Source of the DNA: Lysobacteraceae bacterium
Lineage (GTDB): Bacteria; Pseudomonadota; Gammaproteobacteria; Nevskiales; Nevskiaceae
Direction: 5' to 3'
NCBI GenBank assembly: GCA_013823855.1
Contig: PNMW01000086.1
Coordinates: 62,001-126,000 of the forward strand
DNA: 64,000 nucleotides
Both the position numbers and the translations under genes were made by a program. Shown piece after piece: positions 1 to 64,000 of the stretch. Below the pieces are notes generated by a model. The model saw only the letters and a program-made list of their open reading frames with translations. It did no database searches and was not told the DNA's origin. The number at the start of each line of letters is the position of its first letter. The stretch's first letter is position 1.

Positions 1-1
1 C

Positions 2-685
2 CGCGGCACCGGCGCGGTGGCCGGTGTTTCACGCGTCGCCAGTCCGATCCGGCTGGCCCGCGCCGTGATGGAGCGCAGCCCGCATGTGCTGTTCAGCGCC
101 GACGGCGCCGAGGCGCTGGCCCGGGAACTCGGCCTGCCGATGGTCGATCCGCAGGCGTTCGTCATTCCGCTGCGGCTGGAACAGCTGGCGGCGGCGAAGC
201 GCAGCGGCAGCATCGCGCTCGACCATGTCGACGACGACGCATCAGCAGCCGACGCCGCCTTCGGCACCGTCGGCGCCGTCGCCCGCGACCGCCGCGGCCA
301 TCTGGCCGCAGCGACTTCGACCGGCGGCCTGACCAACAAGCTGCCGGGCCGGATCGGCGATACCGCGGTGTTCGGCGCTGGCACCTTCGCCGACGACAGC
401 AGCTGCGCGGTGTCGTGCACCGGCACCGGCGAAGCGTTCATCCGCGCCGCCTTCGGGCAGGCGGTGCACGGCCGGATGATCTGGGGAGGCCAGTCGCTGG
501 CCGACGCCTGCCGCGACTCGCTCGCCGAGGTACGGCGGCTCGGCGGCGTCGGCGGCTGCATCGCCATCGACCGGGACGGCACGATCTGCCTGCCATTCAA
601 TTCGGGGGTGCTGTTCCGGGCCTGGGCCGCTGCCGACGCCGTGATCCAGCTCGCAATCCGTCGCGAGACGCCCGCTGAAGTCTGA
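2..685 (+). CDS. iaaA: Isoaspartyl peptidase/L-asparaginase (3' part, N-terminal nucleophile hydrolase)
   Basis: This is the C-terminal part of a plant-type asparaginase; the reading frame is open to the window edge, so the true start lies upstream. The family hydrolyses beta-aspartyl (isoaspartyl) dipeptides and L-asparagine in the cytoplasm. It is made as a precursor that cleaves itself before a Thr, which becomes the nucleophile. That signature is visible as GTVGAVA, with the Thr codon at 266-268, followed by TSTGGLTNKLPGRIGD and GAGTFAD, typical of the beta subunit. The partial frame also shows RLARAVMERSPHVLF, the family segment just before the processing region. The downstream gene is not obviously related. 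Family assignment is secure; substrate preference is not resolved. Confidence 0.88.
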   Translation, partial: RGTGAVAGVSRVASPIRLARAVMERSPHVLFSADGAEALARELGLPMVDPQAFVIPLRLEQLAAAKRSGSIALDHVDDDASAADAAFGTVGAVARDRRGHLAAATSTGGLTNKLPGRIGDTAVFGAGTFADDSSCAVSCTGTGEAFIRAAFGQAVHGRMIWGGQSLADACRDSLAEVRRLGGVGGCIAIDRDGTICLPFNSGVLFRAWAAADAVIQLAIRRETPAEV

Positions 686-838
686 TTCCAGCCCTTGCCG
701 TGGCCCGGTTCATGCACCGATGCTCACTGCTCGTGGACGACGACACGGCAGTAGCGAGCGGTCTCGCGCTTCCCGCGACGTCGCCATAACCCCATCGCTT
801 CATCAGCCATCCGGCAGGCCATTGCCAAGGAGCAGGAC

Positions 839-1141
839 ATGCACTCATCGATCAAAACCCTCTTCATCGCCGTCGGCTCGCTGGTCATCGCCGCCGGCTG
901 CGCGGGCAAGAACGCCGAACCGGTCACGGTCCTCGACACGGATACCGGTCAGGAAGTGGTGATGACCAGCAAGCAGGCAGCGGATGCCGATGCGCGCGTC
1001 TGCACCAAGGAGAACGTCGTCGGCACCCGCTTCCCGGTGACCCAGTGCACGACCCAGGCCGAACGCGATGCGCGTCGGCGCCAGGCACAGGAGGATCACG
1101 ATTCCCGGCAGCGCAGGACGTCGATCCGCCCCAATTCCTGA
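839..1141 (+). CDS. Small predicted lipoprotein
   Basis: A 100-aa protein with a short N-terminal charged segment, a hydrophobic stretch and a lipobox ending AAGC at residues 18-21, so it is probably exported and lipidated on Cys21. The mature part is short and highly charged (RRRQAQEDHDSRQRR near the C terminus) with no catalytic motif that I recognise. An AGGAG ribosome binding site lies a few bases before the ATG. It has a pair of Cys residues (CTKEN and QCTTQ) as seen in some small envelope proteins. Function unknown. Confidence 0.7.
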   Translation: MHSSIKTLFIAVGSLVIAAGCAGKNAEPVTVLDTDTGQEVVMTSKQAADADARVCTKENVVGTRFPVTQCTTQAERDARRRQAQEDHDSRQRRTSIRPNS

Positions 1142-1144
1142 GGC

Positions 1145-2440
1145 TCAGCCGGCCGGCAGCAGATACAGGCTGACGGGCTCGGCGAAGCCCTTGATCGCCA
1201 GCGGCACGCGGCTTTCCAGCCGGCTGTCGACCGCCAGTTCGGCGGTTCGCGCGGCAATCAGGATTTCCTGGTCGAGCGCCTGCTCGCAGAGCCGTGAGGC
1301 CAGGTTCACCGCCGGTCCGACCGCGGTGTATTCCAGCCGCGTGGCGCTGCCGATGATGCCGACGGTGACGAAGCCGCTGGCCACCCCGACACCGATGCCG
1401 AGCCGGTGCCCGTCGTGGCTCCAGCGGCGGGTCACCTCGCTGGCGGCGTCACGGACACCGTGGGCGATGCGCACCCCGATCGCGGCGTGGTCGGCGATCG
1501 GCAGCGGCGCACCGACCAGGATCAGGATGCCGTCGCCGGCGTAGTCCTTGATGGTGCCGCCGAACTCGGCAACCACGCGGCCAACGGCATCGTAGTAGTC
1601 GCGCAGCACCTCGATGACCCGCGAGCTGGGATGCGCCTCGGCGTAGGCGGTGAAGCCGCGCAGGTCGCAGACCACGACGGTGATCTCGAGAAAATTCTGC
1701 TCCATCGCCTGCTTCATGCCTCGCCGCCGGACCAGTTCGGCGACCTGCGACGACAGGAAGCGCGACATGAACTGGCCGCGCTGACCCTGCAGCACGTGGT
1801 ACTGGGTGGCGCCGATCAGCAGGATCATTTCGCCGATCAGCACGGTGACCGCCGCGACCGATTCCGGCAGCACGAAGCTGGTCATGAAGAACGGCATCGA
1901 CACCGCCACGCCAACCACCCGTACCCGCTCCGGGCGATCCGGCTGCCGGCGCAGCAGCAGCAGGATCGAGATCAGGCCGGTCAGCCCCGAGAACAGGATC
2001 GGCACCGCGAACAGCCAGAAGCCGAAACGGGTCAGCGAGTCGAGATTCCGGGCGGCGAACTGGAATTCGTTGATCCGCAGCTCGGGGGCGGCGATCGCGA
2101 ACACGCCGTACAGCGCGCCGGACAACTGGCCGAGGCGCAGCATCCAGTCGCCGCCACGGGTGTCGAGCACGCCGGCCGGGACGGTCCGCCGGACCCGCAG
2201 CAGCCATTCGAGCACCACGATGGTCGCCGCCGCTTCCGGCAGCGCCAGCCAGCCGCTGAGCCGCGGATTGGCGGAACCGAGCACGTGGTAGCCACCGTTC
2301 AGGAAGATCGCGACGCCGATCAGCGCCAGGGTCGCCGCCAGCGACCGCGAGGTCGGCGATTCGCGGTCGGCGGAGATGAACGCCAGCGCCATGCCGAGGG
2401 CAACCAGCGACACCAGCACTTGGGGGATCAGCGCATCCAT
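1145..2440 (-). CDS. Membrane-bound class III adenylate/guanylate cyclase
   Basis: A 431-aa protein with about six hydrophobic N-terminal segments (roughly residues 1-200), a short linker and a C-terminal class III nucleotide cyclase domain. The cyclase part shows CDLRGFTAYAEAH (first metal Asp, FT motif), IKDYAGDGILILVG (second metal Asp) and AVGPAVNLASRL (transition-state Asn/Arg region). It should make cAMP or cGMP at the cytoplasmic face under control of its membrane sensor. I start it at MDALIPQ rather than the upstream in-frame ATG, because the extra 14 residues are hydrophilic and precede the first membrane helix. It converges on the lipoprotein gene (3 bp gap) and is divergent from the GGDEF-like gene. 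Confidence 0.85.
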   Translation of the reverse strand: MDALIPQVLVSLVALGMALAFISADRESPTSRSLAATLALIGVAIFLNGGYHVLGSANPRLSGWLALPEAAATIVVLEWLLRVRRTVPAGVLDTRGGDWMLRLGQLSGALYGVFAIAAPELRINEFQFAARNLDSLTRFGFWLFAVPILFSGLTGLISILLLLRRQPDRPERVRVVGVAVSMPFFMTSFVLPESVAAVTVLIGEMILLIGATQYHVLQGQRGQFMSRFLSSQVAELVRRRGMKQAMEQNFLEITVVVCDLRGFTAYAEAHPSSRVIEVLRDYYDAVGRVVAEFGGTIKDYAGDGILILVGAPLPIADHAAIGVRIAHGVRDAASEVTRRWSHDGHRLGIGVGVASGFVTVGIIGSATRLEYTAVGPAVNLASRLCEQALDQEILIAARTAELAVDSRLESRVPLAIKGFAEPVSLYLLPAG

Positions 2441-2610
2441 GGCTGCCGATGATAAAGCGCTGGAGCCCCGCTCATCCGGCAATCGCTACCGCTGAAATCG
2501 CGGATTCCGGTTGTCCGACCCGCTTGTTCCCGGGTGCCCGCCGGTCATCGGCAGATCGAAGCAGGCCGCTTGCGGCTGGCCAGAATCCATGCCGACACCC
2601 ACAGGACGCC

Positions 2611-3681
2611 ATGAACGGATCGATCGACACTTCGCTGGTTTTCGCCACGTACTGCACGGCAGTCGTCGCGGCCGGCTGTGCGCTCGCCTTCGCGGCCCGG
2701 GTTTCGGCACTCGACGGCTTTCGCCGGACGATCGGATACAGCCTGACGGCAATCACGCTGGGCACCGGCCTGTGGTCGCTGCACCATGTCGGCAGCCGCG
2801 CGGCCGGTCTGGTCAGCGCTTTCGACGCATCATCCGGCATGGCCCTGCTGTCGTGGCTGGTGACCGTCGCGGTCGCGCTGTTCGCGCTGCAGATGATCGC
2901 GCGCAGCCACCTGAACCTGTCGCTGCTGCCGACGCTCGTCAGCGCTGCCGTGATCGGCGGCTTCCTGACCGCGCTGCAGCAGTTCGGCATCGCCGCCAGC
3001 GACGCGGCGCCGGTCCATCCGAGCGCAGACAGCGGCCTGCTCGCCGCCGCGCTCGGCAGCGCACTGATGCTTGGCACCCTCGGCGCGCTGCACGCCGAGC
3101 GCAAATGGAGCGCCATCCGCGCCGCCCGCGAACGCGAGCAGCGCGAAGTGCGGCGCATCCATCGCCTGGCCTATTACGACGACGTCACCGGCCTGCCGAA
3201 CCGCAGCCTGTTCACCGAGAAGCTGCTCAAGCAGCTGGTCGACGCCGGCAGCCGCGAAACCGCCCCGTTCGGCCTGATCTACGCCGAGCTGCGCGACTAC
3301 CGCCTGCTGCTGCAGCGCTTCGGCGACGAACGCATCAATGCCGTGCTCAAGGCGCTCAGCGAACGTCTGGGTGGCGAACTGCTCGACGGTGACGTGCTGG
3401 CGCGGCTGTCCAGCGACGGCCTGATCCTGTTCGTCCGCGAACTCGGCGACCGTGACACCGCCACCGCCGTGTCCCGGCTGTGCGCCCTGCTGAGCACGCC
3501 GATCGTCGAATCCGGCGACAGCTTCCGCTTCACCTGGGGCATCGGCCACAGCCGTTACCCCGAGCATGGCCAGTCGACACAGGCACTGATCCGCGCCGCC
3601 ACCGCCGTGCAGCGGCAGATCGGCACCGAAGCCCCGGCGCTGGCCTCTTCGACCCGGCCGAGGTACGCCCTCGCCTCCTGA
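2611..3681 (+). CDS. Membrane protein with degenerate GGDEF domain
   Basis: A 356-aa protein. About five N-terminal membrane segments (residues 8-170) are followed by a charged linker and a diguanylate-cyclase fold that begins with the usual YYDDVTGLPNRSLF. The active-site loop, normally GGDEF or GGEEF, reads SSDGL at residues 267-271, so nucleotide cyclisation is not expected. Such domains usually act as GTP or c-di-GMP sensors or as partners of active enzymes. The start is set at the ATG preceded by AGGA (2602-2605); an upstream ATG in frame would add 54 non-membrane residues of poor composition. It has its own terminator downstream. Confidence 0.75.
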   Translation: MNGSIDTSLVFATYCTAVVAAGCALAFAARVSALDGFRRTIGYSLTAITLGTGLWSLHHVGSRAAGLVSAFDASSGMALLSWLVTVAVALFALQMIARSHLNLSLLPTLVSAAVIGGFLTALQQFGIAASDAAPVHPSADSGLLAAALGSALMLGTLGALHAERKWSAIRAAREREQREVRRIHRLAYYDDVTGLPNRSLFTEKLLKQLVDAGSRETAPFGLIYAELRDYRLLLQRFGDERINAVLKALSERLGGELLDGDVLARLSSDGLILFVRELGDRDTATAVSRLCALLSTPIVESGDSFRFTWGIGHSRYPEHGQSTQALIRAATAVQRQIGTEAPALASSTRPRYALAS

Positions 3682-3721
3682 ATTTCCGTTGTCCCGTGTT
3701 TCTCCCAGACCCTGAGCCTTG

Positions 3722-3759
3722 GGCCGCGACGAGTTAAACCTCCCGCGGCCTCTTTTTTT
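3722..3759 (+). terminator. Rho-independent terminator
   Basis: A perfect 7-bp stem GGCCGCG/CGCGGCC (3722-3728 and 3744-3750) with a 15-nt loop is followed by TCTTTTTTT. It ends transcription of the upstream GGDEF-like gene and overlaps the last codons of the convergent antiporter gene. Confidence 0.75.
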
Positions 3760-5548
3760 GCGCGGTGGTTTCGGCGATCCGCACCGCCTTGTCGGCCGCG
3801 GCGGCATCGGCCTCGAACAGCTGTTCGAGTTCTTTCGAGAAATCCTTGGCGGTCTGGATCAGCGCCTTCTCGTCGCGATAGATCGCGTGCTGCTTCATCA
3901 GGGTGTCCTGATCGAAGCGGCGGAAACGGTCCAGTTCGCGCGCGATCTGCTCGTCCGACTCGCCGAGCGCGCGCAGCAGATCGCCGGTGATCTCCAGGCT
4001 CGAGGCATAAGCGCGACGGACGATGTCGGTGATGCCGAGATCCATCAGCCGCATCGCGTGATTGCGGTCGCGTGCGCAGGCGAAGATGCGCAGGTTCGGG
4101 AAGTGCCGGCGCACCACTTCGGCGACCCGCAGGCTCTGTTCGATGTCGGCGATCGCCAGCACGAAGAAGCGCGCCTTGTCGGCCTTGGCGGCGCGCAGCA
4201 CCTCGACCCGGCCGGCGTCGCTGTAGAAGATCGTGTTGCCGAACTGGCGCACGAAATCGACCTGCCTGGCATCGCGCTCGAGCACCGTGTACGGAATCTT
4301 CTTGACCCGGAGCATGCGGCCGACGATCTGTCCGAACGGGCCGAAGCCGGCCAGGATGACCTCGTGCTCGGGCACGTCGATCGCGTCGTAGACCGGCGCT
4401 TCGCGCTGCGAACTGCGCAACCGGGCGACCAGCGCATAGAGCGGTGGCGTGGCGATCATCGACGCGGTGACGATGACGATCAGCAGATCCTTCATCTCCA
4501 CCGCCATGATGCCGGCCGTGGTCGCGATGCCGAGCAGCACGAAGGCGAACTCGCCGCCCTGCGGCAGCGCAAAGGCCAACGAGCGCGCCGATTCCGCCGG
4601 CAGGCCCGAGACCCGGCCGATCAGATAGAGGATCAGCGCCTTGATGCCGATCAGCACGATCACCGCGACGACGATGGTCAGCGGCTGCTCAATCGCCAGG
4701 CTGAGCTTGGCCGACATGCCGACGGCGATGAAGAACAGGCCGAGCAGCAGCCCCTTGAACGGCTCGATGTCGGCCTGCAACTCGTGGCGGTACTCGGAAT
4801 CCGCGAGCAGCACACCGGCCAGGAAGGCGCCGAGCGACATCGACAGGCCGACCGCGTCCATCGCCAGCGCCGTGCCGGTGACGGTCAGCAGCGCGGCGGC
4901 GGTGAACAGCTCCGGCATGTCGATCGAGGCCAGCCGCCGGAACACCGGGCGCAGCAGGTAGCGGCCGCCGAGCACCACCAGGAACAGCGCGACCACGGCC
5001 TTGATCGGACCGATCCAGCCGCCGTCGGACTCGTGCCCCGGCGTCGGTGCGCCGAGGAACGGCAGCAGGGCCAGGAACGGAATCACCGCCAGATCCTGGA
5101 ACAGCAGGATCGCGAACGCCGCCCGGCCATGGCGGTCGGCCAGTTCCTTGCGCTCGGCCAGCATCTGCAGCACGAAGGCGGTCGACGACATCGCCAGCGC
5201 GAAGCCGGCGACCAGCGCCGCCACCGGCGGCAGCCCGGTGGCGAGCGCGATTCCCGACAGCGCCGCGGTGCTCAGCATCACCTGCGCTCCGCCGAGGCCG
5301 AAGACGTGGTGGCGCAGCAGCCAGAGCCGGGAAATCTGCAGTTCCAGGCCGATCACGAACATCAGCAGCACCACGCCGAACTCGGAGGCGTGCAGCACCC
5401 GTTCGACGTCGTCGATCAGGCCGAGCCCGCTCGGGCCGATCAGCATGCCGGCGAACAGGTAGCCGAGCACGGCACCGAGGCCGAAGCGCTTGAACAGCGG
5501 CACGGCGATGACCGCCGCAGCAAGGAACAACGCGATTTCGGTCAGCAT
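3734..5548 (-). CDS. Kef-type monovalent cation:proton antiporter (CPA2 family)
   Basis: A 604-aa inner-membrane protein with 12-13 hydrophobic segments (about residues 1-385) of the CPA2 Na+/K+:H+ exchanger fold. A cytoplasmic RCK/TrkA-N domain follows, with the Rossmann signature HEVILAGFGPFGQ near residue 400 and a basic C-terminal tail. Sequence blocks such as YLFAGMLIGPSGLGLI and FVIGLELQ are typical of KefB/KefC, which release K+ for protection against electrophiles such as epoxides and aldehydes. That role would suit a host producing styrene oxide and phenylacetaldehyde, but this link is inference. It is divergent from pldA with an 81-bp gap. Paralogue identity (KefB or KefC) is not decided. 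Confidence 0.85.
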   Translation of the reverse strand: MLTEIALFLAAAVIAVPLFKRFGLGAVLGYLFAGMLIGPSGLGLIDDVERVLHASEFGVVLLMFVIGLELQISRLWLLRHHVFGLGGAQVMLSTAALSGIALATGLPPVAALVAGFALAMSSTAFVLQMLAERKELADRHGRAAFAILLFQDLAVIPFLALLPFLGAPTPGHESDGGWIGPIKAVVALFLVVLGGRYLLRPVFRRLASIDMPELFTAAALLTVTGTALAMDAVGLSMSLGAFLAGVLLADSEYRHELQADIEPFKGLLLGLFFIAVGMSAKLSLAIEQPLTIVVAVIVLIGIKALILYLIGRVSGLPAESARSLAFALPQGGEFAFVLLGIATTAGIMAVEMKDLLIVIVTASMIATPPLYALVARLRSSQREAPVYDAIDVPEHEVILAGFGPFGQIVGRMLRVKKIPYTVLERDARQVDFVRQFGNTIFYSDAGRVEVLRAAKADKARFFVLAIADIEQSLRVAEVVRRHFPNLRIFACARDRNHAMRLMDLGITDIVRRAYASSLEITGDLLRALGESDEQIARELDRFRRFDQDTLMKQHAIYRDEKALIQTAKDFSKELEQLFEADAAAADKAVRIAETTAQKKRPREV

Positions 5549-5629
5549 CGTGAATTCGTCGGCGACACTGCGGGTCCTGGCGGTTTTCCGCTATCGTCAG
5601 GACTCTCCCCTGACAGTCAAGGACGCGCG

Positions 5630-6574
5630 ATGCAGCTTCGCGGCGGATGGGTTTCGGTGTTCATCATAGCCTGCTCACTCGCAGCATCCGGCACCGCTGC
5701 GGCCGACGCGGCCCCGCCAGCCGGACCGGAAGCGGCGCCGGCGGCCGACGACAGCACGGCTGCGGCAACGACCGGCAGCGACGAGCCGGTAATCGAAACC
5801 GAAGCCCCGCCGAAGGACGCGCCATGGAGCATCGCCACGGATCTCGAGACCTTCTCGCTGACCGCCGATGCCCGCGGCCTGTCGCTGCACAAGCCGATGT
5901 ACCTGCTGCCGGCGACGTACTCCGGCCGCTATCCCGGCGAGGACAGCGAAGTGCTGTTCTCGATCTCGTTGAAGTTCCGTGTCTACCGCAAGCTGCCGCT
6001 GTATTTCGGCTACTCGCAGAAATCCTACTTCCAGGCGTTCAACGGCTCTGATTCCAAGCCGTTCCGCGACAACAACTTCAACCCGGAGGTGTTCTTCCGG
6101 CTGAAGCCGAAGAAGCCGGAGAAATGGCTGAACCTGGCCGCCGACGTCGGCATCGAGCATGAATCGAACGGCCGCTCATTGCCCGATTCGCGCAGCTGGA
6201 ACCGCCTGTACATCACGCCGTACTGGCAGAGCAACAAGACGCTGGTCTGGTGGAAGTGGTGGTGGCGCATTCCCGAAGACCAGAAGCGTGCGCCCACCGA
6301 CCCCAAGCGCGACGACAATCCGGACATCCAGGACTACCTCGGTTACTCCGAAGTGAAGATCCAGCAGCAGCTGTTCGACCATCACCAGGTCAGCAGCACG
6401 CTGCGCTTCAATCCGACCACCGGCCGCGGCTCGGCGAGCCTGATCTACACCGTGCCCGGCCCCGGCGACGGCTTCTTCTGGACCTTCTATGCCTTCAACG
6501 GCTACGGCGAAAGCCTGCTCGACTACGACCGCTCGGTGACCCGCGTCGGCATCGGGATCTCGGTGGCGCGCTGA
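5630..6574 (+). CDS. pldA: Outer membrane phospholipase A1
   Basis: A 314-aa protein with an N-terminal signal peptide (residues 1-27, ending ASGTAAA), a Pro/Ala-rich spacer and a 12-strand beta-barrel. It hydrolyses phospholipids that reach the outer leaflet of the outer membrane. The catalytic triad of OMPLA is present with family spacing: His177 and Ser179 in GIEHESNG, and Asn191 in SRSWNRLY (14 residues after the His, as in the E. coli enzyme). The start is the ATG at 5630, preceded by AAGGA and giving a proper signal peptide; the same frame is open far upstream, but that part is antisense to the antiporter gene. Confidence 0.93.
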   Translation: MQLRGGWVSVFIIACSLAASGTAAADAAPPAGPEAAPAADDSTAAATTGSDEPVIETEAPPKDAPWSIATDLETFSLTADARGLSLHKPMYLLPATYSGRYPGEDSEVLFSISLKFRVYRKLPLYFGYSQKSYFQAFNGSDSKPFRDNNFNPEVFFRLKPKKPEKWLNLAADVGIEHESNGRSLPDSRSWNRLYITPYWQSNKTLVWWKWWWRIPEDQKRAPTDPKRDDNPDIQDYLGYSEVKIQQQLFDHHQVSSTLRFNPTTGRGSASLIYTVPGPGDGFFWTFYAFNGYGESLLDYDRSVTRVGIGISVAR

Positions 6575-6631
6575 TCCGGCAGGGTACGTCGGCCGCCGGT
6601 CAGCGGCGGGATGACCGGATTCCCGCCGCAA

Positions 6632-6666
6632 CGGGTGATATCGGCACAGCGCGCCGATATCACCCG
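6632..6666. repeat. Perfect inverted repeat between convergent genes
   Basis: Arms of 14 bp (6632-6645 and 6653-6666; CGGGTGATATCGGC and its complement) with a 7-nt loop lie between the ends of pldA and the flavoprotein gene. No T-tract follows on either strand. It probably acts as a bidirectional terminator or mRNA 3'-end stabiliser. Confidence 0.55.
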
Positions 6667-6680
6667 ACCGCCGCTCTCGA

Positions 6681-8075
6681 TCAGACGTGCACGGGCTGCC
6701 GATCGAGCAGCGCCTTCATCTTCGGGATCGCGACACTCAGCAGTTCGCCCATCGCCTGGATCTGCGGACCGACCACCGGGCAGTCGAACTTGAAGATCGG
6801 GCTGAACAGGTCGATGCGCGATTCATTGATCCACGACACCACCTTCGGCTCGGTCAGCCAGATCAGCATGTTCTCGCTGTCCTGGATCGCGCAGCGCAGG
6901 TAGTCGCTGGCGGCATGCGGCAGCGGCACCGGCCGGCACAGCGCGTTCTTGCGCGCCTCGTCGCTCAGGTTGGCCTCGACATTGCCGATGAAGCCGGCGC
7001 TGTAGACCTGCTGGCACATGCGCACCGTCTGCAGGGTGATGCGGTTGCCGTCGAACACCTTCTTCTGCGGCCGGTTCTTCAGGCCGTCGGCGGCGCAGTC
7101 GATATACAGCGTGTTGGCGGCGGTCTTCCAGCTGCCCTTGTCGAGCCGCATCTCCGCCGGCGTCACCGCCTGCACATGACCCAGGCGGACCACATTCGGA
7201 ATCTTGCGCAGCTGCTCGAGTTCCAGACGGGTGACTGTGGCGCAGCGCCAGTTGGTCGGCTTGACCTCGGGATCGAACTGGAACAGCTGGTCGCAGGCCA
7301 GCACGCGCTGGAAGAAGTCATCGACCGAGTCGGCCGCGATCGCCGCCTTCAGCACCTCGACCCTGCCGGCGGTGATGATGTCGGTGAACTGGCGTCCCGG
7401 GTTGACCGTGAAACGGTCGAACAGCCAGGCGTCGTTCGGCATCACCCAGGTGATGTCGGCGGGTGCGACACCCATTTCCAGCAGGAACAGGCAGGTGTCG
7501 ATGCCGGTCTTGCCGGAACCGACCACGGTGAACCGGCTGTACTCCGGCGCCAGCTTCGGCACCGCGTTCGGCGGCACGCAGACGGCACCCTCCAGCACCT
7601 TGAACTTCGGCGGCCGCTGGCTGGGCACGGTGACGTTGATGTAGGTGGCGTCGACGATCTTCCTGGCCCGCACCGCGTACTCGGTGCCGCCGACCCGCGA
7701 CACCACGCGGCCGTCGTCGCGGTACTCGCACATCGGCAGGTAGCGGACCCGGCCCGACGGCAGGAAGCGCTGACGCATCACCTGATCGAAGTAGGCGACC
7801 ACCTCGCTGCCGCTGGCCAGTTCGTAGCAGCCCTTGTTCCAGCCGACCTGATCGATCGTGGCCTTGCCCAGCGGCGTCGAGTTGACGCCGTAGCAGGTCG
7901 AGGTCTGATGCAGGCGCACGAACGGATAGGCGTCGTTCCAGTGCCCGCCCGGACGATGGTTGCGATCGACGATGGTCACCGTCGCCAGGGTCTGGGTGAT
8001 CAGCTCGTCGACGAAGGCCATGCCCATGCCGCCGGCGCCGATCACCAGATAGTCGCTGTCGATGATGTCGGTCAT
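6681..8075 (-). CDS. Putative FAD/NAD(P)-binding oxidoreductase next to styrene genes
   Basis: A 464-aa protein with an N-terminal dinucleotide-binding fold (VIGAGGMGMAF, then VTIVDRNHRPGGHWNDAYPF, the FAD-type GGxW segment of flavin monooxygenase-like proteins). A second GxGxxG-like block, VVGSGKTGIDTCLFLLEMG, lies near residue 175. Overall it resembles FMO-like NAD(P)/FAD proteins, but I cannot assign a substrate. I set the start at MTDIIDSDYLVIG; an ATG 15 bases upstream is also possible. It follows the AraC regulator on the same strand with a 178-bp gap, so it may have its own promoter. Its position suggests a role with styrene or its oxide. Confidence 0.65.
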   Translation of the reverse strand: MTDIIDSDYLVIGAGGMGMAFVDELITQTLATVTIVDRNHRPGGHWNDAYPFVRLHQTSTCYGVNSTPLGKATIDQVGWNKGCYELASGSEVVAYFDQVMRQRFLPSGRVRYLPMCEYRDDGRVVSRVGGTEYAVRARKIVDATYINVTVPSQRPPKFKVLEGAVCVPPNAVPKLAPEYSRFTVVGSGKTGIDTCLFLLEMGVAPADITWVMPNDAWLFDRFTVNPGRQFTDIITAGRVEVLKAAIAADSVDDFFQRVLACDQLFQFDPEVKPTNWRCATVTRLELEQLRKIPNVVRLGHVQAVTPAEMRLDKGSWKTAANTLYIDCAADGLKNRPQKKVFDGNRITLQTVRMCQQVYSAGFIGNVEANLSDEARKNALCRPVPLPHAASDYLRCAIQDSENMLIWLTEPKVVSWINESRIDLFSPIFKFDCPVVGPQIQAMGELLSVAIPKMKALLDRQPVHV

Positions 8076-8253
8076 GTGGTGTGCTCGCATGAATGGAATC
8101 TGCTGGGGTGGATGACGCGATCGCTATGCAGTGGAGTGTTCGCCGCCCGGCCCGGCCTTGCATGGCGAACCGTGCAAGTCGGTCGGCGCGGCGTGCAGCC
8201 AGGCCCTGCCGCCGTTCGCCGCCGCGCAGGCGAACGGCACGCCTGCGCGAGTC

Positions 8254-9258
8254 TCAGGACATCGACGCGCCGCGACCCTGCTGCCGGAACTCGCTCGGCG
8301 TGACGCCGAACTGCTGCTTGAACAGGCGGCTGAAGGTGGCGTAGTCGCTGAAGCCGTGATCGAAGGCGATGTCGGTGATCTTGCGGCTGCGGTTCGCCGG
8401 CTCGTCGAGTGACTGCCGGCAACGCTGCAGGCGCACGTCGTGGATCATCTTCGACGGCGTCAGCCGATGTTCCTTGAACAGCATGTACAGCGAGCGCCGC
8501 GACATGCACAGCGCGGCTGCCAGATCGTCCGGATCGAGCGCCGGATCGGCGATGCGCGCCAGGATGTGCTGCTCGGCCTTGCGCAGCCGGGCACTGCCGG
8601 GGCCGGCCTTGTCGAGATCGTGCGCGGACTGATGCAGCGAGGTGGTAACCAGCGACTGCACCGCGCGCAGCACGCTGTCGCCGACTTCGTCGCGCTCGCC
8701 GAACACCGGATCGGTCAGCGCCATCACCGCGCCGAAGGCAGCCCGCAGCGAATTGTTCTCGGCCAGCGCCGTGCCGCACAGCTTCTGGCTGATCCGCTGC
8801 CAGCCGGGGCAGGCACCATGCGGCAAGGTCAGCACCGCGAAATGGGCGCCGTCCGACAGCCGGCAGCGATAGCTGCGGGTGGTGTCGATGGCGGTCGACT
8901 GGCCGCGCCGGATCACAGCACAGCGGCGATCCTGCTCGACCTCCATGGTGCCGGCCAGCTGCCAGAGCAGCTTGATATGGCCGGATTCGGCCGCCGCCGC
9001 GAGGGGCCGCGTGCGCAGCACCTCGCTGGCGCCAGCCTTGATCGTCGCGATGCTGCCGCTGCCGAAGCTGAACGCGCTGACGCAGGCCACGAAGGTGCTG
9101 CCGCAGTGATTGCGATGCTCCAGCCACGGAAAGCTGCTGTTGACGAAATCGGTCCAGTCCCGGAATCCATTCAGTTCACGAGACTGGACGTTGCTGCCGG
9201 ACATCGTCAGGGCGCGGCCGCCCGCACCCGTTGTCGAAATGACACTGGCTCCCGTCAT
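8254..9258 (-). CDS. AraC-family transcriptional regulator of the styrene cluster
   Basis: A 334-aa protein. The N-terminal half looks like the AraC-binding-like (cupin-type) sensor domain of the OruR/FeaR/NdmR group. The C-terminal 100 residues form two helix-turn-helices: DLAAALCMSRRSLYMLFKEH and ITDIAFDHGFSDYATFSRLF, ending FGVTPSEFRQQG. The ATG at 9258 is chosen because GGAGG lies 5 bases before it. It sits downstream of styC on the same strand and is the likely activator of styABC, because no StyS/StyR-type pair is adjacent. The inducer (styrene, styrene oxide or phenylacetaldehyde) is not determinable here. Confidence 0.87.
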   Translation of the reverse strand: MTGASVISTTGAGGRALTMSGSNVQSRELNGFRDWTDFVNSSFPWLEHRNHCGSTFVACVSAFSFGSGSIATIKAGASEVLRTRPLAAAAESGHIKLLWQLAGTMEVEQDRRCAVIRRGQSTAIDTTRSYRCRLSDGAHFAVLTLPHGACPGWQRISQKLCGTALAENNSLRAAFGAVMALTDPVFGERDEVGDSVLRAVQSLVTTSLHQSAHDLDKAGPGSARLRKAEQHILARIADPALDPDDLAAALCMSRRSLYMLFKEHRLTPSKMIHDVRLQRCRQSLDEPANRSRKITDIAFDHGFSDYATFSRLFKQQFGVTPSEFRQQGRGASMS

Positions 9259-9403
9259 GCCTGCCTCCATTGGCACTGCATCGGCTGTCCGTCCGGAATC
9301 GAACGGCTCAGCAGCGATGGAGCTCTGATGGCTCCTCGCGAGCGTCTCGCCGCGGGGCGAGGCGTCCCGGTCGCCGCCGACCGCAGCGGTCGGCGCGTCC
9401 CGC

Positions 9404-9877
9404 TCAGGCCTGCTTCAAAGCCTGACGACCGATGATCAGCAGCGCGATCATCGCCAGCGCACCGAACAGGTAGGCCGGTCCGAGCGCCAGCGCGCTGAAG
9501 ATGTCGCCGGGTCCCAGACGGCTGTCACCGAAGCTCAGGCCGCGATTGCCGGAGAAGTTGCCGAAGAAGTAGAAGCCGACGTTTGCCCAGCCATCGAGCA
9601 CGACGATCCAGCCCAGACGGGCGGCGGTCTTCGCGGTGAAATCGAGCAGCGGCAGCACGAAGGCCACGGCGATCACCATGACGCCGTTCAGCGCCGGCCC
9701 GGTATGCGCCTTGGCCCAGCCTTCCGGGGTTCCGGGCACGTTGAAGTTGACGATGTAGCCCGGCACGATCTCGAAGCCGCCGACCAGGTTCATCCACAGG
9801 AAGACGCCGAACAGCAGCGTCGAGAAGATCATCAGGATGCCGTGGCCGGCCATCCGTCTTTGCAGTGTGTTGCCCAT
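9404..9877 (-). CDS. styC: Styrene oxide isomerase
   Basis: A 157-aa inner-membrane protein with four hydrophobic helices that converts styrene oxide to phenylacetaldehyde by Meinwald rearrangement. The sequence closely follows known StyC proteins: RRMAGHGILMIFSTLLFG at the N terminus, GWAKAHTGPALNGVMVIA, LDGWANVGFYFFGNFS, and PAYLFGALAM near the C terminus. Residues reported to matter for the haem-containing enzyme fall at matching numbers here: His58, Asn64, Asp95 and Tyr103. It is third in styABC, 132 bp after styB. The start at 9877 matches the length and N terminus of the family. Function is assigned with high confidence. Confidence 0.95.
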   Translation of the reverse strand: MGNTLQRRMAGHGILMIFSTLLFGVFLWMNLVGGFEIVPGYIVNFNVPGTPEGWAKAHTGPALNGVMVIAVAFVLPLLDFTAKTAARLGWIVVLDGWANVGFYFFGNFSGNRGLSFGDSRLGPGDIFSALALGPAYLFGALAMIALLIIGRQALKQA

Positions 9878-10009
9878 CGTTATCGCTCTCCGTTCGCGGG
9901 TTTGATGCGGCCGATCGAGGCTGCCGCCGGTCGCTCGTTGTCGGCGTCCGCCTGCCGTTGCAGCGGCTTGCGGACGCGGTTCTCTGCTGCGCGTGGCTGC
10001 CGACACCGC

Positions 10010-10516
10010 TCAGGCGGCAATCGCAGCCCGGTGATAGCGGCTGCCGTAGAACATCAGCGGCGCCCCGCCCTCGCTGCCGCAGGCGATGACCTGGGCCACG
10101 AACAGGGTGTGATCGTGGATCTGCACCTTCTCGACCGTTTCGCACTCGAACCAGGCCAGGCACTTGCGCAGGGTCGGCAGGCAGTGGCGGACCGTGAAGT
10201 CCGGCTGCAGCGCTTCCTGCGGCCGGCCGCTGAAATGGGTCGAGAAGCTCTGCTGGTCCTCGTGCAGGATGCAGGCGCCGTAACGGCCGTTGCGGGAAAT
10301 CAGGCGATGCGCCTTGCCCGCCCGCAACGACACCAGCACGGTCGGCGGATCGAGACTGACCGAGGTGAAGCTGTTGACGGTCATGCCGTGGACCTTGCCG
10401 TCGTCGTCCTCGCAGGTCAGCACCACGATGCCGGTCGCGAACAGCGAGACCGAGCGCCGGAACTCGTCCGGGTCGACCTGAATCCCGGCGCTGACCGCAG
10501 CGGGCGAACGGCTCAT
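10010..10516 (-). CDS. styB: Styrene monooxygenase, NADH-dependent flavin reductase component
   Basis: A 168-aa protein of the HpaC/StyB flavin reductase fold. It uses NADH to reduce FAD, which diffuses to StyA. Diagnostic segments are EFRRSVSLFATGIVVLTC, GMTVNSFTSVSLDPPTVLVSL (flavin-binding) and the C-terminal FYGSRYHR. I take the ATG at 10516, which fits the usual StyB length of about 170 residues; the longer frame upstream overlaps the end of styA. It lies 53 bp downstream of styA on the same strand. Confidence 0.93.
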   Translation of the reverse strand: MSRSPAAVSAGIQVDPDEFRRSVSLFATGIVVLTCEDDDGKVHGMTVNSFTSVSLDPPTVLVSLRAGKAHRLISRNGRYGACILHEDQQSFSTHFSGRPQEALQPDFTVRHCLPTLRKCLAWFECETVEKVQIHDHTLFVAQVIACGSEGGAPLMFYGSRYHRAAIAA

Positions 10517-10569
10517 GGGCGGCTCTCCGACGGACGCCGATCGTGGCACTGCCGACGGTCGGCCTGGGC

Positions 10570-11841
10570 TCACGCGGCAACCGCGATCGGCCGCCGTTGC
10601 ACGGCCTGCAGCCGGCTGCCGACCCAGGCGGCCATGCGCTCGCGGCTGGCGAAGCAATCCCACTGCCGCTCGGGGAAGTTGAAGTTGTCGGTGAACTCGT
10701 CGGCCAGCGCGCGGTTCTGGTACAGCGCGCCGATGAACTGCTGCAGTTCCACCGGCATCGCCTTCAGGCTGGTCAGCATGAAGTTGGTCCAGCGGGTGGC
10801 GCCGAGCACGCGGTCCTGGCGCCGAATGTTGACGTGCTCGATGAAGCGCTCGTCGTAGACGTCGTGCCTGACCATCTCCTCGCCGAGGATCCAGGCCGCG
10901 TACGAGGCCATGTTGGCGCCCTGCCCGAGCACCGGATCGACCACCGCCTGCACGTCGCCGAGGGCGATTGCCAGCCGGCCGTTTTCCAGCACCACATGCG
11001 ACTTGCGCACGGTCGGCGTGACGCCGCCCTGCAGGATGTCCAGCGGGCCGTTGGCCAGGTCGAACTCGCGCTCGTCGATCCGCTCGGCGCAGGTCGGGTA
11101 ATGCTTGCGCAGCTTGTCGAGCAGCAGCTTCAGGAAGGCCTTGGGGTCGTCCTCGTACTTGGTCTTGGCCAGCACGTCCAGATCGCCGCCGGGGATGTTC
11201 TCGATCACCAGCGCCGTCGCCAGGCCGTTGAAGGTCCAGGTCGGGATCTCGATCATCTCGCCGGCGCCGGGCGAGAAGTTCATCGTCACCGCGCGGATCG
11301 CGCGCTCGCCGATGCCCTTGAACAGGCCGACGCAGAGCGCCCGCTGCGGGCGATCGAACGGCGAATGGGCGGGCTCGTGGGCAAACATCTGGCCGAACGG
11401 CCCCTTGCCGGTGCAGACCACGGTGGCATCGTACTGGGCGCTGATCGCCGACACCTCGTCGGCACGGATGTCGCGGTACTCGATGCGGCCGCCGCGATCG
11501 AGGAAATCCTCCATCAGCCGCGGCTGGTAGATGCGGTAGTCGATCGCCCGGCTGGGCGCGTGGAGCGCGCCGTAGAACTCCAGCGGCTGCGGCTGCACGC
11601 CGATGAAGTAGTAGTGGCCGTGATAGCCGAACTTCTGGCCCGGCCAGTGATTGACGCCGAGGGCCGTCTCACGCGCCAGGGTCACGCCGTGATGGGCCAC
11701 CGTGTTGAGCAGCCGCATGCCGCGATACGCGTCCGGCTTGCGGTCGGTGTAGATCGTCACCTCGACATCGTGCTGGCGCAGGTAGAGGCCCAGATGCAGC
11801 CCCGCCGTTCCGGCGCCGACAACTCCGATCTTCTTGCTCAT
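10570..11841 (-). CDS. styA: Styrene monooxygenase, FAD-dependent epoxidase component
   Basis: A 423-aa flavoprotein that epoxidises styrene to (S)-styrene oxide with reduced FAD supplied by StyB. It shows the FAD Rossmann motif GAGTAG at residues 9-14 and StyA-typical blocks [52 protein letters not shown] and [17 protein letters not shown] (second FAD contact). Length matches the family (about 415-425). GGGGAG stands 8 bases before the ATG. It heads styABC and is divergent from the DUF1329 gene across 274 bp of AT-rich DNA that must hold the sty promoter. Confidence 0.95.
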
Positions 11842-12115
11842 CCGGCTTTCTCCCCGCTTTTTATTGGCTGCGTGAATAACGTGTATCGGATTCTGTGGGG
11901 GATGGAATCGATCCGAAAGCTCGATAATCGATTAATACTTATTCTGCTTTGGACTGAATGTCCGTCGCAGACGGGTATCGCTTGCTGCACCCCGACGGGT
12001 GTCCGCAGGCGCGGGATCGACGTCGTTCCCTCACATCCATCACCAGAGCCTGCGGAAGCCGACGGCCGGAAGACGCCGGGCCGGCAGACCGACTCAGGTG
12101 CACCAGGAGCGTCAC
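11842..12115. promoter_or_regulatory. styA / DUF1329 divergent intergenic region
   Basis: This 274-bp AT-rich gap holds an 11-bp palindrome TCGATAATCGA at 11931-11941. It also holds a gapped inverted repeat whose outer arms are TCGGAT (11885-11890) and ATCCGA (11920-11926 region), with nested ATTC/GAAT. These are candidate operators for the AraC or LysR regulators nearby. I see no copy of the StyR-type box described in Pseudomonas. Promoter elements are not resolved with confidence. Confidence 0.4.
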
Positions 12116-13498
12116 ATGAAACGTCTGCGCTATGACCGCGGCTACTCGCGGCGCAAGTTCCTCGCCGATGCCTCGAAAGGCGTGCTGTCGACCGGCGTGC
12201 TGATGCCGCTGGCCGATGCGATCGCCGCCACCGGCGAGATCAACAAGGCTTATCCGGAGGAGCTGCTGTCGATCGAGGGCTATACCAAGGGCAGGCTCAA
12301 GACCGGTGACACCATCGACGCGTCCAACGTCGAACTGGTCAAGGACCTGCTGGAGCCGGTGCGCTACGAACAGATCCTCCAGCAGGGCCGCAAGCTGAAG
12401 CTCGGCAAGACCACCACCGACGTCATGCGGCTGTCGCCCTGGGAATACGTCGAGGCGACGCTGCGCAACACCGGCAAGGCCGGCTTCGACGCCAAGGGCA
12501 ATGTCATCGAGAAGGCCAGCGGCGAGCCCTGGATCGGCGGCAATCCGTTCCCGGATCCGAAGGACGCGATCCAGCTGTTCGCCGCGCAGACGCTGAACTG
12601 GGGCCGTCACGACGCCTCGTTCTATGCGATGCAGCTGGCCAACATCAACAGCGATGGCGCCGATCGCTTCCGCTATTCCGGCGGCTGGGCGGAAATGTCG
12701 CCGGTCGCGCGGGTCAGCATGGACCCGAAGCCGTACTGGCCGGAGCACAAGGGCAAGCTGCGCTTCCAGTCGGTGTTCTTCACCGAACCGAAGCAGTTCC
12801 GCGGCACCTCGTTCCTGAACATCTGGGACTACGACCACAGCACCCTGCCGTCGCTGTACGGCTACGTGCCCGAGTTCCGCCGGGTGCGCCAGTTCCCGAC
12901 CGACCAGCGCTTCGAACCGCTGGTGCCCGGCCTGACCCTGTTCCTGTCCGACGCCTGGGCCGCCGGCGATCCGCTGTACTCGTGGGGCAACTACAAGATC
13001 GTCGGCCGCGGGCCGTTCCTGGCCGGCCTCGATGACAACTGGGCGGCCGACCATCCGAACTGGGAACACGCCACCCATGGCGGCCCGAAAGGCAAGACCT
13101 TCTGGGACACCACGGTGCAGCTGGTGCCGGAAGCGATCATGGTCGAAGCCGAGCCACTGAAGTTCCCGCGTGCGCCGATCTCCAAGAAGCGCGTCTGGTT
13201 CGATGCCCGCAACCAGGTGGTGATCGGCATGGTCACCTACGACCGCAACGGCAAGCCGTACCGCTCGTTCGACGGGGCATACTCGGTCTACGACAACGGC
13301 AGCAAGAAATTCATGGACGGCAAGCATCCGTACTGGAGCTGGTGCCAGGTCACCGCCTCGGACATCCAGACCAACAGCGTCACCCGCCTGCAGCAGGTGC
13401 GCGCGGTCGAGAGCGTGCATCTGAGCGGCGCCAACGACCCTCGGATGTACGACCGCTACCTGACCCAGGCGGCGCTGTCGCACCTCGGCGCCTCCTGA
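12116..13498 (+). CDS. Tat-exported DUF1329 protein
   Basis: A 460-aa protein with a twin-arginine signal (YSRRKFLADASKGVLSTG, residues 10-27) and the DUF1329 fold, a LolA-like outer-membrane-associated family often found beside hydrophobic-compound catabolic genes and RND exporters. Recognisable segments are NPFPDPKDAIQLFA, DYDHSTLPSLYGYVPEFRR and WFDARNQVVIGMVTYDRNG. CAGGAG precedes the ATG. It is divergent from styA and 16 bp upstream of the LysR gene, so the two are probably co-transcribed. A role in the uptake or trafficking of hydrophobic substrate is plausible but not shown. Confidence 0.85.
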   Translation: MKRLRYDRGYSRRKFLADASKGVLSTGVLMPLADAIAATGEINKAYPEELLSIEGYTKGRLKTGDTIDASNVELVKDLLEPVRYEQILQQGRKLKLGKTTTDVMRLSPWEYVEATLRNTGKAGFDAKGNVIEKASGEPWIGGNPFPDPKDAIQLFAAQTLNWGRHDASFYAMQLANINSDGADRFRYSGGWAEMSPVARVSMDPKPYWPEHKGKLRFQSVFFTEPKQFRGTSFLNIWDYDHSTLPSLYGYVPEFRRVRQFPTDQRFEPLVPGLTLFLSDAWAAGDPLYSWGNYKIVGRGPFLAGLDDNWAADHPNWEHATHGGPKGKTFWDTTVQLVPEAIMVEAEPLKFPRAPISKKRVWFDARNQVVIGMVTYDRNGKPYRSFDGAYSVYDNGSKKFMDGKHPYWSWCQVTASDIQTNSVTRLQQVRAVESVHLSGANDPRMYDRYLTQAALSHLGAS

Positions 13499-13514
13499 GC
13501 GCACTGCCGGCCTC

Positions 13515-14396
13515 GTGGACAGCACCAAGGCGTATCAGGTCTTCGTCCGCGCCCTCGAGGTCGGCAGCTTTTCGGCGGTGGCGCGCGAGATGGGCACCAC
13601 CCAGTCGTCGATCAGCAAGATCATCGCCAGCCTCGAAACCAGCCTCGGCGTGCAGCTGTTCGCCCGCACCACCCGCAAGCTGCACCCGACCGACGAGGCG
13701 CTGCAGCTCTACGAGCACGCCCGCCAGCTGCTCGACACCGTCGATGCCCTGACCTCGGCCTCGCGCAAGACCCAGAAGGCCGAAGCCAGCGGCCTGCTGC
13801 GACTGACCATCCCGCATTCCTACGGCCGGCGCCGCCTGATGCCGCTGCTGGCGCGGTTCATCGAGCGCTATCCGAAGGTCAAGCTGGACATCGTCATGAA
13901 GGACGACATCCTCGACCTGATCGGCGAAGGCCTGGAACTCGGCGTGCGCATCGGCACGCTGCCGTCGAACACCCTGATCGCGCGCTCGCTGGGCATCGTC
14001 GAGTACACCACGGTCGCCACCGCACGCTACCTGGCGAAGCACGGGCGGCCGGAATCGCCGCTCGATCTGGCCCAGCACGCCTGCATCGTGTCCGGCACCC
14101 AGAGCCGCTGGCACTTCGAGTCCGAACACGGCCGGCAGAGCGTCGAGGTCGCCGGTCCGATCCGGGTCAACGACGCCGAGGCGATCTGCCAGGCGGCGCA
14201 GGCCGATCTCGGCATCGCCCAGGTGCCCGACTGGATCGTGCGCAGCGACTTCGCGGCGCACGGCCTGGTGCCGCTGCTCGACGACTACTACCCGATTCCG
14301 AAACCGGTCAGCATCGTCTATCCGCAGACCCGCTTCCTGACCCAGCGCGCCCGCAGCCTGATCGACTTCCTGGTCGCCGAGATGCGCAACGGCTGA
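13515..14396 (+). CDS. LysR-family transcriptional regulator
   Basis: A 293-aa LysR regulator starting with GTG. The winged HTH is at residues 1-60 (FVRALEVGSFSAVAREMGTT, then SSISKIIASLETSLGVQLF), followed by the periplasmic-binding-protein-like effector domain with LRLTIPHSYGRRRLMPLL. It is just downstream of the DUF1329 gene and converges on the phenylacetaldehyde dehydrogenase gene (26 bp between stops). It is a candidate regulator of that dehydrogenase or of its own operon; the effector is unknown. Confidence 0.88.
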   Translation: MDSTKAYQVFVRALEVGSFSAVAREMGTTQSSISKIIASLETSLGVQLFARTTRKLHPTDEALQLYEHARQLLDTVDALTSASRKTQKAEASGLLRLTIPHSYGRRRLMPLLARFIERYPKVKLDIVMKDDILDLIGEGLELGVRIGTLPSNTLIARSLGIVEYTTVATARYLAKHGRPESPLDLAQHACIVSGTQSRWHFESEHGRQSVEVAGPIRVNDAEAICQAAQADLGIAQVPDWIVRSDFAAHGLVPLLDDYYPIPKPVSIVYPQTRFLTQRARSLIDFLVAEMRNG

Positions 14397-14422
14397 ACGC
14401 CGGCGGCGCTGCGGCGCCGGGA

Positions 14423-15889
14423 TCAGGCCAGCAGCACCGTGATCACCTTTTCCTCGGTGTAGGCCTGCACGCCCGACAGCCCGCATTCGCGGCCGACGCC
14501 GCTGTAGCCGACGCCACCCCAGGGCAGGCGGGCATCGATCGGCGCCCAGCAGTTGATGCCGACCGCGCCGGCCCGCACCGCCTGCGCCACCCGGTGCGCC
14601 CGCGCGACGTCGCCGGTCCAGACCGTTGCCGCCAGACCGTAGCGGGAGTCGTTGGCGATACGGATCGCATCGTCCTCGGTATCGAACGGGATGATCGTCG
14701 CCACCGGGCCGAAGATCTCGTCGCGGGCGATGCTCATCGCATTGCTGGCGTCGGCGAACACCGTCGGCTTCACGAACCAGCCCTTGTCGTGCTGCGACTC
14801 GCCTCCGGCCAGCAGGGTCGCGCCTTCGGCGATGCCCGCGCGGATGTAGCGGTTGACGCGTTCGAACTGAGCCTGCTTGGCCACCGGGCCGCTCGGCACG
14901 CTGGCCGCCGCTTCCGCCAGCTGCGCCGCGAACGCGCTCGCGATCGGGCGCTGCACCAGCACCCGGGTGCCGGCGGCGCAGATCTGGCCCTGGTTGAAGA
15001 ACACGCCCATCGCGCAGCCCTGCACGGCATTGGCGAGCGCGGCATCGGCGAAGACGATCTGCGGACTCTTGCCGCCCAGTTCCAGCGATACCCGCTTGAA
15101 CAGCGGCCCGGCGACCCGCTGGATCTCAGCGCCGACTTCAGGGCTGCCGGTGAAAGTGATCTTGCTGACCAGCGGATGCTCGCAGAGCGCCCTGCCGACC
15201 ACCCGGCCGTGACCGGTGACGACATTGACCACGCCGTCCGGAATGCCGGCTTCCTGGCAGAGCCGGGCCAGATGCAGCGCCGACAGCGGGGTCTCCTCGG
15301 ACGGTTTCAGCACCACCGTGCAGCCGGCGGCCAGCAGCGGCCCGAGCTTCCAGCAGGTGATCATCAGCGGCGTGTTCCAGGGCACGATCGCGCCGACCAC
15401 GCCGACCGGCTCGCGCACCGTGTACGACAGCGTCTTCAGGCCCATGTAGCCCGGCGTCGGAATCGTCCGGCCCTCGATCTTGTCGGCCCAGCCGGCAGCG
15501 TTGCGCAGCGTCTCGACGGCATTCGGCAGATCGAGCAGACGCGGCTCGATCGGCGCCCGGCCGATGCAGCGGGCGTCCATGTCGGCCAGCAGCTCGGCAT
15601 CGCGGGCCACCAGATCGGCCAGCCGGTTGAGCAGCACGCCGCGCTGCGCGCCGCTGCTGCGGCGCCATTCGCCGCTATCGAACTGGCCGCGCGCCGCGAT
15701 CACCGCAGCGTCGACATCGGCCGCGGTGCCGGCGGCCGAGATCGCGATCACCGCTTCGCTGACCGGGCTGATCACCTCGATCACGCCGCCGTCGGCCGCC
15801 GGCACGAAGCGGCCGCCGATGAACAGCGGGCAGGTCGGCACCGGCTGCGCGGCGGCGGCCTGTGCGGCAACGGCATGAGGGCTGTTCAT
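14423..15889 (-). CDS. styD: Phenylacetaldehyde dehydrogenase (aldehyde dehydrogenase family)
   Basis: A 488-aa NAD(P)-dependent aldehyde dehydrogenase that most likely oxidises phenylacetaldehyde to phenylacetate, linking StyC to PaaK. Motifs: PWNTPLMITCWKLGPLLAAG (cofactor pocket), LELGGKSPQIVFADA (general-base Glu), FFNQGQICAAGTRVLVQ (nucleophile Cys) and EIFGPVATIIPFD. It resembles FeaB/StyD/PAD enzymes in length and motifs. The start at MNSPHAV is preferred; the longer frame adds 37 residues of low-complexity leader. It is separated from styABC by the DUF1329-lysR pair and transcribed toward LysR, so it is not in the same operon as styABC. Substrate is inferred from context. Confidence 0.85.
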   Translation of the reverse strand: MNSPHAVAAQAAAAQPVPTCPLFIGGRFVPAADGGVIEVISPVSEAVIAISAAGTAADVDAAVIAARGQFDSGEWRRSSGAQRGVLLNRLADLVARDAELLADMDARCIGRAPIEPRLLDLPNAVETLRNAAGWADKIEGRTIPTPGYMGLKTLSYTVREPVGVVGAIVPWNTPLMITCWKLGPLLAAGCTVVLKPSEETPLSALHLARLCQEAGIPDGVVNVVTGHGRVVGRALCEHPLVSKITFTGSPEVGAEIQRVAGPLFKRVSLELGGKSPQIVFADAALANAVQGCAMGVFFNQGQICAAGTRVLVQRPIASAFAAQLAEAAASVPSGPVAKQAQFERVNRYIRAGIAEGATLLAGGESQHDKGWFVKPTVFADASNAMSIARDEIFGPVATIIPFDTEDDAIRIANDSRYGLAATVWTGDVARAHRVAQAVRAGAVGINCWAPIDARLPWGGVGYSGVGRECGLSGVQAYTEEKVITVLLA

Positions 15890-16003
15890 CGGGGCATCTC
15901 CGGGCGTGCGGACGACAGCGAAAGCGCTGCCGCCCGGATTATCGAAAGCCGCGAAATCGACGACAGGCGCTCCGTGCAAGCCGGCAGGCAGGCCGTGCAA
16001 ATC

Positions 16004-16177
16004 TCAGTCGTCGCCGGGCGCCGGCACGAAGTCCGCCTTGTCGCGCACGGCGCAGTCCGGGCAGGCCCAGTCGTCCGGAACCTGCGCCCAGCGGGTGCCG
16101 GGCGGGAATCCTTCATGCGGATTGCCGCGCTGCTCGTCATAGACATGACCGCAGCCGGGGCAGCGATAGCGGGCCAT
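16004..16177 (-). CDS. Rubredoxin (electron donor to AlkB)
   Basis: A 57-aa rubredoxin with two Cys pairs (CPGC at 6-9 and CPDC at 39-42) that bind one iron; the body YDEQRGNPHEGFPPGT and WACPDC is canonical. It passes electrons from a rubredoxin reductase to alkane hydroxylase. Its ATG lies 2 bp after the stop of alkB, so the two are translationally coupled. No rubredoxin reductase gene is in the window; that subunit must be encoded elsewhere. Confidence 0.95.
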   Translation of the reverse strand: MARYRCPGCGHVYDEQRGNPHEGFPPGTRWAQVPDDWACPDCAVRDKADFVPAPGDD

Positions 16178-16179
16178 GG

Positions 16180-17364
16180 TCAGCCTCCCGCGGCGCCGGG
16201 CTGGCCGGCGCCGTAGCGGGCCAGGATCCGGGCGCGCTTCGACGGCTGGATGTTGACCCGGGTGACGTCGCCGCCGTAGACCGCGAGCACCCGCGGGTCC
16301 ATCACCGCGCGCCACAGCGGCGGGAAATAGGCCAGCGTGAAGCACAGCGGATAGCCGGACGGCAGCTCCGGCGCGCGGTCGCTGCGCAGCACCTGATAGC
16401 AGCGGGTCGGCCGGGCGTGGTGGTCCGAATGACGCTGCAGGTGGTAGAGCATCAGGTTCGAGATCACATGATCGGCGTTCCAGGAATGCTCGGGCCGGCA
16501 GCGTTCGAAGCGGCCATCCGGCAGTCGCTGGCGCAGCAGCCCGTAGTGCTCGATGTAGTTCGAGGTCGACAGGAACTGCCAGCCCCAGAACGTCGAGATC
16601 AGCAGGAACGGCAGCAGCACCGCGCCCCAGACCGCCAGCGCGCCGCCATAGAGCACGGCGGTGATCGCGAACGACTGCAGCAGTTCGTTGGACAGGCTCC
16701 AGGGGCCCTTGCCGCTGCGCGCCAGCCGCTGCCTCTCGTCATGCCAGGCGCGGCCGAGCGCGCCGGGAATCTCGCGCAGCACGAAGGCGTACAGCGATTC
16801 GCCGAAGCGCGACGAGGCCGGATCGTCCGGCGTCGCCACGTCCTTGTGATGGCCGCGGTTGTGTTCGGCGGAGAAGTGGCCGTAGGCCGGCACCGCGAGC
16901 ACGATCTGGGCGAGGCGCTTCTCGAAGCGGTTGGTCTTGTGGCCGATCTCGTGGCCGACCACCAGCGCCAGGCCGTTGGTCAGCGCCACCGCCAGGCTGA
17001 CGCCGAGATAGCCGATCCAGTCGTAGTGCTGGGTGGCGAGCGCCCAGGCGGCGACGATCCAGGTGACGTAGAACAGCGGAACCGAGGCATAGACCAGGAA
17101 CTTGTAGTAGCGGTCGGATTCCAGCGTCGGCACGACGGCATCCGGCGGGTTGCGACGGTCGCGGCCGACCAGCGCGTCGGCAATCGGCAGCACCAGGTAC
17201 CACAGCAGCGGCGTGAGCCACAGCCAGGCGGCCTGCCCGGTGCTTGCGGTCAGGGCGATGCCGAGCACCGGCGAGATGGCGACGAACAGCGGCAGCCACC
17301 ACCAGTGGCGCTTGTCGTCACGGTAGGCCACCGCGGGCGCGGCGGGAATCGGGGCTCTGCTCAT
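16180..17364 (-). CDS. alkB: Alkane 1-monooxygenase
   Basis: A 394-aa integral-membrane non-haem di-iron hydroxylase that converts n-alkanes to 1-alkanols. The eight-His signature is complete: HEIGHK, EHNRGHHKDVATP and LQRHSDHHARPTRCYQ, plus the AlkB-specific NYIEHYGL box. About six hydrophobic helices are visible, starting after WWWLPLFVAI. It forms a two-gene operon with rubredoxin and is divergent from the MalT-like regulator, which is probably its activator. Substrate chain length cannot be read from the sequence. Confidence 0.95.
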   Translation of the reverse strand: MSRAPIPAAPAVAYRDDKRHWWWLPLFVAISPVLGIALTASTGQAAWLWLTPLLWYLVLPIADALVGRDRRNPPDAVVPTLESDRYYKFLVYASVPLFYVTWIVAAWALATQHYDWIGYLGVSLAVALTNGLALVVGHEIGHKTNRFEKRLAQIVLAVPAYGHFSAEHNRGHHKDVATPDDPASSRFGESLYAFVLREIPGALGRAWHDERQRLARSGKGPWSLSNELLQSFAITAVLYGGALAVWGAVLLPFLLISTFWGWQFLSTSNYIEHYGLLRQRLPDGRFERCRPEHSWNADHVISNLMLYHLQRHSDHHARPTRCYQVLRSDRAPELPSGYPLCFTLAYFPPLWRAVMDPRVLAVYGGDVTRVNIQPSKRARILARYGAGQPGAAGG

Positions 17365-17461
17365 CGTCGGCTCTCCTCGTGTCGTTATCGTTCTGCACGC
17401 GCCGGCCGGAACGGCGGCGGAGCAGTGAGCAGGAGCCTAGGGACAGGCGGCGGTCGAAAAC

Positions 17462-17477
17462 CCGATCCTTGGATCGG
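17462..17477. promoter_or_regulatory. Inverted repeat in alkB / regulator intergenic region
   Basis: CCGATCC-TT-GGATCGG is a perfect 7-bp inverted repeat in the 198-bp gap between alkB and the LuxR-type ATPase regulator. Its position about 98 bp upstream of alkB fits an activator site, but no motif for this family is firmly known to me here. Confidence 0.4.
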
Positions 17478-17562
17478 TACAGCGCACCACGCGGACCGTC
17501 ATCATGCGCGCCCGGGGCGTGATCGCCGCGCCGCTGTCGCCCTCGAACTGGGAGAACCGTGA

Positions 17563-20331
17563 ATGACCCGACCGGCGCCCGCCGCCCTGCTCGAAGGCCT
17601 GATCGCCAGCAAGCTCGGCCCACCGGTCCGCGATCCCCGGGCGCTCTCGCATGGCGCGGTGATCGGCCGCGCCGTCGACGGCCTGCCGGACCGCCGGCTG
17701 ATCGCCATCGTCGCCCCGGCCGGCTCCGGCAAGTCGAACCTGATGACCGAGCTGCTCGGCGCCTTCAGCGAGCGCGGCCTCGCCGTCACCTGGCTCGGAC
17801 TCGATGCCGAGGAAAACGATCCGGCGACCTTCGCGCGCTACTTCATCAGCGCCGTGCAGGGCTTGAGTCCCGGTTTCGCCGACGACGAGCTAATCGCGCT
17901 CGGCGCCAACCCGGTGCGCGATTTCGATTCGCTGTTCGACCGCCTCGGCAGCCGGCTCGGCGGACTGGCGCTGCCCGCCGCGATCTTCATCGACGACTTC
18001 CAGCATCTGGTCGCCGCACCGATCCTGCGCTTCATCGAGCGCCTGCTGACCCACCTGCCGCAGCAGCTGTCGCTGGTCATCGCCAGCCGCCATCGCCTGC
18101 CGCTGCCGCTCGGCCGCCTGCTGGTCGCCGGGCAGCTGATCGAGGTCGGACAGGATGAGCTGAACTTCGATCGGCAGCAGACCGAGCAGTTCCTCCAGCG
18201 CTATCACCAGCTGGAACTGTCGGCGACCGACATCGACACGCTGCTGCACTCCACCGAGGGCTGGCCGACCGGCGTGCAGCTGGCGGCGCTGGCACTGCGC
18301 CGGCATCCGGGTGATGCGGCCGATCTGCTGAAGACCTTTTCCGGCCGCGATCGCGACCTGACCCGGTACCTGGTCGAAAGCGTGATCCGCGCCCAACCGG
18401 CCCAGGTCCGCGACTTCCTGCTGCGCAGCTCGCCGCTGCGGCGGATGAACGCCGCGCTCTGCGCCGCCACCACCGGCAACGCCGACAGCCACCGCATGCT
18501 CGACGACATCGGCCGTGCCAACCTGTTCCTGATCGCGCTCGACCGCGAAGGCCAGTGGCATCGCTACCACCATCTGTTCGCCGAATTCCTGCAGCACGAA
18601 TTCCGCAGCACCGATCCCGACGGCTATCGCGCCGCCTGCCGGCAGGCCGCCAGCTGGTGCGCCGCGCACGACCAGCCCGGCGAGGCGATCCGCTACGCCC
18701 TCGACGGCAGCCATTTCGAGCTGGCCGCCGAGCTGATCGCCGGCCACGCAATCCGCGCCTCGCTGTTTCGCGGCGACCACTACACGGTGCTCGACTGGCT
18801 GCGCGTGCTGCCTGCCGAGTTCCACGCCCAGCGCCCGGAGATCCTGCTCAGCCACGCCTGGGCCTCGGCGTTCTCGCGCGATACCGGGCGGGCGATGCAG
18901 TTGTCCCAGCAGGCCATCGACACCCTGTCCGGCCCGGCGCCGACACGCTGGAACCTCGACGAGGACGCGCGCGCCCGCTGGCTGCTCTGGGCGCAGACCG
19001 TGCAGGCGGCCACCAAGGCCTGCTCCGACGACATCGACGACTGCGTCGAGCGCGCCTCGGCGCTGCTGCCGAAGGTGCCGCCCGGCGAGCCGTTCCTGAT
19101 CGCCACGCTGTCGAACTGCCTGAGCTACGGCTACTTCGCGCGCCGCGACTTCGAGCGCAGCCATCAGCACGCCCTGGCCGCCCATGCGCACGGCCATCGC
19201 GCCGATTCGGCGTACCTGTCGGCCTGGGGCGATTTCCTGCACGGGCTGATCGACGTCGAGCGCGGCGAACTGCAGGCGGCCAGCCGGATCGGCCAGCACC
19301 TGCATCGCGATTCGCAAGGCCTCGGTCTCGGCCAGCGCAGCTATGTCGCCGGGCTGTCGGCCCTGCTCGATGCCGAGATCGCCGTGCAGCGCTGCGATCA
19401 CGACCAGGCGGCGCTGCACATCGACGCCAGCCGCGCGTTCAAGGAAATCTTCGGCCCGGTCGAGCCCCAGCTGGTGGCGCTGCGCTGCGAAGCCCGGCTG
19501 CAGGCACAGCGGCAGCGCATCGACCTGGCCGCGCAGCTGCTGCAGGAAGGCCAGGACTCGGCGCTGCGCGAGCAGCATCGCCGCCTGTATCTGGCGCTGG
19601 CGCTGGAAGAAGCCGCGCTGCAGCTGACCGCCGGCGACATCGCCGCCGCCGCCGCGATCACCCGGCGCACCCGGCTGCTCGACGTCGGCGACGATCTGCC
19701 GCGCGCCCAGCGCGACGCGTTGAAACTGATCGACGCCCGCTTCCGGCTCGCCTGCGGCGACACCCGGGCGGCGGTGCGTCTGCTGACCGGCCTGCAGCAG
19801 GCCCGTGGCGCCGAAGTCCGCGGCGGCTTCGCGCTGAGCGTGACCACCCATCGCGCGGTCGGCCTCTGGGAACTCGGCCAGCACCAGGAGGCGGCCCGGC
19901 AGCTGGACCGCGCGCTGAACGCCGCCGCCCGCGAATTCCACGCCTACCCGATGGCCGCCGCCGGCCGCGCGCTGCTGCCGATCCTCGACGCGATCGACAG
20001 CCGGCGCCGCGATGCCGCGACGCAGGACCTGCGGCTGCGGCTCGACCTGCAGGGCTGGCTACGCGCCCAGCTGCAGGGCGGCCATCGTCCGGAGCCTGCG
20101 GAGATCGCTGCGGAACGGCACGCGCCGACCGGTAGCGTCGAGGCGCTGACCAGCCGCGAAGTCGAACTGCTGCGCCTGCTGCATGCCGGCTTGAGCAACC
20201 AGACGCTCGCCGACACCCTGCTGGTCTCGGTGTCGACGATCAAATGGCATCTGCACAACGTCTACGAAAAGCTCGGCGTCGGCAGCCGCGGTGCCGCCGT
20301 CGCCACCGCGATCCGGCTGGGGCTGGTCTGA
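17563..20331 (+). CDS. MalT/AlkS-like LuxR-family ATP-dependent activator (LAL)
   Basis: A 922-aa regulator of the signal-transduction ATPase type. It has a Walker A motif (VAPAGSGKS, residues 50-58), a Walker B-like block IFIDDFQHL at 141-149, a long helical TPR-like middle region and a C-terminal LuxR HTH (ALTSREVELLRLLHAGLSNQ, then STIKWHLHNVYEKLGV). AlkS of Pseudomonas has this architecture and activates alkane genes on sensing alkanes. The gene is divergent from alkB-rubredoxin and converges on paaJ with 8 bp between stops. Assignment as the alkB activator is inference from position and family. Confidence 0.87.
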   Translation: MTRPAPAALLEGLIASKLGPPVRDPRALSHGAVIGRAVDGLPDRRLIAIVAPAGSGKSNLMTELLGAFSERGLAVTWLGLDAEENDPATFARYFISAVQGLSPGFADDELIALGANPVRDFDSLFDRLGSRLGGLALPAAIFIDDFQHLVAAPILRFIERLLTHLPQQLSLVIASRHRLPLPLGRLLVAGQLIEVGQDELNFDRQQTEQFLQRYHQLELSATDIDTLLHSTEGWPTGVQLAALALRRHPGDAADLLKTFSGRDRDLTRYLVESVIRAQPAQVRDFLLRSSPLRRMNAALCAATTGNADSHRMLDDIGRANLFLIALDREGQWHRYHHLFAEFLQHEFRSTDPDGYRAACRQAASWCAAHDQPGEAIRYALDGSHFELAAELIAGHAIRASLFRGDHYTVLDWLRVLPAEFHAQRPEILLSHAWASAFSRDTGRAMQLSQQAIDTLSGPAPTRWNLDEDARARWLLWAQTVQAATKACSDDIDDCVERASALLPKVPPGEPFLIATLSNCLSYGYFARRDFERSHQHALAAHAHGHRADSAYLSAWGDFLHGLIDVERGELQAASRIGQHLHRDSQGLGLGQRSYVAGLSALLDAEIAVQRCDHDQAALHIDASRAFKEIFGPVEPQLVALRCEARLQAQRQRIDLAAQLLQEGQDSALREQHRRLYLALALEEAALQLTAGDIAAAAAITRRTRLLDVGDDLPRAQRDALKLIDARFRLACGDTRAAVRLLTGLQQARGAEVRGGFALSVTTHRAVGLWELGQHQEAARQLDRALNAAAREFHAYPMAAAGRALLPILDAIDSRRRDAATQDLRLRLDLQGWLRAQLQGGHRPEPAEIAAERHAPTGSVEALTSREVELLRLLHAGLSNQTLADTLLVSVSTIKWHLHNVYEKLGVGSRGAAVATAIRLGLV

Positions 20332-20339
20332 GGGAAGGC

Positions 20340-21545
<1,206 letters not shown>

Positions 21546-21589
21546 GATGGAATCCGGGAAGCAGGTGACGAAACCGGGATGCGCCGGGC

Positions 21590-22924
21590 TCAGGCTGCCG
21601 CCGGCTCGCCTTTCGGCCGGCGGTCGACGACGCGCCGGGCCTTGCCGACCGAGCGCTCCAGCGTCGCGGGCTGGCCGAGGTGGACCCCGATCGAGATGCC
21701 GACATAGGTCTTGACCAGATGCTGCAGCTCCTTGGCCACCGCGCCGCGGTCGTGATCGCCGAGATGGCCGGCGTCCGGCGCCAGCTCGACATGCACGGCC
21801 ACCGAATCGAGATTGCCCTCGCGGCTGACCTCGATCAGGTAGTTCGGCGCCAGCTGCGGCAGGCGCAGCAGCAGTTCCTCGATCTGGGTCGGGAACAGGT
21901 TGACGCCGCGGATGATCAGCATGTCGTCGGATCTTCCGGTGATCTTGTCCATGCGCCGCATGCTGCGCGCGGTCGGCGGCAGCAGACGGGTCAGGTCACG
22001 GGTGCGGTAGCGGATGATCGGCAGCGCCTGCTTGGTCAGCGACGTGAACACCAGTTCGCCCGGCTCGCCATCGGCGACCGGCTCGCCGGTCAGCGGATCG
22101 ACGATCTCCGGATAGAAGTGGTCTTCCCAGATCACCGGGCCATCCTTGGATTCGATGCACTCGCTGGCCACCCCCGGCCCCATCACTTCCGACAACCCGT
22201 AGATGTCGACGGCGTCGATGTCGGCGCGGCTCTCGATCTCGCGGCGCATCGCATTGGTCCACGGCTCGGCGCCGAAGATGCCGGCGCGCAAGGACGAGGC
22301 CGCCGGATCGAGACCCTGGCGCTGGAACTCCTCGATCAGGTTCAGCATGTAGCTCGGCGTGACCATGATCAGGTCCGGCTTGAAGTCGTGGATCAGCTGG
22401 ACCTGCTTCTCGGTCTGGCCGCCGGACATCGGGATCACCGTGCAGCCGAGCTTCTCGGCGCCGTAGTGAGCGCCCATGCCGCCGGTGAACAGGCCGTAGC
22501 CGTAGGCGATATGGATGATGTCGCCGGGGCCGCCGCCGGCGGCGCGGATGCTGCGCGCGACGAGCCCGGCCCAGGTGTCGATGTCCTGCTTCGTGTAGCC
22601 GACCACCGTCGGCTTGCCGGTGGTGCCGCTGGAAGCGTGGATGCGCACCACCTGCTCGCGCGGCACCGCGAACAGGCCGAACGGGTAGTGATCGCGCAGC
22701 ACCGACTTGGTGGTGAACGGGAACTTCGCGAGATCGGAAAGCTGGCGCAGGTCATCCGGATGGACGCCGGCCGCGTCGAATCTCGCGCGGTAGTGGGCGA
22801 CGTTGGCGTAGGCGTGGTGCAGCGTGGCGCGCAGGCGTTCGAGCTGCAGGGCGGCGATCTCGTCGCGGCTGGCGCGCTCGATCGGATCGAGCGGCACCTG
22901 GCGGGGGCTGTGGCGCGGGGTCAT
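21590..22924 (-). CDS. paaK: Phenylacetate-CoA ligase
   Basis: A 444-aa adenylate-forming ligase that activates phenylacetate with ATP and CoA. It shows the AMP-binding loop HASSGTTGKPTVVGYT, YGLSEVMGPGVASEC, the YRTRDLTRLL hinge and the C-terminal block MDKITGRSDDMLIIRGVNLFPTQIEELL typical of PaaK. The ATG at 22924 gives the family length; the open frame continues upstream but is unrelated. It is 134 bp downstream of paaI, the widest gap in the operon apart from the leader, so an internal promoter is possible. Confidence 0.95.
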   Translation of the reverse strand: MTPRHSPRQVPLDPIERASRDEIAALQLERLRATLHHAYANVAHYRARFDAAGVHPDDLRQLSDLAKFPFTTKSVLRDHYPFGLFAVPREQVVRIHASSGTTGKPTVVGYTKQDIDTWAGLVARSIRAAGGGPGDIIHIAYGYGLFTGGMGAHYGAEKLGCTVIPMSGGQTEKQVQLIHDFKPDLIMVTPSYMLNLIEEFQRQGLDPAASSLRAGIFGAEPWTNAMRREIESRADIDAVDIYGLSEVMGPGVASECIESKDGPVIWEDHFYPEIVDPLTGEPVADGEPGELVFTSLTKQALPIIRYRTRDLTRLLPPTARSMRRMDKITGRSDDMLIIRGVNLFPTQIEELLLRLPQLAPNYLIEVSREGNLDSVAVHVELAPDAGHLGDHDRGAVAKELQHLVKTYVGISIGVHLGQPATLERSVGKARRVVDRRPKGEPAAA

Positions 22925-23058
22925 GGTCAGGCTCCTCCTCTTGTCGTGGGCGTCGCTGCCCGCATCGGGCGCGACGTTTCTCGTTCCAGCGTGCGGCGGC
23001 GGCAGCGGCGCTGCATGACCACCCGTGCGCGCCGCTGTGTAGCCCGTGCAGCGCCGCT

Positions 23059-23517
23059 TCAGGCCTGCCTGGTCGCGATCACCGAGCCACCGATCTTCAG
23101 CGACTTGCCACGGAACAGCGCCAGCACTTCGCCGGCCGCGTCGGTGACGGTGACGTCGTAAATGCCGCTCTTGCCGCTGCGCGCACGCTCGACGGCGGTG
23201 GCGGTCAGCCGGTCGCCCTCGTGGCCGGCGCGCAGGAATTCGATCGAGCAGCCGGCCGCCACCGCCGCTTCGTCGCGGCTGTTGCAGGCGAATGCGAACG
23301 CCGAATCGGCGAGCGCGAACAGGGTGCCGCCATGGCAGGTGCCGTAGCCGTTGAGCATGTCGCGGCGCACGGTCATGGTCATCGTCGCGCGACCGGGGCC
23401 GATGTCGGTGAGCACCGCGCACATCGCCTTCGAGGCTTCGTCGCGGGCGTACATGGCATCGGCGCTGGCACGCGCCACGGCAAGCGCGGTGGCGTCGTCG
23501 GTAAAGCGGTCGGTCAT
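23059..23517 (-). CDS. paaI: Phenylacetyl-CoA pathway hotdog thioesterase
   Basis: A 152-aa hotdog-fold thioesterase that releases CoA from dead-end ring-hydroxylated phenylacetyl-CoA intermediates. The HGGTLFALADSAFAFACNS block carries the catalytic Asp of PaaI, and YGTCHGG precedes it. It overlaps the upstream thioesterase gene by 4 nt (ATGA), showing tight coupling. Confidence 0.92.
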   Translation of the reverse strand: MTDRFTDDATALAVARASADAMYARDEASKAMCAVLTDIGPGRATMTMTVRRDMLNGYGTCHGGTLFALADSAFAFACNSRDEAAVAAGCSIEFLRAGHEGDRLTATAVERARSGKSGIYDVTVTDAAGEVLALFRGKSLKIGGSVIATRQA

Positions 23518-23981
23518 GGAATGGTCCTGGTGGCCTGGGCCTTGCGCTGGTCGCGGCGACGCTCGGCTTCCGCCCAGCGCCGACGTTCGTCGTCGCTTGC
23601 CAGGGTCAGCGGCGGCACGGCGGCCGGCTTCTTGTGATCGTCGAGCGCGACCATCGTGAAATAGCAGCTGTTGGTGTGGCGGCGCTCGCCGCTGCGCAGG
23701 TCTTCGGCCTCGACGCGGATGCCGACTTCCATCGAGCTGCGCCCGGTGTGGTTGATCGCCGCCTTGAAAGTGACCAGATCGCCGACGTGGATCGGCTCCT
23801 TGAAGAACATCTGGTCGACCGACAGCGTCACCACGTAGCGGCGGCTGTAGCGCGCCGCGCAGGCATAGGCCACGCCGTCGAGCAGCGACAGGATGCGGCC
23901 GCCATGGACATTGCCGCTGAAGTTGGCGCTGTCGGCGGTCATCAGCACGTTCATCACCAGCTGTTTCGTCGATTCGGTCAT
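23514..23981 (-). CDS. Second hotdog acyl-CoA thioesterase (YciA/BACH type)
   Basis: A 155-aa acyl-CoA thioesterase with NVHGGRILSLLDGVAYACA and VDQMFFKEPIHVGDLV, features of the acyl-CoA thioester hydrolase (YciA/BACH) group rather than of PaaI. It has a long charged C-terminal tail (DDERRRWAEAERRRDQRK). It overlaps both neighbours by 4 nt, so it is a true operon member. It is not part of the standard paa set and may recycle CoA from stalled intermediates. Confidence 0.85.
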   Translation of the reverse strand: MTESTKQLVMNVLMTADSANFSGNVHGGRILSLLDGVAYACAARYSRRYVVTLSVDQMFFKEPIHVGDLVTFKAAINHTGRSSMEVGIRVEAEDLRSGERRHTNSCYFTMVALDDHKKPAAVPPLTLASDDERRRWAEAERRRDQRKAQATRTIP

Positions 23982-25531
23982 GCGCAGGTTCCGGTTGCGG
24001 GTGGGGCAACCAGAACCGCATGCCGCAAACGTGCCGACGCGCGGTAGCGCGGCTCGCGGTAATGCGCCTGCAGATGGTCGAGGCCGGCGAGCACGCGAGC
24101 CAGCCCGATGCGCCGCGCCCATTCGACCGGGCCGATCGGATAGTTGACGCCGCCGCGCATCGCGACATCGACGGCGGCCTCGCTGCAGACTTGCTGGTGG
24201 ACGGCATCGAAGGCTTCGTTGGCCAGCATCGCCACGGTGCGGAACACGGCAAGGCCAGGCGAATCGGCGAGCACCGACACCGCGAGGCCGGCCGACTGCA
24301 GCATGCCGATCACCGCATCGCGGGCGGCATCGGAACAGTGCGCCGACACCGCGATCGCGGCCCGCTTCGCGGTCGCCGGGTCGAGCATCAGGTCGACGGT
24401 CACCACCGCCGGCAGGCCCAGCGCCTGCGCCAGCGCGGTGGCGCTGCGGCCATCGGTGGCGAATACCGCGGTGCGGTCGTCGATGGTCGCGATGCGGCCA
24501 TCGGCCACACTGCCCAGGGTCTGCAGCGGCTGGGCCGCCGAGGCATACATGCGCTTCGACCATGCCGCAGCGACCGGATGGCCGAGATTCAGCGCGATCC
24601 GCCACGGCCGCGGCTGCGCGCTGGCGCTCACCGGCTCGGCCTTCACCGCGCCGTCGCGGTAGTCGTAGAAGCCGCGCCCGCGCTTGCGGCCGAGATGGCC
24701 GGCCTGCACCAGTTCCAGCTGCACGAACGACGGCGCGAAGCGCGGATCGCCGTAGAAGGCGTCGAACACCGAGCGGGTCACCGCGTAGTTCACGTCATGG
24801 CCGATCAGGTCCATCAGCTCGCAGGGGCCCATCCGGAAGCCGCCGGCGTCGCGGATCACCGCGTCGAGCGTCGCCGCATCGCAGACCCCTTCCTGCAGCA
24901 GCCGCAGGCCTTCGGCGTAGAACGGCCGGGCGACGCGGTTGACGATGAAGCCGGGGGTGGAGCGTGCCAGCACCGGCGTCTTGCCCCAGGCGGCGCTGGT
25001 GGCGAACACGGTGTCGGCGACCGCCTTGTCGGTCGCCACCCCGGAAATCACTTCGACCAGCGGCATCAGCGGCGCCGGGTTGAAGAAATGCATGCCGACC
25101 AGCCGCTCCGGTCGCTTCAGCGCCGCGCCGATTGCGGTGATCGAGATCGACGAGGTATTGCTGGCCAGGATCGCGTCGTCCGCCAGCCGCTCTTCCAGCG
25201 CCGTGAACAGCGCCCGCTTGGCGTCGAGATCCTCGACGATCGCTTCGACGACCAGCGTGGCATCGCGCAGCGCATCGAGCGTGCCGGCGGCCTGCAGCGC
25301 GGCGGACGCGGCCGCGGCGCGCTCGGCGGGAAGCTTGCCCTTTGCCGCCAGCTTGCCGATCTGGGCCCGGATGCCGGCAATCGCCGCCTCCGCCGCCCCC
25401 GGGCGCAGGTCGTGCAGCCACACCGGATGGCCGGCGATGGCGGCGATCTGGGCGATGCCGGCACCCATCGCGCCGGCGCCGATCACCCCGATCACGGCGT
25501 TGCCGGACAGCGCGGCGCCGGCTCCGCTCAT
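23978..25531 (-). CDS. paaH: 3-hydroxyadipyl-CoA dehydrogenase
   Basis: A 517-aa NAD-dependent 3-hydroxyacyl-CoA dehydrogenase that oxidises 3-hydroxyadipyl-CoA to 3-oxoadipyl-CoA. It shows the NAD motif GVIGAGAMGAGIAQIAA, the SNTSSISIT block, HFFNPAPLMPLVEVI (catalytic His with later Glu) and two C-terminal 3HCDH domains, as in PaaH (about 475-510 aa). It overlaps the acyl-CoA dehydrogenase upstream and the thioesterase downstream by 4 nt each. Confidence 0.93.
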   Translation of the reverse strand: MSGAGAALSGNAVIGVIGAGAMGAGIAQIAAIAGHPVWLHDLRPGAAEAAIAGIRAQIGKLAAKGKLPAERAAAASAALQAAGTLDALRDATLVVEAIVEDLDAKRALFTALEERLADDAILASNTSSISITAIGAALKRPERLVGMHFFNPAPLMPLVEVISGVATDKAVADTVFATSAAWGKTPVLARSTPGFIVNRVARPFYAEGLRLLQEGVCDAATLDAVIRDAGGFRMGPCELMDLIGHDVNYAVTRSVFDAFYGDPRFAPSFVQLELVQAGHLGRKRGRGFYDYRDGAVKAEPVSASAQPRPWRIALNLGHPVAAAWSKRMYASAAQPLQTLGSVADGRIATIDDRTAVFATDGRSATALAQALGLPAVVTVDLMLDPATAKRAAIAVSAHCSDAARDAVIGMLQSAGLAVSVLADSPGLAVFRTVAMLANEAFDAVHQQVCSEAAVDVAMRGGVNYPIGPVEWARRIGLARVLAGLDHLQAHYREPRYRASARLRHAVLVAPPATGTCA

Positions 25532-26763
25532 GCCGCGCTCCCGGCGCGCAGCAGCTCGTGCAGCTGGCGGCGGCGCACGCCCATGTTGCCACCGTCGAAC
25601 AGCGGCAGCGCCAGCGCGTCCTGCAGCAGACCGGCGAGCGGCAGCGAATGGTCGTAGCTGTCGATGCCGACCACCCGCATCAGGTCGGTGATCACCCGGA
25701 CCGCCGTTTCCGAGCCGAAGATCTTCGAATGCAGCGACAGCTCCAGCGCGTCCGGGGCCTGGGCATCGACCGCCGCGCAGGCGCGCCAGCCGAGGCTGCG
25801 CGCGGCCTCGATCGCGGTCTTGGCGTCGGCCAGCGCATAGCCGACCGCCTGGTGCTCGATGATCGGCACGGCGCCGCCGCGGGTTTCGGTCCGGGCGAAC
25901 TGCAGCGCGAAATCCCAGGCCGCACGCATCACGCCGACCGCCATGATGCCGACCAGCGCCGCCGTGCCGGAGAAGCTGGCTTCGACCAGCGCCTTGCCGC
26001 CGCCGACACCGCCGACCACGTGGTCGGCCGGCACCCGCACGCCGTCGAAACGGAAGCGCGGCGTCAGGTGCGCGCGATGGCCGACCGTTTCCGGAATGCT
26101 TTCGGTGACCAGCGCCACGCCGGACTGCAGCGCCGAGCGCGGCACCAGCAACACGCTGAGCCGCTGCTCGGGCGGCGCGGCCGGGTCGGTGCAGCAGACG
26201 ACACAGAGCAGATCGGCTCCCCGGCCATCCCAGCCGGTGGCGCTCGACACCCACTGCTTGCTGCCGTGGATCACCCAGTGCTCGCCATCGCGGACCGCCG
26301 TGGTCCGGGTGCCGCCACCGGCGACCGCCGCCGCGAAGTTCGCGCTGCCGCCCGGCTCGCTGTTGGCCAGCGCCGCCAGCGGTGCACCATCGCGGGCGAG
26401 GAACGGCGTGATCCAGCGCTGCTGCTGCGCCGGCGTGCCGGCGATGAACAGCGGCATCAGGCCGAGCAGGTTGGCGAACAGGGTCAGCGAGACATTGACG
26501 TCGACGGCGTGGAACTCCTCGGCGACGATCGCCATGTCGATGACCCCGCTGCCACCGCCGCCGAACGGCTGCGGAATCAGCCGCTGCAGGAAGCCGGCCC
26601 GGATCGCCGCCTCGTAGACCGGCCGGGTCGCGGCGAAGCGCGCTTCCGGCGTCGCCAGGTGCAGGCTGCTGGCGGCAACGGTGCTCAGGTGCTCGCGCGC
26701 GAAGGCGCGTGCCTGCGCCTTCAGGGCCCGTTGTTCGTCGCTGAAACGGAGATCGAAGGCCAT
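25528..26763 (-). CDS. Acyl-CoA dehydrogenase embedded in paa operon
   Basis: A 411-aa FAD-dependent acyl-CoA dehydrogenase: N-terminal helical domain (LRFSDEQRALKAQARAFARE), the middle domain NSEPGGSANFA and GSKQWVSSATG, and a C-terminal helical domain. The position that holds the catalytic Glu in most family members (EIYEGT) reads PLFDGG, so the base may be Asp. It lies 5 bp after paaG and overlaps paaH by 4 nt. It is not one of the classical paa genes. It may oxidise a saturated CoA side product, or phenylalkanoyl-CoAs that feed into phenylacetyl-CoA. Confidence 0.85.
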   Translation of the reverse strand: MAFDLRFSDEQRALKAQARAFAREHLSTVAASSLHLATPEARFAATRPVYEAAIRAGFLQRLIPQPFGGGGSGVIDMAIVAEEFHAVDVNVSLTLFANLLGLMPLFIAGTPAQQQRWITPFLARDGAPLAALANSEPGGSANFAAAVAGGGTRTTAVRDGEHWVIHGSKQWVSSATGWDGRGADLLCVVCCTDPAAPPEQRLSVLLVPRSALQSGVALVTESIPETVGHRAHLTPRFRFDGVRVPADHVVGGVGGGKALVEASFSGTAALVGIMAVGVMRAAWDFALQFARTETRGGAVPIIEHQAVGYALADAKTAIEAARSLGWRACAAVDAQAPDALELSLHSKIFGSETAVRVITDLMRVVGIDSYDHSLPLAGLLQDALALPLFDGGNMGVRRRQLHELLRAGSAA

Positions 26764-26768
26764 GGCGA

Positions 26769-27560
26769 TCAGTGTCCGGTAAAGCGGGCTGTGCGCTTTT
26801 CGAGGAAGGCGGCGACGCCCTCCTGGTAGTCGGCGCTGAAGCCGCATTCGCGCATCGCCTGCGCTTCGCGTTCGAGCGCCTCTTCCAGGGTCAGCGAGCC
26901 GCTGCCGAGGATCAGCTCCTTGGTCTTCGCGAGGCCGAAGGTCGGTGCGCTCGACAGATGCACGAGCAGGGCCTCGATCTCGGCCTTGAACGCCTCGTCG
27001 TCGACCGCTTTCCAGATCAGCCCCCAGTCCTGCGCCTGGGTGGCGGTCAGCTTGTCGCCGAGCATCGCCAGCCCCATCGCCCGCGCCGTGCCGAGCAGGC
27101 GCGGCAGCGCCCAGGTGCCGCCGGTGTCGGGAATCAGGCCGAGCTTGCAGAACGGCTGGATGAAGCTGGCCGACCGGGTGGCGACGACGATGTCGCCGGC
27201 CAGCGCGACATTGGCGCCGGCCCCGGCGGCAACGCCATTGACCGCGACCACCACCGGCAGCGGCAGCGTGCGCAGGCTCATCACCAGCGGCGCCCACCAA
27301 GTGCGCACGGTGTCGCCGAGATCGACCGCCGCGCCACCTGGCGCCACCGCGCGGTCGGACAGATCCTGCCCGGCGCAGAAGCCGCGGCCGGCGCCGGTCA
27401 GCAGCAGCACGCGCACGCCCGGATCGGCCTTGACGGTCCCGATCGCCTCGCGCAGCTCGCGGTGCATCGCTACCGTGAAGCTGTTCAGGCGATCGGGGCG
27501 ATTCAGGGTGATCCGGGCGATGCCGGCGTCGATGCTGAACAGGATGTTCTCGAAGCTCAT
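26769..27560 (-). CDS. paaG: 1,2-epoxyphenylacetyl-CoA isomerase
   Basis: A 263-aa crotonase-fold enzyme that isomerises ring-1,2-epoxyphenylacetyl-CoA to oxepin-CoA and shifts double bonds later in the pathway. The PaaG hallmark catalytic Asp in LGLIPDTGGTWALPRLLG is present, with the oxyanion loops GRGFCAGQDLSDR and GVAAGAGANVALAGDIV. GGACAA-type Shine-Dalgarno bases precede the ATG. It is 59 bp after paaZ. Confidence 0.94.
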   Translation of the reverse strand: MSFENILFSIDAGIARITLNRPDRLNSFTVAMHRELREAIGTVKADPGVRVLLLTGAGRGFCAGQDLSDRAVAPGGAAVDLGDTVRTWWAPLVMSLRTLPLPVVVAVNGVAAGAGANVALAGDIVVATRSASFIQPFCKLGLIPDTGGTWALPRLLGTARAMGLAMLGDKLTATQAQDWGLIWKAVDDEAFKAEIEALLVHLSSAPTFGLAKTKELILGSGSLTLEEALEREAQAMRECGFSADYQEGVAAFLEKRTARFTGH

Positions 27561-27619
27561 GCGCGTTGTCCTCCGCTGGTTGTCGTCGTCAGGGCGTCCG
27601 GTCAGGCCGCGACGCCCCG

Positions 27620-29677
27620 TCACGGCGAGCGCTGCTCGCCTGAAGCTGTGACGGGGCCCTTTTCGACCATCGTCAGCACGTCGTAGGTCGCGACGATCTT
27701 GCCGTCCTGGTTGCTCACCACCGTGTCCCAGCGGACTTCGCCGTAGTGCTCGGTGATGCGCGGATTCTTGCCCTTGCAGGTCAGCGTGACGCTCAAGCTG
27801 TCGCCCGGCTTGGCCGGTGTGACGAAGCGCAGGTTGTCGAGCCCGTAGTTGGCAAGCACCGGTCCGGGTGACGGATCGACAAACAGCCCGGCGGCGACCG
27901 ACAGGATGTAATAGCCATGTGCGACACGGCCGCCGAAGAACGGATTGGCCGCTGCCGCCGCCTCATCCATGTGGGCGTAGAAGGTGTCGCCGGTGAAGTG
28001 CGCGAAGTGTTCGATGTCTTCCAGCGTGATCCGCTTCGGGCCGGCGGTCACCGTGTCGCCGAGCTGCAATTCGCTCAGGTTCTTGCGGAACGGATGGACG
28101 CCCTCGGATCTGGGCGTGCCGGCGATCCACTGGCCGGTGATCGCGCTGAGCGTGGCCGGCGAGCCCTGCAGCGCGGTGCGCTGCAGGTAGTGCATGACAC
28201 CGCGGATGCCGCCCATTTCCTCGCCGCCACCGGCGCGGCCCGGGCCGCCGTGGATTAAGCCCGGCATCGGCGAGCCGTGGCCGGTCGATTCCTTCGCGCA
28301 GTCGCGGTTGACGATCAGGAGCCGTCCATGATGGCTGGCGGCACCCAATACCAGCTCGCGGGCGAAGGCGTTGTCGCAGGTGAACAGCGAGCCGACCAGG
28401 CTGCCCTCGCCTTTCGCGGCCAGCGCGATGACATCGTCGAGGTCGTCGTACGGCATCAGCGTCGCCACCGGGCCGAAGGCTTCGACTTCGTGGACCACCG
28501 CCGAGCCGTGCGGGTCATTGCAGCGCAGCAGGATCGGCGCGAGGAACGCACCGCTCGCGGCGTCGCCAGCCTTGACGGTGAAATCCTGCGGATCGCCGAA
28601 CACCAGGTCGGCGACAGCGCGCAGCCGGCCGACCGCCCGGCGCACTTCCTCGCGCTGACCCAGCGACGCCAGCGCGCCCATGGTCACCCCTTCGACCGAA
28701 GGATCGCCGACCACGACCTTGGCGAGACGCGCCTTCAGCGCGTCGGCCACGGCGTCGACCTGCGCACGCGGCACGAAGGCGCGGCGGATCGCCGTGCACT
28801 TCTGGCCGCACTTGGTGGTCATTTCCTTGACCACTTCCTTGACGTACAGGTCGAACTCCGGCGTGCCGGGCACGGCGTCCGGGCCGAGGATCGAGCAGTT
28901 CAGCGAGTCCGCTTCCATCGTGAAGCGCACGCTGTTGCGGATGATCACCGGATGCGACTTGAGCTTCTGGCCGGTCGAGGCCGAACCGGTGAAGGTGACC
29001 AGATCCTGGCCGCTCAGATGCTCGAAGGCGTCGCCGACCGAGCCGCAGATCAGCTGGAACGCGCCTTCCGGGAAAACGCCGGAGGCGACCATGTCGCGGA
29101 ACACCGCTTCGGTCAGATAGGCGGTCTGCGAAGCCGGCTTGACGATCGCCGGCACGCCGGCGAGCAGGTTCTGGCTGAGCTTTTCCAGCATGCCCCAGAC
29201 CGGGAAGTTGAAGGCGTTGATGTGCAGCACCACGCCCTTCAGCGGTGTCATCACGTGCTGGCCGACGAAGCTGCCGGTCTTGCCCATCACTTCGGTCGCG
29301 CCATCGACGATGAAGCTTGCGTTCGGCAGTTCGCGACGACCCTTGCTGGCGTAGCTGAACAGCGTCGCGATGCCGCCGTCGACGTCGATCATCGAATCGA
29401 TCCTGCTGGCACCGGTCTTCGCCGAGATCGCGTAGTAGCCGTCCTTGCGCTCGCTCAAGAACTGGCCGAGCGCCTTCAGCTTCATCGCCCGCTCGTGGAA
29501 CGTCAGCTCGCGCAGGCTGGGGCCGCCGACCTTGCGCGCGTGGGCCAGCATCGCGGCGACATCGACGCCCTGGCTCGACACCTGCGCGACCGGCTCGCCG
29601 GTCAGCGCATTCCGCATCACCTCACCGCCCTCGCCGGCCTGCCACTTTCCGCAGGCGTAACTTTCAAGCTTGATCAT
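27620..29677 (-). CDS. paaZ: Oxepin-CoA hydrolase / semialdehyde dehydrogenase (bifunctional)
   Basis: A 685-aa two-domain enzyme. The C-terminal MaoC-like (R)-hydratase domain (about 540-685, [20 protein letters not shown] and [10 protein letters not shown]) opens the oxepin ring. The N-terminal aldehyde dehydrogenase domain (1-520) oxidises the resulting semialdehyde to 3-oxo-5,6-dehydrosuberyl-CoA. The ALDH catalytic Glu ([13 protein letters not shown]) and Cys ([13 protein letters not shown]) are present. The start [12 protein letters not shown] matches the family N terminus; the longer frame is discarded. Confidence 0.96.
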
Positions 29678-29720
29678 CCGGTGTCTCCCCCTGGTTCTGG
29701 ACGGCGATGCGTTCGCCGGC

Positions 29721-30500
29721 TTATCGGTTCTTGAATGCGGGTTTGCGCTTGCCCAGGAAGGCATCGATGCCTTCGCGGCGGTCGTCGGTGCTGAACGTGG
29801 CCTCGAACAACGCTGCCTCCCGGCGAAGCCCTTCCTCGAGGAAGGTTTCATGCGCGGCATTCACCGCCGCGCGCGCCAGTTCGACGATCGGCACGGAATA
29901 GCTGGCGATCCGCTCGGCGGTCTTCAGCGCTTCGGGAATCAGCTCGGCCAGCGGCAGCACGCGGGCGACGAGGCCGGCACGCTCGGCTTCCGCGGCGTCG
30001 ATCGCGCGGCCGGTCAGCACCATTTCCATCGCCTTGGCCTTGCCGACCGCGCGCACCAGCCGCTGGGTGCCGCCGGAGCCCGGGATGAGACCCAGGCGAA
30101 TCTCCGGCTGGCCGAACTGGGCATTGTCGGCGGCCAGCGCGAAGTCGCACATCATCGCCAGTTCGCAGCCGGCCCCGAAGGCCGGACCGGCGACGGCGGC
30201 GATCACCGGCTTGTGCATCGCGCCGATCTGCCGCCAGGCGCCGCGCAGTTCGGCATTGCCGCGGGCATCGTCCTCCGACCAGTCCCGCAGCGCGCGGACA
30301 TCGGCACCGGCGGCGAACACCGTGTCGCTGCCGGTGATGACCACGGCGCCGATGCTGACGTCTTCATCGAGCGCGATCAGCGCCAGCCGCAGCGCTTCAC
30401 GCAAGCCCAGGGACAGCGCGTTCATCGCCTCCGGGCGGTTCAGGCGCAGCAGCGCGACCTTGCCGTGGCGCTCGGTCAGCAGCAGTTCGGTGGCCGCCAT
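29721..30500 (-). CDS. paaF: 2,3-dehydroadipyl-CoA hydratase
   Basis: A 259-aa enoyl-CoA hydratase that hydrates 2,3-dehydroadipyl-CoA to 3-hydroxyadipyl-CoA. Both crotonase catalytic Glu positions are kept: GPAFGAGCELAMMCDFA and FGQPEIRLGLIPGSGG. It lies 3 bp after paaE, so translation is coupled. Confidence 0.92.
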   Translation of the reverse strand: MAATELLLTERHGKVALLRLNRPEAMNALSLGLREALRLALIALDEDVSIGAVVITGSDTVFAAGADVRALRDWSEDDARGNAELRGAWRQIGAMHKPVIAAVAGPAFGAGCELAMMCDFALAADNAQFGQPEIRLGLIPGSGGTQRLVRAVGKAKAMEMVLTGRAIDAAEAERAGLVARVLPLAELIPEALKTAERIASYSVPIVELARAAVNAAHETFLEEGLRREAALFEATFSTDDRREGIDAFLGKRKPAFKNR

Positions 30501-30503
30501 GCC

Positions 30504-31580
30504 TCAGGTTTCCTGGTCGAAGTCGAGCGTCAGCGTGTCGCTGACCGGGAAGCTCTGGCAGCTCAGGATGAAGCCTCGCGCCAGTTCGTAGTCTTCGAGC
30601 GCGAACTGGTTGTCGAGATCGACGTCGCCCTGGACGCGCTTGCAGCGGCAGGTGCCGCAGACACCGCCCTTGCAGGCGTACGGCAGTTCGATGCCCTGGC
30701 CAAGGGCGGCGTCGAGCAGCGACGGGCCATTCTTCCTGACGCTGAACCGCTGGCTGCGGCCGTCGTGGATCACCGTCACCTCGCAGCCGGCCTCGCCCTT
30801 GATCGCGACCGTGCGCGGCCTGCGCGCGGCACCGTTCAGCGCGGCGCCGAACAGTTCCAGCTTGATGCCCGTCTTCGGCACGCCGTTGGCGACCAGGCGG
30901 TCGCGCACCTGTTCCATCATCACCTGCGGGCCGCAGATGTAGGCGACGTCGATGTCCTCGGGCTTGACCCAGGCTTTGAGCAAGGCGTCGCACTTCGCGG
31001 CATCGATGCGGCCGTTGAACAGGTCGACATCCTGGTGCTCGCGGCTGAGGATGAAGACGATGTTGAACCGGCCCATGTAGCGATCCTTCAGGTCGGCCAG
31101 CTCGTCCTTGAAGATCACGCTCGAGGAGGCGCGGTTGCCGTAGACCAGGGTGAATCGGCTCAGCGGCTCGGCCTTCAAGGTGGTCTTGATCAGCGACAGG
31201 ATCGGGGTGATGCCGCTGCCGGCCGCGAACGCGACATGGTGGCGGCGCGCGTCCGGCGCCAGCGGCACGTTGAAATGGCCGGCCGGAGCCATGACATCGA
31301 GCGCGAAGCCGGGCTTCAGATGCTCGAAGGCCCAGCGCGAGAACAGGCCATCGTCGATGCGCTTGATCGCGACCCGCAGGGTCTCGTCCTGGGTGGCCGA
31401 GCAGATCGAATAGGAACGCCGCACTTCCTCGCCGTCGATGTCGGCGCGCAGGGTCAGGTGCTGGCCGGCCTCGTAGCGGTAGGCCTCGCGCTGCTCCGGC
31501 GGCACGTCGAAAGTGACGACGACCGCGTCGCGGGTTTCCGGGCGGACCGATGCGACCTTCAGGCGATGGAACAGGCTCAT
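30504..31580 (-). CDS. paaE: Phenylacetyl-CoA 1,2-epoxidase, reductase subunit
   Basis: A 358-aa reductase that moves electrons from NADPH through FAD and a [2Fe-2S] cluster to the PaaAC di-iron core. An N-terminal FAD domain (RRSYSICSATQDE), a NAD(P) domain (FAAGSGITPILSLI, then ICGPQVMMEQV) and a C-terminal plant-type ferredoxin (CKGGVCGTCRCK with the fourth Cys in FILSCQSF) are in PaaE order. It is 11 bp after the DUF3291 gene. Confidence 0.95.
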   Translation of the reverse strand: MSLFHRLKVASVRPETRDAVVVTFDVPPEQREAYRYEAGQHLTLRADIDGEEVRRSYSICSATQDETLRVAIKRIDDGLFSRWAFEHLKPGFALDVMAPAGHFNVPLAPDARRHHVAFAAGSGITPILSLIKTTLKAEPLSRFTLVYGNRASSSVIFKDELADLKDRYMGRFNIVFILSREHQDVDLFNGRIDAAKCDALLKAWVKPEDIDVAYICGPQVMMEQVRDRLVANGVPKTGIKLELFGAALNGAARRPRTVAIKGEAGCEVTVIHDGRSQRFSVRKNGPSLLDAALGQGIELPYACKGGVCGTCRCKRVQGDVDLDNQFALEDYELARGFILSCQSFPVSDTLTLDFDQET

Positions 31581-31591
31581 GCGGATCGGCT

Positions 31592-32089
31592 TCAGGCAGT
31601 GGGACAGACGTCAAGGAACGGTGCCGGGCCTTGCAGATCATCAGGGCCGGGTGGCGGGAACGGATTGCGGAACGTGAAGGCATCGGCCGTTGGCCCGAGC
31701 CGCTGCAGGGTCTCCAGTCGCAGGCGCGCTTCCTCGACACCGGGACGGTGACCTTCGGGCACCCACCAGAACACGACGTAAGCGGCTTCCATCCGTTCGA
31801 ACCATTCGCGGCGGCGCTTCATGATCCCGACGTGGTCGCTGGCGAACACGTAATCGCGCAGCGATTGAAGATCCTTCCAGACCGACAGGTTGACCAGCAT
31901 GTCCTCGCCGAACGGCCGCAGTGCGGTGGCGTTGCCTGCATCGGTCTTGAGCCGCCAGCGGAAGCCGGGATGCTGCTCGGCCAGCGCGTTGATGCGATCG
32001 AGATTGGCCGCGAAATCGGCCATCAGCGGATCTTCCAGCGGCGCTTTCATCCGCGCGATGTTGAGCTGGGCGAGTTCATGCTTCGGCAT
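31592..32089 (-). CDS. DUF3291 family protein inside paa operon
   Basis: A 165-aa soluble protein of the DUF3291 family (LAQLNIARMKAPLEDPLMADF at the start; YVVFWWVPEGHRP near residue 115). The fold is related to ABM-type ferredoxin-like dimers (small monooxygenase or haem-binding relatives), and no catalytic assignment exists that I know of. It sits between paaD and paaE with gaps of 27 and 11 bp, so it is co-expressed with the epoxidase subunits. Function unknown. Confidence 0.85.
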   Translation of the reverse strand: MPKHELAQLNIARMKAPLEDPLMADFAANLDRINALAEQHPGFRWRLKTDAGNATALRPFGEDMLVNLSVWKDLQSLRDYVFASDHVGIMKRRREWFERMEAAYVVFWWVPEGHRPGVEEARLRLETLQRLGPTADAFTFRNPFPPPGPDDLQGPAPFLDVCPTA

Positions 32090-32116
32090 CGTGCGGTCCT
32101 CGCCTGCGGTGTGTGT

Positions 32117-32644
32117 TCAGTGGCATTTGAAATAGTCGAACGGCTCGCGACAGGCCGCGCAGCGATACAGGCTCTTGCACGGTGTCGAGCCGGACGGGCT
32201 CAGCACTTCGGTGTTCGTTGACGCACAGCGCGGACAGGCGACGACCGGCGCCGCCGGCACCCGGCGACTCAGCCGGCTCAAGTCGATGCGCTGCTCGTTC
32301 GCGGCCAGCCCGACCGGTGGCGCGATGCCGTAGTCGCGCAGCTTCCGCTTGGCGTCGTCGCTCAGCCAGTCGGTGGTCCAGGCCGGCGACAGCCGCGTTT
32401 CCATCCGCGCGTCGGCGATGCCGCGCGCGGCCATCGCGCTGCAGATCGACGCGGCGATCACTTCGGTGGCCGGGCAGCCGGAATAGGTCGGCGTCACCGT
32501 GACCACCAGCTGGTCGCCGTCGTAGCGGACCTCGCGGACGATGCCGAGATCGGTGATCGAGACCACCGGGATCTCCGGGTCAGGCACCTCGGCCAGCCAG
32601 CGCCAGACGCGGTCCAGCGACGGCTTGTCGACGACGGCGCTCAT
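32117..32644 (-). CDS. paaD: Phenylacetyl-CoA epoxidase maturation protein
   Basis: A 175-aa MIP18/PaaD-family protein thought to help assemble iron centres of the epoxidase. The N-terminal domain has VPDPEIPVVSITDLGIVREV and TPTYSGCPATEVIA with the conserved Cys. The C-terminal extension carries a zinc-ribbon-like set of Cys pairs (CPRC and CAAC), which is typical of PaaD. It is 12 bp after paaC. Confidence 0.94.
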   Translation of the reverse strand: MSAVVDKPSLDRVWRWLAEVPDPEIPVVSITDLGIVREVRYDGDQLVVTVTPTYSGCPATEVIAASICSAMAARGIADARMETRLSPAWTTDWLSDDAKRKLRDYGIAPPVGLAANEQRIDLSRLSRRVPAAPVVACPRCASTNTEVLSPSGSTPCKSLYRCAACREPFDYFKCH

Positions 32645-32656
32645 CGGCCGGGGCAG

Positions 32657-33415
32657 CTACCAGCGCGCGCCGGGATGGCTGCGCGGCAGCACCTGCATCT
32701 CGGCGAGCAGCTTGCCCAGATGCTCGCTGTGCAGGCCCTGCTTGCCGCCCTTGGGTGCCCAGCCGCCAGCGGACGGCACGGTCAGCGTAGCTTCCGCCAG
32801 CACGTCGCGGACGTACGACAGCCAGGCATCGCGCAGGCTCGCCGGATCGAAGCCGATGCCGCGCGCCAGCATCTCGGCATCGACGGCGTCGCCGGTGAAC
32901 AGCTCGTGGTGATAGGGCCACAGCGTGTCGAGCGCCGCCTGCAGCAGCGCCCGGCTGCGCGCCGTGCCATCGCCGAGCCGGACCACCAGATCGCTGCTCC
33001 GGCGCAGGTGGTAGCTGACTTCCTTGATCGCCTTCTCGGCGATCGCGGCGATCGCGGCGTCGCTGGAGCCGAGCAGCTGGCGCAGCGCCAGCGAGGCCCA
33101 GGCGTCGAACAGGAACTGCCGCACCAGGGTGTCGGCGTAGCCGCCGTTCGGCTGTTCGACCAGCAGCAGGTTGCGGAATGCGCGGTCGTCGCGCAGGTAG
33201 GCCAGCGTGTCCTCGTCGGCGCCGTCGCCGGCTTCCTCGGCGGCCAGGCTCAGCCACAGCCGGGCCTGACCGAGCAGATCGAGCGCGGTGTTGGTCAGCG
33301 CCATGTCCTCTTCCAGCGCCGGTCCCTTGCCGCACCATTCGCCGAGCCGCTGGCTCAGGATCAGCGCGTTGTCACCGAGGCGCAGCAGGTATTCCAGACG
33401 CGCGGAGCCGGCCAT
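32657..33415 (-). CDS. paaC: Phenylacetyl-CoA epoxidase, structural subunit
   Basis: A 252-aa ferritin-like protein that pairs with PaaA in the epoxidase but lacks the di-iron centre. Family blocks: YLLRLGDNALILSQRLGEWCG, MALTNTALDLLGQARLW and IKEVSYHLRRSSDLVVRLGDG. The ATG at 33415 lies 2 bp after the paaB stop. Confidence 0.95.
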   Translation of the reverse strand: MAGSARLEYLLRLGDNALILSQRLGEWCGKGPALEEDMALTNTALDLLGQARLWLSLAAEEAGDGADEDTLAYLRDDRAFRNLLLVEQPNGGYADTLVRQFLFDAWASLALRQLLGSSDAAIAAIAEKAIKEVSYHLRRSSDLVVRLGDGTARSRALLQAALDTLWPYHHELFTGDAVDAEMLARGIGFDPASLRDAWLSYVRDVLAEATLTVPSAGGWAPKGGKQGLHSEHLGKLLAEMQVLPRSHPGARW

Positions 33416-33417
33416 GG

Positions 33418-33702
33418 TCACAGCCCCTTCACGTCGTCGGGCATCGGGAAGAAGGTCGGATGCCGGTAGACCTTGCTCTGCGCCGGGTCGAACAGTTCCG
33501 CCTTGTCGTCCGGGTGGCTGGCGGTGATGTCGACGCTCTTCACCACCCAGATGCTGGTGCCTTCGTTGCGGCGCGTGTAGACATCGCGGGCGTTGTTGAT
33601 CGCCATCGTGGCGTCCGGCGCGTGCAGGCTGCCGACATGGCGATGCGCCAGCCCGTGCTGGCTGCGGATGAACACTTCCCACAACGGCCATTCGTTCTTC
33701 AT
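33418..33702 (-). CDS. paaB: Phenylacetyl-CoA epoxidase subunit B
   Basis: A 94-aa PaaB protein. It bridges PaaAC heterodimers and shows WPLWEVFIRSQHGLAHRHVG, ARDVYTRRNEGTSIWVVKS and YRHPTFFPMPDDV. The start MKNEWPLW matches the family; the open frame extends 22 codons upstream without similarity. It is 106 bp after paaA. Confidence 0.95.
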   Translation of the reverse strand: MKNEWPLWEVFIRSQHGLAHRHVGSLHAPDATMAINNARDVYTRRNEGTSIWVVKSVDITASHPDDKAELFDPAQSKVYRHPTFFPMPDDVKGL

Positions 33703-33808
33703 CGGTTCCAGCGAAGCGGTTCGGCTTCGCGCTCTCGGTCGGGATCGCCATTGCCGGCGTTCCGGCAAGCGTGCAACTGACGGCCGGCGGCCGCCCTACT
33801 CGTCCGCT

Positions 33809-34795
33809 TCAGGCCGCTTTCGCGGTGGCCCGGGCCGCGGCCTTCCCGGCATGGGCGACCAGCGCTTCGCGGAACCATTCCCCGTCGTCCCAGGCGCGGC
33901 GCCGGGTTTCGAGGCGCTCGCGATTGCAGGGGCCGTTGCCCTTGACCACGTTGTAGAACTCCTCCCAGTCGATCGCGCCGAAGTCGTAGTGGCCGCGCTC
34001 GGCATTCCACTTGAGATCGGGATCGGGGACGGTCAGGCCCAGGTACTCGGCCTGCGGCACCGTCTGGTCGACCATCTTCTGGCGCAGTTCATCGTTGGTG
34101 AACAGCTTGATCTTCCAGGCCTGCGACTGGGCGCTGTGCACCGAGTCGCCATCCGGCGGGCCGAACATCATCAGGCTCGGCCACCACCAGCGGTTCAGCG
34201 CGTCCTGCGCCATCGCCTGCTGCGCCGGCGTGCCGCGGGCCAGCGCCAGCATCAGGTCGTAACCCTGGCGCATGTGGAAGGCCTCTTCCTTGCAGACCCG
34301 GATCATCGCCCGCGCGTACGGGCCGTAGGAGCATCGGCACAGCGGGATCTGGTTCATGATCGCCGAGCCGTCGACCAGCCAGCCGATCGCGCCGACATCG
34401 GCCCAGGTCAGGGTCGGGTAGTTGAAGATCGACGAGTACTTGGCGCGGCCGGCATGCAGGTCGTCGACCATCTGGTCGCGGCTGATGCCCAGCGTTTCCG
34501 CCGCCGAATACAGGTACAGCCCGTGGCCGGCTTCGTCCTGCACCTTGGCCAGCAGGATCGCCTTGCGCTTGAGGCTCGGCGCACGGGTGATCCAGTTGCC
34601 TTCCGGCAGCTGGCCGACGATCTCCGAATGCGCGTGCTGGCTGATCTGGCGGATCAGCGTCCTGCGATAGCGCTCCGGCATCCAGTCCTGCGCTTCGATG
34701 CGAATGCCGTCGTCGATGCGCTGCTGGAAGCGGGCTTCCTGCGCGTCGACGGCTGCGGCGGACGGCGTACCGGTGTCGACCATCTGGGCGTACAT
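33809..34795 (-). CDS. paaA: Phenylacetyl-CoA 1,2-epoxidase, catalytic di-iron subunit
   Basis: A 328-aa ferritin-like oxygenase subunit that epoxidises the ring of phenylacetyl-CoA. Di-iron ligands are visible in [18 protein letters not shown] (Glu88, His91) and [14 protein letters not shown]. PaaA-typical [19 protein letters not shown] and [13 protein letters not shown] are present. It is the first gene of the paa operon, with a strong sigma-70 promoter just upstream. Confidence 0.97.
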
Positions 34796-34822
34796 GGCGA
34801 GGCTCCGCGAGGATGTGCGACG

Positions 34823-34851
34823 ATTATTTGATACGACAATTTAATTGTCAA
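34823..34851 (-). promoter_or_regulatory. paaA operon sigma-70 promoter
   Basis: Read on the minus strand, a perfect -35 TTGACA (34846-34851) is followed by a 17-bp spacer and -10 AATAAT (34823-34828). Transcription should start near 34816, about 20 nt before the paaA ATG. The -35 box overlaps the -35 box of the paaX promoter. Confidence 0.75.
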
Positions 34852-34868
34852 CACGAATTTCGTATCAA
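34828..34868. promoter_or_regulatory. Candidate PaaX operator with divergent paaX promoter
   Basis: Perfect 9-bp inverted repeats TTGATACGA (34828-34836) and TCGTATCAA (34860-34868) have centres 32 bp apart, close to three helical turns. An inner repeat GACAATT-T-AATTGTC spans 34835-34849. A plus-strand promoter for paaX reads TTGTCA (34845-34850), 18 bp, TTTAAT (34869-34874). The operator arms cover the -10/spacer regions of both promoters, as expected for repression of paaA and autoregulation by PaaX. Confidence 0.7.
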
Positions 34869-34958
34869 TTTAATGCTGCCGTAGAGTTGCGTTACCCGGC
34901 CGCCGCGCAGGCAGTTGCGCAGCGCGCCGATTCCCCGTTCGCCGCTCCCGTCATCCGC

Positions 34959-35870
34959 ATGAAGATCAACGCCTGGCTCGACCAGTACGTCGCCGACGAA
35001 GCGCCCAAGTCGAAGTCGCTGATCGTCACCGTGCTCGGCGATTCGGTCCTGCCGGCGGCGCCCGGTCTCTGGCTCAGCGAGCTGATCGCGCTGATGGCGC
35101 CGTTCGGCCTCAGCGAGCGGCTGGTCCGCACCAGCTGCTTCCGGCTGATCGAGGAAGGCTGGCTGAGCACCCGCCGCGATGGCCGGCGCAGTCATTACTC
35201 GCTGACCCCGCTCGGCCAGCGGCGCATCGAGCTGGCCTCGCAGCGCATCTACACGGCGCCGAATGGCGACTGGGACGGCCAGTGGACCCTGGTGATCACG
35301 CCGCGCAGCGCGGAAACGCTGCCGAACCGGGTCGACCTGCGCCGCGAGCTGGAATGGGAAGGCTTCGCCCCGCTCGCCACCGGCGTGATGATCCATCCGG
35401 ACGCCAAGCAGGCGGTGCTGCAGCAGCTGCTCGGCGATCTCGGCCTGGCCGACCGGGTGCTGGTGTTCCGCGGCGCGCGTCCGGAGGGCCTCGGCCCCGC
35501 GCCCGAGCAGCCGTCGATGCTGGCGTTCTGGGATCTCGACGAGGTGCGCGCCCGCTACATGCGCTTCATCGCGCGCTTCCAGCCGCTGGTCGCGGCGCTG
35601 GCGGCCACGTCGCTGGCGCCGGCGCAGGCATTCCGGGTCCAGACGCTGATGATCCACGCGTTCCGGCGCGCGACGCTGCACGATCCGCGACTGCCGATCC
35701 CGATGCTGCCGGCCGACTGGCCCGGCATCGCCGCCTACGCGCTGTGCCGGACGCTGTACGCGATCACCGCGCCGCTCGCGCACGCGCATCTGGCCAGCAG
35801 CTGCCAGTGGCCGCAGCCCGGCGGCGGCGGCGAGCGCGCACGCCGGCCAGGGCCGCCGCGCTTCGCCTGA
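34959..35870 (+). CDS. paaX: Phenylacetyl-CoA-responsive repressor
   Basis: A 303-aa PaaX-family repressor, released from DNA by phenylacetyl-CoA. The N-terminal winged HTH (LWLSELIALMAPFGLSERLV, then RTSCFRLIEEGWLSTRRDGR) is followed by the PaaX C-terminal domain (NGDWDGQWTLVI, LRRELEWEGFAPLATGVMIHP). The ATG at 34959 is favoured: it aligns with family N termini, whereas the upstream TTG would place coding sequence across the promoter. It is divergent from paaA. Confidence 0.93.
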   Translation: MKINAWLDQYVADEAPKSKSLIVTVLGDSVLPAAPGLWLSELIALMAPFGLSERLVRTSCFRLIEEGWLSTRRDGRRSHYSLTPLGQRRIELASQRIYTAPNGDWDGQWTLVITPRSAETLPNRVDLRRELEWEGFAPLATGVMIHPDAKQAVLQQLLGDLGLADRVLVFRGARPEGLGPAPEQPSMLAFWDLDEVRARYMRFIARFQPLVAALAATSLAPAQAFRVQTLMIHAFRRATLHDPRLPIPMLPADWPGIAAYALCRTLYAITAPLAHAHLASSCQWPQPGGGGERARRPGPPRFA

Positions 35871-35903
35871 ACGCTGCCGCGCGGGCGACGGGGACCGGCC
35901 GGA

Positions 35904-36953
35904 TCAGCTCAGCGACCGGAGGAAGTCGATCAGCAGCCGGTTGGTCTGTTCCGGCCGCTCCTGCTGGATCCAGTGACCGCAGCCGGCCAGCATGTGGGTG
36001 CCGCGATAGTTCGGCATCCGCTCCTCGGCGCGGGCGATGGCCTCGTAGCCCCACATCGTGCCGACATCGAACTCGCCGCCGATGAACAGCGCCGGCGGCG
36101 TCAGCGGCTTGCCGGACTGCCCGGCAAGGTCGTGCCAGCCGGCGTCGAGGTTGTGATAGAAGCTCAGCGGCCCGCCGAAGCCGGAGCGCTCGAACTCGGC
36201 GGCGAAGAAGTCGAGATCGGCGTCGCTCATCCACACCGGCATCGTTTCCGGGTAGACGAAGGCATCCTTCAGGCGCGCGCCGACCGCCATGCACAGCGGG
36301 CCGTGGCGCAGCGTTTCCACCGGGTCCATCGGCGCGATGCCGGCGGCGACGGCCGCCGCGACCTGGGCCGCGATGGCGTCGCCCGACACCGTCCAGATCA
36401 GGCCCTTGAGCCAGCCGCGAACGTCTTCCTCGATCTCCGCGATGATGCCGTCCTGCTCGGCGAAGTAGTCCTGGTAGAACTGCTTGCCCGGGCCGGCGAG
36501 TTCGAGGTGATAGTCGTTGGGCCGCTTCTCGCCGAACGGGCTGCCCGGCAGGCCGACCAGGGCGCGATCGGCGAACGGCACGCTGATGCCGACCACGCCG
36601 CGGCACTTCTCGGGATGCAGCCAGGCGAAGGTCCAGGCCACCGGCGCGCCCCAGTCGTGGCCGATCACGAATGCCGACGACACGCCGTAGCTGTCGATGA
36701 CGCCGGCGATGTCGGCGACCAGCTTGCCGATCCGGTAGGCCTGCTGGACCCGGAACTTCGAGGACTGGCCATAGCCGCGCTGATCGACGGCGACTGCCTT
36801 GTAGCCGGCCGCCGCCAGCGCGGTCAGCTGATGCCGCCACGAGTACCAGGACTCCGGAAAGCCGTGGACCAGCACCACCAGCGGCCCCTCGCCTTCCTCG
36901 ACCGCATGGATCCGTGCGCCATTGACCTTGAGCATCCTGTGGATACGCGACAT
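35904..36953 (-). CDS. Alpha/beta-hydrolase epoxide hydrolase
   Basis: A 349-aa soluble epoxide hydrolase-like protein. It has the oxyanion motif HGFPESWYSWR near residue 30, nucleophile Asp in VIGHDWGAPVAW, a cap domain with Tyr residues suited to polarise the epoxide, and the catalytic His in LAGCGHWIQQERPE. It would convert an epoxide to a vicinal diol. It is last in a six-gene minus-strand operon, 41 bp after the reductase-monooxygenase fusion, and converges on paaX. A likely partner is the upstream fused monooxygenase; styrene oxide is a possible substrate but not the expected main one, given StyC. Confidence 0.88.
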   Translation of the reverse strand: MSRIHRMLKVNGARIHAVEEGEGPLVVLVHGFPESWYSWRHQLTALAAAGYKAVAVDQRGYGQSSKFRVQQAYRIGKLVADIAGVIDSYGVSSAFVIGHDWGAPVAWTFAWLHPEKCRGVVGISVPFADRALVGLPGSPFGEKRPNDYHLELAGPGKQFYQDYFAEQDGIIAEIEEDVRGWLKGLIWTVSGDAIAAQVAAAVAAGIAPMDPVETLRHGPLCMAVGARLKDAFVYPETMPVWMSDADLDFFAAEFERSGFGGPLSFYHNLDAGWHDLAGQSGKPLTPPALFIGGEFDVGTMWGYEAIARAEERMPNYRGTHMLAGCGHWIQQERPEQTNRLLIDFLRSLS

Positions 36954-36994
36954 GCCTTGCTCCTGTTGTTGTCGGGGTGGTCGGTGCGGCGAGC

Positions 36995-39508
36995 TCAGCG
37001 CGACGCCGGCTGCACCTTCGACGGCGGGCCGTCCGGCTTCTGCGGGCGGCCGAAGTTGCGCTCGATCAGCGTCTGGCGGCCCTGCAGCCGGGTCAGCAGC
37101 CACTTGCCGATCACCCGGGCGATCATCGGCGGCGTCATCAGGATCAGCGGCGGCCTGACCAGATGGATGACGGCGAGGAACTTCCGGTACGACGCGAGAT
37201 CGTCGTGGACCAGCTCGACCAGCCGGTCCATGTACCAGTTCAGCGCCCGGAAATAGAACGGCCGCTTCGACTCGACATCCTTGATCCACGGGAAGCGCAG
37301 CGTCTGCTCGCGGATCACGAACCAGGCGCCGTCGGCGATCCGGCTGATCGCCCGGTAGTAGCGCTTCGGCAGCGCCGGGCTGTCCGGCGCGTGCTGGCGC
37401 AGCAGCTCGCGCAGCCGCGCCACTTCCTGCAGCGTGATGGTCATGCCGAGGCCGGCCACCGGATCGGTGCTGGTGTAGGCATCGCCGATGGCGACCAGCG
37501 CCCTCGGCAGCTTGCGCAGCCGCTCGTAGCGATAGCGCTGCATCCGCGGGCTGCGGAAGTTGTAGACCGGTGATGCCGGCTCCAGCCCGTCGATCAGCTC
37601 GGCGACCACCGGCGACTGCATGCGCCTGGCGAAGGCCTGGAACTCGGCGGCGTTGCGCGGCGGCGAATAGCAGTTGTATTCGATCAGCGAGGTCGACAGG
37701 ATGGTCCGGCTGCTGTCGGTGTAGTACTGCGCGGCATAGGTCTGCTCGTTCGGCCGGTAGGCGTAGCAGATCACCATCACCTTGTCGGTCCAGCGCCGCT
37801 CCGGCGGCACGTGGTGGCGCATCGTCGAATAGAAGCAGTTGAGGATGTCCTGCGTAAGCGCCGGCGCGCCGGTGCCGATGCGCTCGAGGAACTCCGGCAG
37901 CCGCGTGTTCTTGCCCGAGGCATCGACGACGAACGCCGCCGGCAGCAGCTGCGGGCCATCGGCACCGTCGATGACGACGCCGACCACCCGGTTGCCGGCC
38001 GGGTCGTAGACCAGATCCTGCATCTCGGTGTCGTAGCGGAAGTCGATCCCCGGCTCGCCATCGAGGCGGCGGCGAATACACCATTCGAGCAGCGGCCGGC
38101 TGGCGCAGACGATCTCGATGCCGCCCTTGCAGGCCTTCTTCCAGCTGCCGGCCAGACGCAGCTGGTACTGCTCGGCCATGTCGACCTTGAACGCGCCCTC
38201 GCGGACCATGTCGTCGATGATGCCGGGGAAGATCCGCTCCAGCTCCTGCTGGCCGGCGGTCAGCAGATGGTGCAGATGCCAGCCCTGCGCGGCACCCGGC
38301 CGGCCTTCGCTGCGATCGTGATGGCCGTCCTTTTCGAGCACCACGACCTTGTCGAAACGCTCGCGCAGCACCTTCGCGGTGGCGATCCCGGCAATGCTGC
38401 CGCCGACCACCACGGCAGTGCCGCGACCGGCGTCGGCGATCGCGGCGAGATCCAGCGCCCGGGGATCGATCGGCGGCGCCTGGCGCGCGCGCCGGCCGCT
38501 GCCGCTGGCGACGAACTTCTCGTAGTGCAGGCCGGCGCGCTGGATGCCGGCCCGCGCCAGCCAGCCGCGGGTCGCGTCGACCATTGCCGCCGGGCCGCAC
38601 AGGTAGAGGTCGACATCGCCGTCGTTCAGCGCGATGTCGTTCAGCAGATCGGTGACCACGCCGACCGGGCCGGTCCAGCGTGCGTCGGGACGGGCGACGA
38701 TGCTCTGCACGACCAGCCGCGGCTGCCGTTCGCTCAGCGCACGCAGTTCGTCGAGCTTGCACAGGTCCTCGTAGCGGGTGACGCCGTAGAGCAGCGTCAC
38801 CGGCTGGTCGAGCGGCTGGCGGGCCAGCTGCTGCGCCATCGCCAGGATCGCCGACAGGCCGGTGCCGCCGGCGACCAGCACCACCGGCCGCAGCACCGGC
38901 CGCAGGTAGAAGCCGCCCTTGCTGCAGCGCAGGGACAGCACATCGCCGGGTTTGGCGACGTGCCGCAGGTAGTCGGACATCACGCCTTCCGGCAGCAGGC
39001 GGACGATGAACTCCAGCTGCTGATCATCGCGCGCCGGATGGGCATACGAGTAGCTGCGCCACTGGCCGCTGCCGGGTACCTGGATCTGCGCGTACTGGCC
39101 CGGCCGGTAGTCGATCCGCGCACCGAGGCCCGAGGCGTCGATCCGCAGCAGCGCCGTGGTCGGCGACACCTGCTCGACGGCGGTGATGCGGCCTTCGCCG
39201 CTGAGCAGCTGGGCGGCGTTGTCGCCGTACGGATACTGCAGTTCGAGCACGCAGTCGGACTGCACGGTGGTCTGGCAGGTCAGCAGCTTGCCGGCCTCGC
39301 GCTCGACATCGCTGAGCCCCTCGGCCCGGCCCATCTCGTAGCGGCCCGAGGTGCAGGCGCCGATGCAGGTGCCGCAGACCCCGCTCTGGCATTCGTTGAC
39401 GATCGGCAGGCCGTTCGCCTCCGCAGCTTCCAGGATGGTCTGATCGGCGCCCACCGGCATGCGCCTTTCGACGCCGCCGAGATAGCGGAGGGTGACTTCA
39501 TGACGCAT
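36995..39508 (-). CDS. Fused [2Fe-2S] ferredoxin-reductase and FAD-dependent monooxygenase
   Basis: An 837-aa protein combining three modules. (1) Residues 1-95: plant-type ferredoxin with Cys40, Cys45, Cys48 and Cys78 (NECQSGVCGTCIGAC, LLTCQTT). (2) About 100-335: BenC-like FAD/NAD(P)H reductase with WRSYSYAHPA, LVAGGTGLSAILAMAQQL and LYLCGPAAMVDATRGWL. (3) About 364-837: group A-like flavoprotein hydroxylase with VVVGGSIAGIATAKVL (FAD), the Glu/Asp end of the FAD fold VVLEKDG, and the second FAD motif LVAIGDAYTSTDPVAGLGM. The joint (about 335-363) is in one frame with no stop. It would be an oxygenase with its own electron chain. Gene order puts it between a CoA ligase and an epoxide hydrolase. 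Substrate unknown. Confidence 0.85.
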   Translation of the reverse strand: MRHEVTLRYLGGVERRMPVGADQTILEAAEANGLPIVNECQSGVCGTCIGACTSGRYEMGRAEGLSDVEREAGKLLTCQTTVQSDCVLELQYPYGDNAAQLLSGEGRITAVEQVSPTTALLRIDASGLGARIDYRPGQYAQIQVPGSGQWRSYSYAHPARDDQQLEFIVRLLPEGVMSDYLRHVAKPGDVLSLRCSKGGFYLRPVLRPVVLVAGGTGLSAILAMAQQLARQPLDQPVTLLYGVTRYEDLCKLDELRALSERQPRLVVQSIVARPDARWTGPVGVVTDLLNDIALNDGDVDLYLCGPAAMVDATRGWLARAGIQRAGLHYEKFVASGSGRRARQAPPIDPRALDLAAIADAGRGTAVVVGGSIAGIATAKVLRERFDKVVVLEKDGHHDRSEGRPGAAQGWHLHHLLTAGQQELERIFPGIIDDMVREGAFKVDMAEQYQLRLAGSWKKACKGGIEIVCASRPLLEWCIRRRLDGEPGIDFRYDTEMQDLVYDPAGNRVVGVVIDGADGPQLLPAAFVVDASGKNTRLPEFLERIGTGAPALTQDILNCFYSTMRHHVPPERRWTDKVMVICYAYRPNEQTYAAQYYTDSSRTILSTSLIEYNCYSPPRNAAEFQAFARRMQSPVVAELIDGLEPASPVYNFRSPRMQRYRYERLRKLPRALVAIGDAYTSTDPVAGLGMTITLQEVARLRELLRQHAPDSPALPKRYYRAISRIADGAWFVIREQTLRFPWIKDVESKRPFYFRALNWYMDRLVELVHDDLASYRKFLAVIHLVRPPLILMTPPMIARVIGKWLLTRLQGRQTLIERNFGRPQKPDGPPSKVQPASR

Positions 39509-39601
39509 GACGGTGCTCCCGAAGATTGCATTTCGAGGCACCAGCATCGGCGTAGCCGACTGCGCTCGCCATCACCCGAACCGGTGAACGCCGCAGCGCG
39601 C

Positions 39602-41218
39602 TCAAGGTGTCGCCGCCGACAGTTCGTCGCGAATGCGCGCGCGCAGCACGTCCTTGCGGATCTTGCCGGCCGCGGTGCGCGGCAGCTCGTCGACCAGGCG
39701 CAGATGCTCCGGGCACTTCTGCCAGGCCAGGCCGGCCCGCATCACGTAGGCGACGACATCGTCGGTCGACAGCGTCGCGCCGTCCTGGGTGCGCACGAAG
39801 GCCGCCACGCATTCGCCGAGGCGGGCGCAGGGCGCGGCGACCACGGCCGCTTCGAGGATCTGCGGATGCTGGTGCAGCACATCCTCGATCTCCTTTGCCG
39901 AGATGTTCTCGCCGCCGCGGATGATCAGGTCCTTCTTGCGGCCGGTGATGGTCAGGGTGTCGTCGGCCGCGTGCACGCCGAGGTCGCCGGTGCAGAAGTA
40001 GCCATCGGTGGTGAACGCGGCCCGTGTCGCGTCCGGATCGGAATAGCCGAGGAACAGGCTGCCGCCGCGGACCTGGATCTCGCCCTCGCAGCCGCGCGCC
40101 AGCGCGCGGTCATGGGCATCGACGATGCGGACCTCGTAGCCGTTGACCCGGCCATCGGTGCCGGCACCGATCGCTTCGGGATCGCCGGGTCGCCTGCCGC
40201 AGGTGACGAAAGGCACTTCGGTGGCGCCGTAGCCGCGACAGGCATAGCCGGCGAAGCGCTTGCCGGCGCGCAGGATCAGCTCCGAGGGCACCGCCGCGCC
40301 GCCGCAGACGAACACCCGCAGCGGCAGGCGCGTGCGCCGGGTGGCGTCCATCGCCACCAGCAGCTCCTGCAGGAACGGCGTGGCGCCGACGGTCGCGGCG
40401 ATCCGGTACCGATCGATCAGCTGCACCGCTTCCACGGCGTTCCAGCGCGCCATCAGCACTGTGGTCAGGCCCATCGAGAACGGCAGTTCGAGGCCGACCG
40501 TATAGCCGGTGGCATGAGTCACCGGCGACGGCATCAGCAGCGCATCGCCGCGCTTCAGGCCCCACTGGCTGACCGCCGCCAGCACCGACACCGGCAGGCT
40601 GCGATGGCTGTGCAGCACGCCCTTCGCCGGCCCGGTGGTGCCGGAGGTGTACATGATCAGCTTCACCGCATCGGCCGCGACCGGCGGCAATGTCACCGGC
40701 TGCTCGCGGCCCGCCGCGATCAGCTGCTCGTAGCGCTGCGGGCCATCGCTGCGCACCTGCACTACGGCTTGCAGCGCCGGCAGGTGCACCGCCAGCCGCT
40801 GCGCCATCGCGCCGTGATCGAAGCCGCGCCAGATGCCCGGCACGAACAGCACGCGGCTGCGGCAGTCGCCAAGGATCGCGAGCAGTTCGGCCTCGCGGTA
40901 GATCGGCACGATCGGATTGCAGACATAGCCGCCGAGACAGGCAGCGAGATTGATCACCGCGGTCTCGGCCCAGTTCGGCAGCTGGAAGCTCAGCACGTCG
41001 CCGGGCCGCAGGCCGAGGTTCCACAGCGCCGAGGCCAGGCTGCGCGCCTCGTCGAGGATCGCGGCGAAGCCGAGCTGGCGGTCGCCATCGATGAAGGCGA
41101 TGGCGTCAGGCCGGTCGCGGGCGGCGGCGACCGCCAGTTCGGCGAGCGTCGGCGCGGCCGGGCCGGCTGCGGAAGGCGGGCGCTGATGCGCCAGGCGTTG
41201 CCAGTCGAGGCGGTCCAT
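39602..41218 (-). CDS. Adenylate-forming acyl/aryl-CoA ligase
   Basis: A 538-aa ANL-family ligase with the P-loop LIMYTSGTTGPAKGVLHSHR, the RGYGATEVPFVTCG block, TDGYFCTGDLGV, and the hinge and C-terminal ITGRKKDLIIRGGENISAKEIE ending RTAAGKIRKDVLR (catalytic Lys). It activates a carboxylic acid as CoA thioester; closest in look to cyclohexanecarboxylate/benzoate- or fatty acid-CoA ligases, but the substrate is not readable. It lies 10 bp downstream of the crotonase gene and 93 bp upstream of the fusion gene. Confidence 0.9.
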   Translation of the reverse strand: MDRLDWQRLAHQRPPSAAGPAAPTLAELAVAAARDRPDAIAFIDGDRQLGFAAILDEARSLASALWNLGLRPGDVLSFQLPNWAETAVINLAACLGGYVCNPIVPIYREAELLAILGDCRSRVLFVPGIWRGFDHGAMAQRLAVHLPALQAVVQVRSDGPQRYEQLIAAGREQPVTLPPVAADAVKLIMYTSGTTGPAKGVLHSHRSLPVSVLAAVSQWGLKRGDALLMPSPVTHATGYTVGLELPFSMGLTTVLMARWNAVEAVQLIDRYRIAATVGATPFLQELLVAMDATRRTRLPLRVFVCGGAAVPSELILRAGKRFAGYACRGYGATEVPFVTCGRRPGDPEAIGAGTDGRVNGYEVRIVDAHDRALARGCEGEIQVRGGSLFLGYSDPDATRAAFTTDGYFCTGDLGVHAADDTLTITGRKKDLIIRGGENISAKEIEDVLHQHPQILEAAVVAAPCARLGECVAAFVRTQDGATLSTDDVVAYVMRAGLAWQKCPEHLRLVDELPRTAAGKIRKDVLRARIRDELSAATP

Positions 41219-41228
41219 GGCGGCGGGC

Positions 41229-42029
41229 CTAGCGACCGGTGAACACCGGCTTGCGCCGTTCGCGGAAGGCGTTGAGGCCTTCCTGATGGTCGGCGGTCAG
41301 GTTCGACAGGTTCTCGTAAGCCAGACCGGTATCGAAGATCGTGTGGGCGATCGCCTTCAGCGGCAGGTTGGTCACCACCTTGGTCCAGCGGATCGCCTTG
41401 GTCGCACCGGCGGCCAGCTCGCGAGCCAGGCCGTAGACCGCGGCATCGAGCGCCTCCGGCGCCACCACCTTGTTGATCAGGCCGATGCGCTCGGCTTCCT
41501 CGGCCTTGGCCATCTTGCCGGTCAGCAGGTACTCCTTGGCGCGGGCGTAGCCGACCAGCTGCGGCCAGATGATCGCACCGCCGTCGCCAGCGACGAAGCC
41601 GACCGAGACATGGGGATCGCCGATCGAGGCATTGCTGCTGGCGATGATGACGTCGCAGAACAGCGCGATCGACGCGCCCAGCCCGGCGGCGGCGCCGTTG
41701 AGCCGGCAGATCAGCGGCTTCTCCAGATCGAGCTGGCCGAACAGGATGCGCTTGGCCTCGCTGGCGGTGTTCAGGAACACCGCAGGATCGTCGATCGCCG
41801 CCTGCAGCCAGACCAGGTCGCCGCCGGCGCAGAAGGCCTTGCCTTCGCCGGTCAGCACCAGCACGTCGGAGTCGCTGTCGTCGGCGAGGTCGCGGAACAG
41901 CCGCGACAGTTCCTCGTGCAGCTCGCCGTTGACGGCGTTCATCGCGTCCGGCCGGTCGATGCTGGCCGTGAGGATGCGGCCCTCGCGGCGGAACTTGATC
42001 GTGCGGTACTGCTGGTCTTCGATACGCAT
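41229..42029 (-). CDS. Crotonase-family enoyl-CoA hydratase/isomerase
   Basis: A 266-aa crotonase with oxyanion loop GEGKAFCAGGDLVWL and NGAAAGLGASIALFCDV. The first catalytic Glu of hydratases is replaced (GASIALF). An Asp is present at the second position (GFVAGDGGAIIWPQLVG), a pattern more like isomerases and PaaG than hydratases. The C terminus FRERRKPVFTGR is standard. It is 27 bp downstream of the short acyl-CoA dehydrogenase in the same operon. It may isomerise or hydrate a CoA intermediate of the unknown pathway. Confidence 0.87.
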   Translation of the reverse strand: MRIEDQQYRTIKFRREGRILTASIDRPDAMNAVNGELHEELSRLFRDLADDSDSDVLVLTGEGKAFCAGGDLVWLQAAIDDPAVFLNTASEAKRILFGQLDLEKPLICRLNGAAAGLGASIALFCDVIIASSNASIGDPHVSVGFVAGDGGAIIWPQLVGYARAKEYLLTGKMAKAEEAERIGLINKVVAPEALDAAVYGLARELAAGATKAIRWTKVVTNLPLKAIAHTIFDTGLAYENLSNLTADHQEGLNAFRERRKPVFTGR

Positions 42030-42056
42030 GTCGGTGGGGTCTTCGTGCAGGGGTGG

Positions 42057-43154
42057 TCAGGGGTGTTCGCTCAGCGCTTCGAGTGCCAGGTCGGCGGTGC
42101 CGTGGAGGCTGTCGAGCATCAGCGCGCGCCGGTAATAGCGGCCGATGCGCAAGGCCTGGGTCACGCCCATGCCGCCGTGCAGCTGCACGGCCTCGCGGGT
42201 GATGTGGCGCAGCGCGCGGGCAACCTCGACGCGCAGCACCAGCACCTGGCGGGACAGCATTGGTGCCGCGTGATCGAAGGCCTCGGCGACCGACGCGACC
42301 AGCGCCTCGCATTCGCGCTGGCGCATCAGCATCTCCACCAGCCGGTGCTGCAGCGCCTGGAAGCCGAGCAGCGGCTGGCCGAACTGGCGGCGCTCGCGCA
42401 GGTAGTCGGTGCTGTCGCGGTTGGCGCCACGCATGATGCCGAGCGCCTCGGCGGCGGCGAGGATCACGCCGCGCGCATTGGCGGCAGCGATCGCCGCCGC
42501 GCCGTCGCAGAGCCGTTCGGCAGGGGCCTGATCGAAGCGCAGATCGGCGGCGATGCCATCGTCGATGCTGCGATAGCGCTGCAGCTGCAGGCCGGGCGCT
42601 GCGGCGTCGACCAGGAACACGGCCGGCACGTCGCGCTCGGCATCGATCGCCGACACCAGGAAGCCGGTGCAGACATCGACGCCGACGACCATCGCCTTGT
42701 CGCCGCTGAGCCGCCAGCCGGCGCCGGATGCAGCAGTGGATTTCGTCGCCGTGGTGGCGATCGCGTCGGCCGCGCCGTCGCCGGTCTCGCGGTGCGCGTA
42801 GCCGAGCGGCCGCTCGCCGGAGATCAGCCCTTCCAGCAGCGCGCGACGGCGAGCCGGGTCCGCCAGCTGGGCGATGACCGCGATCGGCTCGGCGAACACG
42901 GTGGCCAGCGGCTCGCGCCACAGCGCTTCGCCGGCTGCGGCGTACAGCGGCAGCAGATCGGCCATCGGCGCGGCGCGATCATCGTCCTCCGGACGCAGCA
43001 GCTCGAAGCAGCCCATCGCCTGCAGTTCGGCCCAGCGTTCCGGTGAATGGCCCTGCGGCAGACGGCCGTAGTCGCTCCACTGGCCGGCGTCGTAGCGCTC
43101 GCGGTTGTAGCGGGCGAGGGTTTCCTCGAACAGGTGCAGCGCGTCGTCGTCCAT
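42057..43154 (-). CDS. Acyl-CoA dehydrogenase, partner (short) subunit
   Basis: A 365-aa acyl-CoA dehydrogenase homologue, short for the family and with a divergent middle domain, ending LHGGMGVTQALRIGRYYRRA. Its ATG overlaps the stop of the upstream acyl-CoA dehydrogenase by one base (TGATG), which suggests the two make one complex. Paired, non-identical acyl-CoA dehydrogenases of this kind form alpha2-beta2 tetramers in steroid side-chain degradation (FadE28/FadE29-type, mycobacteria). That suggests a bulky cyclic acyl-CoA substrate, an inference from architecture only. Confidence 0.85.
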   Translation of the reverse strand: MDDDALHLFEETLARYNRERYDAGQWSDYGRLPQGHSPERWAELQAMGCFELLRPEDDDRAAPMADLLPLYAAAGEALWREPLATVFAEPIAVIAQLADPARRRALLEGLISGERPLGYAHRETGDGAADAIATTATKSTAASGAGWRLSGDKAMVVGVDVCTGFLVSAIDAERDVPAVFLVDAAAPGLQLQRYRSIDDGIAADLRFDQAPAERLCDGAAAIAAANARGVILAAAEALGIMRGANRDSTDYLRERRQFGQPLLGFQALQHRLVEMLMRQRECEALVASVAEAFDHAAPMLSRQVLVLRVEVARALRHITREAVQLHGGMGVTQALRIGRYYRRALMLDSLHGTADLALEALSEHP

Positions 43155-44425
43155 CACACGTGCAGCGCCGTCTTGGCGATGATGCCGCGCTGGATCTCGT
43201 TGCTGCCGCCGTAGATGCTCGCGGCGCGGCTGTGCAGATGCTCGTGCAGCAGGCCCGGCAGTCGCGGGTCGCCGTGGCGATAGCCTTCGAGATCGCCGCC
43301 GAGGCCTTCGATCTGGAACGCCAGACCGTCGCGGGCCAGCAGGTCGGTGATCGCATCGTGGATCGCCTGCTGAAGTTCCGAACCGCGGATCTTCAGCAGC
43401 GAGGCATCGACCGGATGCTCGCGCCCGGCCTCGGCTTCCAGCACGGCGGCATAGGCGGTGGCGCGCAGGCAGTGGTATTGCACCTCCAGCTCGGCGGCAC
43501 GGCGGCGGAACGCGGCGCTGTCGCTGACCCTGCGCGGGCCCTCGCGGCGCCCGGCGGCGATCGACTGCAGGACGCCGAGCAGATGCCAGGCCTTGCCGAT
43601 CTCGGTGACCAGCAGCCGCTCGCGGCCGACGATGAACTTGGCGATCGTCCAGCCATCGCCTTCCTGGCCGACCAACTGCCCGACCGGCACCTCGACGTCG
43701 TCGAAGAACACCTCGTTGACGTGCTGGCCGCCATCGAAGGTCTCGATCGGCCGCACGGTCACGCCGGGGCTTTTCAGATCGATCAGCAGGAAGGAGATAC
43801 CCTGCTGCGGCTTGCCACCGGCCTGGGTGCGGACCAGGCAGAAGATCCAGTCGGCCCACTGCGCCATGGTCGTCCAGGTCTTCTGGCCGTTGACGCGGTA
43901 ATGGCCGCCGCTGCGTTCGGCACGCAGCTTCAGCGATGCCAGATCCGAGCCCGAGCCGGGCTCGGAAAAGCCCTGGCACCACCACTCGGTGGAATCACGG
44001 ATCGGCCCGAGAAAACGCGCCCGCTGCGCGTCGTTGCCGAACGCGCAGAGCACCGGGCCGAGGAACGAGGTTCCGAAATGGGTCAGCCACGGCGTGCCGG
44101 CGCGCTCCAGTTCCTCGACGAAGATGAAGCGCTGCAGCGGCCCCCAGCCCTGGCCGCCATGGGCCTTCGGCCAGTGGCCGACGAACCAGCCGCGGCTCTG
44201 CAGCAGCTGCTGCCAGCGGATCCGCTGCCCGCGCGTGAAGTACTGGTGCTGGCGCATCCGCGCGCGGATGTCGGCCGGGACCTGCTGGCGGCAGAACGCG
44301 CGCAGCTCGGCGCGGAACCGCGCGGCATCGAAGCCCGCCGCCACCGCAGCGCGCTGGACGGCGCTGCTCTCCGGCTCGCTGAACGCCGGGCCCGCCTGTG
44401 CCGCAGTCGCCGATTCTCCGAACAC
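43154..44425 (-). CDS. Acyl-CoA dehydrogenase, long subunit
   Basis: A 423-aa acyl-CoA dehydrogenase with FSEPGSGSDLASLKLRAE (middle domain), GQKTWTTMAQWADW, EVFFDDVEVPVGQLVG and the C-terminal IYGGSNEIQRGIIAK, in which Gly replaces the usual catalytic Glu of IYEGT. That form is common in heteromeric acyl-CoA dehydrogenases whose base is elsewhere. Start: GTG at 44425, with GGAGG 6 bases upstream; the earlier ATG lies in an Arg-rich stretch. First gene of the six-gene operon and divergent from the GAF-LuxR regulator. Confidence 0.87.
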   Translation of the reverse strand: MFGESATAAQAGPAFSEPESSAVQRAAVAAGFDAARFRAELRAFCRQQVPADIRARMRQHQYFTRGQRIRWQQLLQSRGWFVGHWPKAHGGQGWGPLQRFIFVEELERAGTPWLTHFGTSFLGPVLCAFGNDAQRARFLGPIRDSTEWWCQGFSEPGSGSDLASLKLRAERSGGHYRVNGQKTWTTMAQWADWIFCLVRTQAGGKPQQGISFLLIDLKSPGVTVRPIETFDGGQHVNEVFFDDVEVPVGQLVGQEGDGWTIAKFIVGRERLLVTEIGKAWHLLGVLQSIAAGRREGPRRVSDSAAFRRRAAELEVQYHCLRATAYAAVLEAEAGREHPVDASLLKIRGSELQQAIHDAITDLLARDGLAFQIEGLGGDLEGYRHGDPRLPGLLHEHLHSRAASIYGGSNEIQRGIIAKTALHV

Positions 44426-44579
44426 CCGGTGCCTCCGCTTCGACCTGCGCCATTGTTCGGCTGGCCGGCGGCGCGGAACATCACGCAATCAAGGGCTGCT
44501 GGCGACCCATTCGGGGGATCGGCGCACGGCCTCGGGTTTGCCCGCTGCGGGTGCTGCCTATAGTGTGGCCGGGCCTCAA

Positions 44580-44595
44580 ATGAGACCGATCTCAT
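44580..44595. promoter_or_regulatory. Inverted repeat over the start of the GAF-LuxR gene
   Basis: ATGAGA (44580-44585), 4 bp, TCTCAT (44590-44595) is a perfect inverted repeat whose right arm contains part of the ATG at 44594. A plausible plus-strand promoter lies just upstream, TTTGCC (44537-44542), 16 bp, TATAGT (44559-44564). Binding here would control the regulator and could serve the divergent acyl-CoA dehydrogenase operon. Confidence 0.45.
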
Positions 44596-45733
44596 GCGTA
44601 CTGCCGAAAGATCCGATTTTCCGATGGGAGCGTCGTTCGAACGCGTGTCCGCGTCCTGGCACCGTTGCCGCGGCATGCAACTGGATCACGATCTCGATCC
44701 GCCGCTCGAACCGGTCACGGACAGCCAGCTGCGCACGCTGCTGCAGCGCGATGCCCGGCTGGCGGCCGTCGCCCGGCAGGAACTGGAAATGATGTCCCGG
44801 GCGGTTGCCGATACCGGCCACGTTCTGGTGGTCATCGACGACCAGGGCTATATCGCCGCCGTGGCCGGCGACGTCCACCACGCCGGCGACACCCTGCGCC
44901 GGCTGCGCCGCGGCGTCGATCTGAGCGAGGCCAGTTTCGGCACCACCGCGCCCGGTACCGCGCTGGCCGATCGCCAGCCGATCCTGGTCCGTCGCAGCGA
45001 CCACTTCCTGACCCAGCTGCGGCAGCTGGAATGCCTGGCCGCGCCGATCTTCGCGCCCGGGGGCGACGTGCTGGGCGTGCTCGGCGTCTGCAGCGACCAG
45101 CGGCCGCTGCTGCCCGGCCTGGTGGAAATGGTCCAGAGCGCGGTGCTGCGCATGGAGCGGCAGCTGCTGCGCGAACTCGGCAGCCCGAAGATTCTCCGCC
45201 TGCACCCGCATCCCTACGGCCTGGGCGGTATCTCGGAAGGGCTGATTGCCGTCGGCAAGGATGGCGAGATCCTCGGCACCAACACCATCGGCGCGCAGTT
45301 GCTCGGCATCACCCAGGAAGGTGCCGTCGGCCGTTCGCTCGACGGCTTCTTCGAGGTCAGCCCGCTGCGACTGCGGCCGATCTCGAACGGTATGGCGACC
45401 TTGCGGATCAACGAGGGCCTGAGCGTTGCCGCCACGCTGGTCGAAGCGGCCGATCTCGAACGCCGCGCGGTCCGCGTCGGCAGGCTTCCGGAAGGGCCGG
45501 GCGGCGCCGGATCGCGACGTTCCGACCTGCGGCTTCTGGACCGGCTGACCCGGCGCGAGATCGACGTGCTCCATCACCTCGACGCCGGGCTGTCGAACCT
45601 CGAAATCGCCCGCGCGATGTTCGTTTCCGAAGATGCGGTGAAGTACCACCTGAAGAACATCTACGCGAAGCTGGCGGTCGGCAGCCGCTTGCAGGCGATC
45701 GCCACCGCACGCGAGCTGAAGCTGATCCGCTAG
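44594..45733 (+). CDS. GAF/PAS sensor with C-terminal LuxR HTH
   Basis: A 379-aa regulator. The N-terminal part has the SWHRCRGMQLDHD start of the AcoR/DhaR family, followed by a GAF-type domain (about 60-190; VLVVIDDQGYIAAVAGD, ASFGTTAPGTAL) and a PAS-like domain (about 210-290; GLIAVGKDGEILGTNTIGAQL). Instead of the AAA+ sigma-54 module usual for that sensor, it ends in a LuxR HTH (LTRREIDVLHHLDAGLSN, AVKYHLKNIYAKLAV). It is divergent from the six-gene operon and probably controls it. A second ATG 30 bp downstream (44624) is an alternative start that would free the inverted repeat from the coding region. Confidence 0.85.
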   Translation: MRTAERSDFPMGASFERVSASWHRCRGMQLDHDLDPPLEPVTDSQLRTLLQRDARLAAVARQELEMMSRAVADTGHVLVVIDDQGYIAAVAGDVHHAGDTLRRLRRGVDLSEASFGTTAPGTALADRQPILVRRSDHFLTQLRQLECLAAPIFAPGGDVLGVLGVCSDQRPLLPGLVEMVQSAVLRMERQLLRELGSPKILRLHPHPYGLGGISEGLIAVGKDGEILGTNTIGAQLLGITQEGAVGRSLDGFFEVSPLRLRPISNGMATLRINEGLSVAATLVEAADLERRAVRVGRLPEGPGGAGSRRSDLRLLDRLTRREIDVLHHLDAGLSNLEIARAMFVSEDAVKYHLKNIYAKLAVGSRLQAIATARELKLIR

Positions 45734-45771
45734 CGGCTCCGATCGGGCCCCGCCAGCGGATGGCGGAAAGC

Positions 45772-46680
45772 TCAGCCGCGCGACGACTCGGTCTTGGCGC
45801 CTTCGGTCAGCAGCTTCGGCGGCGCATCCAGGTGGAAGGCGTTGAAGGTCTTCGACTGATCGTTGGTGAGGCCGCTGCTCATCGGCTCCGGCGGGTTCCA
45901 CGGACGGGCATTCGGCGCGCCGCCATCGACCCGGATGCAGGAACCGGTGATGTAGGCGGCGGCCGGCGACAGCAGGAAGGTGATCGCGGCGGAAATCTCG
46001 GCGACGTTGCCATAGCGCTGCGCCGGCACCGACGGCGGGTACTTGAGGATGTCTTCCTGCACGTTCGGCTCGTAGGTGTCGAAGCCGCTGCTGGCGATGC
46101 CGCCCGGCGCCACGCAGTTGACCCGCACGCCCGAATGCGCCCATTCGGAAGCGGCCGTCTGGCTCAATGTCCACATGCCGCCGCGCGCCGCGCCGGAGTG
46201 GCCGTACTGGAACCAGCCGCCCCAGATGTCGGCGATCATGTTCACGATCGCGCCGCCGTGCTGCTTCATCCAGCGGTTGTAGACCTCGCGCATCACCATG
46301 AAGCCGCCGAACAGGTTGAGGCGCACCACGGCCTCGAAACCCTTGCTGCTGATCTGGTCGAGCGGCTGCCGGTACTGGCCGCCGGCATTGTTGACCAGAC
46401 TGTCGATCCTGCCGTGCCTGGCGATGACGGCATCGACCAGTTCGATCACCTGTGCCTCGACCCGGATATCGCAGGGATGACAGCTGGCGGTGCCGCCGGC
46501 GGCGGCAATCTCCGCGGCAACCTGTTCGAGCTTGGCGCCGTCACGGCCGACCAGCGCCACCGTCGCGCCGAGCGCGGCAAGTTCGTGCGCGGTGCAACGG
46601 CCGATGCCGCTGCCGCCGCCGGTGACGACGGCGACATGACCCTGGAACAGGTTGGGGCGGAACACCGATTGATAGGACAT
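45772..46680 (-). CDS. SDR-family oxidoreductase with atypical active site (dienoyl-CoA reductase-like)
   Basis: A 302-aa short-chain dehydrogenase/reductase with cofactor loop TGGGSGIGR (20-28) and NNAGG (97-101). The usual YxxxK catalytic pair is missing: the region reads HSGAAR, i.e. Ser162 and Arg166 in place of Tyr and Lys, preceded by His161. A similar H-A-G-S-A-K arrangement is found in 2,4-dienoyl-CoA reductases of the SDR family, which also lack the Tyr. A role as an enoyl/dienoyl-CoA reductase is plausible. A C-terminal extension of about 40 residues is unusual. The gene is divergent from merR with a 248-bp AT-rich gap. Confidence 0.82.
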   Translation of the reverse strand: MSYQSVFRPNLFQGHVAVVTGGGSGIGRCTAHELAALGATVALVGRDGAKLEQVAAEIAAAGGTASCHPCDIRVEAQVIELVDAVIARHGRIDSLVNNAGGQYRQPLDQISSKGFEAVVRLNLFGGFMVMREVYNRWMKQHGGAIVNMIADIWGGWFQYGHSGAARGGMWTLSQTAASEWAHSGVRVNCVAPGGIASSGFDTYEPNVQEDILKYPPSVPAQRYGNVAEISAAITFLLSPAAAYITGSCIRVDGGAPNARPWNPPEPMSSGLTNDQSKTFNAFHLDAPPKLLTEGAKTESSRG

Positions 46681-46764
46681 GGGCAGTTGGCGAAATGGAA
46701 ACAGGGGCGGCGATCATCGGGCCGGTGCATGGCAACCAGGCGGCTCGGCAAACCGTAGAGCCAG

Positions 46765-46793
46765 ATCGTAAAATGCGTTTTTGCATTATTCAA
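46765..46793 (-). promoter_or_regulatory. Candidate SDR promoter with inverted repeat in spacer
   Basis: On the minus strand, TTGAAT (46788-46793), a 17-bp spacer and TACGAT (46765-46770) form a fair sigma-70 promoter for the SDR gene. Within the spacer, AATGC (46772-46776) and GCATT (46783-46787) form an inverted repeat, the layout expected for a MerR-type or repressor site. Confidence 0.45.
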
Positions 46794-46847
46794 TTATTTA
46801 TTATTGCGAACCGACGGGCGGCTGACCATCGGGGTTCTTGTTGTTAC

Positions 46848-46863
46848 CGTTAATGCATTAACG
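46848..46863. promoter_or_regulatory. 16-bp perfect palindrome in SDR/merR intergenic region
   Basis: CGTTAATGCATTAACG is self-complementary over all 16 bp. On the plus strand it sits between TTGTTA (46841-46846) and TAAAGC (46866-46871), a 19-bp spacing typical of MerR-controlled promoters. It shares the core TAATGCATTA-like sequence with the repeat at 46772-46787. Confidence 0.5.
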
Positions 46864-46928
46864 TGTAAAGCGTTATTGCGTAGCGAATCCGTTTCGCCCC
46901 CTTTCTTCGACGAGCCGCCGATCCGACG

Positions 46929-47618
46929 ATGAAGATGCGAGAGCTGGAACGCCGTACCGGCGTCAGCAGGCAGATGGTCCAGTTCTATCTGGCGCACGGG
47001 CTGCTGCCGGAACCGGCGCGACCCAGGCCGAACGTTGCCGATTACGGCGAGGAGCACGTCCGGGCAATCGAAGCGGTCCGCCGGCTGCAGATCGATGGCC
47101 GGTTGCGGATCCAGGAGATCAAGCAGGCGCTGGCGGATGGCGGCACGCCAGCGCGTGGCGATGCCGCGCTGCTGCCGCATCTGGACCAGCTGTTTGCCTT
47201 GCGCGCCGGCATCGACGGGCAGCTGATGGCGCTCAAGTCCCTGGAGGAGCGCAACCCGCACGCCAGGGTCGATGCCGAAGCACTGCAACGGGTCGGGGCG
47301 ATCGAACTGAAGCGGCAGAAGGGGCAATGGTTCCTGTCGCGTCTCGATGCCCAGATCGTCGATCACTGGGCCGACATGCGTGCCGCCGGCTTCACCGAGG
47401 CGGAAGGCTTCGATGCCGGCATCGTCGCTTCGCATGTCGAAGCAGCGGCAGCGCTGGCCGACAAGGAAGTCGACATCTTCATGACCCGCAGCCGCCCGGA
47501 TCGGACGATGGAGCAGAAGGCGGCGATGGCCGACGCCGGCAGCAAGGTGATGCTCAAGCTGTTCACCTTGCTGCGCATGAAAGCCACCGTTGCCGCGTTC
47601 AGGCGAATCGGCTCCTAG
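46929..47618 (+). CDS. MerR-family transcriptional regulator
   Basis: A 229-aa protein with an N-terminal MerR winged HTH (MRELERRTGVSRQMVQFYLA, then YGEEHVRAIEAVRRLQIDGR). A long helical C-terminal effector region follows, unlike metal-sensing MerR proteins, with no Cys cluster. It is divergent from the SDR gene, its likely target, with palindromic DNA between. The effector is unknown. Confidence 0.85.
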   Translation: MKMRELERRTGVSRQMVQFYLAHGLLPEPARPRPNVADYGEEHVRAIEAVRRLQIDGRLRIQEIKQALADGGTPARGDAALLPHLDQLFALRAGIDGQLMALKSLEERNPHARVDAEALQRVGAIELKRQKGQWFLSRLDAQIVDHWADMRAAGFTEAEGFDAGIVASHVEAAAALADKEVDIFMTRSRPDRTMEQKAAMADAGSKVMLKLFTLLRMKATVAAFRRIGS

Positions 47619-47786
47619 CCCACCGCACCGGTGAGTTCGCATCCTGATGGGCGCGCGCATGGGGATGCCATGCAAGGAAGAAAGCGCGGCAACAGTGGTT
47701 CTATTGCGAGCATTTCTGACGCCGCAGTGCGCCCAGGGCGCACTCCAGCGGGGGGTGGAATCTCATGGGTGCGGTGGACTGGCCGG

Positions 47787-48437
47787 TCAGCCGATCAGCT
47801 GCTGCCGCAGGGCGATCGCCACCGCATGGGCCCGATCGGCGGCGCCGAGCTTTTCGTAGACCTTCTTGAGGTGGGACTTCACCGTTTCCTCGGTGATCGA
47901 CAGGGTCTTGGCGATCGCCTTGTTGCTCAGGCCGTCGGCGAGGGCTTCGAGGATGTGCATTTCACGGACCGACAGGGCGCCGCGATCGTCGGCGGTGCGG
48001 GCGTCCTGCACCAGACGCTTGAGCAGCGGCATGGTGATTTCGGCCTGCAGGTAGGCGCCACCATTGGCGATCGAGCGGACGGCGCGCAGCAGATCGCTGC
48101 TCGAGGCGCTCTTCAGCAGGTAGCCGCGGGCGCCGGCATTCATCGTGCTCCAGACATAGCCGGGGTTGTCGTACATGGTGAACACGATGATCTTGGTTTC
48201 CGGGTGCGCGGCGATGATTTCGGCGATCGCGCTCATGCCGCTCTGGCCCGGCATCTTCAGGTCGATGACGACGATCTCCGGATACGGCTGCAGCGCTTCC
48301 ATGCTGCGGATGCCGCTCTGCGCATCGCCGGCCTGACCGACGACGGTGATGTCGCTTTCCTGGTCGAGCATCCGGGCGATGCCCTGGCGCAGCACGTGGT
48401 GATCGTCGATCAGGAAGACGCGGGTCGCGGCCGTCAC
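47787..48437 (-). CDS. NarL/FixJ-family response regulator
   Basis: A 216-aa response regulator: receiver domain (VFLIDDHHVLRQGIARML, phospho-acceptor Asp in IVVIDLKMPGQSG, Lys in GYLLKSASSS) and a LuxR-type HTH (LSVREMHILEALADGLSNKA, EETVKSHLKKVYEKLGA). It overlaps the histidine kinase gene by 4 nt. It forms a two-component system whose target may be in the neighbouring catabolic genes; the target is not deducible. Confidence 0.92.
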   Translation of the reverse strand: MTAATRVFLIDDHHVLRQGIARMLDQESDITVVGQAGDAQSGIRSMEALQPYPEIVVIDLKMPGQSGMSAIAEIIAAHPETKIIVFTMYDNPGYVWSTMNAGARGYLLKSASSSDLLRAVRSIANGGAYLQAEITMPLLKRLVQDARTADDRGALSVREMHILEALADGLSNKAIAKTLSITEETVKSHLKKVYEKLGAADRAHAVAIALRQQLIG

Positions 48438-49711
48438 GATCCGCTCCCCGGCAGCCGCACTTCGATCCGCGTGCCGCGCCGGCCCTGCCCGGCCTCGACG
48501 ATCAGCCGGCCACCCGCCGCCTCGGCGCGTTCGCGCATCGTCATCAGGCCGTAGTGGCCGATCGGCACCCGCTCGGGATCGAAGCCGAGGCCGTCGTCGC
48601 TGATGCTCAGCACGACCTGGCCAAGCCGGGCTTCGAGCACGACCTCGACGCTCGACGCCTGGGCATGCTTCTGGATGTTCAGCAGCGCTTCCTGCAGCAG
48701 CCGGAACAGCATCGCGTCCTGCCGCGAGCGCCAGTCGCGCAGCCGCGGATCGATGCGGCAGCTGAGCCGGTACGGCGCGATCTCCGAATGCCGGGCAAGG
48801 TGCTCGCTGGCCGCCTCGAAGAAGCCCAGCTCGTCGAGCACCGTCGGCCGCAGCTCGTTCATGATCGAGCGGACATCGTGGTTGCAGGCGCGCACCGTGA
48901 CTTCCAGCTCGCCGAGCTTTTCGCGCAGCGCATCGCGGTCATCGAGCCCGGCGATGCATTGCTCCAGCCCCTGGCGCAGGCCGAACAGGTGGCCGCTCAT
49001 GCGATCGTGCAGTTCGCCGGAGATGTTGCGCCGCTCCTCCTCCTGGACCTGGGCAAAGCGGTGCAGCACCGCCTGGTAGCGCTCGCCGGACTCGCGCAGG
49101 CTGCGCGCGTGTTCGAGGATCAGGCTGGCGTGCTCGCGCGCCCAGTCGGCGAGGATCGCGCCCATGAAGCCGGCGAAGCCGAGCAGGAAGAACTGGGTAG
49201 TCAGCATCAGCCAGGTCTCGCGGCCGGCATCGCCGCTGTACAGCGGCTCGGCGAAGAAGATCAGCACGGTGACGAAGCAGTTGAAGCAGGCGATGCCGAT
49301 CGATTCGAGCACGCCGAAGCGGATCGCGACCGACATCTGGGTGAAGTAGAAGAACGGGTAGAGGATCGAATCGATGCCGCCGGTGAACAGGCAGATCATG
49401 CCGGCCAGCACCGGATCGCCGAAGGTGGTGATCACCGCGGTGCGCCGGATGTTGCCAGTCCGCCCGGCTTCGCGGTGCGCCCACAGGCCGTAGACCACGC
49501 CGGCCGCGTAGACCGCCCAGACCGGCGTCAGGCCGAGCGCGTAGCCGTGTCCGCGCAGCACCACGAACCAGCCGATCAGGCCGATGTTGCGCAGCCAGCG
49601 GATGTCCTTCTCGGCACGCCGCAGGCGCTGCTCGTCGTGTCCGGCTTCGACCCACTGCGGCGTCCGGTCGAGCCATGGCAGATCGGGCGAGGCGGTCCAG
49701 GGACGGGTCAT
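48434..49711 (-). CDS. Membrane sensor histidine kinase (NarL-partner, HisKA_3 type)
   Basis: A 425-aa kinase with about five or six N-terminal hydrophobic segments (50-200), then a HisKA_3 dimerisation domain with the phospho-accepting His in ISGELHDRMSGHLFGLRQG and a HATPase_c domain (SISDDGLGFDPE, GLMTMRERAEAAGGRL). No extracellular sensor loop of any size is visible, so sensing is probably within the membrane or by a helical linker. It is the kinase for the overlapping response regulator. It is much smaller than the two-kinase StyS sensors. Confidence 0.9.
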   Translation of the reverse strand: MTRPWTASPDLPWLDRTPQWVEAGHDEQRLRRAEKDIRWLRNIGLIGWFVVLRGHGYALGLTPVWAVYAAGVVYGLWAHREAGRTGNIRRTAVITTFGDPVLAGMICLFTGGIDSILYPFFYFTQMSVAIRFGVLESIGIACFNCFVTVLIFFAEPLYSGDAGRETWLMLTTQFFLLGFAGFMGAILADWAREHASLILEHARSLRESGERYQAVLHRFAQVQEEERRNISGELHDRMSGHLFGLRQGLEQCIAGLDDRDALREKLGELEVTVRACNHDVRSIMNELRPTVLDELGFFEAASEHLARHSEIAPYRLSCRIDPRLRDWRSRQDAMLFRLLQEALLNIQKHAQASSVEVVLEARLGQVVLSISDDGLGFDPERVPIGHYGLMTMRERAEAAGGRLIVEAGQGRRGTRIEVRLPGSGS

Positions 49712-49793
49712 GACGGTCACCGGCAACACGAGGGGGCGCCAGCATACCCCGAGGCGATTCCGCCTCGGCACGGCGGCCGGGCAAGGTCCGGCG

Positions 49794-50195
49794 CTAGAGT
49801 TTCAGGCCGCTCTGGCGCTCGAAATCGGCGAGATCGAAGTAATCGCTGAAGCGCACGATCCGGCCGTTGCGAACCTCGAACACACCGGTCACCGGCAGCA
49901 CGACGCGAGTGCCATTGCGCATCACGAAGCGGTCGACGCGCTCGGCGATCACCAGCCCCGGCGCGGCCGCAAGGGTGACGACATCGAGGCTCGCAGCCTC
50001 GAAGGCTTCGAGGAAGGCGACGAAGATCTGGCGGATGCCGGCGATCCCCGTGATCGGCGCGACCGGCACGTTGTGGTAGACCGCGTCGGCGGCGAAGTAG
50101 CCGCACAGCGCATCGATGTCGCGGCCGGTCCAGGCACCGAGAAAGTCGCGGACCAGGCGTTCTGAAGCGTCCTGGGCATCGGGGTTGGCGTTCAT
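49794..50195 (-). CDS. Limonene-1,2-epoxide hydrolase-like protein
   Basis: A 133-aa protein of the SnoaL/NTF2-like fold. The five catalytic residues of limonene-1,2-epoxide hydrolase have direct equivalents: Tyr40 and Asn42 (VYHNVPV), Arg86 and Asp88 (IAERVDRF), and Asp118 (FSDYFDLADFE). In the Rhodococcus enzyme these are Tyr53, Asn55, Arg99, Asp101 and Asp132. It should add water to an epoxide in one step. It lies 41 bp downstream of an SDR gene that could oxidise the diol. Fold and residues are well supported; substrate is inferred. Confidence 0.82.
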   Translation of the reverse strand: MNANPDAQDASERLVRDFLGAWTGRDIDALCGYFAADAVYHNVPVAPITGIAGIRQIFVAFLEAFEAASLDVVTLAAAPGLVIAERVDRFVMRNGTRVVLPVTGVFEVRNGRIVRFSDYFDLADFERQSGLKL

Positions 50196-50236
50196 GTGCG
50201 ACTCCAGATGAATCCGGTTCGGAAGGGATGCCCGGC

Positions 50237-50998
50237 CTACTGGGCGATGAAGCCGCCATCGACCGCCAGACAATGGCCGGTGACGAAGCTCGATTGATCC
50301 GAGGCCAGCCAGAGGGCGGCGCCGGCGATGTCTTCAGGGGTGGCGATCCGCTTCATCGGATTCATCGCCATCAGCGCTTCGCGCAGGCCCGGCTGATCGC
50401 TGGCCAGCGCATCGAGCATCGCCGTATCGACCATGCCGGGGCACAGCGCGTTGACCCGGATGCCCTGGGCCGCCACGTTCAGCGCGGTGGATTTCACCAG
50501 GCCGACCACCGCATGCTTGCTGGCGACATAGGCGGCGAGGCCCGGCGCGCCGATCAGCCCGGCCACCGAGGCGGTGGCGACGATCACGCCCGAGCCGCGC
50601 GACAGCATCGCCGGCAGCGCGGCCTTGATGGTCCGGAACGCACCCATCAGGTTGACCTCGACCACCTGGGCGAAGGCGGCTTCCGGGCATTCCCAGACCT
50701 CCACCGGCGTGCCGAGAATGCCGGCATTGGCGAACACCACCTGCGGCGCGCCGAAGGCGGCTGCGCCGGTGGCGAACAGGGTGTCGAGGTCGGCCTGCCG
50801 GCGCACGTCGCAGCTCGCCGACACCGTCGGCGCGCCGATCCCGGCGAGCAGCGCGACGGTGTCCGCCAGCCCTGCGGCAGCGATATCGCCGACGACCAGC
50901 CTGGCCCCGGCACGGCCGGCCGCCAGCGCGATCGCCCGGCCGATGCCGGAGGCCGCGCCGGTGACCAGCACGGTCCGGCCGGCAAACCCGGTGCTCAC
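50237..50998 (-). CDS. SDR-family dehydrogenase
   Basis: A 253-aa classical short-chain dehydrogenase with TGAASGIGR (NAD(P) loop), NAG, and the catalytic Ser and YVASKHA (Tyr, Lys). It starts with GTG at 50998, which overlaps the amidohydrolase stop by 4 nt, and is followed by the epoxide hydrolase-like gene. In this setting a diol or hydroxyketone dehydrogenase is likely. Confidence 0.87.
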   Translation of the reverse strand: MSTGFAGRTVLVTGAASGIGRAIALAAGRAGARLVVGDIAAAGLADTVALLAGIGAPTVSASCDVRRQADLDTLFATGAAAFGAPQVVFANAGILGTPVEVWECPEAAFAQVVEVNLMGAFRTIKAALPAMLSRGSGVIVATASVAGLIGAPGLAAYVASKHAVVGLVKSTALNVAAQGIRVNALCPGMVDTAMLDALASDQPGLREALMAMNPMKRIATPEDIAGAALWLASDQSSFVTGHCLAVDGGFIAQ

Positions 50999-52491
50999 GA
51001 TTGCGACCCGCCGGATTTGCGGATGAAGCCGTAGTACTGGTTCGACGGCTTGCCGCCGGCCGCCCGGTATTCGGCCTTGGCCTGGGCCAGCAGGTCGCTG
51101 CGCCAGGGCTGCTCGGCCATCTCCTGGTGCAGATTGAACAGGCTGGCGGCATTGCCGGCGAGGATCGCCGACTTGACCTTGCCATCGGCCGCGCCCAGCG
51201 CCGCGTAGCCGTGGGCCTTCTGCATCGCCTGCGGGATCTCGATGCGCCGGAACGCCTCGATCTGCCACTGCGGCGAGCCGTACCAGACCGAGTCGGTGCC
51301 CCAGACCACGTGGTCCGCGCCCATGCCCTTGATCAGCGTGCCGAGCACGGCTGCCGCGAGCTTGGGATGGGTCACCGCGCAGCTGCCGAAGGTGGTGCCC
51401 AGTTCGGCGAAGACATTGCCGACGCCGAACTTCGCCGGCACTTCGGCCAGCTGCGTCACCCAGTCGATCTGGCCGGTCTTGTCGAACTCGGCGAGCACCG
51501 GGTCCGGGCTCGACAGGAAGTTGCGGAAGCCCGAGTGGTAGATCACGAACTTCAGGCCCGGCCAGTCCTTCGCCGCCTTGCCGACATCGTCGACCATGGC
51601 GTGCCGCCAGTGGGTCATGGTCCGCTGGTAGTCGTCCGGCAGCAGGCCCTTGTGGATGCAGACGGTGCGGATGCCCGACTTCATCATCTTCTCGTAGGCC
51701 GGATACATCAGCTTTTCGTCGTCGAGGCGCCAGGGGTACTGGGAGTTCTCGAACGGATCGCCGAGCGTGTAGCCCTTCCAGCCATCAGGCTTGTACAGCT
51801 CGATGGCCTTGTCGATCTCTTCGAGCCAGCCTTTCTGGCCGGGCGCCATGACGCTGTGGCAGAGCATGCGCCGCGAGCCCGCGGCCTCGTTGACCAGCCG
51901 GCGCGCCTGTTCCAGCCCGGCATTGCCGACGATCACGTTGTCGCCCTGCTCGGACGGCGCGGCGCTGACCAGGCCGATGGTGGTGTCGCTGTCGAAATAC
52001 ACCTCCTTCAGGAAGTGATCGAACTTGTAGCGTTCGATGCTGACGCCTTCGCGCGCCATCACCGGATTCCAGTTCTTGGCGTATTCGCCGAGCGCCAGCA
52101 CGATGGTCTTCTTGTAGTCGTCACGGACGAAATGCAGCTGCACGTCGATGATCGGCTGATCGCGCAGCCGGGTGCGCAGCGCCTCGGCGACATCCGGGTC
52201 CAGCGCCGCGGCATCGGCATCGTTGAAATAGCTGCCGAACACCGTGTTCATCGCCAGGAACGCCGCACTCATGCCGGCGCCGCTGCGCAGGAAATCGCGA
52301 CGGCTGACCCCGAGCCTGCGGCTGTGGGCAGCGGCCAGCAGGCCGAGTTCGTGCTCGACTCTTTTCTGCTGTCCGGTCTGCGCGATCGGCAGGAACTCGC
52401 CGTTGGAAATCATCCGGGTCGGCACCGGCCAACCGGTCTTGCCATCGTCCAGCGACGTCAGTTCGCTGATCTGCCTGTCATCGAGCCACAT
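50995..52491 (-). CDS. Amidohydrolase_2-family protein with internal Tat-like motif
   Basis: A 498-aa protein of the amidohydrolase-related (Amidohydrolase_2/ACMSD-like) barrel family. It has late-barrel His and Asp residues in VCIHKGLLPDD, FVIYHSGFRNF and VVWGTDSVWYGSPQW. The N-terminal metal motif, usually HxH, reads DVQLHF (Gln118, His120), so metal binding may be altered. A twin-arginine motif SRRDFLRSG lies at residues 63-71, followed by a short hydrophobic stretch, but only after 60 extra hydrophilic residues, which is unusual for a Tat signal. It is coupled to the SDR and epoxide hydrolase-like genes. A hydrolase or decarboxylase role is possible. Confidence 0.78.
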   Translation of the reverse strand: MWLDDRQISELTSLDDGKTGWPVPTRMISNGEFLPIAQTGQQKRVEHELGLLAAAHSRRLGVSRRDFLRSGAGMSAAFLAMNTVFGSYFNDADAAALDPDVAEALRTRLRDQPIIDVQLHFVRDDYKKTIVLALGEYAKNWNPVMAREGVSIERYKFDHFLKEVYFDSDTTIGLVSAAPSEQGDNVIVGNAGLEQARRLVNEAAGSRRMLCHSVMAPGQKGWLEEIDKAIELYKPDGWKGYTLGDPFENSQYPWRLDDEKLMYPAYEKMMKSGIRTVCIHKGLLPDDYQRTMTHWRHAMVDDVGKAAKDWPGLKFVIYHSGFRNFLSSPDPVLAEFDKTGQIDWVTQLAEVPAKFGVGNVFAELGTTFGSCAVTHPKLAAAVLGTLIKGMGADHVVWGTDSVWYGSPQWQIEAFRRIEIPQAMQKAHGYAALGAADGKVKSAILAGNAASLFNLHQEMAEQPWRSDLLAQAKAEYRAAGGKPSNQYYGFIRKSGGSQS

Positions 52492-52521
52492 GCGCTTCCC
52501 CGTTCGCGGATGACCACGGCC

Positions 52522-52538
52522 GGCACCGGACCGGTGCC
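52522..52538. promoter_or_regulatory. Near-perfect palindrome upstream of the amidohydrolase gene
   Basis: GGCACCGG-A-CCGGTGCC has 8-bp arms about 31 bp before the amidohydrolase ATG, between that gene and the end of the sigma-54 activator gene. It is a candidate operator or a hairpin in the activator's 3' region; no T-tract is present. Confidence 0.4.
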
Positions 52539-52652
52539 CGCCACGTGTCCATCTCGGCGGCAAGCATGTTGGCCACCGCGGGTCGTCGGTATCACGCGGC
52601 TGAGGGGTTGCCTCGACTCGTTCGGGGGGCCGCCGCACGCGGCTCGCCGGGC

Positions 52653-54482
52653 CTACCCGGCCCGCTTCCTCACCCGGTACTCGACCTGCCCGCGCTTCAG
52701 CTTGAGCAGGCGCGCGGCCGCCGAGACATTGCCGTCGGTCTGCGCCAGCGCGGTATCGAGCAGCAGCTGTTCGATGTCCTCGAACGACGGCAACGCCTGC
52801 AGCAGCTCCATCGCCAGACGGCCGCGTGCATCGGCGGGCGTGTCCGCTGCGGTCGAAGCGCCCGTGCTCGGCAAGGCTTCGGCTTCCGCCCCGGCCGATG
52901 GCACCAGCGCGCCGTGGGCGCTGACGTTGAACGACGACGGCCGCAGCTTTTCGCCGCCGGCGAACAGATGCTGGACGTCGATCGCGCCGTGGTCTTCGGC
53001 AAGGATCACCGCGCGCTGGACCATGTTTTCCAGCTCGCGGACATTGCCCGGCCAGTCGTAGTCCCAGAGCGCATCCCAGGCGCGCGGCGTCAGGCCGGTG
53101 ATCCGCTTGGCGAAACGCTGTGCGTAGCGATCGAGGAACACCGACACCAGCAGCGGAATGTCCTCGCGACGCTCGCGCAGCGGCGGAATCTCGATCGGAA
53201 ACACGTTGAGGCGATAGAACAGGTCGGTGCGGAAACGGCCGGCTTCCATCTCCGCGCGCAGGTCGCGATTGGCGGCGGCGACCAGCCGGACATCGACCCG
53301 GATCGTCCGCGTGCCGCCGACCCGCTCGATCTCGCGCTCCTGGATCGCGCGCAGCAGCTTGCCCTGCGCCGGCAGCGGCAGGCTGGCGATCTCGTCGAGA
53401 AACAAGGTGCCGCCGTCGGCGCGCTCGAAGCGGCCAGGCCGGGCCTGGTCGGCACCGGTATAGGCACCGCGCTCGACCCCGAACAGCTCGGCCTCGACCA
53501 GATCGGGTGGGATCGCCGCGCAGTTGATCGCCACGATCGGCCTGGCCGCCCGCGCGCTGACCGCGTGCAGCGCGCGGGCGAAGCATTCCTTGCCGACGCC
53601 GCTCTCGCCCCTGAACAGCACGGTGGAATCGGTCGGCGCGACGCGGCGCACCAGGTGGGCCACGGCATTGAAGCCGGCCGAGGCGCCGACGAAACCTTCC
53701 AGATTGGTCACCGGCCCGGTCGCGGCGCGGCCGGCGGCCAGCGGGCCCGACGAGGGGCCGGCATCGGCGCCCCGGGCCGATGCCGCCCGTACCGGCGCGC
53801 CGACGAAGCTTTCGACCTGCAGGAAGCTCACTTCCGCCTCGGTGAGGTCGTCCCAGGCGGCCAGCGGCTTGCCGATCACCCGGCAGCGGGCGTGGCCCAT
53901 CGCCACGCATTCGACCTCGCGCCAGTAGATCGGAATACCGGTGACGGCGGTGCAGTAGCCATCGGCATAACCGCGCATCACCCAGCAGGCCGCTTCGCCG
54001 GACAGGCCATGCTGTTCCAGATGGGCCTCGGCTTCCCAGGGTGCGGCCCACAGGAAATCGCCCCAGAACTCGCCCTTCTCGGGATCGAAGCGCATCGCGT
54101 CGATCGGCAGGGTGCGGACGAAGCCCTCGGTCTCGCGCAGCCGCGGGCCGATCGCCAGCGTGTAGGTGAGGTCATCGCCGTACAGCGCGCGCATCCGCTC
54201 GCCGTCCTCGAAGCCCTGGCGGTAGCCGAGGCGGGTCATCAGCTCGCGGGTCGGCCCGAAGCCGAGGCGGGTGATCAGCTCGCGGCGCATCTCGGCGAAC
54301 GGCTGGGCGTGCATCAGCAGCATGCGCTGGCCGAACAGCTGGATGTGGCCGGCATCCGGCGAGAAGCGCAGATGCTCGCCGACCGTGCGCGACAGCCGCT
54401 CGGCGGTCTGCTCGGCGCGGCTGGCGCCGTCGATGCCGGCCACCGGTGCGGCTGCGGCGGGGGACTTCCTGCGGGCGGGCAT
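52653..54482 (-). CDS. XylR/DmpR-type sigma-54-dependent activator
   Basis: A 609-aa enhancer-binding protein. The N-terminal XylR_N sensor and V4R zinc/effector domains (about 35-240; QLFGQRMLLMHAQPFAEMRR, MRGYADGYCTAVTGIPIYWR with Cys-containing V4R core ECVAMGHARCRVIGKP) are followed by the AAA+ domain with Walker A GESGVGKE, the GAYTGA sigma-54 contact loop and FLDEIASLP, and a C-terminal Fis-type HTH (NVSAAARLLKLKRGQVEYRV). Members sense aromatic or related hydrophobic effectors directly. It is divergent from the Baeyer-Villiger-like monooxygenase, which has a sigma-54 promoter. The start at MPARRKS is preferred to a further upstream ATG. Confidence 0.92.
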   Translation of the reverse strand: MPARRKSPAAAAPVAGIDGASRAEQTAERLSRTVGEHLRFSPDAGHIQLFGQRMLLMHAQPFAEMRRELITRLGFGPTRELMTRLGYRQGFEDGERMRALYGDDLTYTLAIGPRLRETEGFVRTLPIDAMRFDPEKGEFWGDFLWAAPWEAEAHLEQHGLSGEAACWVMRGYADGYCTAVTGIPIYWREVECVAMGHARCRVIGKPLAAWDDLTEAEVSFLQVESFVGAPVRAASARGADAGPSSGPLAAGRAATGPVTNLEGFVGASAGFNAVAHLVRRVAPTDSTVLFRGESGVGKECFARALHAVSARAARPIVAINCAAIPPDLVEAELFGVERGAYTGADQARPGRFERADGGTLFLDEIASLPLPAQGKLLRAIQEREIERVGGTRTIRVDVRLVAAANRDLRAEMEAGRFRTDLFYRLNVFPIEIPPLRERREDIPLLVSVFLDRYAQRFAKRITGLTPRAWDALWDYDWPGNVRELENMVQRAVILAEDHGAIDVQHLFAGGEKLRPSSFNVSAHGALVPSAGAEAEALPSTGASTAADTPADARGRLAMELLQALPSFEDIEQLLLDTALAQTDGNVSAAARLLKLKRGQVEYRVRKRAG

Positions 54483-54784
54483 CGGCAGAACCTCGGTCGG
54501 CGTCGGACTGGCCGAGGATGTTTCTTCATTTGCAAAATCACAATGGCGGACGAATCCGTCTTTTTCGGAATACAGGCTTGCCGGCAGCACCAGCATCAGC
54601 GCGCTGATCCGAAAAATTCCAATGAGGGCAATCGTTTGTCGAACCGGACCTGGGCTGGCAAAGACTTTGCTCCTTACCTGGGGTGACCGGGCACGATTGC
54701 GCCATTTCCGGCAAGGCCACGGTCAGCCTCGCGAAGACGAGGCAACCCACCATGAGAACCCGATCCGCGAGGAGGAGAAAACCG
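54483..54784. promoter_or_regulatory. Sigma-54 activator / monooxygenase regulatory region
   Basis: This 302-bp gap contains no gene. It holds a perfect 9-bp inverted repeat TTTTTCGGA (54561-54569) and TCCGAAAAA (54608-54616), centred about 70 bp upstream of the -24 box, as expected of an upstream activating sequence for the adjacent XylR/DmpR-like protein. A smaller repeat GACG-AATC-CGTC lies at 54549-54560. Confidence 0.55.
54656..54671 (+). promoter_or_regulatory. Sigma-54 (-24/-12) promoter of the monooxygenase gene
   Basis: TGGCAAAGACTTTGCT matches the sigma-54 consensus TGGCACRNNNNTTGCW at all but one fixed position, with the invariant GG and GC exactly 10 bp apart. Transcription would start near 54683, about 100 nt before the ATG. 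Confidence 0.75.
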
Positions 54785-56419
<1,635 letters not shown>

Positions 56420-56493
56420 GTGTCGCGACGTCGGGCGGCGGCCGCCATCCGGCGACCGCCGCCCGACGCCACGATCCGCCGCAGCGCGCCGCC

Positions 56494-56784
56494 ATGTCCT
56501 TCGCCCTTCCTCCTCGCGGTATCCCGCCGCTGATCGAAGCGCTGACGCCGAAGGAGCACGAAATCCTGGTGCTGCTCTGCAACGGCCTGTCGAACCGCGA
56601 GATCGCCCGCCGCGCCGGCATTTCGGTCGACGGCGTCAAATGGCACCTGCGCAACCTCTACGGAAAGCTCGGCGCAGTCCGCCGCACGCAGGCGGAGGCG
56701 ATCGCCGTGCATCTCGATCTGGTGCGCCCCGCCTGGCTGCTGCGCGGCAACGGCCGGGGCGACTGGACCATCGCCGCCGTCTGA
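56494..56784 (+). CDS. Single-domain LuxR-type HTH protein
   Basis: A 96-aa protein consisting almost only of a LuxR/GerE HTH (ALTPKEHEILVLLCNGLSN, GVKWHLRNLYGKLGAVRRTQ) with short tails. The HTH closely resembles the C termini of the MalT-like and GAF-LuxR regulators in this window. It starts 74 bp after the monooxygenase stop and is probably co-transcribed with it. It may be a remnant of a larger LAL regulator or a stand-alone DNA-binding modulator. The start codon is not certain because the frame is open upstream. Confidence 0.7.
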   Translation: MSFALPPRGIPPLIEALTPKEHEILVLLCNGLSNREIARRAGISVDGVKWHLRNLYGKLGAVRRTQAEAIAVHLDLVRPAWLLRGNGRGDWTIAAV

Positions 56785-56979
56785 AGCCTCGGACGTGCGG
56801 CGGAGACGTCGGGCGGACGGTCGGTCTGGCGCACCACCAGTCTCTTGGACATTCGCTCACCGCGACGGCCGATGATTCGGCGGAGCCTTCCGCTCGTCAC
56901 CTGCAGGGGATCCGCTGGACACGCGCAGGCCAGGACGGGGGCCGGCCGCTGCCCGAACTCGACTCCGCGACTTCGCGTT

Positions 56980-57609
56980 TCACGCCGGCGCCTGTCGGGT
57001 CTGGTTCAGCAAGGCGGTCGCGACGGCAGGCTGGGCGCCCAGTCCGACCAGCACCGCGGCGAAGCAGGTCTCCCAGGCGTGCTGCGCCGCTTCGACGCTC
57101 TGGAAGACCTGCTCCATCTCCAGCCCGACCTGTCCGTGCACGGCCGTCCAGAACACCATCAGGCCATCGCGAGGTTCGGCAACCGTCAGGCTGCCTTCGG
57201 CGATGCAGCGCCCGACCGCCACGACGCAGTACTCGAACAGATCGCGAATGCCATGCGGCGTATCGTGCGCCAGCGACAGCCGGCCGCTCGCCAGCGCCAC
57301 CCGGTACAGATCGCGATTCTCCAGCGAGATCGAGCGGTAGCGATTCGACATGCGGACGAAGTCGTGCAGCGCATCGTCGGTCACCGGCACCGCGCGCAGC
57401 GCATCGGCGAAACGGATCACGAACTCGTCGGCGGTGGCCTCGATCAGTTCGTCCTTGCCGGCGAAGTGGCTGTACAGCGACATCGTCGAGGTGCCGAGAT
57501 CGCGGGCCAGCCGCCGCACCGTCAGTGCGCCCGCACCTTCGGTGGCGACGATGTGCGCGGCGATTTCCAGCATGCGGCCACGGCCGAGCAATGCGTTGAC
57601 AGACCTCAT
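56980..57609 (-). CDS. TetR-family transcriptional repressor
   Basis: A 209-aa TetR regulator: N-terminal HTH (ALTVRRLARDLGTSTMSLYS, HFAGKDELIEATADE) and a C-terminal ligand domain of the TetR_C type. Its ATG overlaps the left arm of a strong inverted repeat, pointing to autorepression. It is divergent from the ferredoxin and fusion flavoprotein operon, its evident target. Confidence 0.9.
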   Translation of the reverse strand: MRSVNALLGRGRMLEIAAHIVATEGAGALTVRRLARDLGTSTMSLYSHFAGKDELIEATADEFVIRFADALRAVPVTDDALHDFVRMSNRYRSISLENRDLYRVALASGRLSLAHDTPHGIRDLFEYCVVAVGRCIAEGSLTVAEPRDGLMVFWTAVHGQVGLEMEQVFQSVEAAQHAWETCFAAVLVGLGAQPAVATALLNQTRQAPA

Positions 57610-57640
57610 AACAGTGTTACAGCTTCCATAACACTGTTAT
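57608..57640. promoter_or_regulatory. TetR operator between tetR and the ferredoxin operon
   Basis: Two perfect 12-bp inverted repeats, ATAACAGTGTTA (57608-57619) and TAACACTGTTAT (57629-57640), are separated by 9 bp; each arm is itself nearly symmetric. The left arm covers the tetR start codon. This is a typical double TetR-dimer site. Confidence 0.75.
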
Positions 57641-57701
57641 AAAACGCCGACACCATGCCGTGATCGGCCCGTTCATCTGGTGCTGGTTCGAGGAGTTGCT
57701 G

Positions 57702-57968
57702 ATGACATTCGTGATCGCGTCGCCCTGCATTGCCGACTATTCCTGTCTGGAGGCCTGTCCGGTCGAAGCCATCGGGCCATCGCCGGACAGCGCCGAATTC
57801 CTGCGTGCCGAGCAGTTGTACATCGATCCGGCGCGCTGCATCGACTGCGAAGCCTGCGTCGAAGCCTGCCCGGTCGGCGCAATCTTCCCGGCGGCCAGTA
57901 TCCCCGAACGCTGGAAATCGGCGATCGCCATCAACGCGGCTCACTACGCGGAGCACCGTCATGTCTGA
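57702..57968 (+). CDS. 7Fe-type ferredoxin
   Basis: An 88-aa ferredoxin with Cys9, Cys15 and Cys19 in the first half (PCIADYSCLEACPVEAI) and CIDCEACVEACP (Cys46, Cys49, Cys52, Cys56) in the second. The seven Cys fit one [3Fe-4S] and one [4Fe-4S] cluster. GAGGAG precedes the ATG at 57702. It overlaps the next gene by 8 nt, so it is the evident electron partner of the FprA-like reductase module encoded there. Confidence 0.92.
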   Translation: MTFVIASPCIADYSCLEACPVEAIGPSPDSAEFLRAEQLYIDPARCIDCEACVEACPVGAIFPAASIPERWKSAIAINAAHYAEHRHV

Positions 57969-60900
57969 GTCCCGCCCGCTACGCGTCGCCATTATCGGTT
58001 CCGGACCGGCCGGCATGTATGCCGCGTCGCATCTGCTCGGCTCGCCGACCGGCACCTGGCTGAACGGCCGCATGGTCCATCTGGCGAATCGGCCGATCGA
58101 AGTCGATGTCCTCGACCGGCTGCCGACGCCCTGGGGCCTGGTGCGCGGGGGCGTGGCGCCCGATCACCCGGAAAAGAAGCAGATTGCCGAGGTGTTCGAG
58201 CGGGTCGCGAGCCGTCCGGAATTCCGCTTCTTCGGCCATGTCGAGGTCGGCAGCACGGTGTCGGTCGCCGAACTGGCGGGCTGCTACGACGCGCTGCTGT
58301 TCGCCCACGGTGCCGCCGGCGACCGGCGCCTCGGCATCCCGGGCGAAGACCTGGCCGGCTGCTCGGCGGCCCGTGAATTCGTCGCCTGGTACAACGGCCA
58401 CCCGGATGCCAGCGCGCTGCGCTTCGACTTGAACCACGAGCGGGTGGTAGTGATCGGCAACGGCAATGTCGCACTCGACGTCGCCCGCATCCTGACCCGG
58501 GCACCGGAACCGCTCGCGCGCACTGACATCGCCGATCACGCGCTGGCGGCGTTGCGGGCCAGCCGGGTTCGCGAAGTGGTCATCGTCGGCCGTCGCGGGC
58601 CGCTGGATGCGGCCTTCAACAGCCCGGAACTCGAAGAACTGGGGGAACTTGACGGCGTCGACCTGATCGTCGATCCGCAGCAGTTGCCCGATCTGGATCC
58701 GGCTCGCGCCGCCGGCGCCGATCCGACCACGCTGCGCAAGCTCGAACTGCTGCATCGCTACGCCGCGCGTCCGGCCCGGCCCGGGGCACGCCGGATCGTG
58801 TTCCGCTTCCGGGAATCCCCGGTGGCAGTGCTCGGCGACGAGCAGCAGGTTCGCGGCATTCGTCTGGCAACCCATTCGCCGGGCGGTGCAGCGAAGGCCG
58901 GGACGACCATCGACCTCGACGCCGGGCTGGTGCTGCGCGCGATCGGCTATGCCGGCGTGGCGCTGCCGGGCCTGCCGTTCAATGAGACCGAGCGGCGCAT
59001 TCCGAATCAGGACGGACGGATCATCAACGACGACGGCGTGCTGCCCGGCCACTACGTCGCCGGTTGGGCGCGGCGCGGGCCGAGCGGCATCATCGGCAGC
59101 AATCGCCGCTGCGCCCGTGACGCGGTGCGGATGCTGATCGAGGATGCCGAGCGTGGCCTGATCGGTCAGAAGTCTGTGGCGAATCGCGACGAGGTCGCGC
59201 GTCTGCTCGCAGCGCGGCAGTCGCGGCTGGTGAGCTATCGCGGCTGGCGGGCCATCGATCACGCTGAACGGCGAGCCGGGGCGGCAGCCGGCCGACCCAG
59301 AGTCAAGCAGGTCAGCTTCTCGACCCTGCTGGACACCGCCGAGGCCGGCACGCGCTCCGGGCCGGTGCCGATCGAGGCAGCCCGGCGTTCCGCGCACAAG
59401 CTCGACGCGATCATCGTCGGCTCCGGCCTCGGCGGCCTGTCGACGGCCGCCTGCCTCGCTGCGGCAGGCAAGTCGGTGCTGGTGCTGGAGCAGCACGAGA
59501 TTGTCGGCGGCTGCTCGCAGACTTTCCGGCGCAAGGGCATCTGGGAGTTCGATTGCGGTGTCCATTACGTCGGCGGCTGCGTGCCGGGCTCGGACGGCAC
59601 GATTCCGACCGTGCTGCGCGGCCTCGGTGTCGAGGACCGGATCGCCTGGTCGAAGCTCGACGACGCCGGCATGGATACCGTGCACTTTCCCGATCACCAG
59701 TTCCGGGTGCCGACCAGCTGGGAAGGCCTGACCGACAACCTGCGCCGCTGCTTCCCGGCCGATGCCGATGGCTTGACGAAATGCGTGGCCGAGATGCGCC
59801 GGATCGGTGAAGGCGCGGACCGGATCAACGATGTGCCGCACTCGGTAGGGGTCGTGCTGCCGCTGCTGAAGCGGCCACTGGAAGCGCTGGCGATCGCGCG
59901 CGGCCTGGAATTCCCGATCGGCCACCTGTTCGACCGCTGCAAGCTCGGACTCGAAGCACGCGCCGCACTGCTGGCGCTGGTGCACCTGCACAACACGCCG
60001 CCGTCGCGGACGCCGGCACTGCTCGTTGCGGTACTGCTGCGCCACTACTTCAAGGCCGGCGCGTATTTCCCAACCCAGGGCGGCCAGGTGCTGGCGGCGA
60101 ATCTGGTCGAAGTGATTCGCGCCCATGGCGGCAGCGTGCGAACCAAGACCCGCGTGCAGTCGATCGATGTCGACGCCGGCCGCGTGCAGGGCGTGACCCT
60201 GACCGATGGCGAACGCCTGCGCGCCGAGATCGTGGTCAGCAATGCCGATGCCCATCGCACCTTCCAGAACCTGATCGATCCGCGCCATCTGCGCCGAAGC
60301 ACCGTCGAGCGGATCAAGCGCTTCCGGCGGCCGCATTCGATCTTTTCGATGTACCTCGGCGCCGACATCGACCTGTCGCGCACGCGGCCGGCCACCAACT
60401 TCGTCCTGCACGACCGCTACGACATCCAGACCACCTACGACCTGCTCGACCGCGGCCAGTGGGACCCGAAGGGCTGGCTGGCGATCAGCTCGCCGACCCT
60501 GAAGACCGGCGGCGTCCGGCACTACGGCCCGGCCGGTTACAGCGCCATCGAGATGTTCACGGCTGTGCCGGCCGAGTACGACTTCTGGGGCGGTGGCGAT
60601 CCGATGGCGGGCACCGGCTACAAGTGGTCATCGGTCTACCGCGAGCGCAAGGCCGAGATCGAGGGCGTGCTGCTGGAACGCACGCTGCGGGCGTTGCCGG
60701 AACTGCGCGGCCATGTGGTCTGGCAGGAATCGGCGACACCGCTGACCCATGAGCGCTTCACCTTGTCGCGGATGCCGTACGGCCCGGAGAACGCGAAGGA
60801 CCAGATCGGGCCGTTCCGTCGCCTGGCCGTCACCACCGAGATCGGCGGGCTCTACCTGGCCGGCGCGTCGACCGCCTTCCTGTACGGTGTCGCCTTCACC

Positions 60901-61095
60901 CTGCGCGGCGGCGTCGGCACTGCCTCGGCGATCCTCGGTCGCGACCTGTTCCGGGAATTCCATCGAGGCGAGGTACTGGCCGACCGCTCGGCACTGCCGA
61001 TCCACGATCCCGACTGGGATCCGTTCCAGGCTTGCCGTGGGCATTCACGTTCCCGGGATGACGATCATTCGACGACGGATGCGGCTGCGGCCTGA
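57961..61095 (+). CDS. Fusion of FprA-type ferredoxin reductase and CrtI/RetSat-like flavoprotein
   Basis: A 1044-aa protein with two complete flavoprotein halves. Residues 1 to about 460 form an adrenodoxin reductase/FprA-type ferredoxin-NADP reductase: FAD motif GSGPAG (13-18), LPTPWGLVRGGVAPDHPEKK, NADPH motif VVVIGNGNVALDVARIL and the terminal VAGWARRGPSGIIGSNRRCA. From about 481 it is a phytoene desaturase/retinol saturase-type oxidoreductase with IIVGSGLGGLSTAACLAAAG (487-492 core), VLEQHEIVGGCSQTF, FDCGVHYVGG and the C-terminal FAD contact GLYLAGASTAFLYGVAFTLRGG. The linker is 20-30 residues and in frame. It would combine NADPH-to-ferredoxin electron transfer with a desaturase/saturase on a lipid or isoprenoid substrate. 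Substrate unknown. Confidence 0.87.
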   Translation: MSESRPLRVAIIGSGPAGMYAASHLLGSPTGTWLNGRMVHLANRPIEVDVLDRLPTPWGLVRGGVAPDHPEKKQIAEVFERVASRPEFRFFGHVEVGSTVSVAELAGCYDALLFAHGAAGDRRLGIPGEDLAGCSAAREFVAWYNGHPDASALRFDLNHERVVVIGNGNVALDVARILTRAPEPLARTDIADHALAALRASRVREVVIVGRRGPLDAAFNSPELEELGELDGVDLIVDPQQLPDLDPARAAGADPTTLRKLELLHRYAARPARPGARRIVFRFRESPVAVLGDEQQVRGIRLATHSPGGAAKAGTTIDLDAGLVLRAIGYAGVALPGLPFNETERRIPNQDGRIINDDGVLPGHYVAGWARRGPSGIIGSNRRCARDAVRMLIEDAERGLIGQKSVANRDEVARLLAARQSRLVSYRGWRAIDHAERRAGAAAGRPRVKQVSFSTLLDTAEAGTRSGPVPIEAARRSAHKLDAIIVGSGLGGLSTAACLAAAGKSVLVLEQHEIVGGCSQTFRRKGIWEFDCGVHYVGGCVPGSDGTIPTVLRGLGVEDRIAWSKLDDAGMDTVHFPDHQFRVPTSWEGLTDNLRRCFPADADGLTKCVAEMRRIGEGADRINDVPHSVGVVLPLLKRPLEALAIARGLEFPIGHLFDRCKLGLEARAALLALVHLHNTPPSRTPALLVAVLLRHYFKAGAYFPTQGGQVLAANLVEVIRAHGGSVRTKTRVQSIDVDAGRVQGVTLTDGERLRAEIVVSNADAHRTFQNLIDPRHLRRSTVERIKRFRRPHSIFSMYLGADIDLSRTRPATNFVLHDRYDIQTTYDLLDRGQWDPKGWLAISSPTLKTGGVRHYGPAGYSAIEMFTAVPAEYDFWGGGDPMAGTGYKWSSVYRERKAEIEGVLLERTLRALPELRGHVVWQESATPLTHERFTLSRMPYGPENAKDQIGPFRRLAVTTEIGGLYLAGASTAFLYGVAFTLRGGVGTASAILGRDLFREFHRGEVLADRSALPIHDPDWDPFQACRGHSRSRDDDHSTTDAAAA

Positions 61096-61266
61096 ACGAC
61101 GGCACGACAGCTTTCAACGCCTCGCGCTCACCGAACGACGACGGCGCATCCCGCTCGCCTTGCAGCGGAACATCGTCTGCACGCCGGCACGATCGCGCAG
61201 GCCCGGCGCGCTGGCATCGAGACCGGGTGACGGCTGGATGCGCGGCTTCGCGGCGATCAGCGGCGA

Positions 61267-61746
61267 TCAGCGGATCGTGATCATCATCCTCGGCCGCCAG
61301 ACCGCGAGGACGATATTGGCGATGCAGATGCCGATGAGCACCAGCAAGGTGTTGCGCTCCGCCGTCAGCAGGTTCGCGAGCAGCGACGGGTCAGCCGTTG
61401 CCGCCAGCAGGTCCTCCTTCCTGCGGCTTGCGCCGACGGTCAGCAAGGTGGCTTCGAACAGCGACACGCCGAGCAGCGCCTTGACCCAGGCCCAGCCGGC
61501 ATCGTGGAACCCGCGTGTCGCGGCGATCGACAGCAGGCCGGTGAGCAGGATGGCGGCAAGAGAGGGGACCAGGACGAGCCGCGCGATGGCGTCGAAGCTC
61601 TCGCGCGCCGCCACGAAACTTTCGGAGGGGCCGCCCCGGAAGGCGACATTGATGACGAGGCACGCCGCCAGTCCGCCCCCCAGACCGAGTGCCCCCACTT
61701 CGTGCAGCGCCTTCAGGCTGCGCCGCCAGAACCGGACTGTATCCAC
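61267..61746 (-). CDS. Small four-helix membrane protein (DUF2269-like)
   Basis: A 159-aa protein with four hydrophobic helices (ALGLGGGLAACLVINVAF, LVLVPSLAAILLTGLLSI, WVKALLGVSLFEATLLTVG, NTLLVLIGICIANIVLAVW) and a basic C terminus. It resembles the DUF2269 group of predicted integral membrane proteins, though this is tentative. I start at GTG 61746, which has AGGGGAG 8-9 bases upstream; the track of open codons continues further 5' without sense. Function unknown. The 267 bp between this gene and the next terminator contain nothing I can assign. Confidence 0.6.
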   Translation of the reverse strand: MDTVRFWRRSLKALHEVGALGLGGGLAACLVINVAFRGGPSESFVAARESFDAIARLVLVPSLAAILLTGLLSIAATRGFHDAGWAWVKALLGVSLFEATLLTVGASRRKEDLLAATADPSLLANLLTAERNTLLVLIGICIANIVLAVWRPRMMITIR

Positions 61747-62015
61747 CCCTTTTCTCCCCTGCCTCGATGATGCCGGGCGCGCTCGCCGCTCGACATCCAT
61801 CGTGCCTGAAGAAGCGTGCTTCGCCCTACGCCAGTTGTACGCCGCTCGGACAAACTGTCGGTATCGCCTGTCTGGCTGTCTGTCTGGCTGCACGATGCAA
61901 CGCCGACGCGTCTGATCGACGGAGACGGTATCCGTGTCGCTCGGAACCTGAATTCAGGCACAAACTCAGGCACAAAAATCCGAAACGGCCGCAGCGCTCA
62001 AATCAGTAGGCAAAA

Positions 62016-62041
62016 AAAAGCCCCTGTTTTCAGGGGCTTTT
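62016..62041 (-). terminator. Rho-independent terminator of the tRNA-Phe gene
   Basis: AGCCCCTG-TTTT-CAGGGGCT hairpin with A- and T-runs on both sides (T8 on the minus strand). It stands 12 bp after the CCA end of the tRNA-Phe fragment, so it is the original terminator of that tRNA gene, and it can work in both directions. Confidence 0.8.
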
Positions 62042-62052
62042 CCACCGTTGTA

Positions 62053-62097
62053 TGGTGGCCGAGGACGGAATCGAACCGCCGACACGGGGATTTTCAA
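62053..62097 (-). pseudogene. 3' half of tRNA-Phe(GAA), attachment site
   Basis: The minus strand reads TTGAAAATCCCC (anticodon loop with GAA and 3' stem), GTGTC variable loop, GGCGG-TTCGATT-CCGTC T-arm, CTCGGCC acceptor strand, A and CCA. The 5' half of a tRNA (D-arm, acceptor 5' strand GGCCGAG) is not present upstream, so this is not a functional gene. It begins exactly at the anticodon loop, the usual crossover zone for tyrosine integrases, and abuts an integrase gene. It is taken as one att end of an integrated element; the intact tRNA-Phe should lie at the other end, right of the window. Confidence 0.8.
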
Positions 62098-62253
62098 CGG
62101 CGCCACACGGGAGGCTTAAATCCCCATTTCCCCCGCTGCGCGCACGACCGAAACATCGACCAGTTCGCACTTACCCACGCAGATTCCGCCCGCCTACGGC
62201 CCTGATTGCTTGACCCTTCGCGCCCGAAAATTTTTTTCGACAGGGAGGAAGAC

Positions 62254-63120
62254 GTGACGAAATCAGCGGCATTTTGCGCAACCAGCGGGCACCGGACATG
62301 GGACGAAGCCGTGGCGAAGTGGCAGCGCGAGCGGGGCGACCGGTCTGCGGAATCAGTACGCCGGGAGAACGCCTTGCTGCGGTTCGCCGCCCCGTACTTG
62401 TCCGGTCGCGCGCTGGATTCGATTCGGCGGGCAGACCTGGAATTGATGCGCGACGCGAAGTTGGCCGCCGGGGCGTCGCCACGGACGGCGAACTATCTGT
62501 CGCAGGCCGTCACGGCGATCATGCGCGCCGCAGTCCGGTGGGAGTGGACCGACCGGGCGCCGCAGCTGGAAGCCTTGCGCAACCCGCCACCGCGCGAGGT
62601 GTTCTTGTCGGATGAGCAGGCAAGCGACTTGCTTTCGGGCCTGCCCGGCCATCTGTCGGACCTCGCCGAGTTCTGCCTCGAAACCGGTTTACGGCAGGGG
62701 AACGCGAAGCGGCTGGAATGGCGTCAGGTGGACTTCGGCCGCAACCGGGTGACGCTATCGGCCGGCGAGATGAAAAATCGATCGCCGCTTATGGTCCCTT
62801 TGACGCCGCGCGCCGCTGCGATGCTGCTGCGGCTGCGCGGGCGCCATCCGCGCTTCGTGTTCACCTACAAGGGGCGCCCGATACTGCAGCCGACGAATAC
62901 CGCGTGGTACGCGGCGCTTGAGCGCTTGGGGCTGTCCGGGGTGCGCTTTCACGACCTCCGCCACACCTGGGCGAGTTGGCACATGGAGGAAGGGACCGAC
63001 GCGCTGGTCTTGCAGAAGCTGGGCGGGTGGAAGACCGCACAGATGGTCAGCCGGTATACGCACCTTGCCGACCGAGCCGCGCAAGCGGCAGTCGCACAGT
63101 TCGGCCGCAGGAGGCGATGA
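62254..63120 (+). CDS. Tyrosine recombinase/phage-type integrase
   Basis: A 288-aa integrase: N-terminal SAM-like core-binding domain (about 1-100) and C-terminal catalytic domain with Arg147 (ETGLRQGN), His233 and Arg236 (RFHDLRHTWASW), the Trp-containing GGWKTAQMVSRYTHL and nucleophile Tyr268. It starts with GTG, with GGGAGG 5-6 bases before it. It is transcribed away from the adjacent tRNA-Phe attachment fragment and is the enzyme expected to move the element. Confidence 0.92.
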   Translation: MTKSAAFCATSGHRTWDEAVAKWQRERGDRSAESVRRENALLRFAAPYLSGRALDSIRRADLELMRDAKLAAGASPRTANYLSQAVTAIMRAAVRWEWTDRAPQLEALRNPPPREVFLSDEQASDLLSGLPGHLSDLAEFCLETGLRQGNAKRLEWRQVDFGRNRVTLSAGEMKNRSPLMVPLTPRAAAMLLRLRGRHPRFVFTYKGRPILQPTNTAWYAALERLGLSGVRFHDLRHTWASWHMEEGTDALVLQKLGGWKTAQMVSRYTHLADRAAQAAVAQFGRRRR

Positions 63121-63136
63121 CGGCGCGCGCCGGGCG

Positions 63137-63448
63137 CTACGTCCGGCGCTTCGGACCAAACAGTTCGGCATGCCCGCCGATGCGGTGCAGCCGTACAAGA
63201 CCCGGCGACCGCGTGTAGATCACGACGATGTCGCCAGACAGGTGACATTCGAGATATCCGGACCAGTTCACGGCTCGCTTTTCCAGCGGGTGTTCATTGT
63301 AGGCAGCCGGCAGCGCGGGCAGCGATGCAAGATCTTCAAACAGGGCTTCCGCGTCCGCGCGATCGAACTCCGGATGCTTTCGGACTTTCCCGTAGTCCCG
63401 CTTGAAACGGGGCGAGAATTCGAGATCGTTCGCTAGCTTTCGAGCCAT
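63137..63448 (-). CDS. YafQ/RelE-family mRNA interferase toxin
   Basis: A 103-aa RelE/ParE-superfamily protein of the YafQ branch: FSPRFKRDYGKV at the start, NEHPL (His), ECHLSGDIVVIY (His and Asp) and IGGHAELFG (C-terminal His), the set of residues needed for ribosome-dependent mRNA cleavage. It overlaps the antitoxin gene by 16 nt. It probably stabilises the mobile element. Activity is inferred from conservation. Confidence 0.85.
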   Translation of the reverse strand: MARKLANDLEFSPRFKRDYGKVRKHPEFDRADAEALFEDLASLPALPAAYNEHPLEKRAVNWSGYLECHLSGDIVVIYTRSPGLVRLHRIGGHAELFGPKRRT

Positions 63449-63705
63449 GCCGTAGCAGCCTTTGCCGACTTGAACCGCTTGCCCTTGCCCGCCCGGAACT
63501 CGCGTTCGGACTCACGCACGACGGCCGGCGTCTGGGCCAACGGCACAGGCTTGGCAGCCGCCGCCTTCGGCCTGGCTTTCGACTTCGCAGCGCCGGCCGC
63601 TTCGGCCAGCTCGATCACCGCACGGATAGCCGCCTCGCGCCGGGTCTGGCCGGTGATGGCCTTGGCGCGCTCGATCAGGGATTCGGGGATGTTCATGGTC
63701 GACAT
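63433..63705 (-). CDS. Antitoxin of the YafQ-type pair
   Basis: A 90-aa protein with an N-terminal VapB/RHH-like segment (NIPESLIERAKAITGQTRRE, AAIRAVIELAEA), an Ala/Lys-rich linker and a C-terminal region (EFRAGKGKRFKSAKAATAWLES) that likely wraps the toxin. Antitoxin-first order and overlap with the toxin are typical of type II systems. ATG at 63705 or the second ATG 9 bases later. Confidence 0.82.
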   Translation of the reverse strand: MSTMNIPESLIERAKAITGQTRREAAIRAVIELAEAAGAAKSKARPKAAAAKPVPLAQTPAVVRESEREFRAGKGKRFKSAKAATAWLES

Positions 63706-63752
63706 GGGGCGGGCTCGATCGGCGGACGGCCGATTCTACCGCCGCTCCGACG

Positions 63753-64000
63753 TCACTTGCGCCGACGTGCAGCGGCGGCGCGCGCGGCTTTCATGCGCAC
63801 GGCGAACGCGGCGCCGGCATTGCCCTTGGCTTTCGACGTGGACGCCTTGGCGGGCTTGCGCCGGGCCTTCGGCGCCGCCTTTCGGGCCGCCTTCGCGGCG
63901 GCCTTGCGCTGGGCCTTGCGCGGCCTGCTGCGCTTCGCTGGCGCGCGCTCCGGGGCTTTGACGGCCGTCGGCCGGCCCGACCCGGGGACGAGGTGCCCGA
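63753..64000 (-). CDS. Partial CDS with Lys/Ala/Arg-rich C-terminal tail
   Basis: The minus-strand frame is open from the window edge to a TGA at 63753-63755 and encodes at least 81 residues. Nearly all are Lys, Ala, Arg and Pro (e.g. KAQRKAAAKAARKAAPKARR), ending AARAAAARRRK. Such tails bind DNA in histone H1-like proteins and in some Ku, recombinase and nucleoid proteins. The N-terminal domain that would identify it is outside the window. It lies upstream of the antitoxin gene on the same strand. Confidence 0.6.
   Translation of the reverse strand, partial: GHLVPGSGRPTAVKAPERAPAKRSRPRKAQRKAAAKAARKAAPKARRKPAKASTSKAKGNAGAAFAVRMKAARAAAARRRK

Follow-up and report, generated by a model that had tools for sequence, protein, structure and literature searches.

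A ferredoxin gene overlapping an FprA–CrtI-superfamily flavoprotein fusion in Nevskiaceae, a candidate self-sufficient saturase

A two-gene operon and its divergent TetR gene

We analysed a 64,000-nucleotide stretch of contig PNMW01000086.1 from a Nevskiaceae genome, hereafter the window, and located on its forward strand a ferredoxin gene at positions 57702–57968 (ATG at 57702, TGA ending at 57968; 88 amino acids, Pfam Fer4 families) whose reading frame overlaps by 8 nt that of a fusion gene at 57961–61095. The fusion gene runs from an ATG at 57961 to a TGA ending at 61095 and encodes 1,044 amino acids with no stop inside. Its product divides into an FprA half of residues 1–457 (57961–59331), assigned by a phmmer match to 1lqt and a structure model match; a 22-residue linker of residues 458–479 (59332–59397), unconserved among four fusions; and a CrtI/CrtISO-superfamily flavoprotein half of residues 480–1044 plus the stop codon (59398–61095), assigned by TIGR02730, TIGR02734 and a profile match to 4rep, 4dgk and 5mog. 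The original prediction described an uninterrupted frame of 1,044 codons with two FAD motifs, and both lie where it placed them, GSGPAG at residues 13–18 and GSGLGG at residues 487–492, as does the overlap; its start at 57702 is that of the ferredoxin, the fusion itself beginning at 57961. A Shine–Dalgarno-like GAGGAG, read from the sequence at 57690–57695 on the forward strand, stands 6 nt ahead of the ferredoxin ATG. The operon comprises two genes, the next gene called 3′ by a simple gene caller being on the opposite strand.

A divergent gene on the reverse strand (56980–57609) encodes a TetR-family regulator with Pfam TetR_N (above cut-off) and TetR_C_33 domains, presumably a dedicated repressor, and has its intergenic region in common with the ferredoxin–fusion operon. 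Two predicted TetR operators on the forward strand of this region match ATAACASTGTTAY exactly: operator 1, ATAACAGTGTTAC, at 57608–57620, and operator 2, the near-palindrome ATAACACTGTTAT, at 57628–57640. They are the only exact sites in the 3.87 Mb genome, where the reversed control pattern has 0, and together with the divergent TetR_N gene they bear out an originally predicted TetR operator. Allowing two mismatches, ATAACASTGTTAY occurs at three further places and the control pattern at two, so that these looser matches are at chance level. One of these three places (C24) lies about 160 nt 3′ of a TetR gene with weak similarity (32%).

The sequence and an alignment of four upstream regions, read by eye, suggest a putative promoter, TTGACA–16 nt–TACAGC, at 57596–57623 on the forward strand, overlapping operator 1; an automatic sigma-70 scan listed none. 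The TTGACA element is common to the window and to two other fusion-bearing genomes, G389 and G381, and operator 1 would thus sit between −35 and −10, the −10 position reading TATACA in G381. Two similar operator sites occur in each of these genomes, and a TetR orthologue adjoins the fusion in both (90% in G389, 67% in G381). G418 has one partial site and no TetR orthologue (E 1e-15), with none beside its fusion, and in G395 a TetR fragment lies on a different contig.

Around the unit, the window encodes a BVMO-like protein, a XylR/V4R activator, SDRs, acyl-CoA dehydrogenases, an AMP ligase and an amidohydrolase. The G418 fusion neighbours acyl-CoA dehydrogenase, nitronate monooxygenase, SDR, enoyl-CoA hydratase, FadL/TodX, aldehyde dehydrogenase, alpha/beta hydrolase and MDR genes, and the neighbours hint at catabolism of a hydrophobic compound. 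None of four neighbours tested in G389 is of G418's kind, gene order around the fusion varies between genomes, and the unit seems to travel alone. We rejected the BVMO and other upstream genes as members of the unit, as no homologue of them was found in the sequence flanking the fusions of G389, G381 and G418.

Conservation of the fusion

The original prediction raised the question of how many genomes carry the same fusion; it is intact in 4 of the 85 genomes searched within the order, across two genera. These are the window's own genome (G000), G389 (92% identity), G381 (71%) and G418 (69%; another genus, on a single contig), and in all four the ferredoxin gene lies directly 5′ of the fusion. 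A search of 58 family genomes with the C-terminal half (E 1e-40) gave matches in 20, comprising the four fused frames (1,080–1,126 amino acids), a fragment in G395 and standalone relatives. G395 was not counted as a fifth intact fusion, since its C-terminal half begins only at a contig edge; the piece of FprA in that genome, on C65, is part of a Mo–ferredoxin–FprA operon. A long open frame in G413 (1,136 amino acids) was set aside, matching the C-terminal half only and containing a called gene of 550 amino acids. The Streptomyces loci L017 and L018 were likewise rejected as a split fusion, the second match being to an FMO-type protein and confined to its FAD-motif region. These searches score few candidates per genome and can miss rare fusions; within that scope, at broader levels, 4 of 369 sampled class genomes had a match (E 1e-60), with a fusion in the own genome alone, 21 of 398 sampled phylum genomes had a match (E 1e-60), only the own one spanning both halves, and a second phylum-level search (E 1e-50) returned the own genome alone.

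Across the six fusion pairs, identity is 55–87% in the FprA half, 76–97% in the C-terminal half and 19–73% in the linker, and dN is below dS in both halves of every pair. Between the window and G381, dN and dS are 0.309 and 1.648 for the FprA half, 0.131 and 1.324 for the C-terminal half, and 0.870 and 0.911 for the linker; most dS values exceed 1 and are hence rough, and one linker dS is undefined. Both halves are under purifying selection and the linker drifts free. A stop or frameshift near codons 455–480, which would have made the fusion an artefact, is contradicted by three further intact copies at 69–92% identity. Because intact copies occur in other genomes and each half has a dN lower than its dS in every one of the six pairs, the fusion is, as judged from these alignments, real and more than chance or sequencing error.

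The ferredoxin–FprA module and the C-terminal flavoprotein

The ferredoxin carries cysteines 9, 15 and 19 and 46, 49, 52 and 56 in the 7Fe pattern C..C...CP plus CxxCxxCxxxCP, and phmmer aligns it to the 7Fe ferredoxins 1h98 and 1bc6, with a first cysteine gap two residues shorter than in 1h98. The seven-cysteine pattern and the 1h98 alignment support the predicted 7Fe type, and the scores fall below the FdxA equivalog cut-offs (57.8, 45.2 and 43.6 bits versus 125, 135 and 65).

The FprA half likewise belongs where it was originally placed: phmmer aligns it with 1lqt FprA across residues 5–457 at E 1.8e-120 and with 1cjc at E 3.2e-78, a full-length, residue-by-residue homology to the FprA/adrenodoxin reductase family. 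The 1lqt alignment is unbroken through the stretches for FAD and NADPH, namely the FAD GxGxxG, GNGNVALD and RRG, the last two of which we take to bind NADPH. A Foldseek comparison of the modelled half with 1lqt gave a TM score of 0.88 by target length, and dihydropyrimidine dehydrogenase is also in its list (E about 2e-11). A complete FAD site in this half is well supported. The full fusion model (8 sequences) has a mean pLDDT of 53.9, with residues 623–1044 below 50, and is useful in the FprA half only.

We examined 41 loci besides the window, 3 fusions and 38 others, and found a ferredoxin directly 5′ of FprA in 17 of the 38 unfused loci. Five of these 17 are actinobacterial with the ferredoxin in the same frame (L015, L017, L018, L019 and L022, L019 being Mycobacterium). 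The other 12 pairs, non-actinobacterial, have a separate ferredoxin, and 11 of them adjoin a molybdopterin oxidoreductase, although many loci have only 1.5 kb flanks, where absence of a neighbour is weak. In the original view FprA-type reductases normally serve P450s or other oxygenases through a ferredoxin; the neighbour found at these related pairs, in a count of molybdopterin oxidoreductases, is a Mo enzyme, and P450 service appears not to be a given for this ferredoxin/FprA type. Two of the molybdopterin oxidoreductases were scored, and the best model was Fdh-alpha (formate dehydrogenase alpha), below cut-off. These neighbours do not settle direction, because electrons in such operons might run from formate to NADP+. 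In an FprA tree of 30 rows, the four fusions form one clade (94/94, just below the program's star threshold) that groups with Mo-associated FprAs at weak support (88/70), and the simplest reading would be one fusion origin from a ferredoxin–FprA module partnering other enzymes. The pair looks portable, wired here to a CrtI-like enzyme.

Service to P450s or other oxygenases in trans, with the C-terminal half tethered for co-regulation only, is a rival with some footing: P450 matches occur in all five genomes searched (5 to 12 each), and the fused FprA is the sole FprA detected (E 1e-20) in four of them, G000, G381, G389 and G418. We rate it improbable, as the own genome has all five of its P450 places away from C8, the contig of the window, and a TetR regulator with operators unique in their exact form would fit one specific step better.

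The C-terminal half scores best among NCBIfam models with the carotenoid isomerase model TIGR02730 (CrtISO; 146.7 bits, E 9.7e-43), far under the curated cut-off of 586.9 bits, followed by the phytoene desaturase model TIGR02734 (CrtI; 120.2 bits, E 9.9e-35, cut-off 238.1). By these scores and the profile match it is a member of the CrtI superfamily and not a CrtI or CrtISO equivalog, and the label originally given, CrtI/RetSat-type, is supported at the level of the superfamily. CrtO-type ketolases belong to the same superfamily, though the score with their model NF045689 is low (68.8 of 1000 bits), and the half might be a mono-oxygenase with O2 activated by its reduced flavin; we found no specific feature of one and consider this highly improbable. 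A profile of nine C-terminal-half sequences aligns with both FAD-motif regions, at both ends, of 4rep and 4dgk and with parts of 5mog, and the predicted FAD site is drawn from this alignment, which covers the Rossmann and C-terminal motif regions; a structure model of this half alone (3 sequences) is of low confidence (mean pLDDT 33.5). The motif FDxG(V/L)HY(V/I/L)G, which we take as a link to RetSat that would favour the RetSat part of the label, occurs in all 13 rows covering the region (4 fusions, 9 relatives) and is absent from the aligned own-genome CrtI, CrtD and CrtI-like rows. The C-terminal FAD motif is altered in the fusions (GASTAFLYGVAFTLRGG in the window): two glycines are replaced in 5/5 fusion rows, including the G395 fragment, and retained in 9/9 standalone relatives, and flavin binding or chemistry may differ from that of these relatives.

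The main rival starts from the isomerase score. FprA would only keep the second FAD reduced, and the reaction would be redox-neutral, either cis–trans isomerisation, as by CrtISO, or C=C hydration. Hydroxyarchaeol synthesis is such an addition of water. In the passages cited, the Methanosarcina CrtI ('phytoene desaturase') homologue serves hydroxyarchaeol synthesis, not saturation (PMC10821996). We nevertheless regard redox-neutral chemistry as unlikely, given the distance from the isomerase cut-off and a full dedicated NADPH chain that would exceed priming needs.

Unfused relatives about 32–41% identical to the C-terminal half occur in the Nevskiaceae genomes G387, G381, G411 and G413, in G025, in two same-class genomes, on a Streptomyces plasmid beside NRPS genes, and on a Rhodococcus plasmid beside an AurF-type oxygenase and an MCE-family gene. 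Thirteen more places within the family resemble it at 28–31% identity, and a scan of viral contigs gave one short match, in the FAD-motif region. The gene after the relative in G411 overlaps it by 4 nt and is FMN_red-type (Pfam); that in G413 overlaps by 1 nt and is FMN_red-like, 68% identical to the former. The other seven of the nine relatives tested showed no such neighbour, nor did four more distant ones (L095–L098). In G387 a standalone relative occurs without any detected FprA (E 1e-20), and this enzyme type can therefore work with other donors. We rejected carotenoid desaturation as the role of the C-terminal half, because it is already covered by CrtI (582.6 bits with TIGR02734) and CrtD, both above cut-off and elsewhere in the own genome.

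Predicted electron route and comparison with known systems

A flow of electrons from NADPH to a C=C bond is favoured by the unit's own regulator, by the tethering in a single chain and by the way ferredoxin–FprA pairs adjoin partner enzymes, and we give roughly even weight, for and against, to a route through FAD, ferredoxin and second FAD to C=C saturation in an inducible hydrophobic substrate. NADPH would reduce the FAD of the FprA half; one-electron transfers through the co-translated 7Fe ferredoxin, or straight across the linker, would bring electrons to the FAD of the C-terminal half; and this reduced flavin would saturate a C=C bond of a hydrophobic compound, probably an isoprenoid or terpenoid. 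The dedicated TetR repressor would be released by a ligand, probably the substrate.

The original prediction offered a saturase-like step or desaturation coupled to NADPH regeneration. An oxidative desaturase passing its electrons through ferredoxin and FprA to NADP+ would suit a CrtI-superfamily member, and the below-cut-off Fdh-alpha scores of Mo enzymes at related pairs are compatible with that direction. From a C–C to C=C couple to NADP+, however, electrons run uphill, and we hold NADPH-regenerating desaturation to be the least probable reading of all. Rice PDS, in the passages cited, hands electrons to benzoquinones (PMC4492965), and the nearest functional precedent, archaeal geranylgeranyl reductase with an operon ferredoxin, is described there as reductive (PMC10821996, PMC6401487). 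Of the two options, saturase-like chemistry is thus the better supported.

RetSat is described only as 'NADH/NADPH- or FADH-dependent' in the passages cited (PMC5577314, PMC7439486), and the source of reducing equivalents for CrtI/RetSat-like flavoproteins seems ill defined. With a fusion that brings along both an NADPH reductase and a ferredoxin, this electron-source question becomes directly testable with two proteins, and the fusion might serve as a compact catalyst for reducing C=C bonds. If the saturase reading is true, the enzyme reveals one way in which electrons can naturally reach a RetSat-like flavin.

The original prediction knew of no described system of this layout, and we met no such fusion in the open-licence literature, as partly searched for a ferredoxin/reductase link. 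The mycobacterial protein FprB (Rv0886) is described in the passages cited as a ferredoxin–FNR fusion (PMC6469627); set beside it by this description, the five actinobacterial loci, Mycobacterium included, that join relatives of the window's two proteins in frame have a like layout. Unlike FprB, the window has its ferredoxin in a separate, overlapping frame and bears a CrtI-like enzyme at the FprA C-terminus. The C-terminal half resembles the CrtI/CrtISO/RetSat superfamily in its FAD-motif regions, aligned by profile to 4rep, 4dgk and partly 5mog, but differs from CrtI and CrtISO in scoring under their curated cut-offs, in its fusion to a reductase and in its altered C-terminal FAD motif. Archaeal geranylgeranyl reductase presumably belongs to a flavoprotein family different from that of the C-terminal half. 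It resembles the window's unit in having a ferredoxin gene adjoining a flavoprotein and saturates isoprenoids, but the passages cited mention no FprA fusion like that of the window protein (PMC10821996, PMC6401487). The NADPH–FAD module of the window protein also has a likeness in dihydropyrimidine dehydrogenase, by Foldseek. That enzyme has Fe–S clusters, carries its second flavin in an FMN domain and reduces a C=C bond of a pyrimidine. The window's parts come instead from the FprA, 7Fe ferredoxin and CrtI families, with the ferredoxin a separate chain, and we tentatively, at somewhat less than even confidence, read the unit as a self-sufficient CrtI/RetSat-superfamily saturase in which NADPH–FAD, a 7Fe ferredoxin and a remodelled second FAD would be wired like dihydropyrimidine dehydrogenase from other parts.

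Upstream genes and the host pigment cluster

Upstream of the fusion unit, the window encodes an FMO/BVMO-like protein (54683-56419; top NCBIfam match PtlE, 259.9 of 1100 bits) and an adjoining XylR/V4R sigma-54 activator (52653-54596). A cluster on another contig of the same genome (L088, C2:70001-89999) encodes CrtI and CrtD proteins that both exceed their family cut-offs, together with further proteins that, from our reading of the sequence, presumably resemble BchX/Y/Z and CrtB/C/E; this cluster makes anoxygenic phototrophy a possibility for the host. At locus L085 (8019-8808), a second TetR gene (product 28-32% identical) is followed ~160 nt 3′ by the operator-like sequence ATAACGATGTTAT, which precedes a gene labelled by eye as enoyl-CoA-hydratase-like.

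Related flavoprotein and ferredoxin–FprA loci

Unfused relatives of the CrtI-like C-half overlap an FMN_red/flavodoxin-like gene in two genomes, by 1 nt in L055 (9596-11703) and 4 nt in L056 (8941-11045). Two Streptomyces clusters (L017, 6091-10417; L018, 5992-10233) combine an FMO-type protein, an AurF-like diiron oxygenase and a ferredoxin–FprA fusion, with FMO and AurF family assignments resting on tests in L017.

Molybdopterin oxidoreductases beside ferredoxin and FprA

A molybdopterin oxidoreductase, a 7Fe-type ferredoxin and FprA are repeatedly adjacent (L051, L052, L053, L087, L016, L031, L032, L033, L035, L041, L057). Could this neighbourhood represent an uncharacterised molybdenum system linked to NADPH or formate? 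Scored against family models, two of these oxidoreductases are Fdh-alpha/NasC-like, below cut-off.
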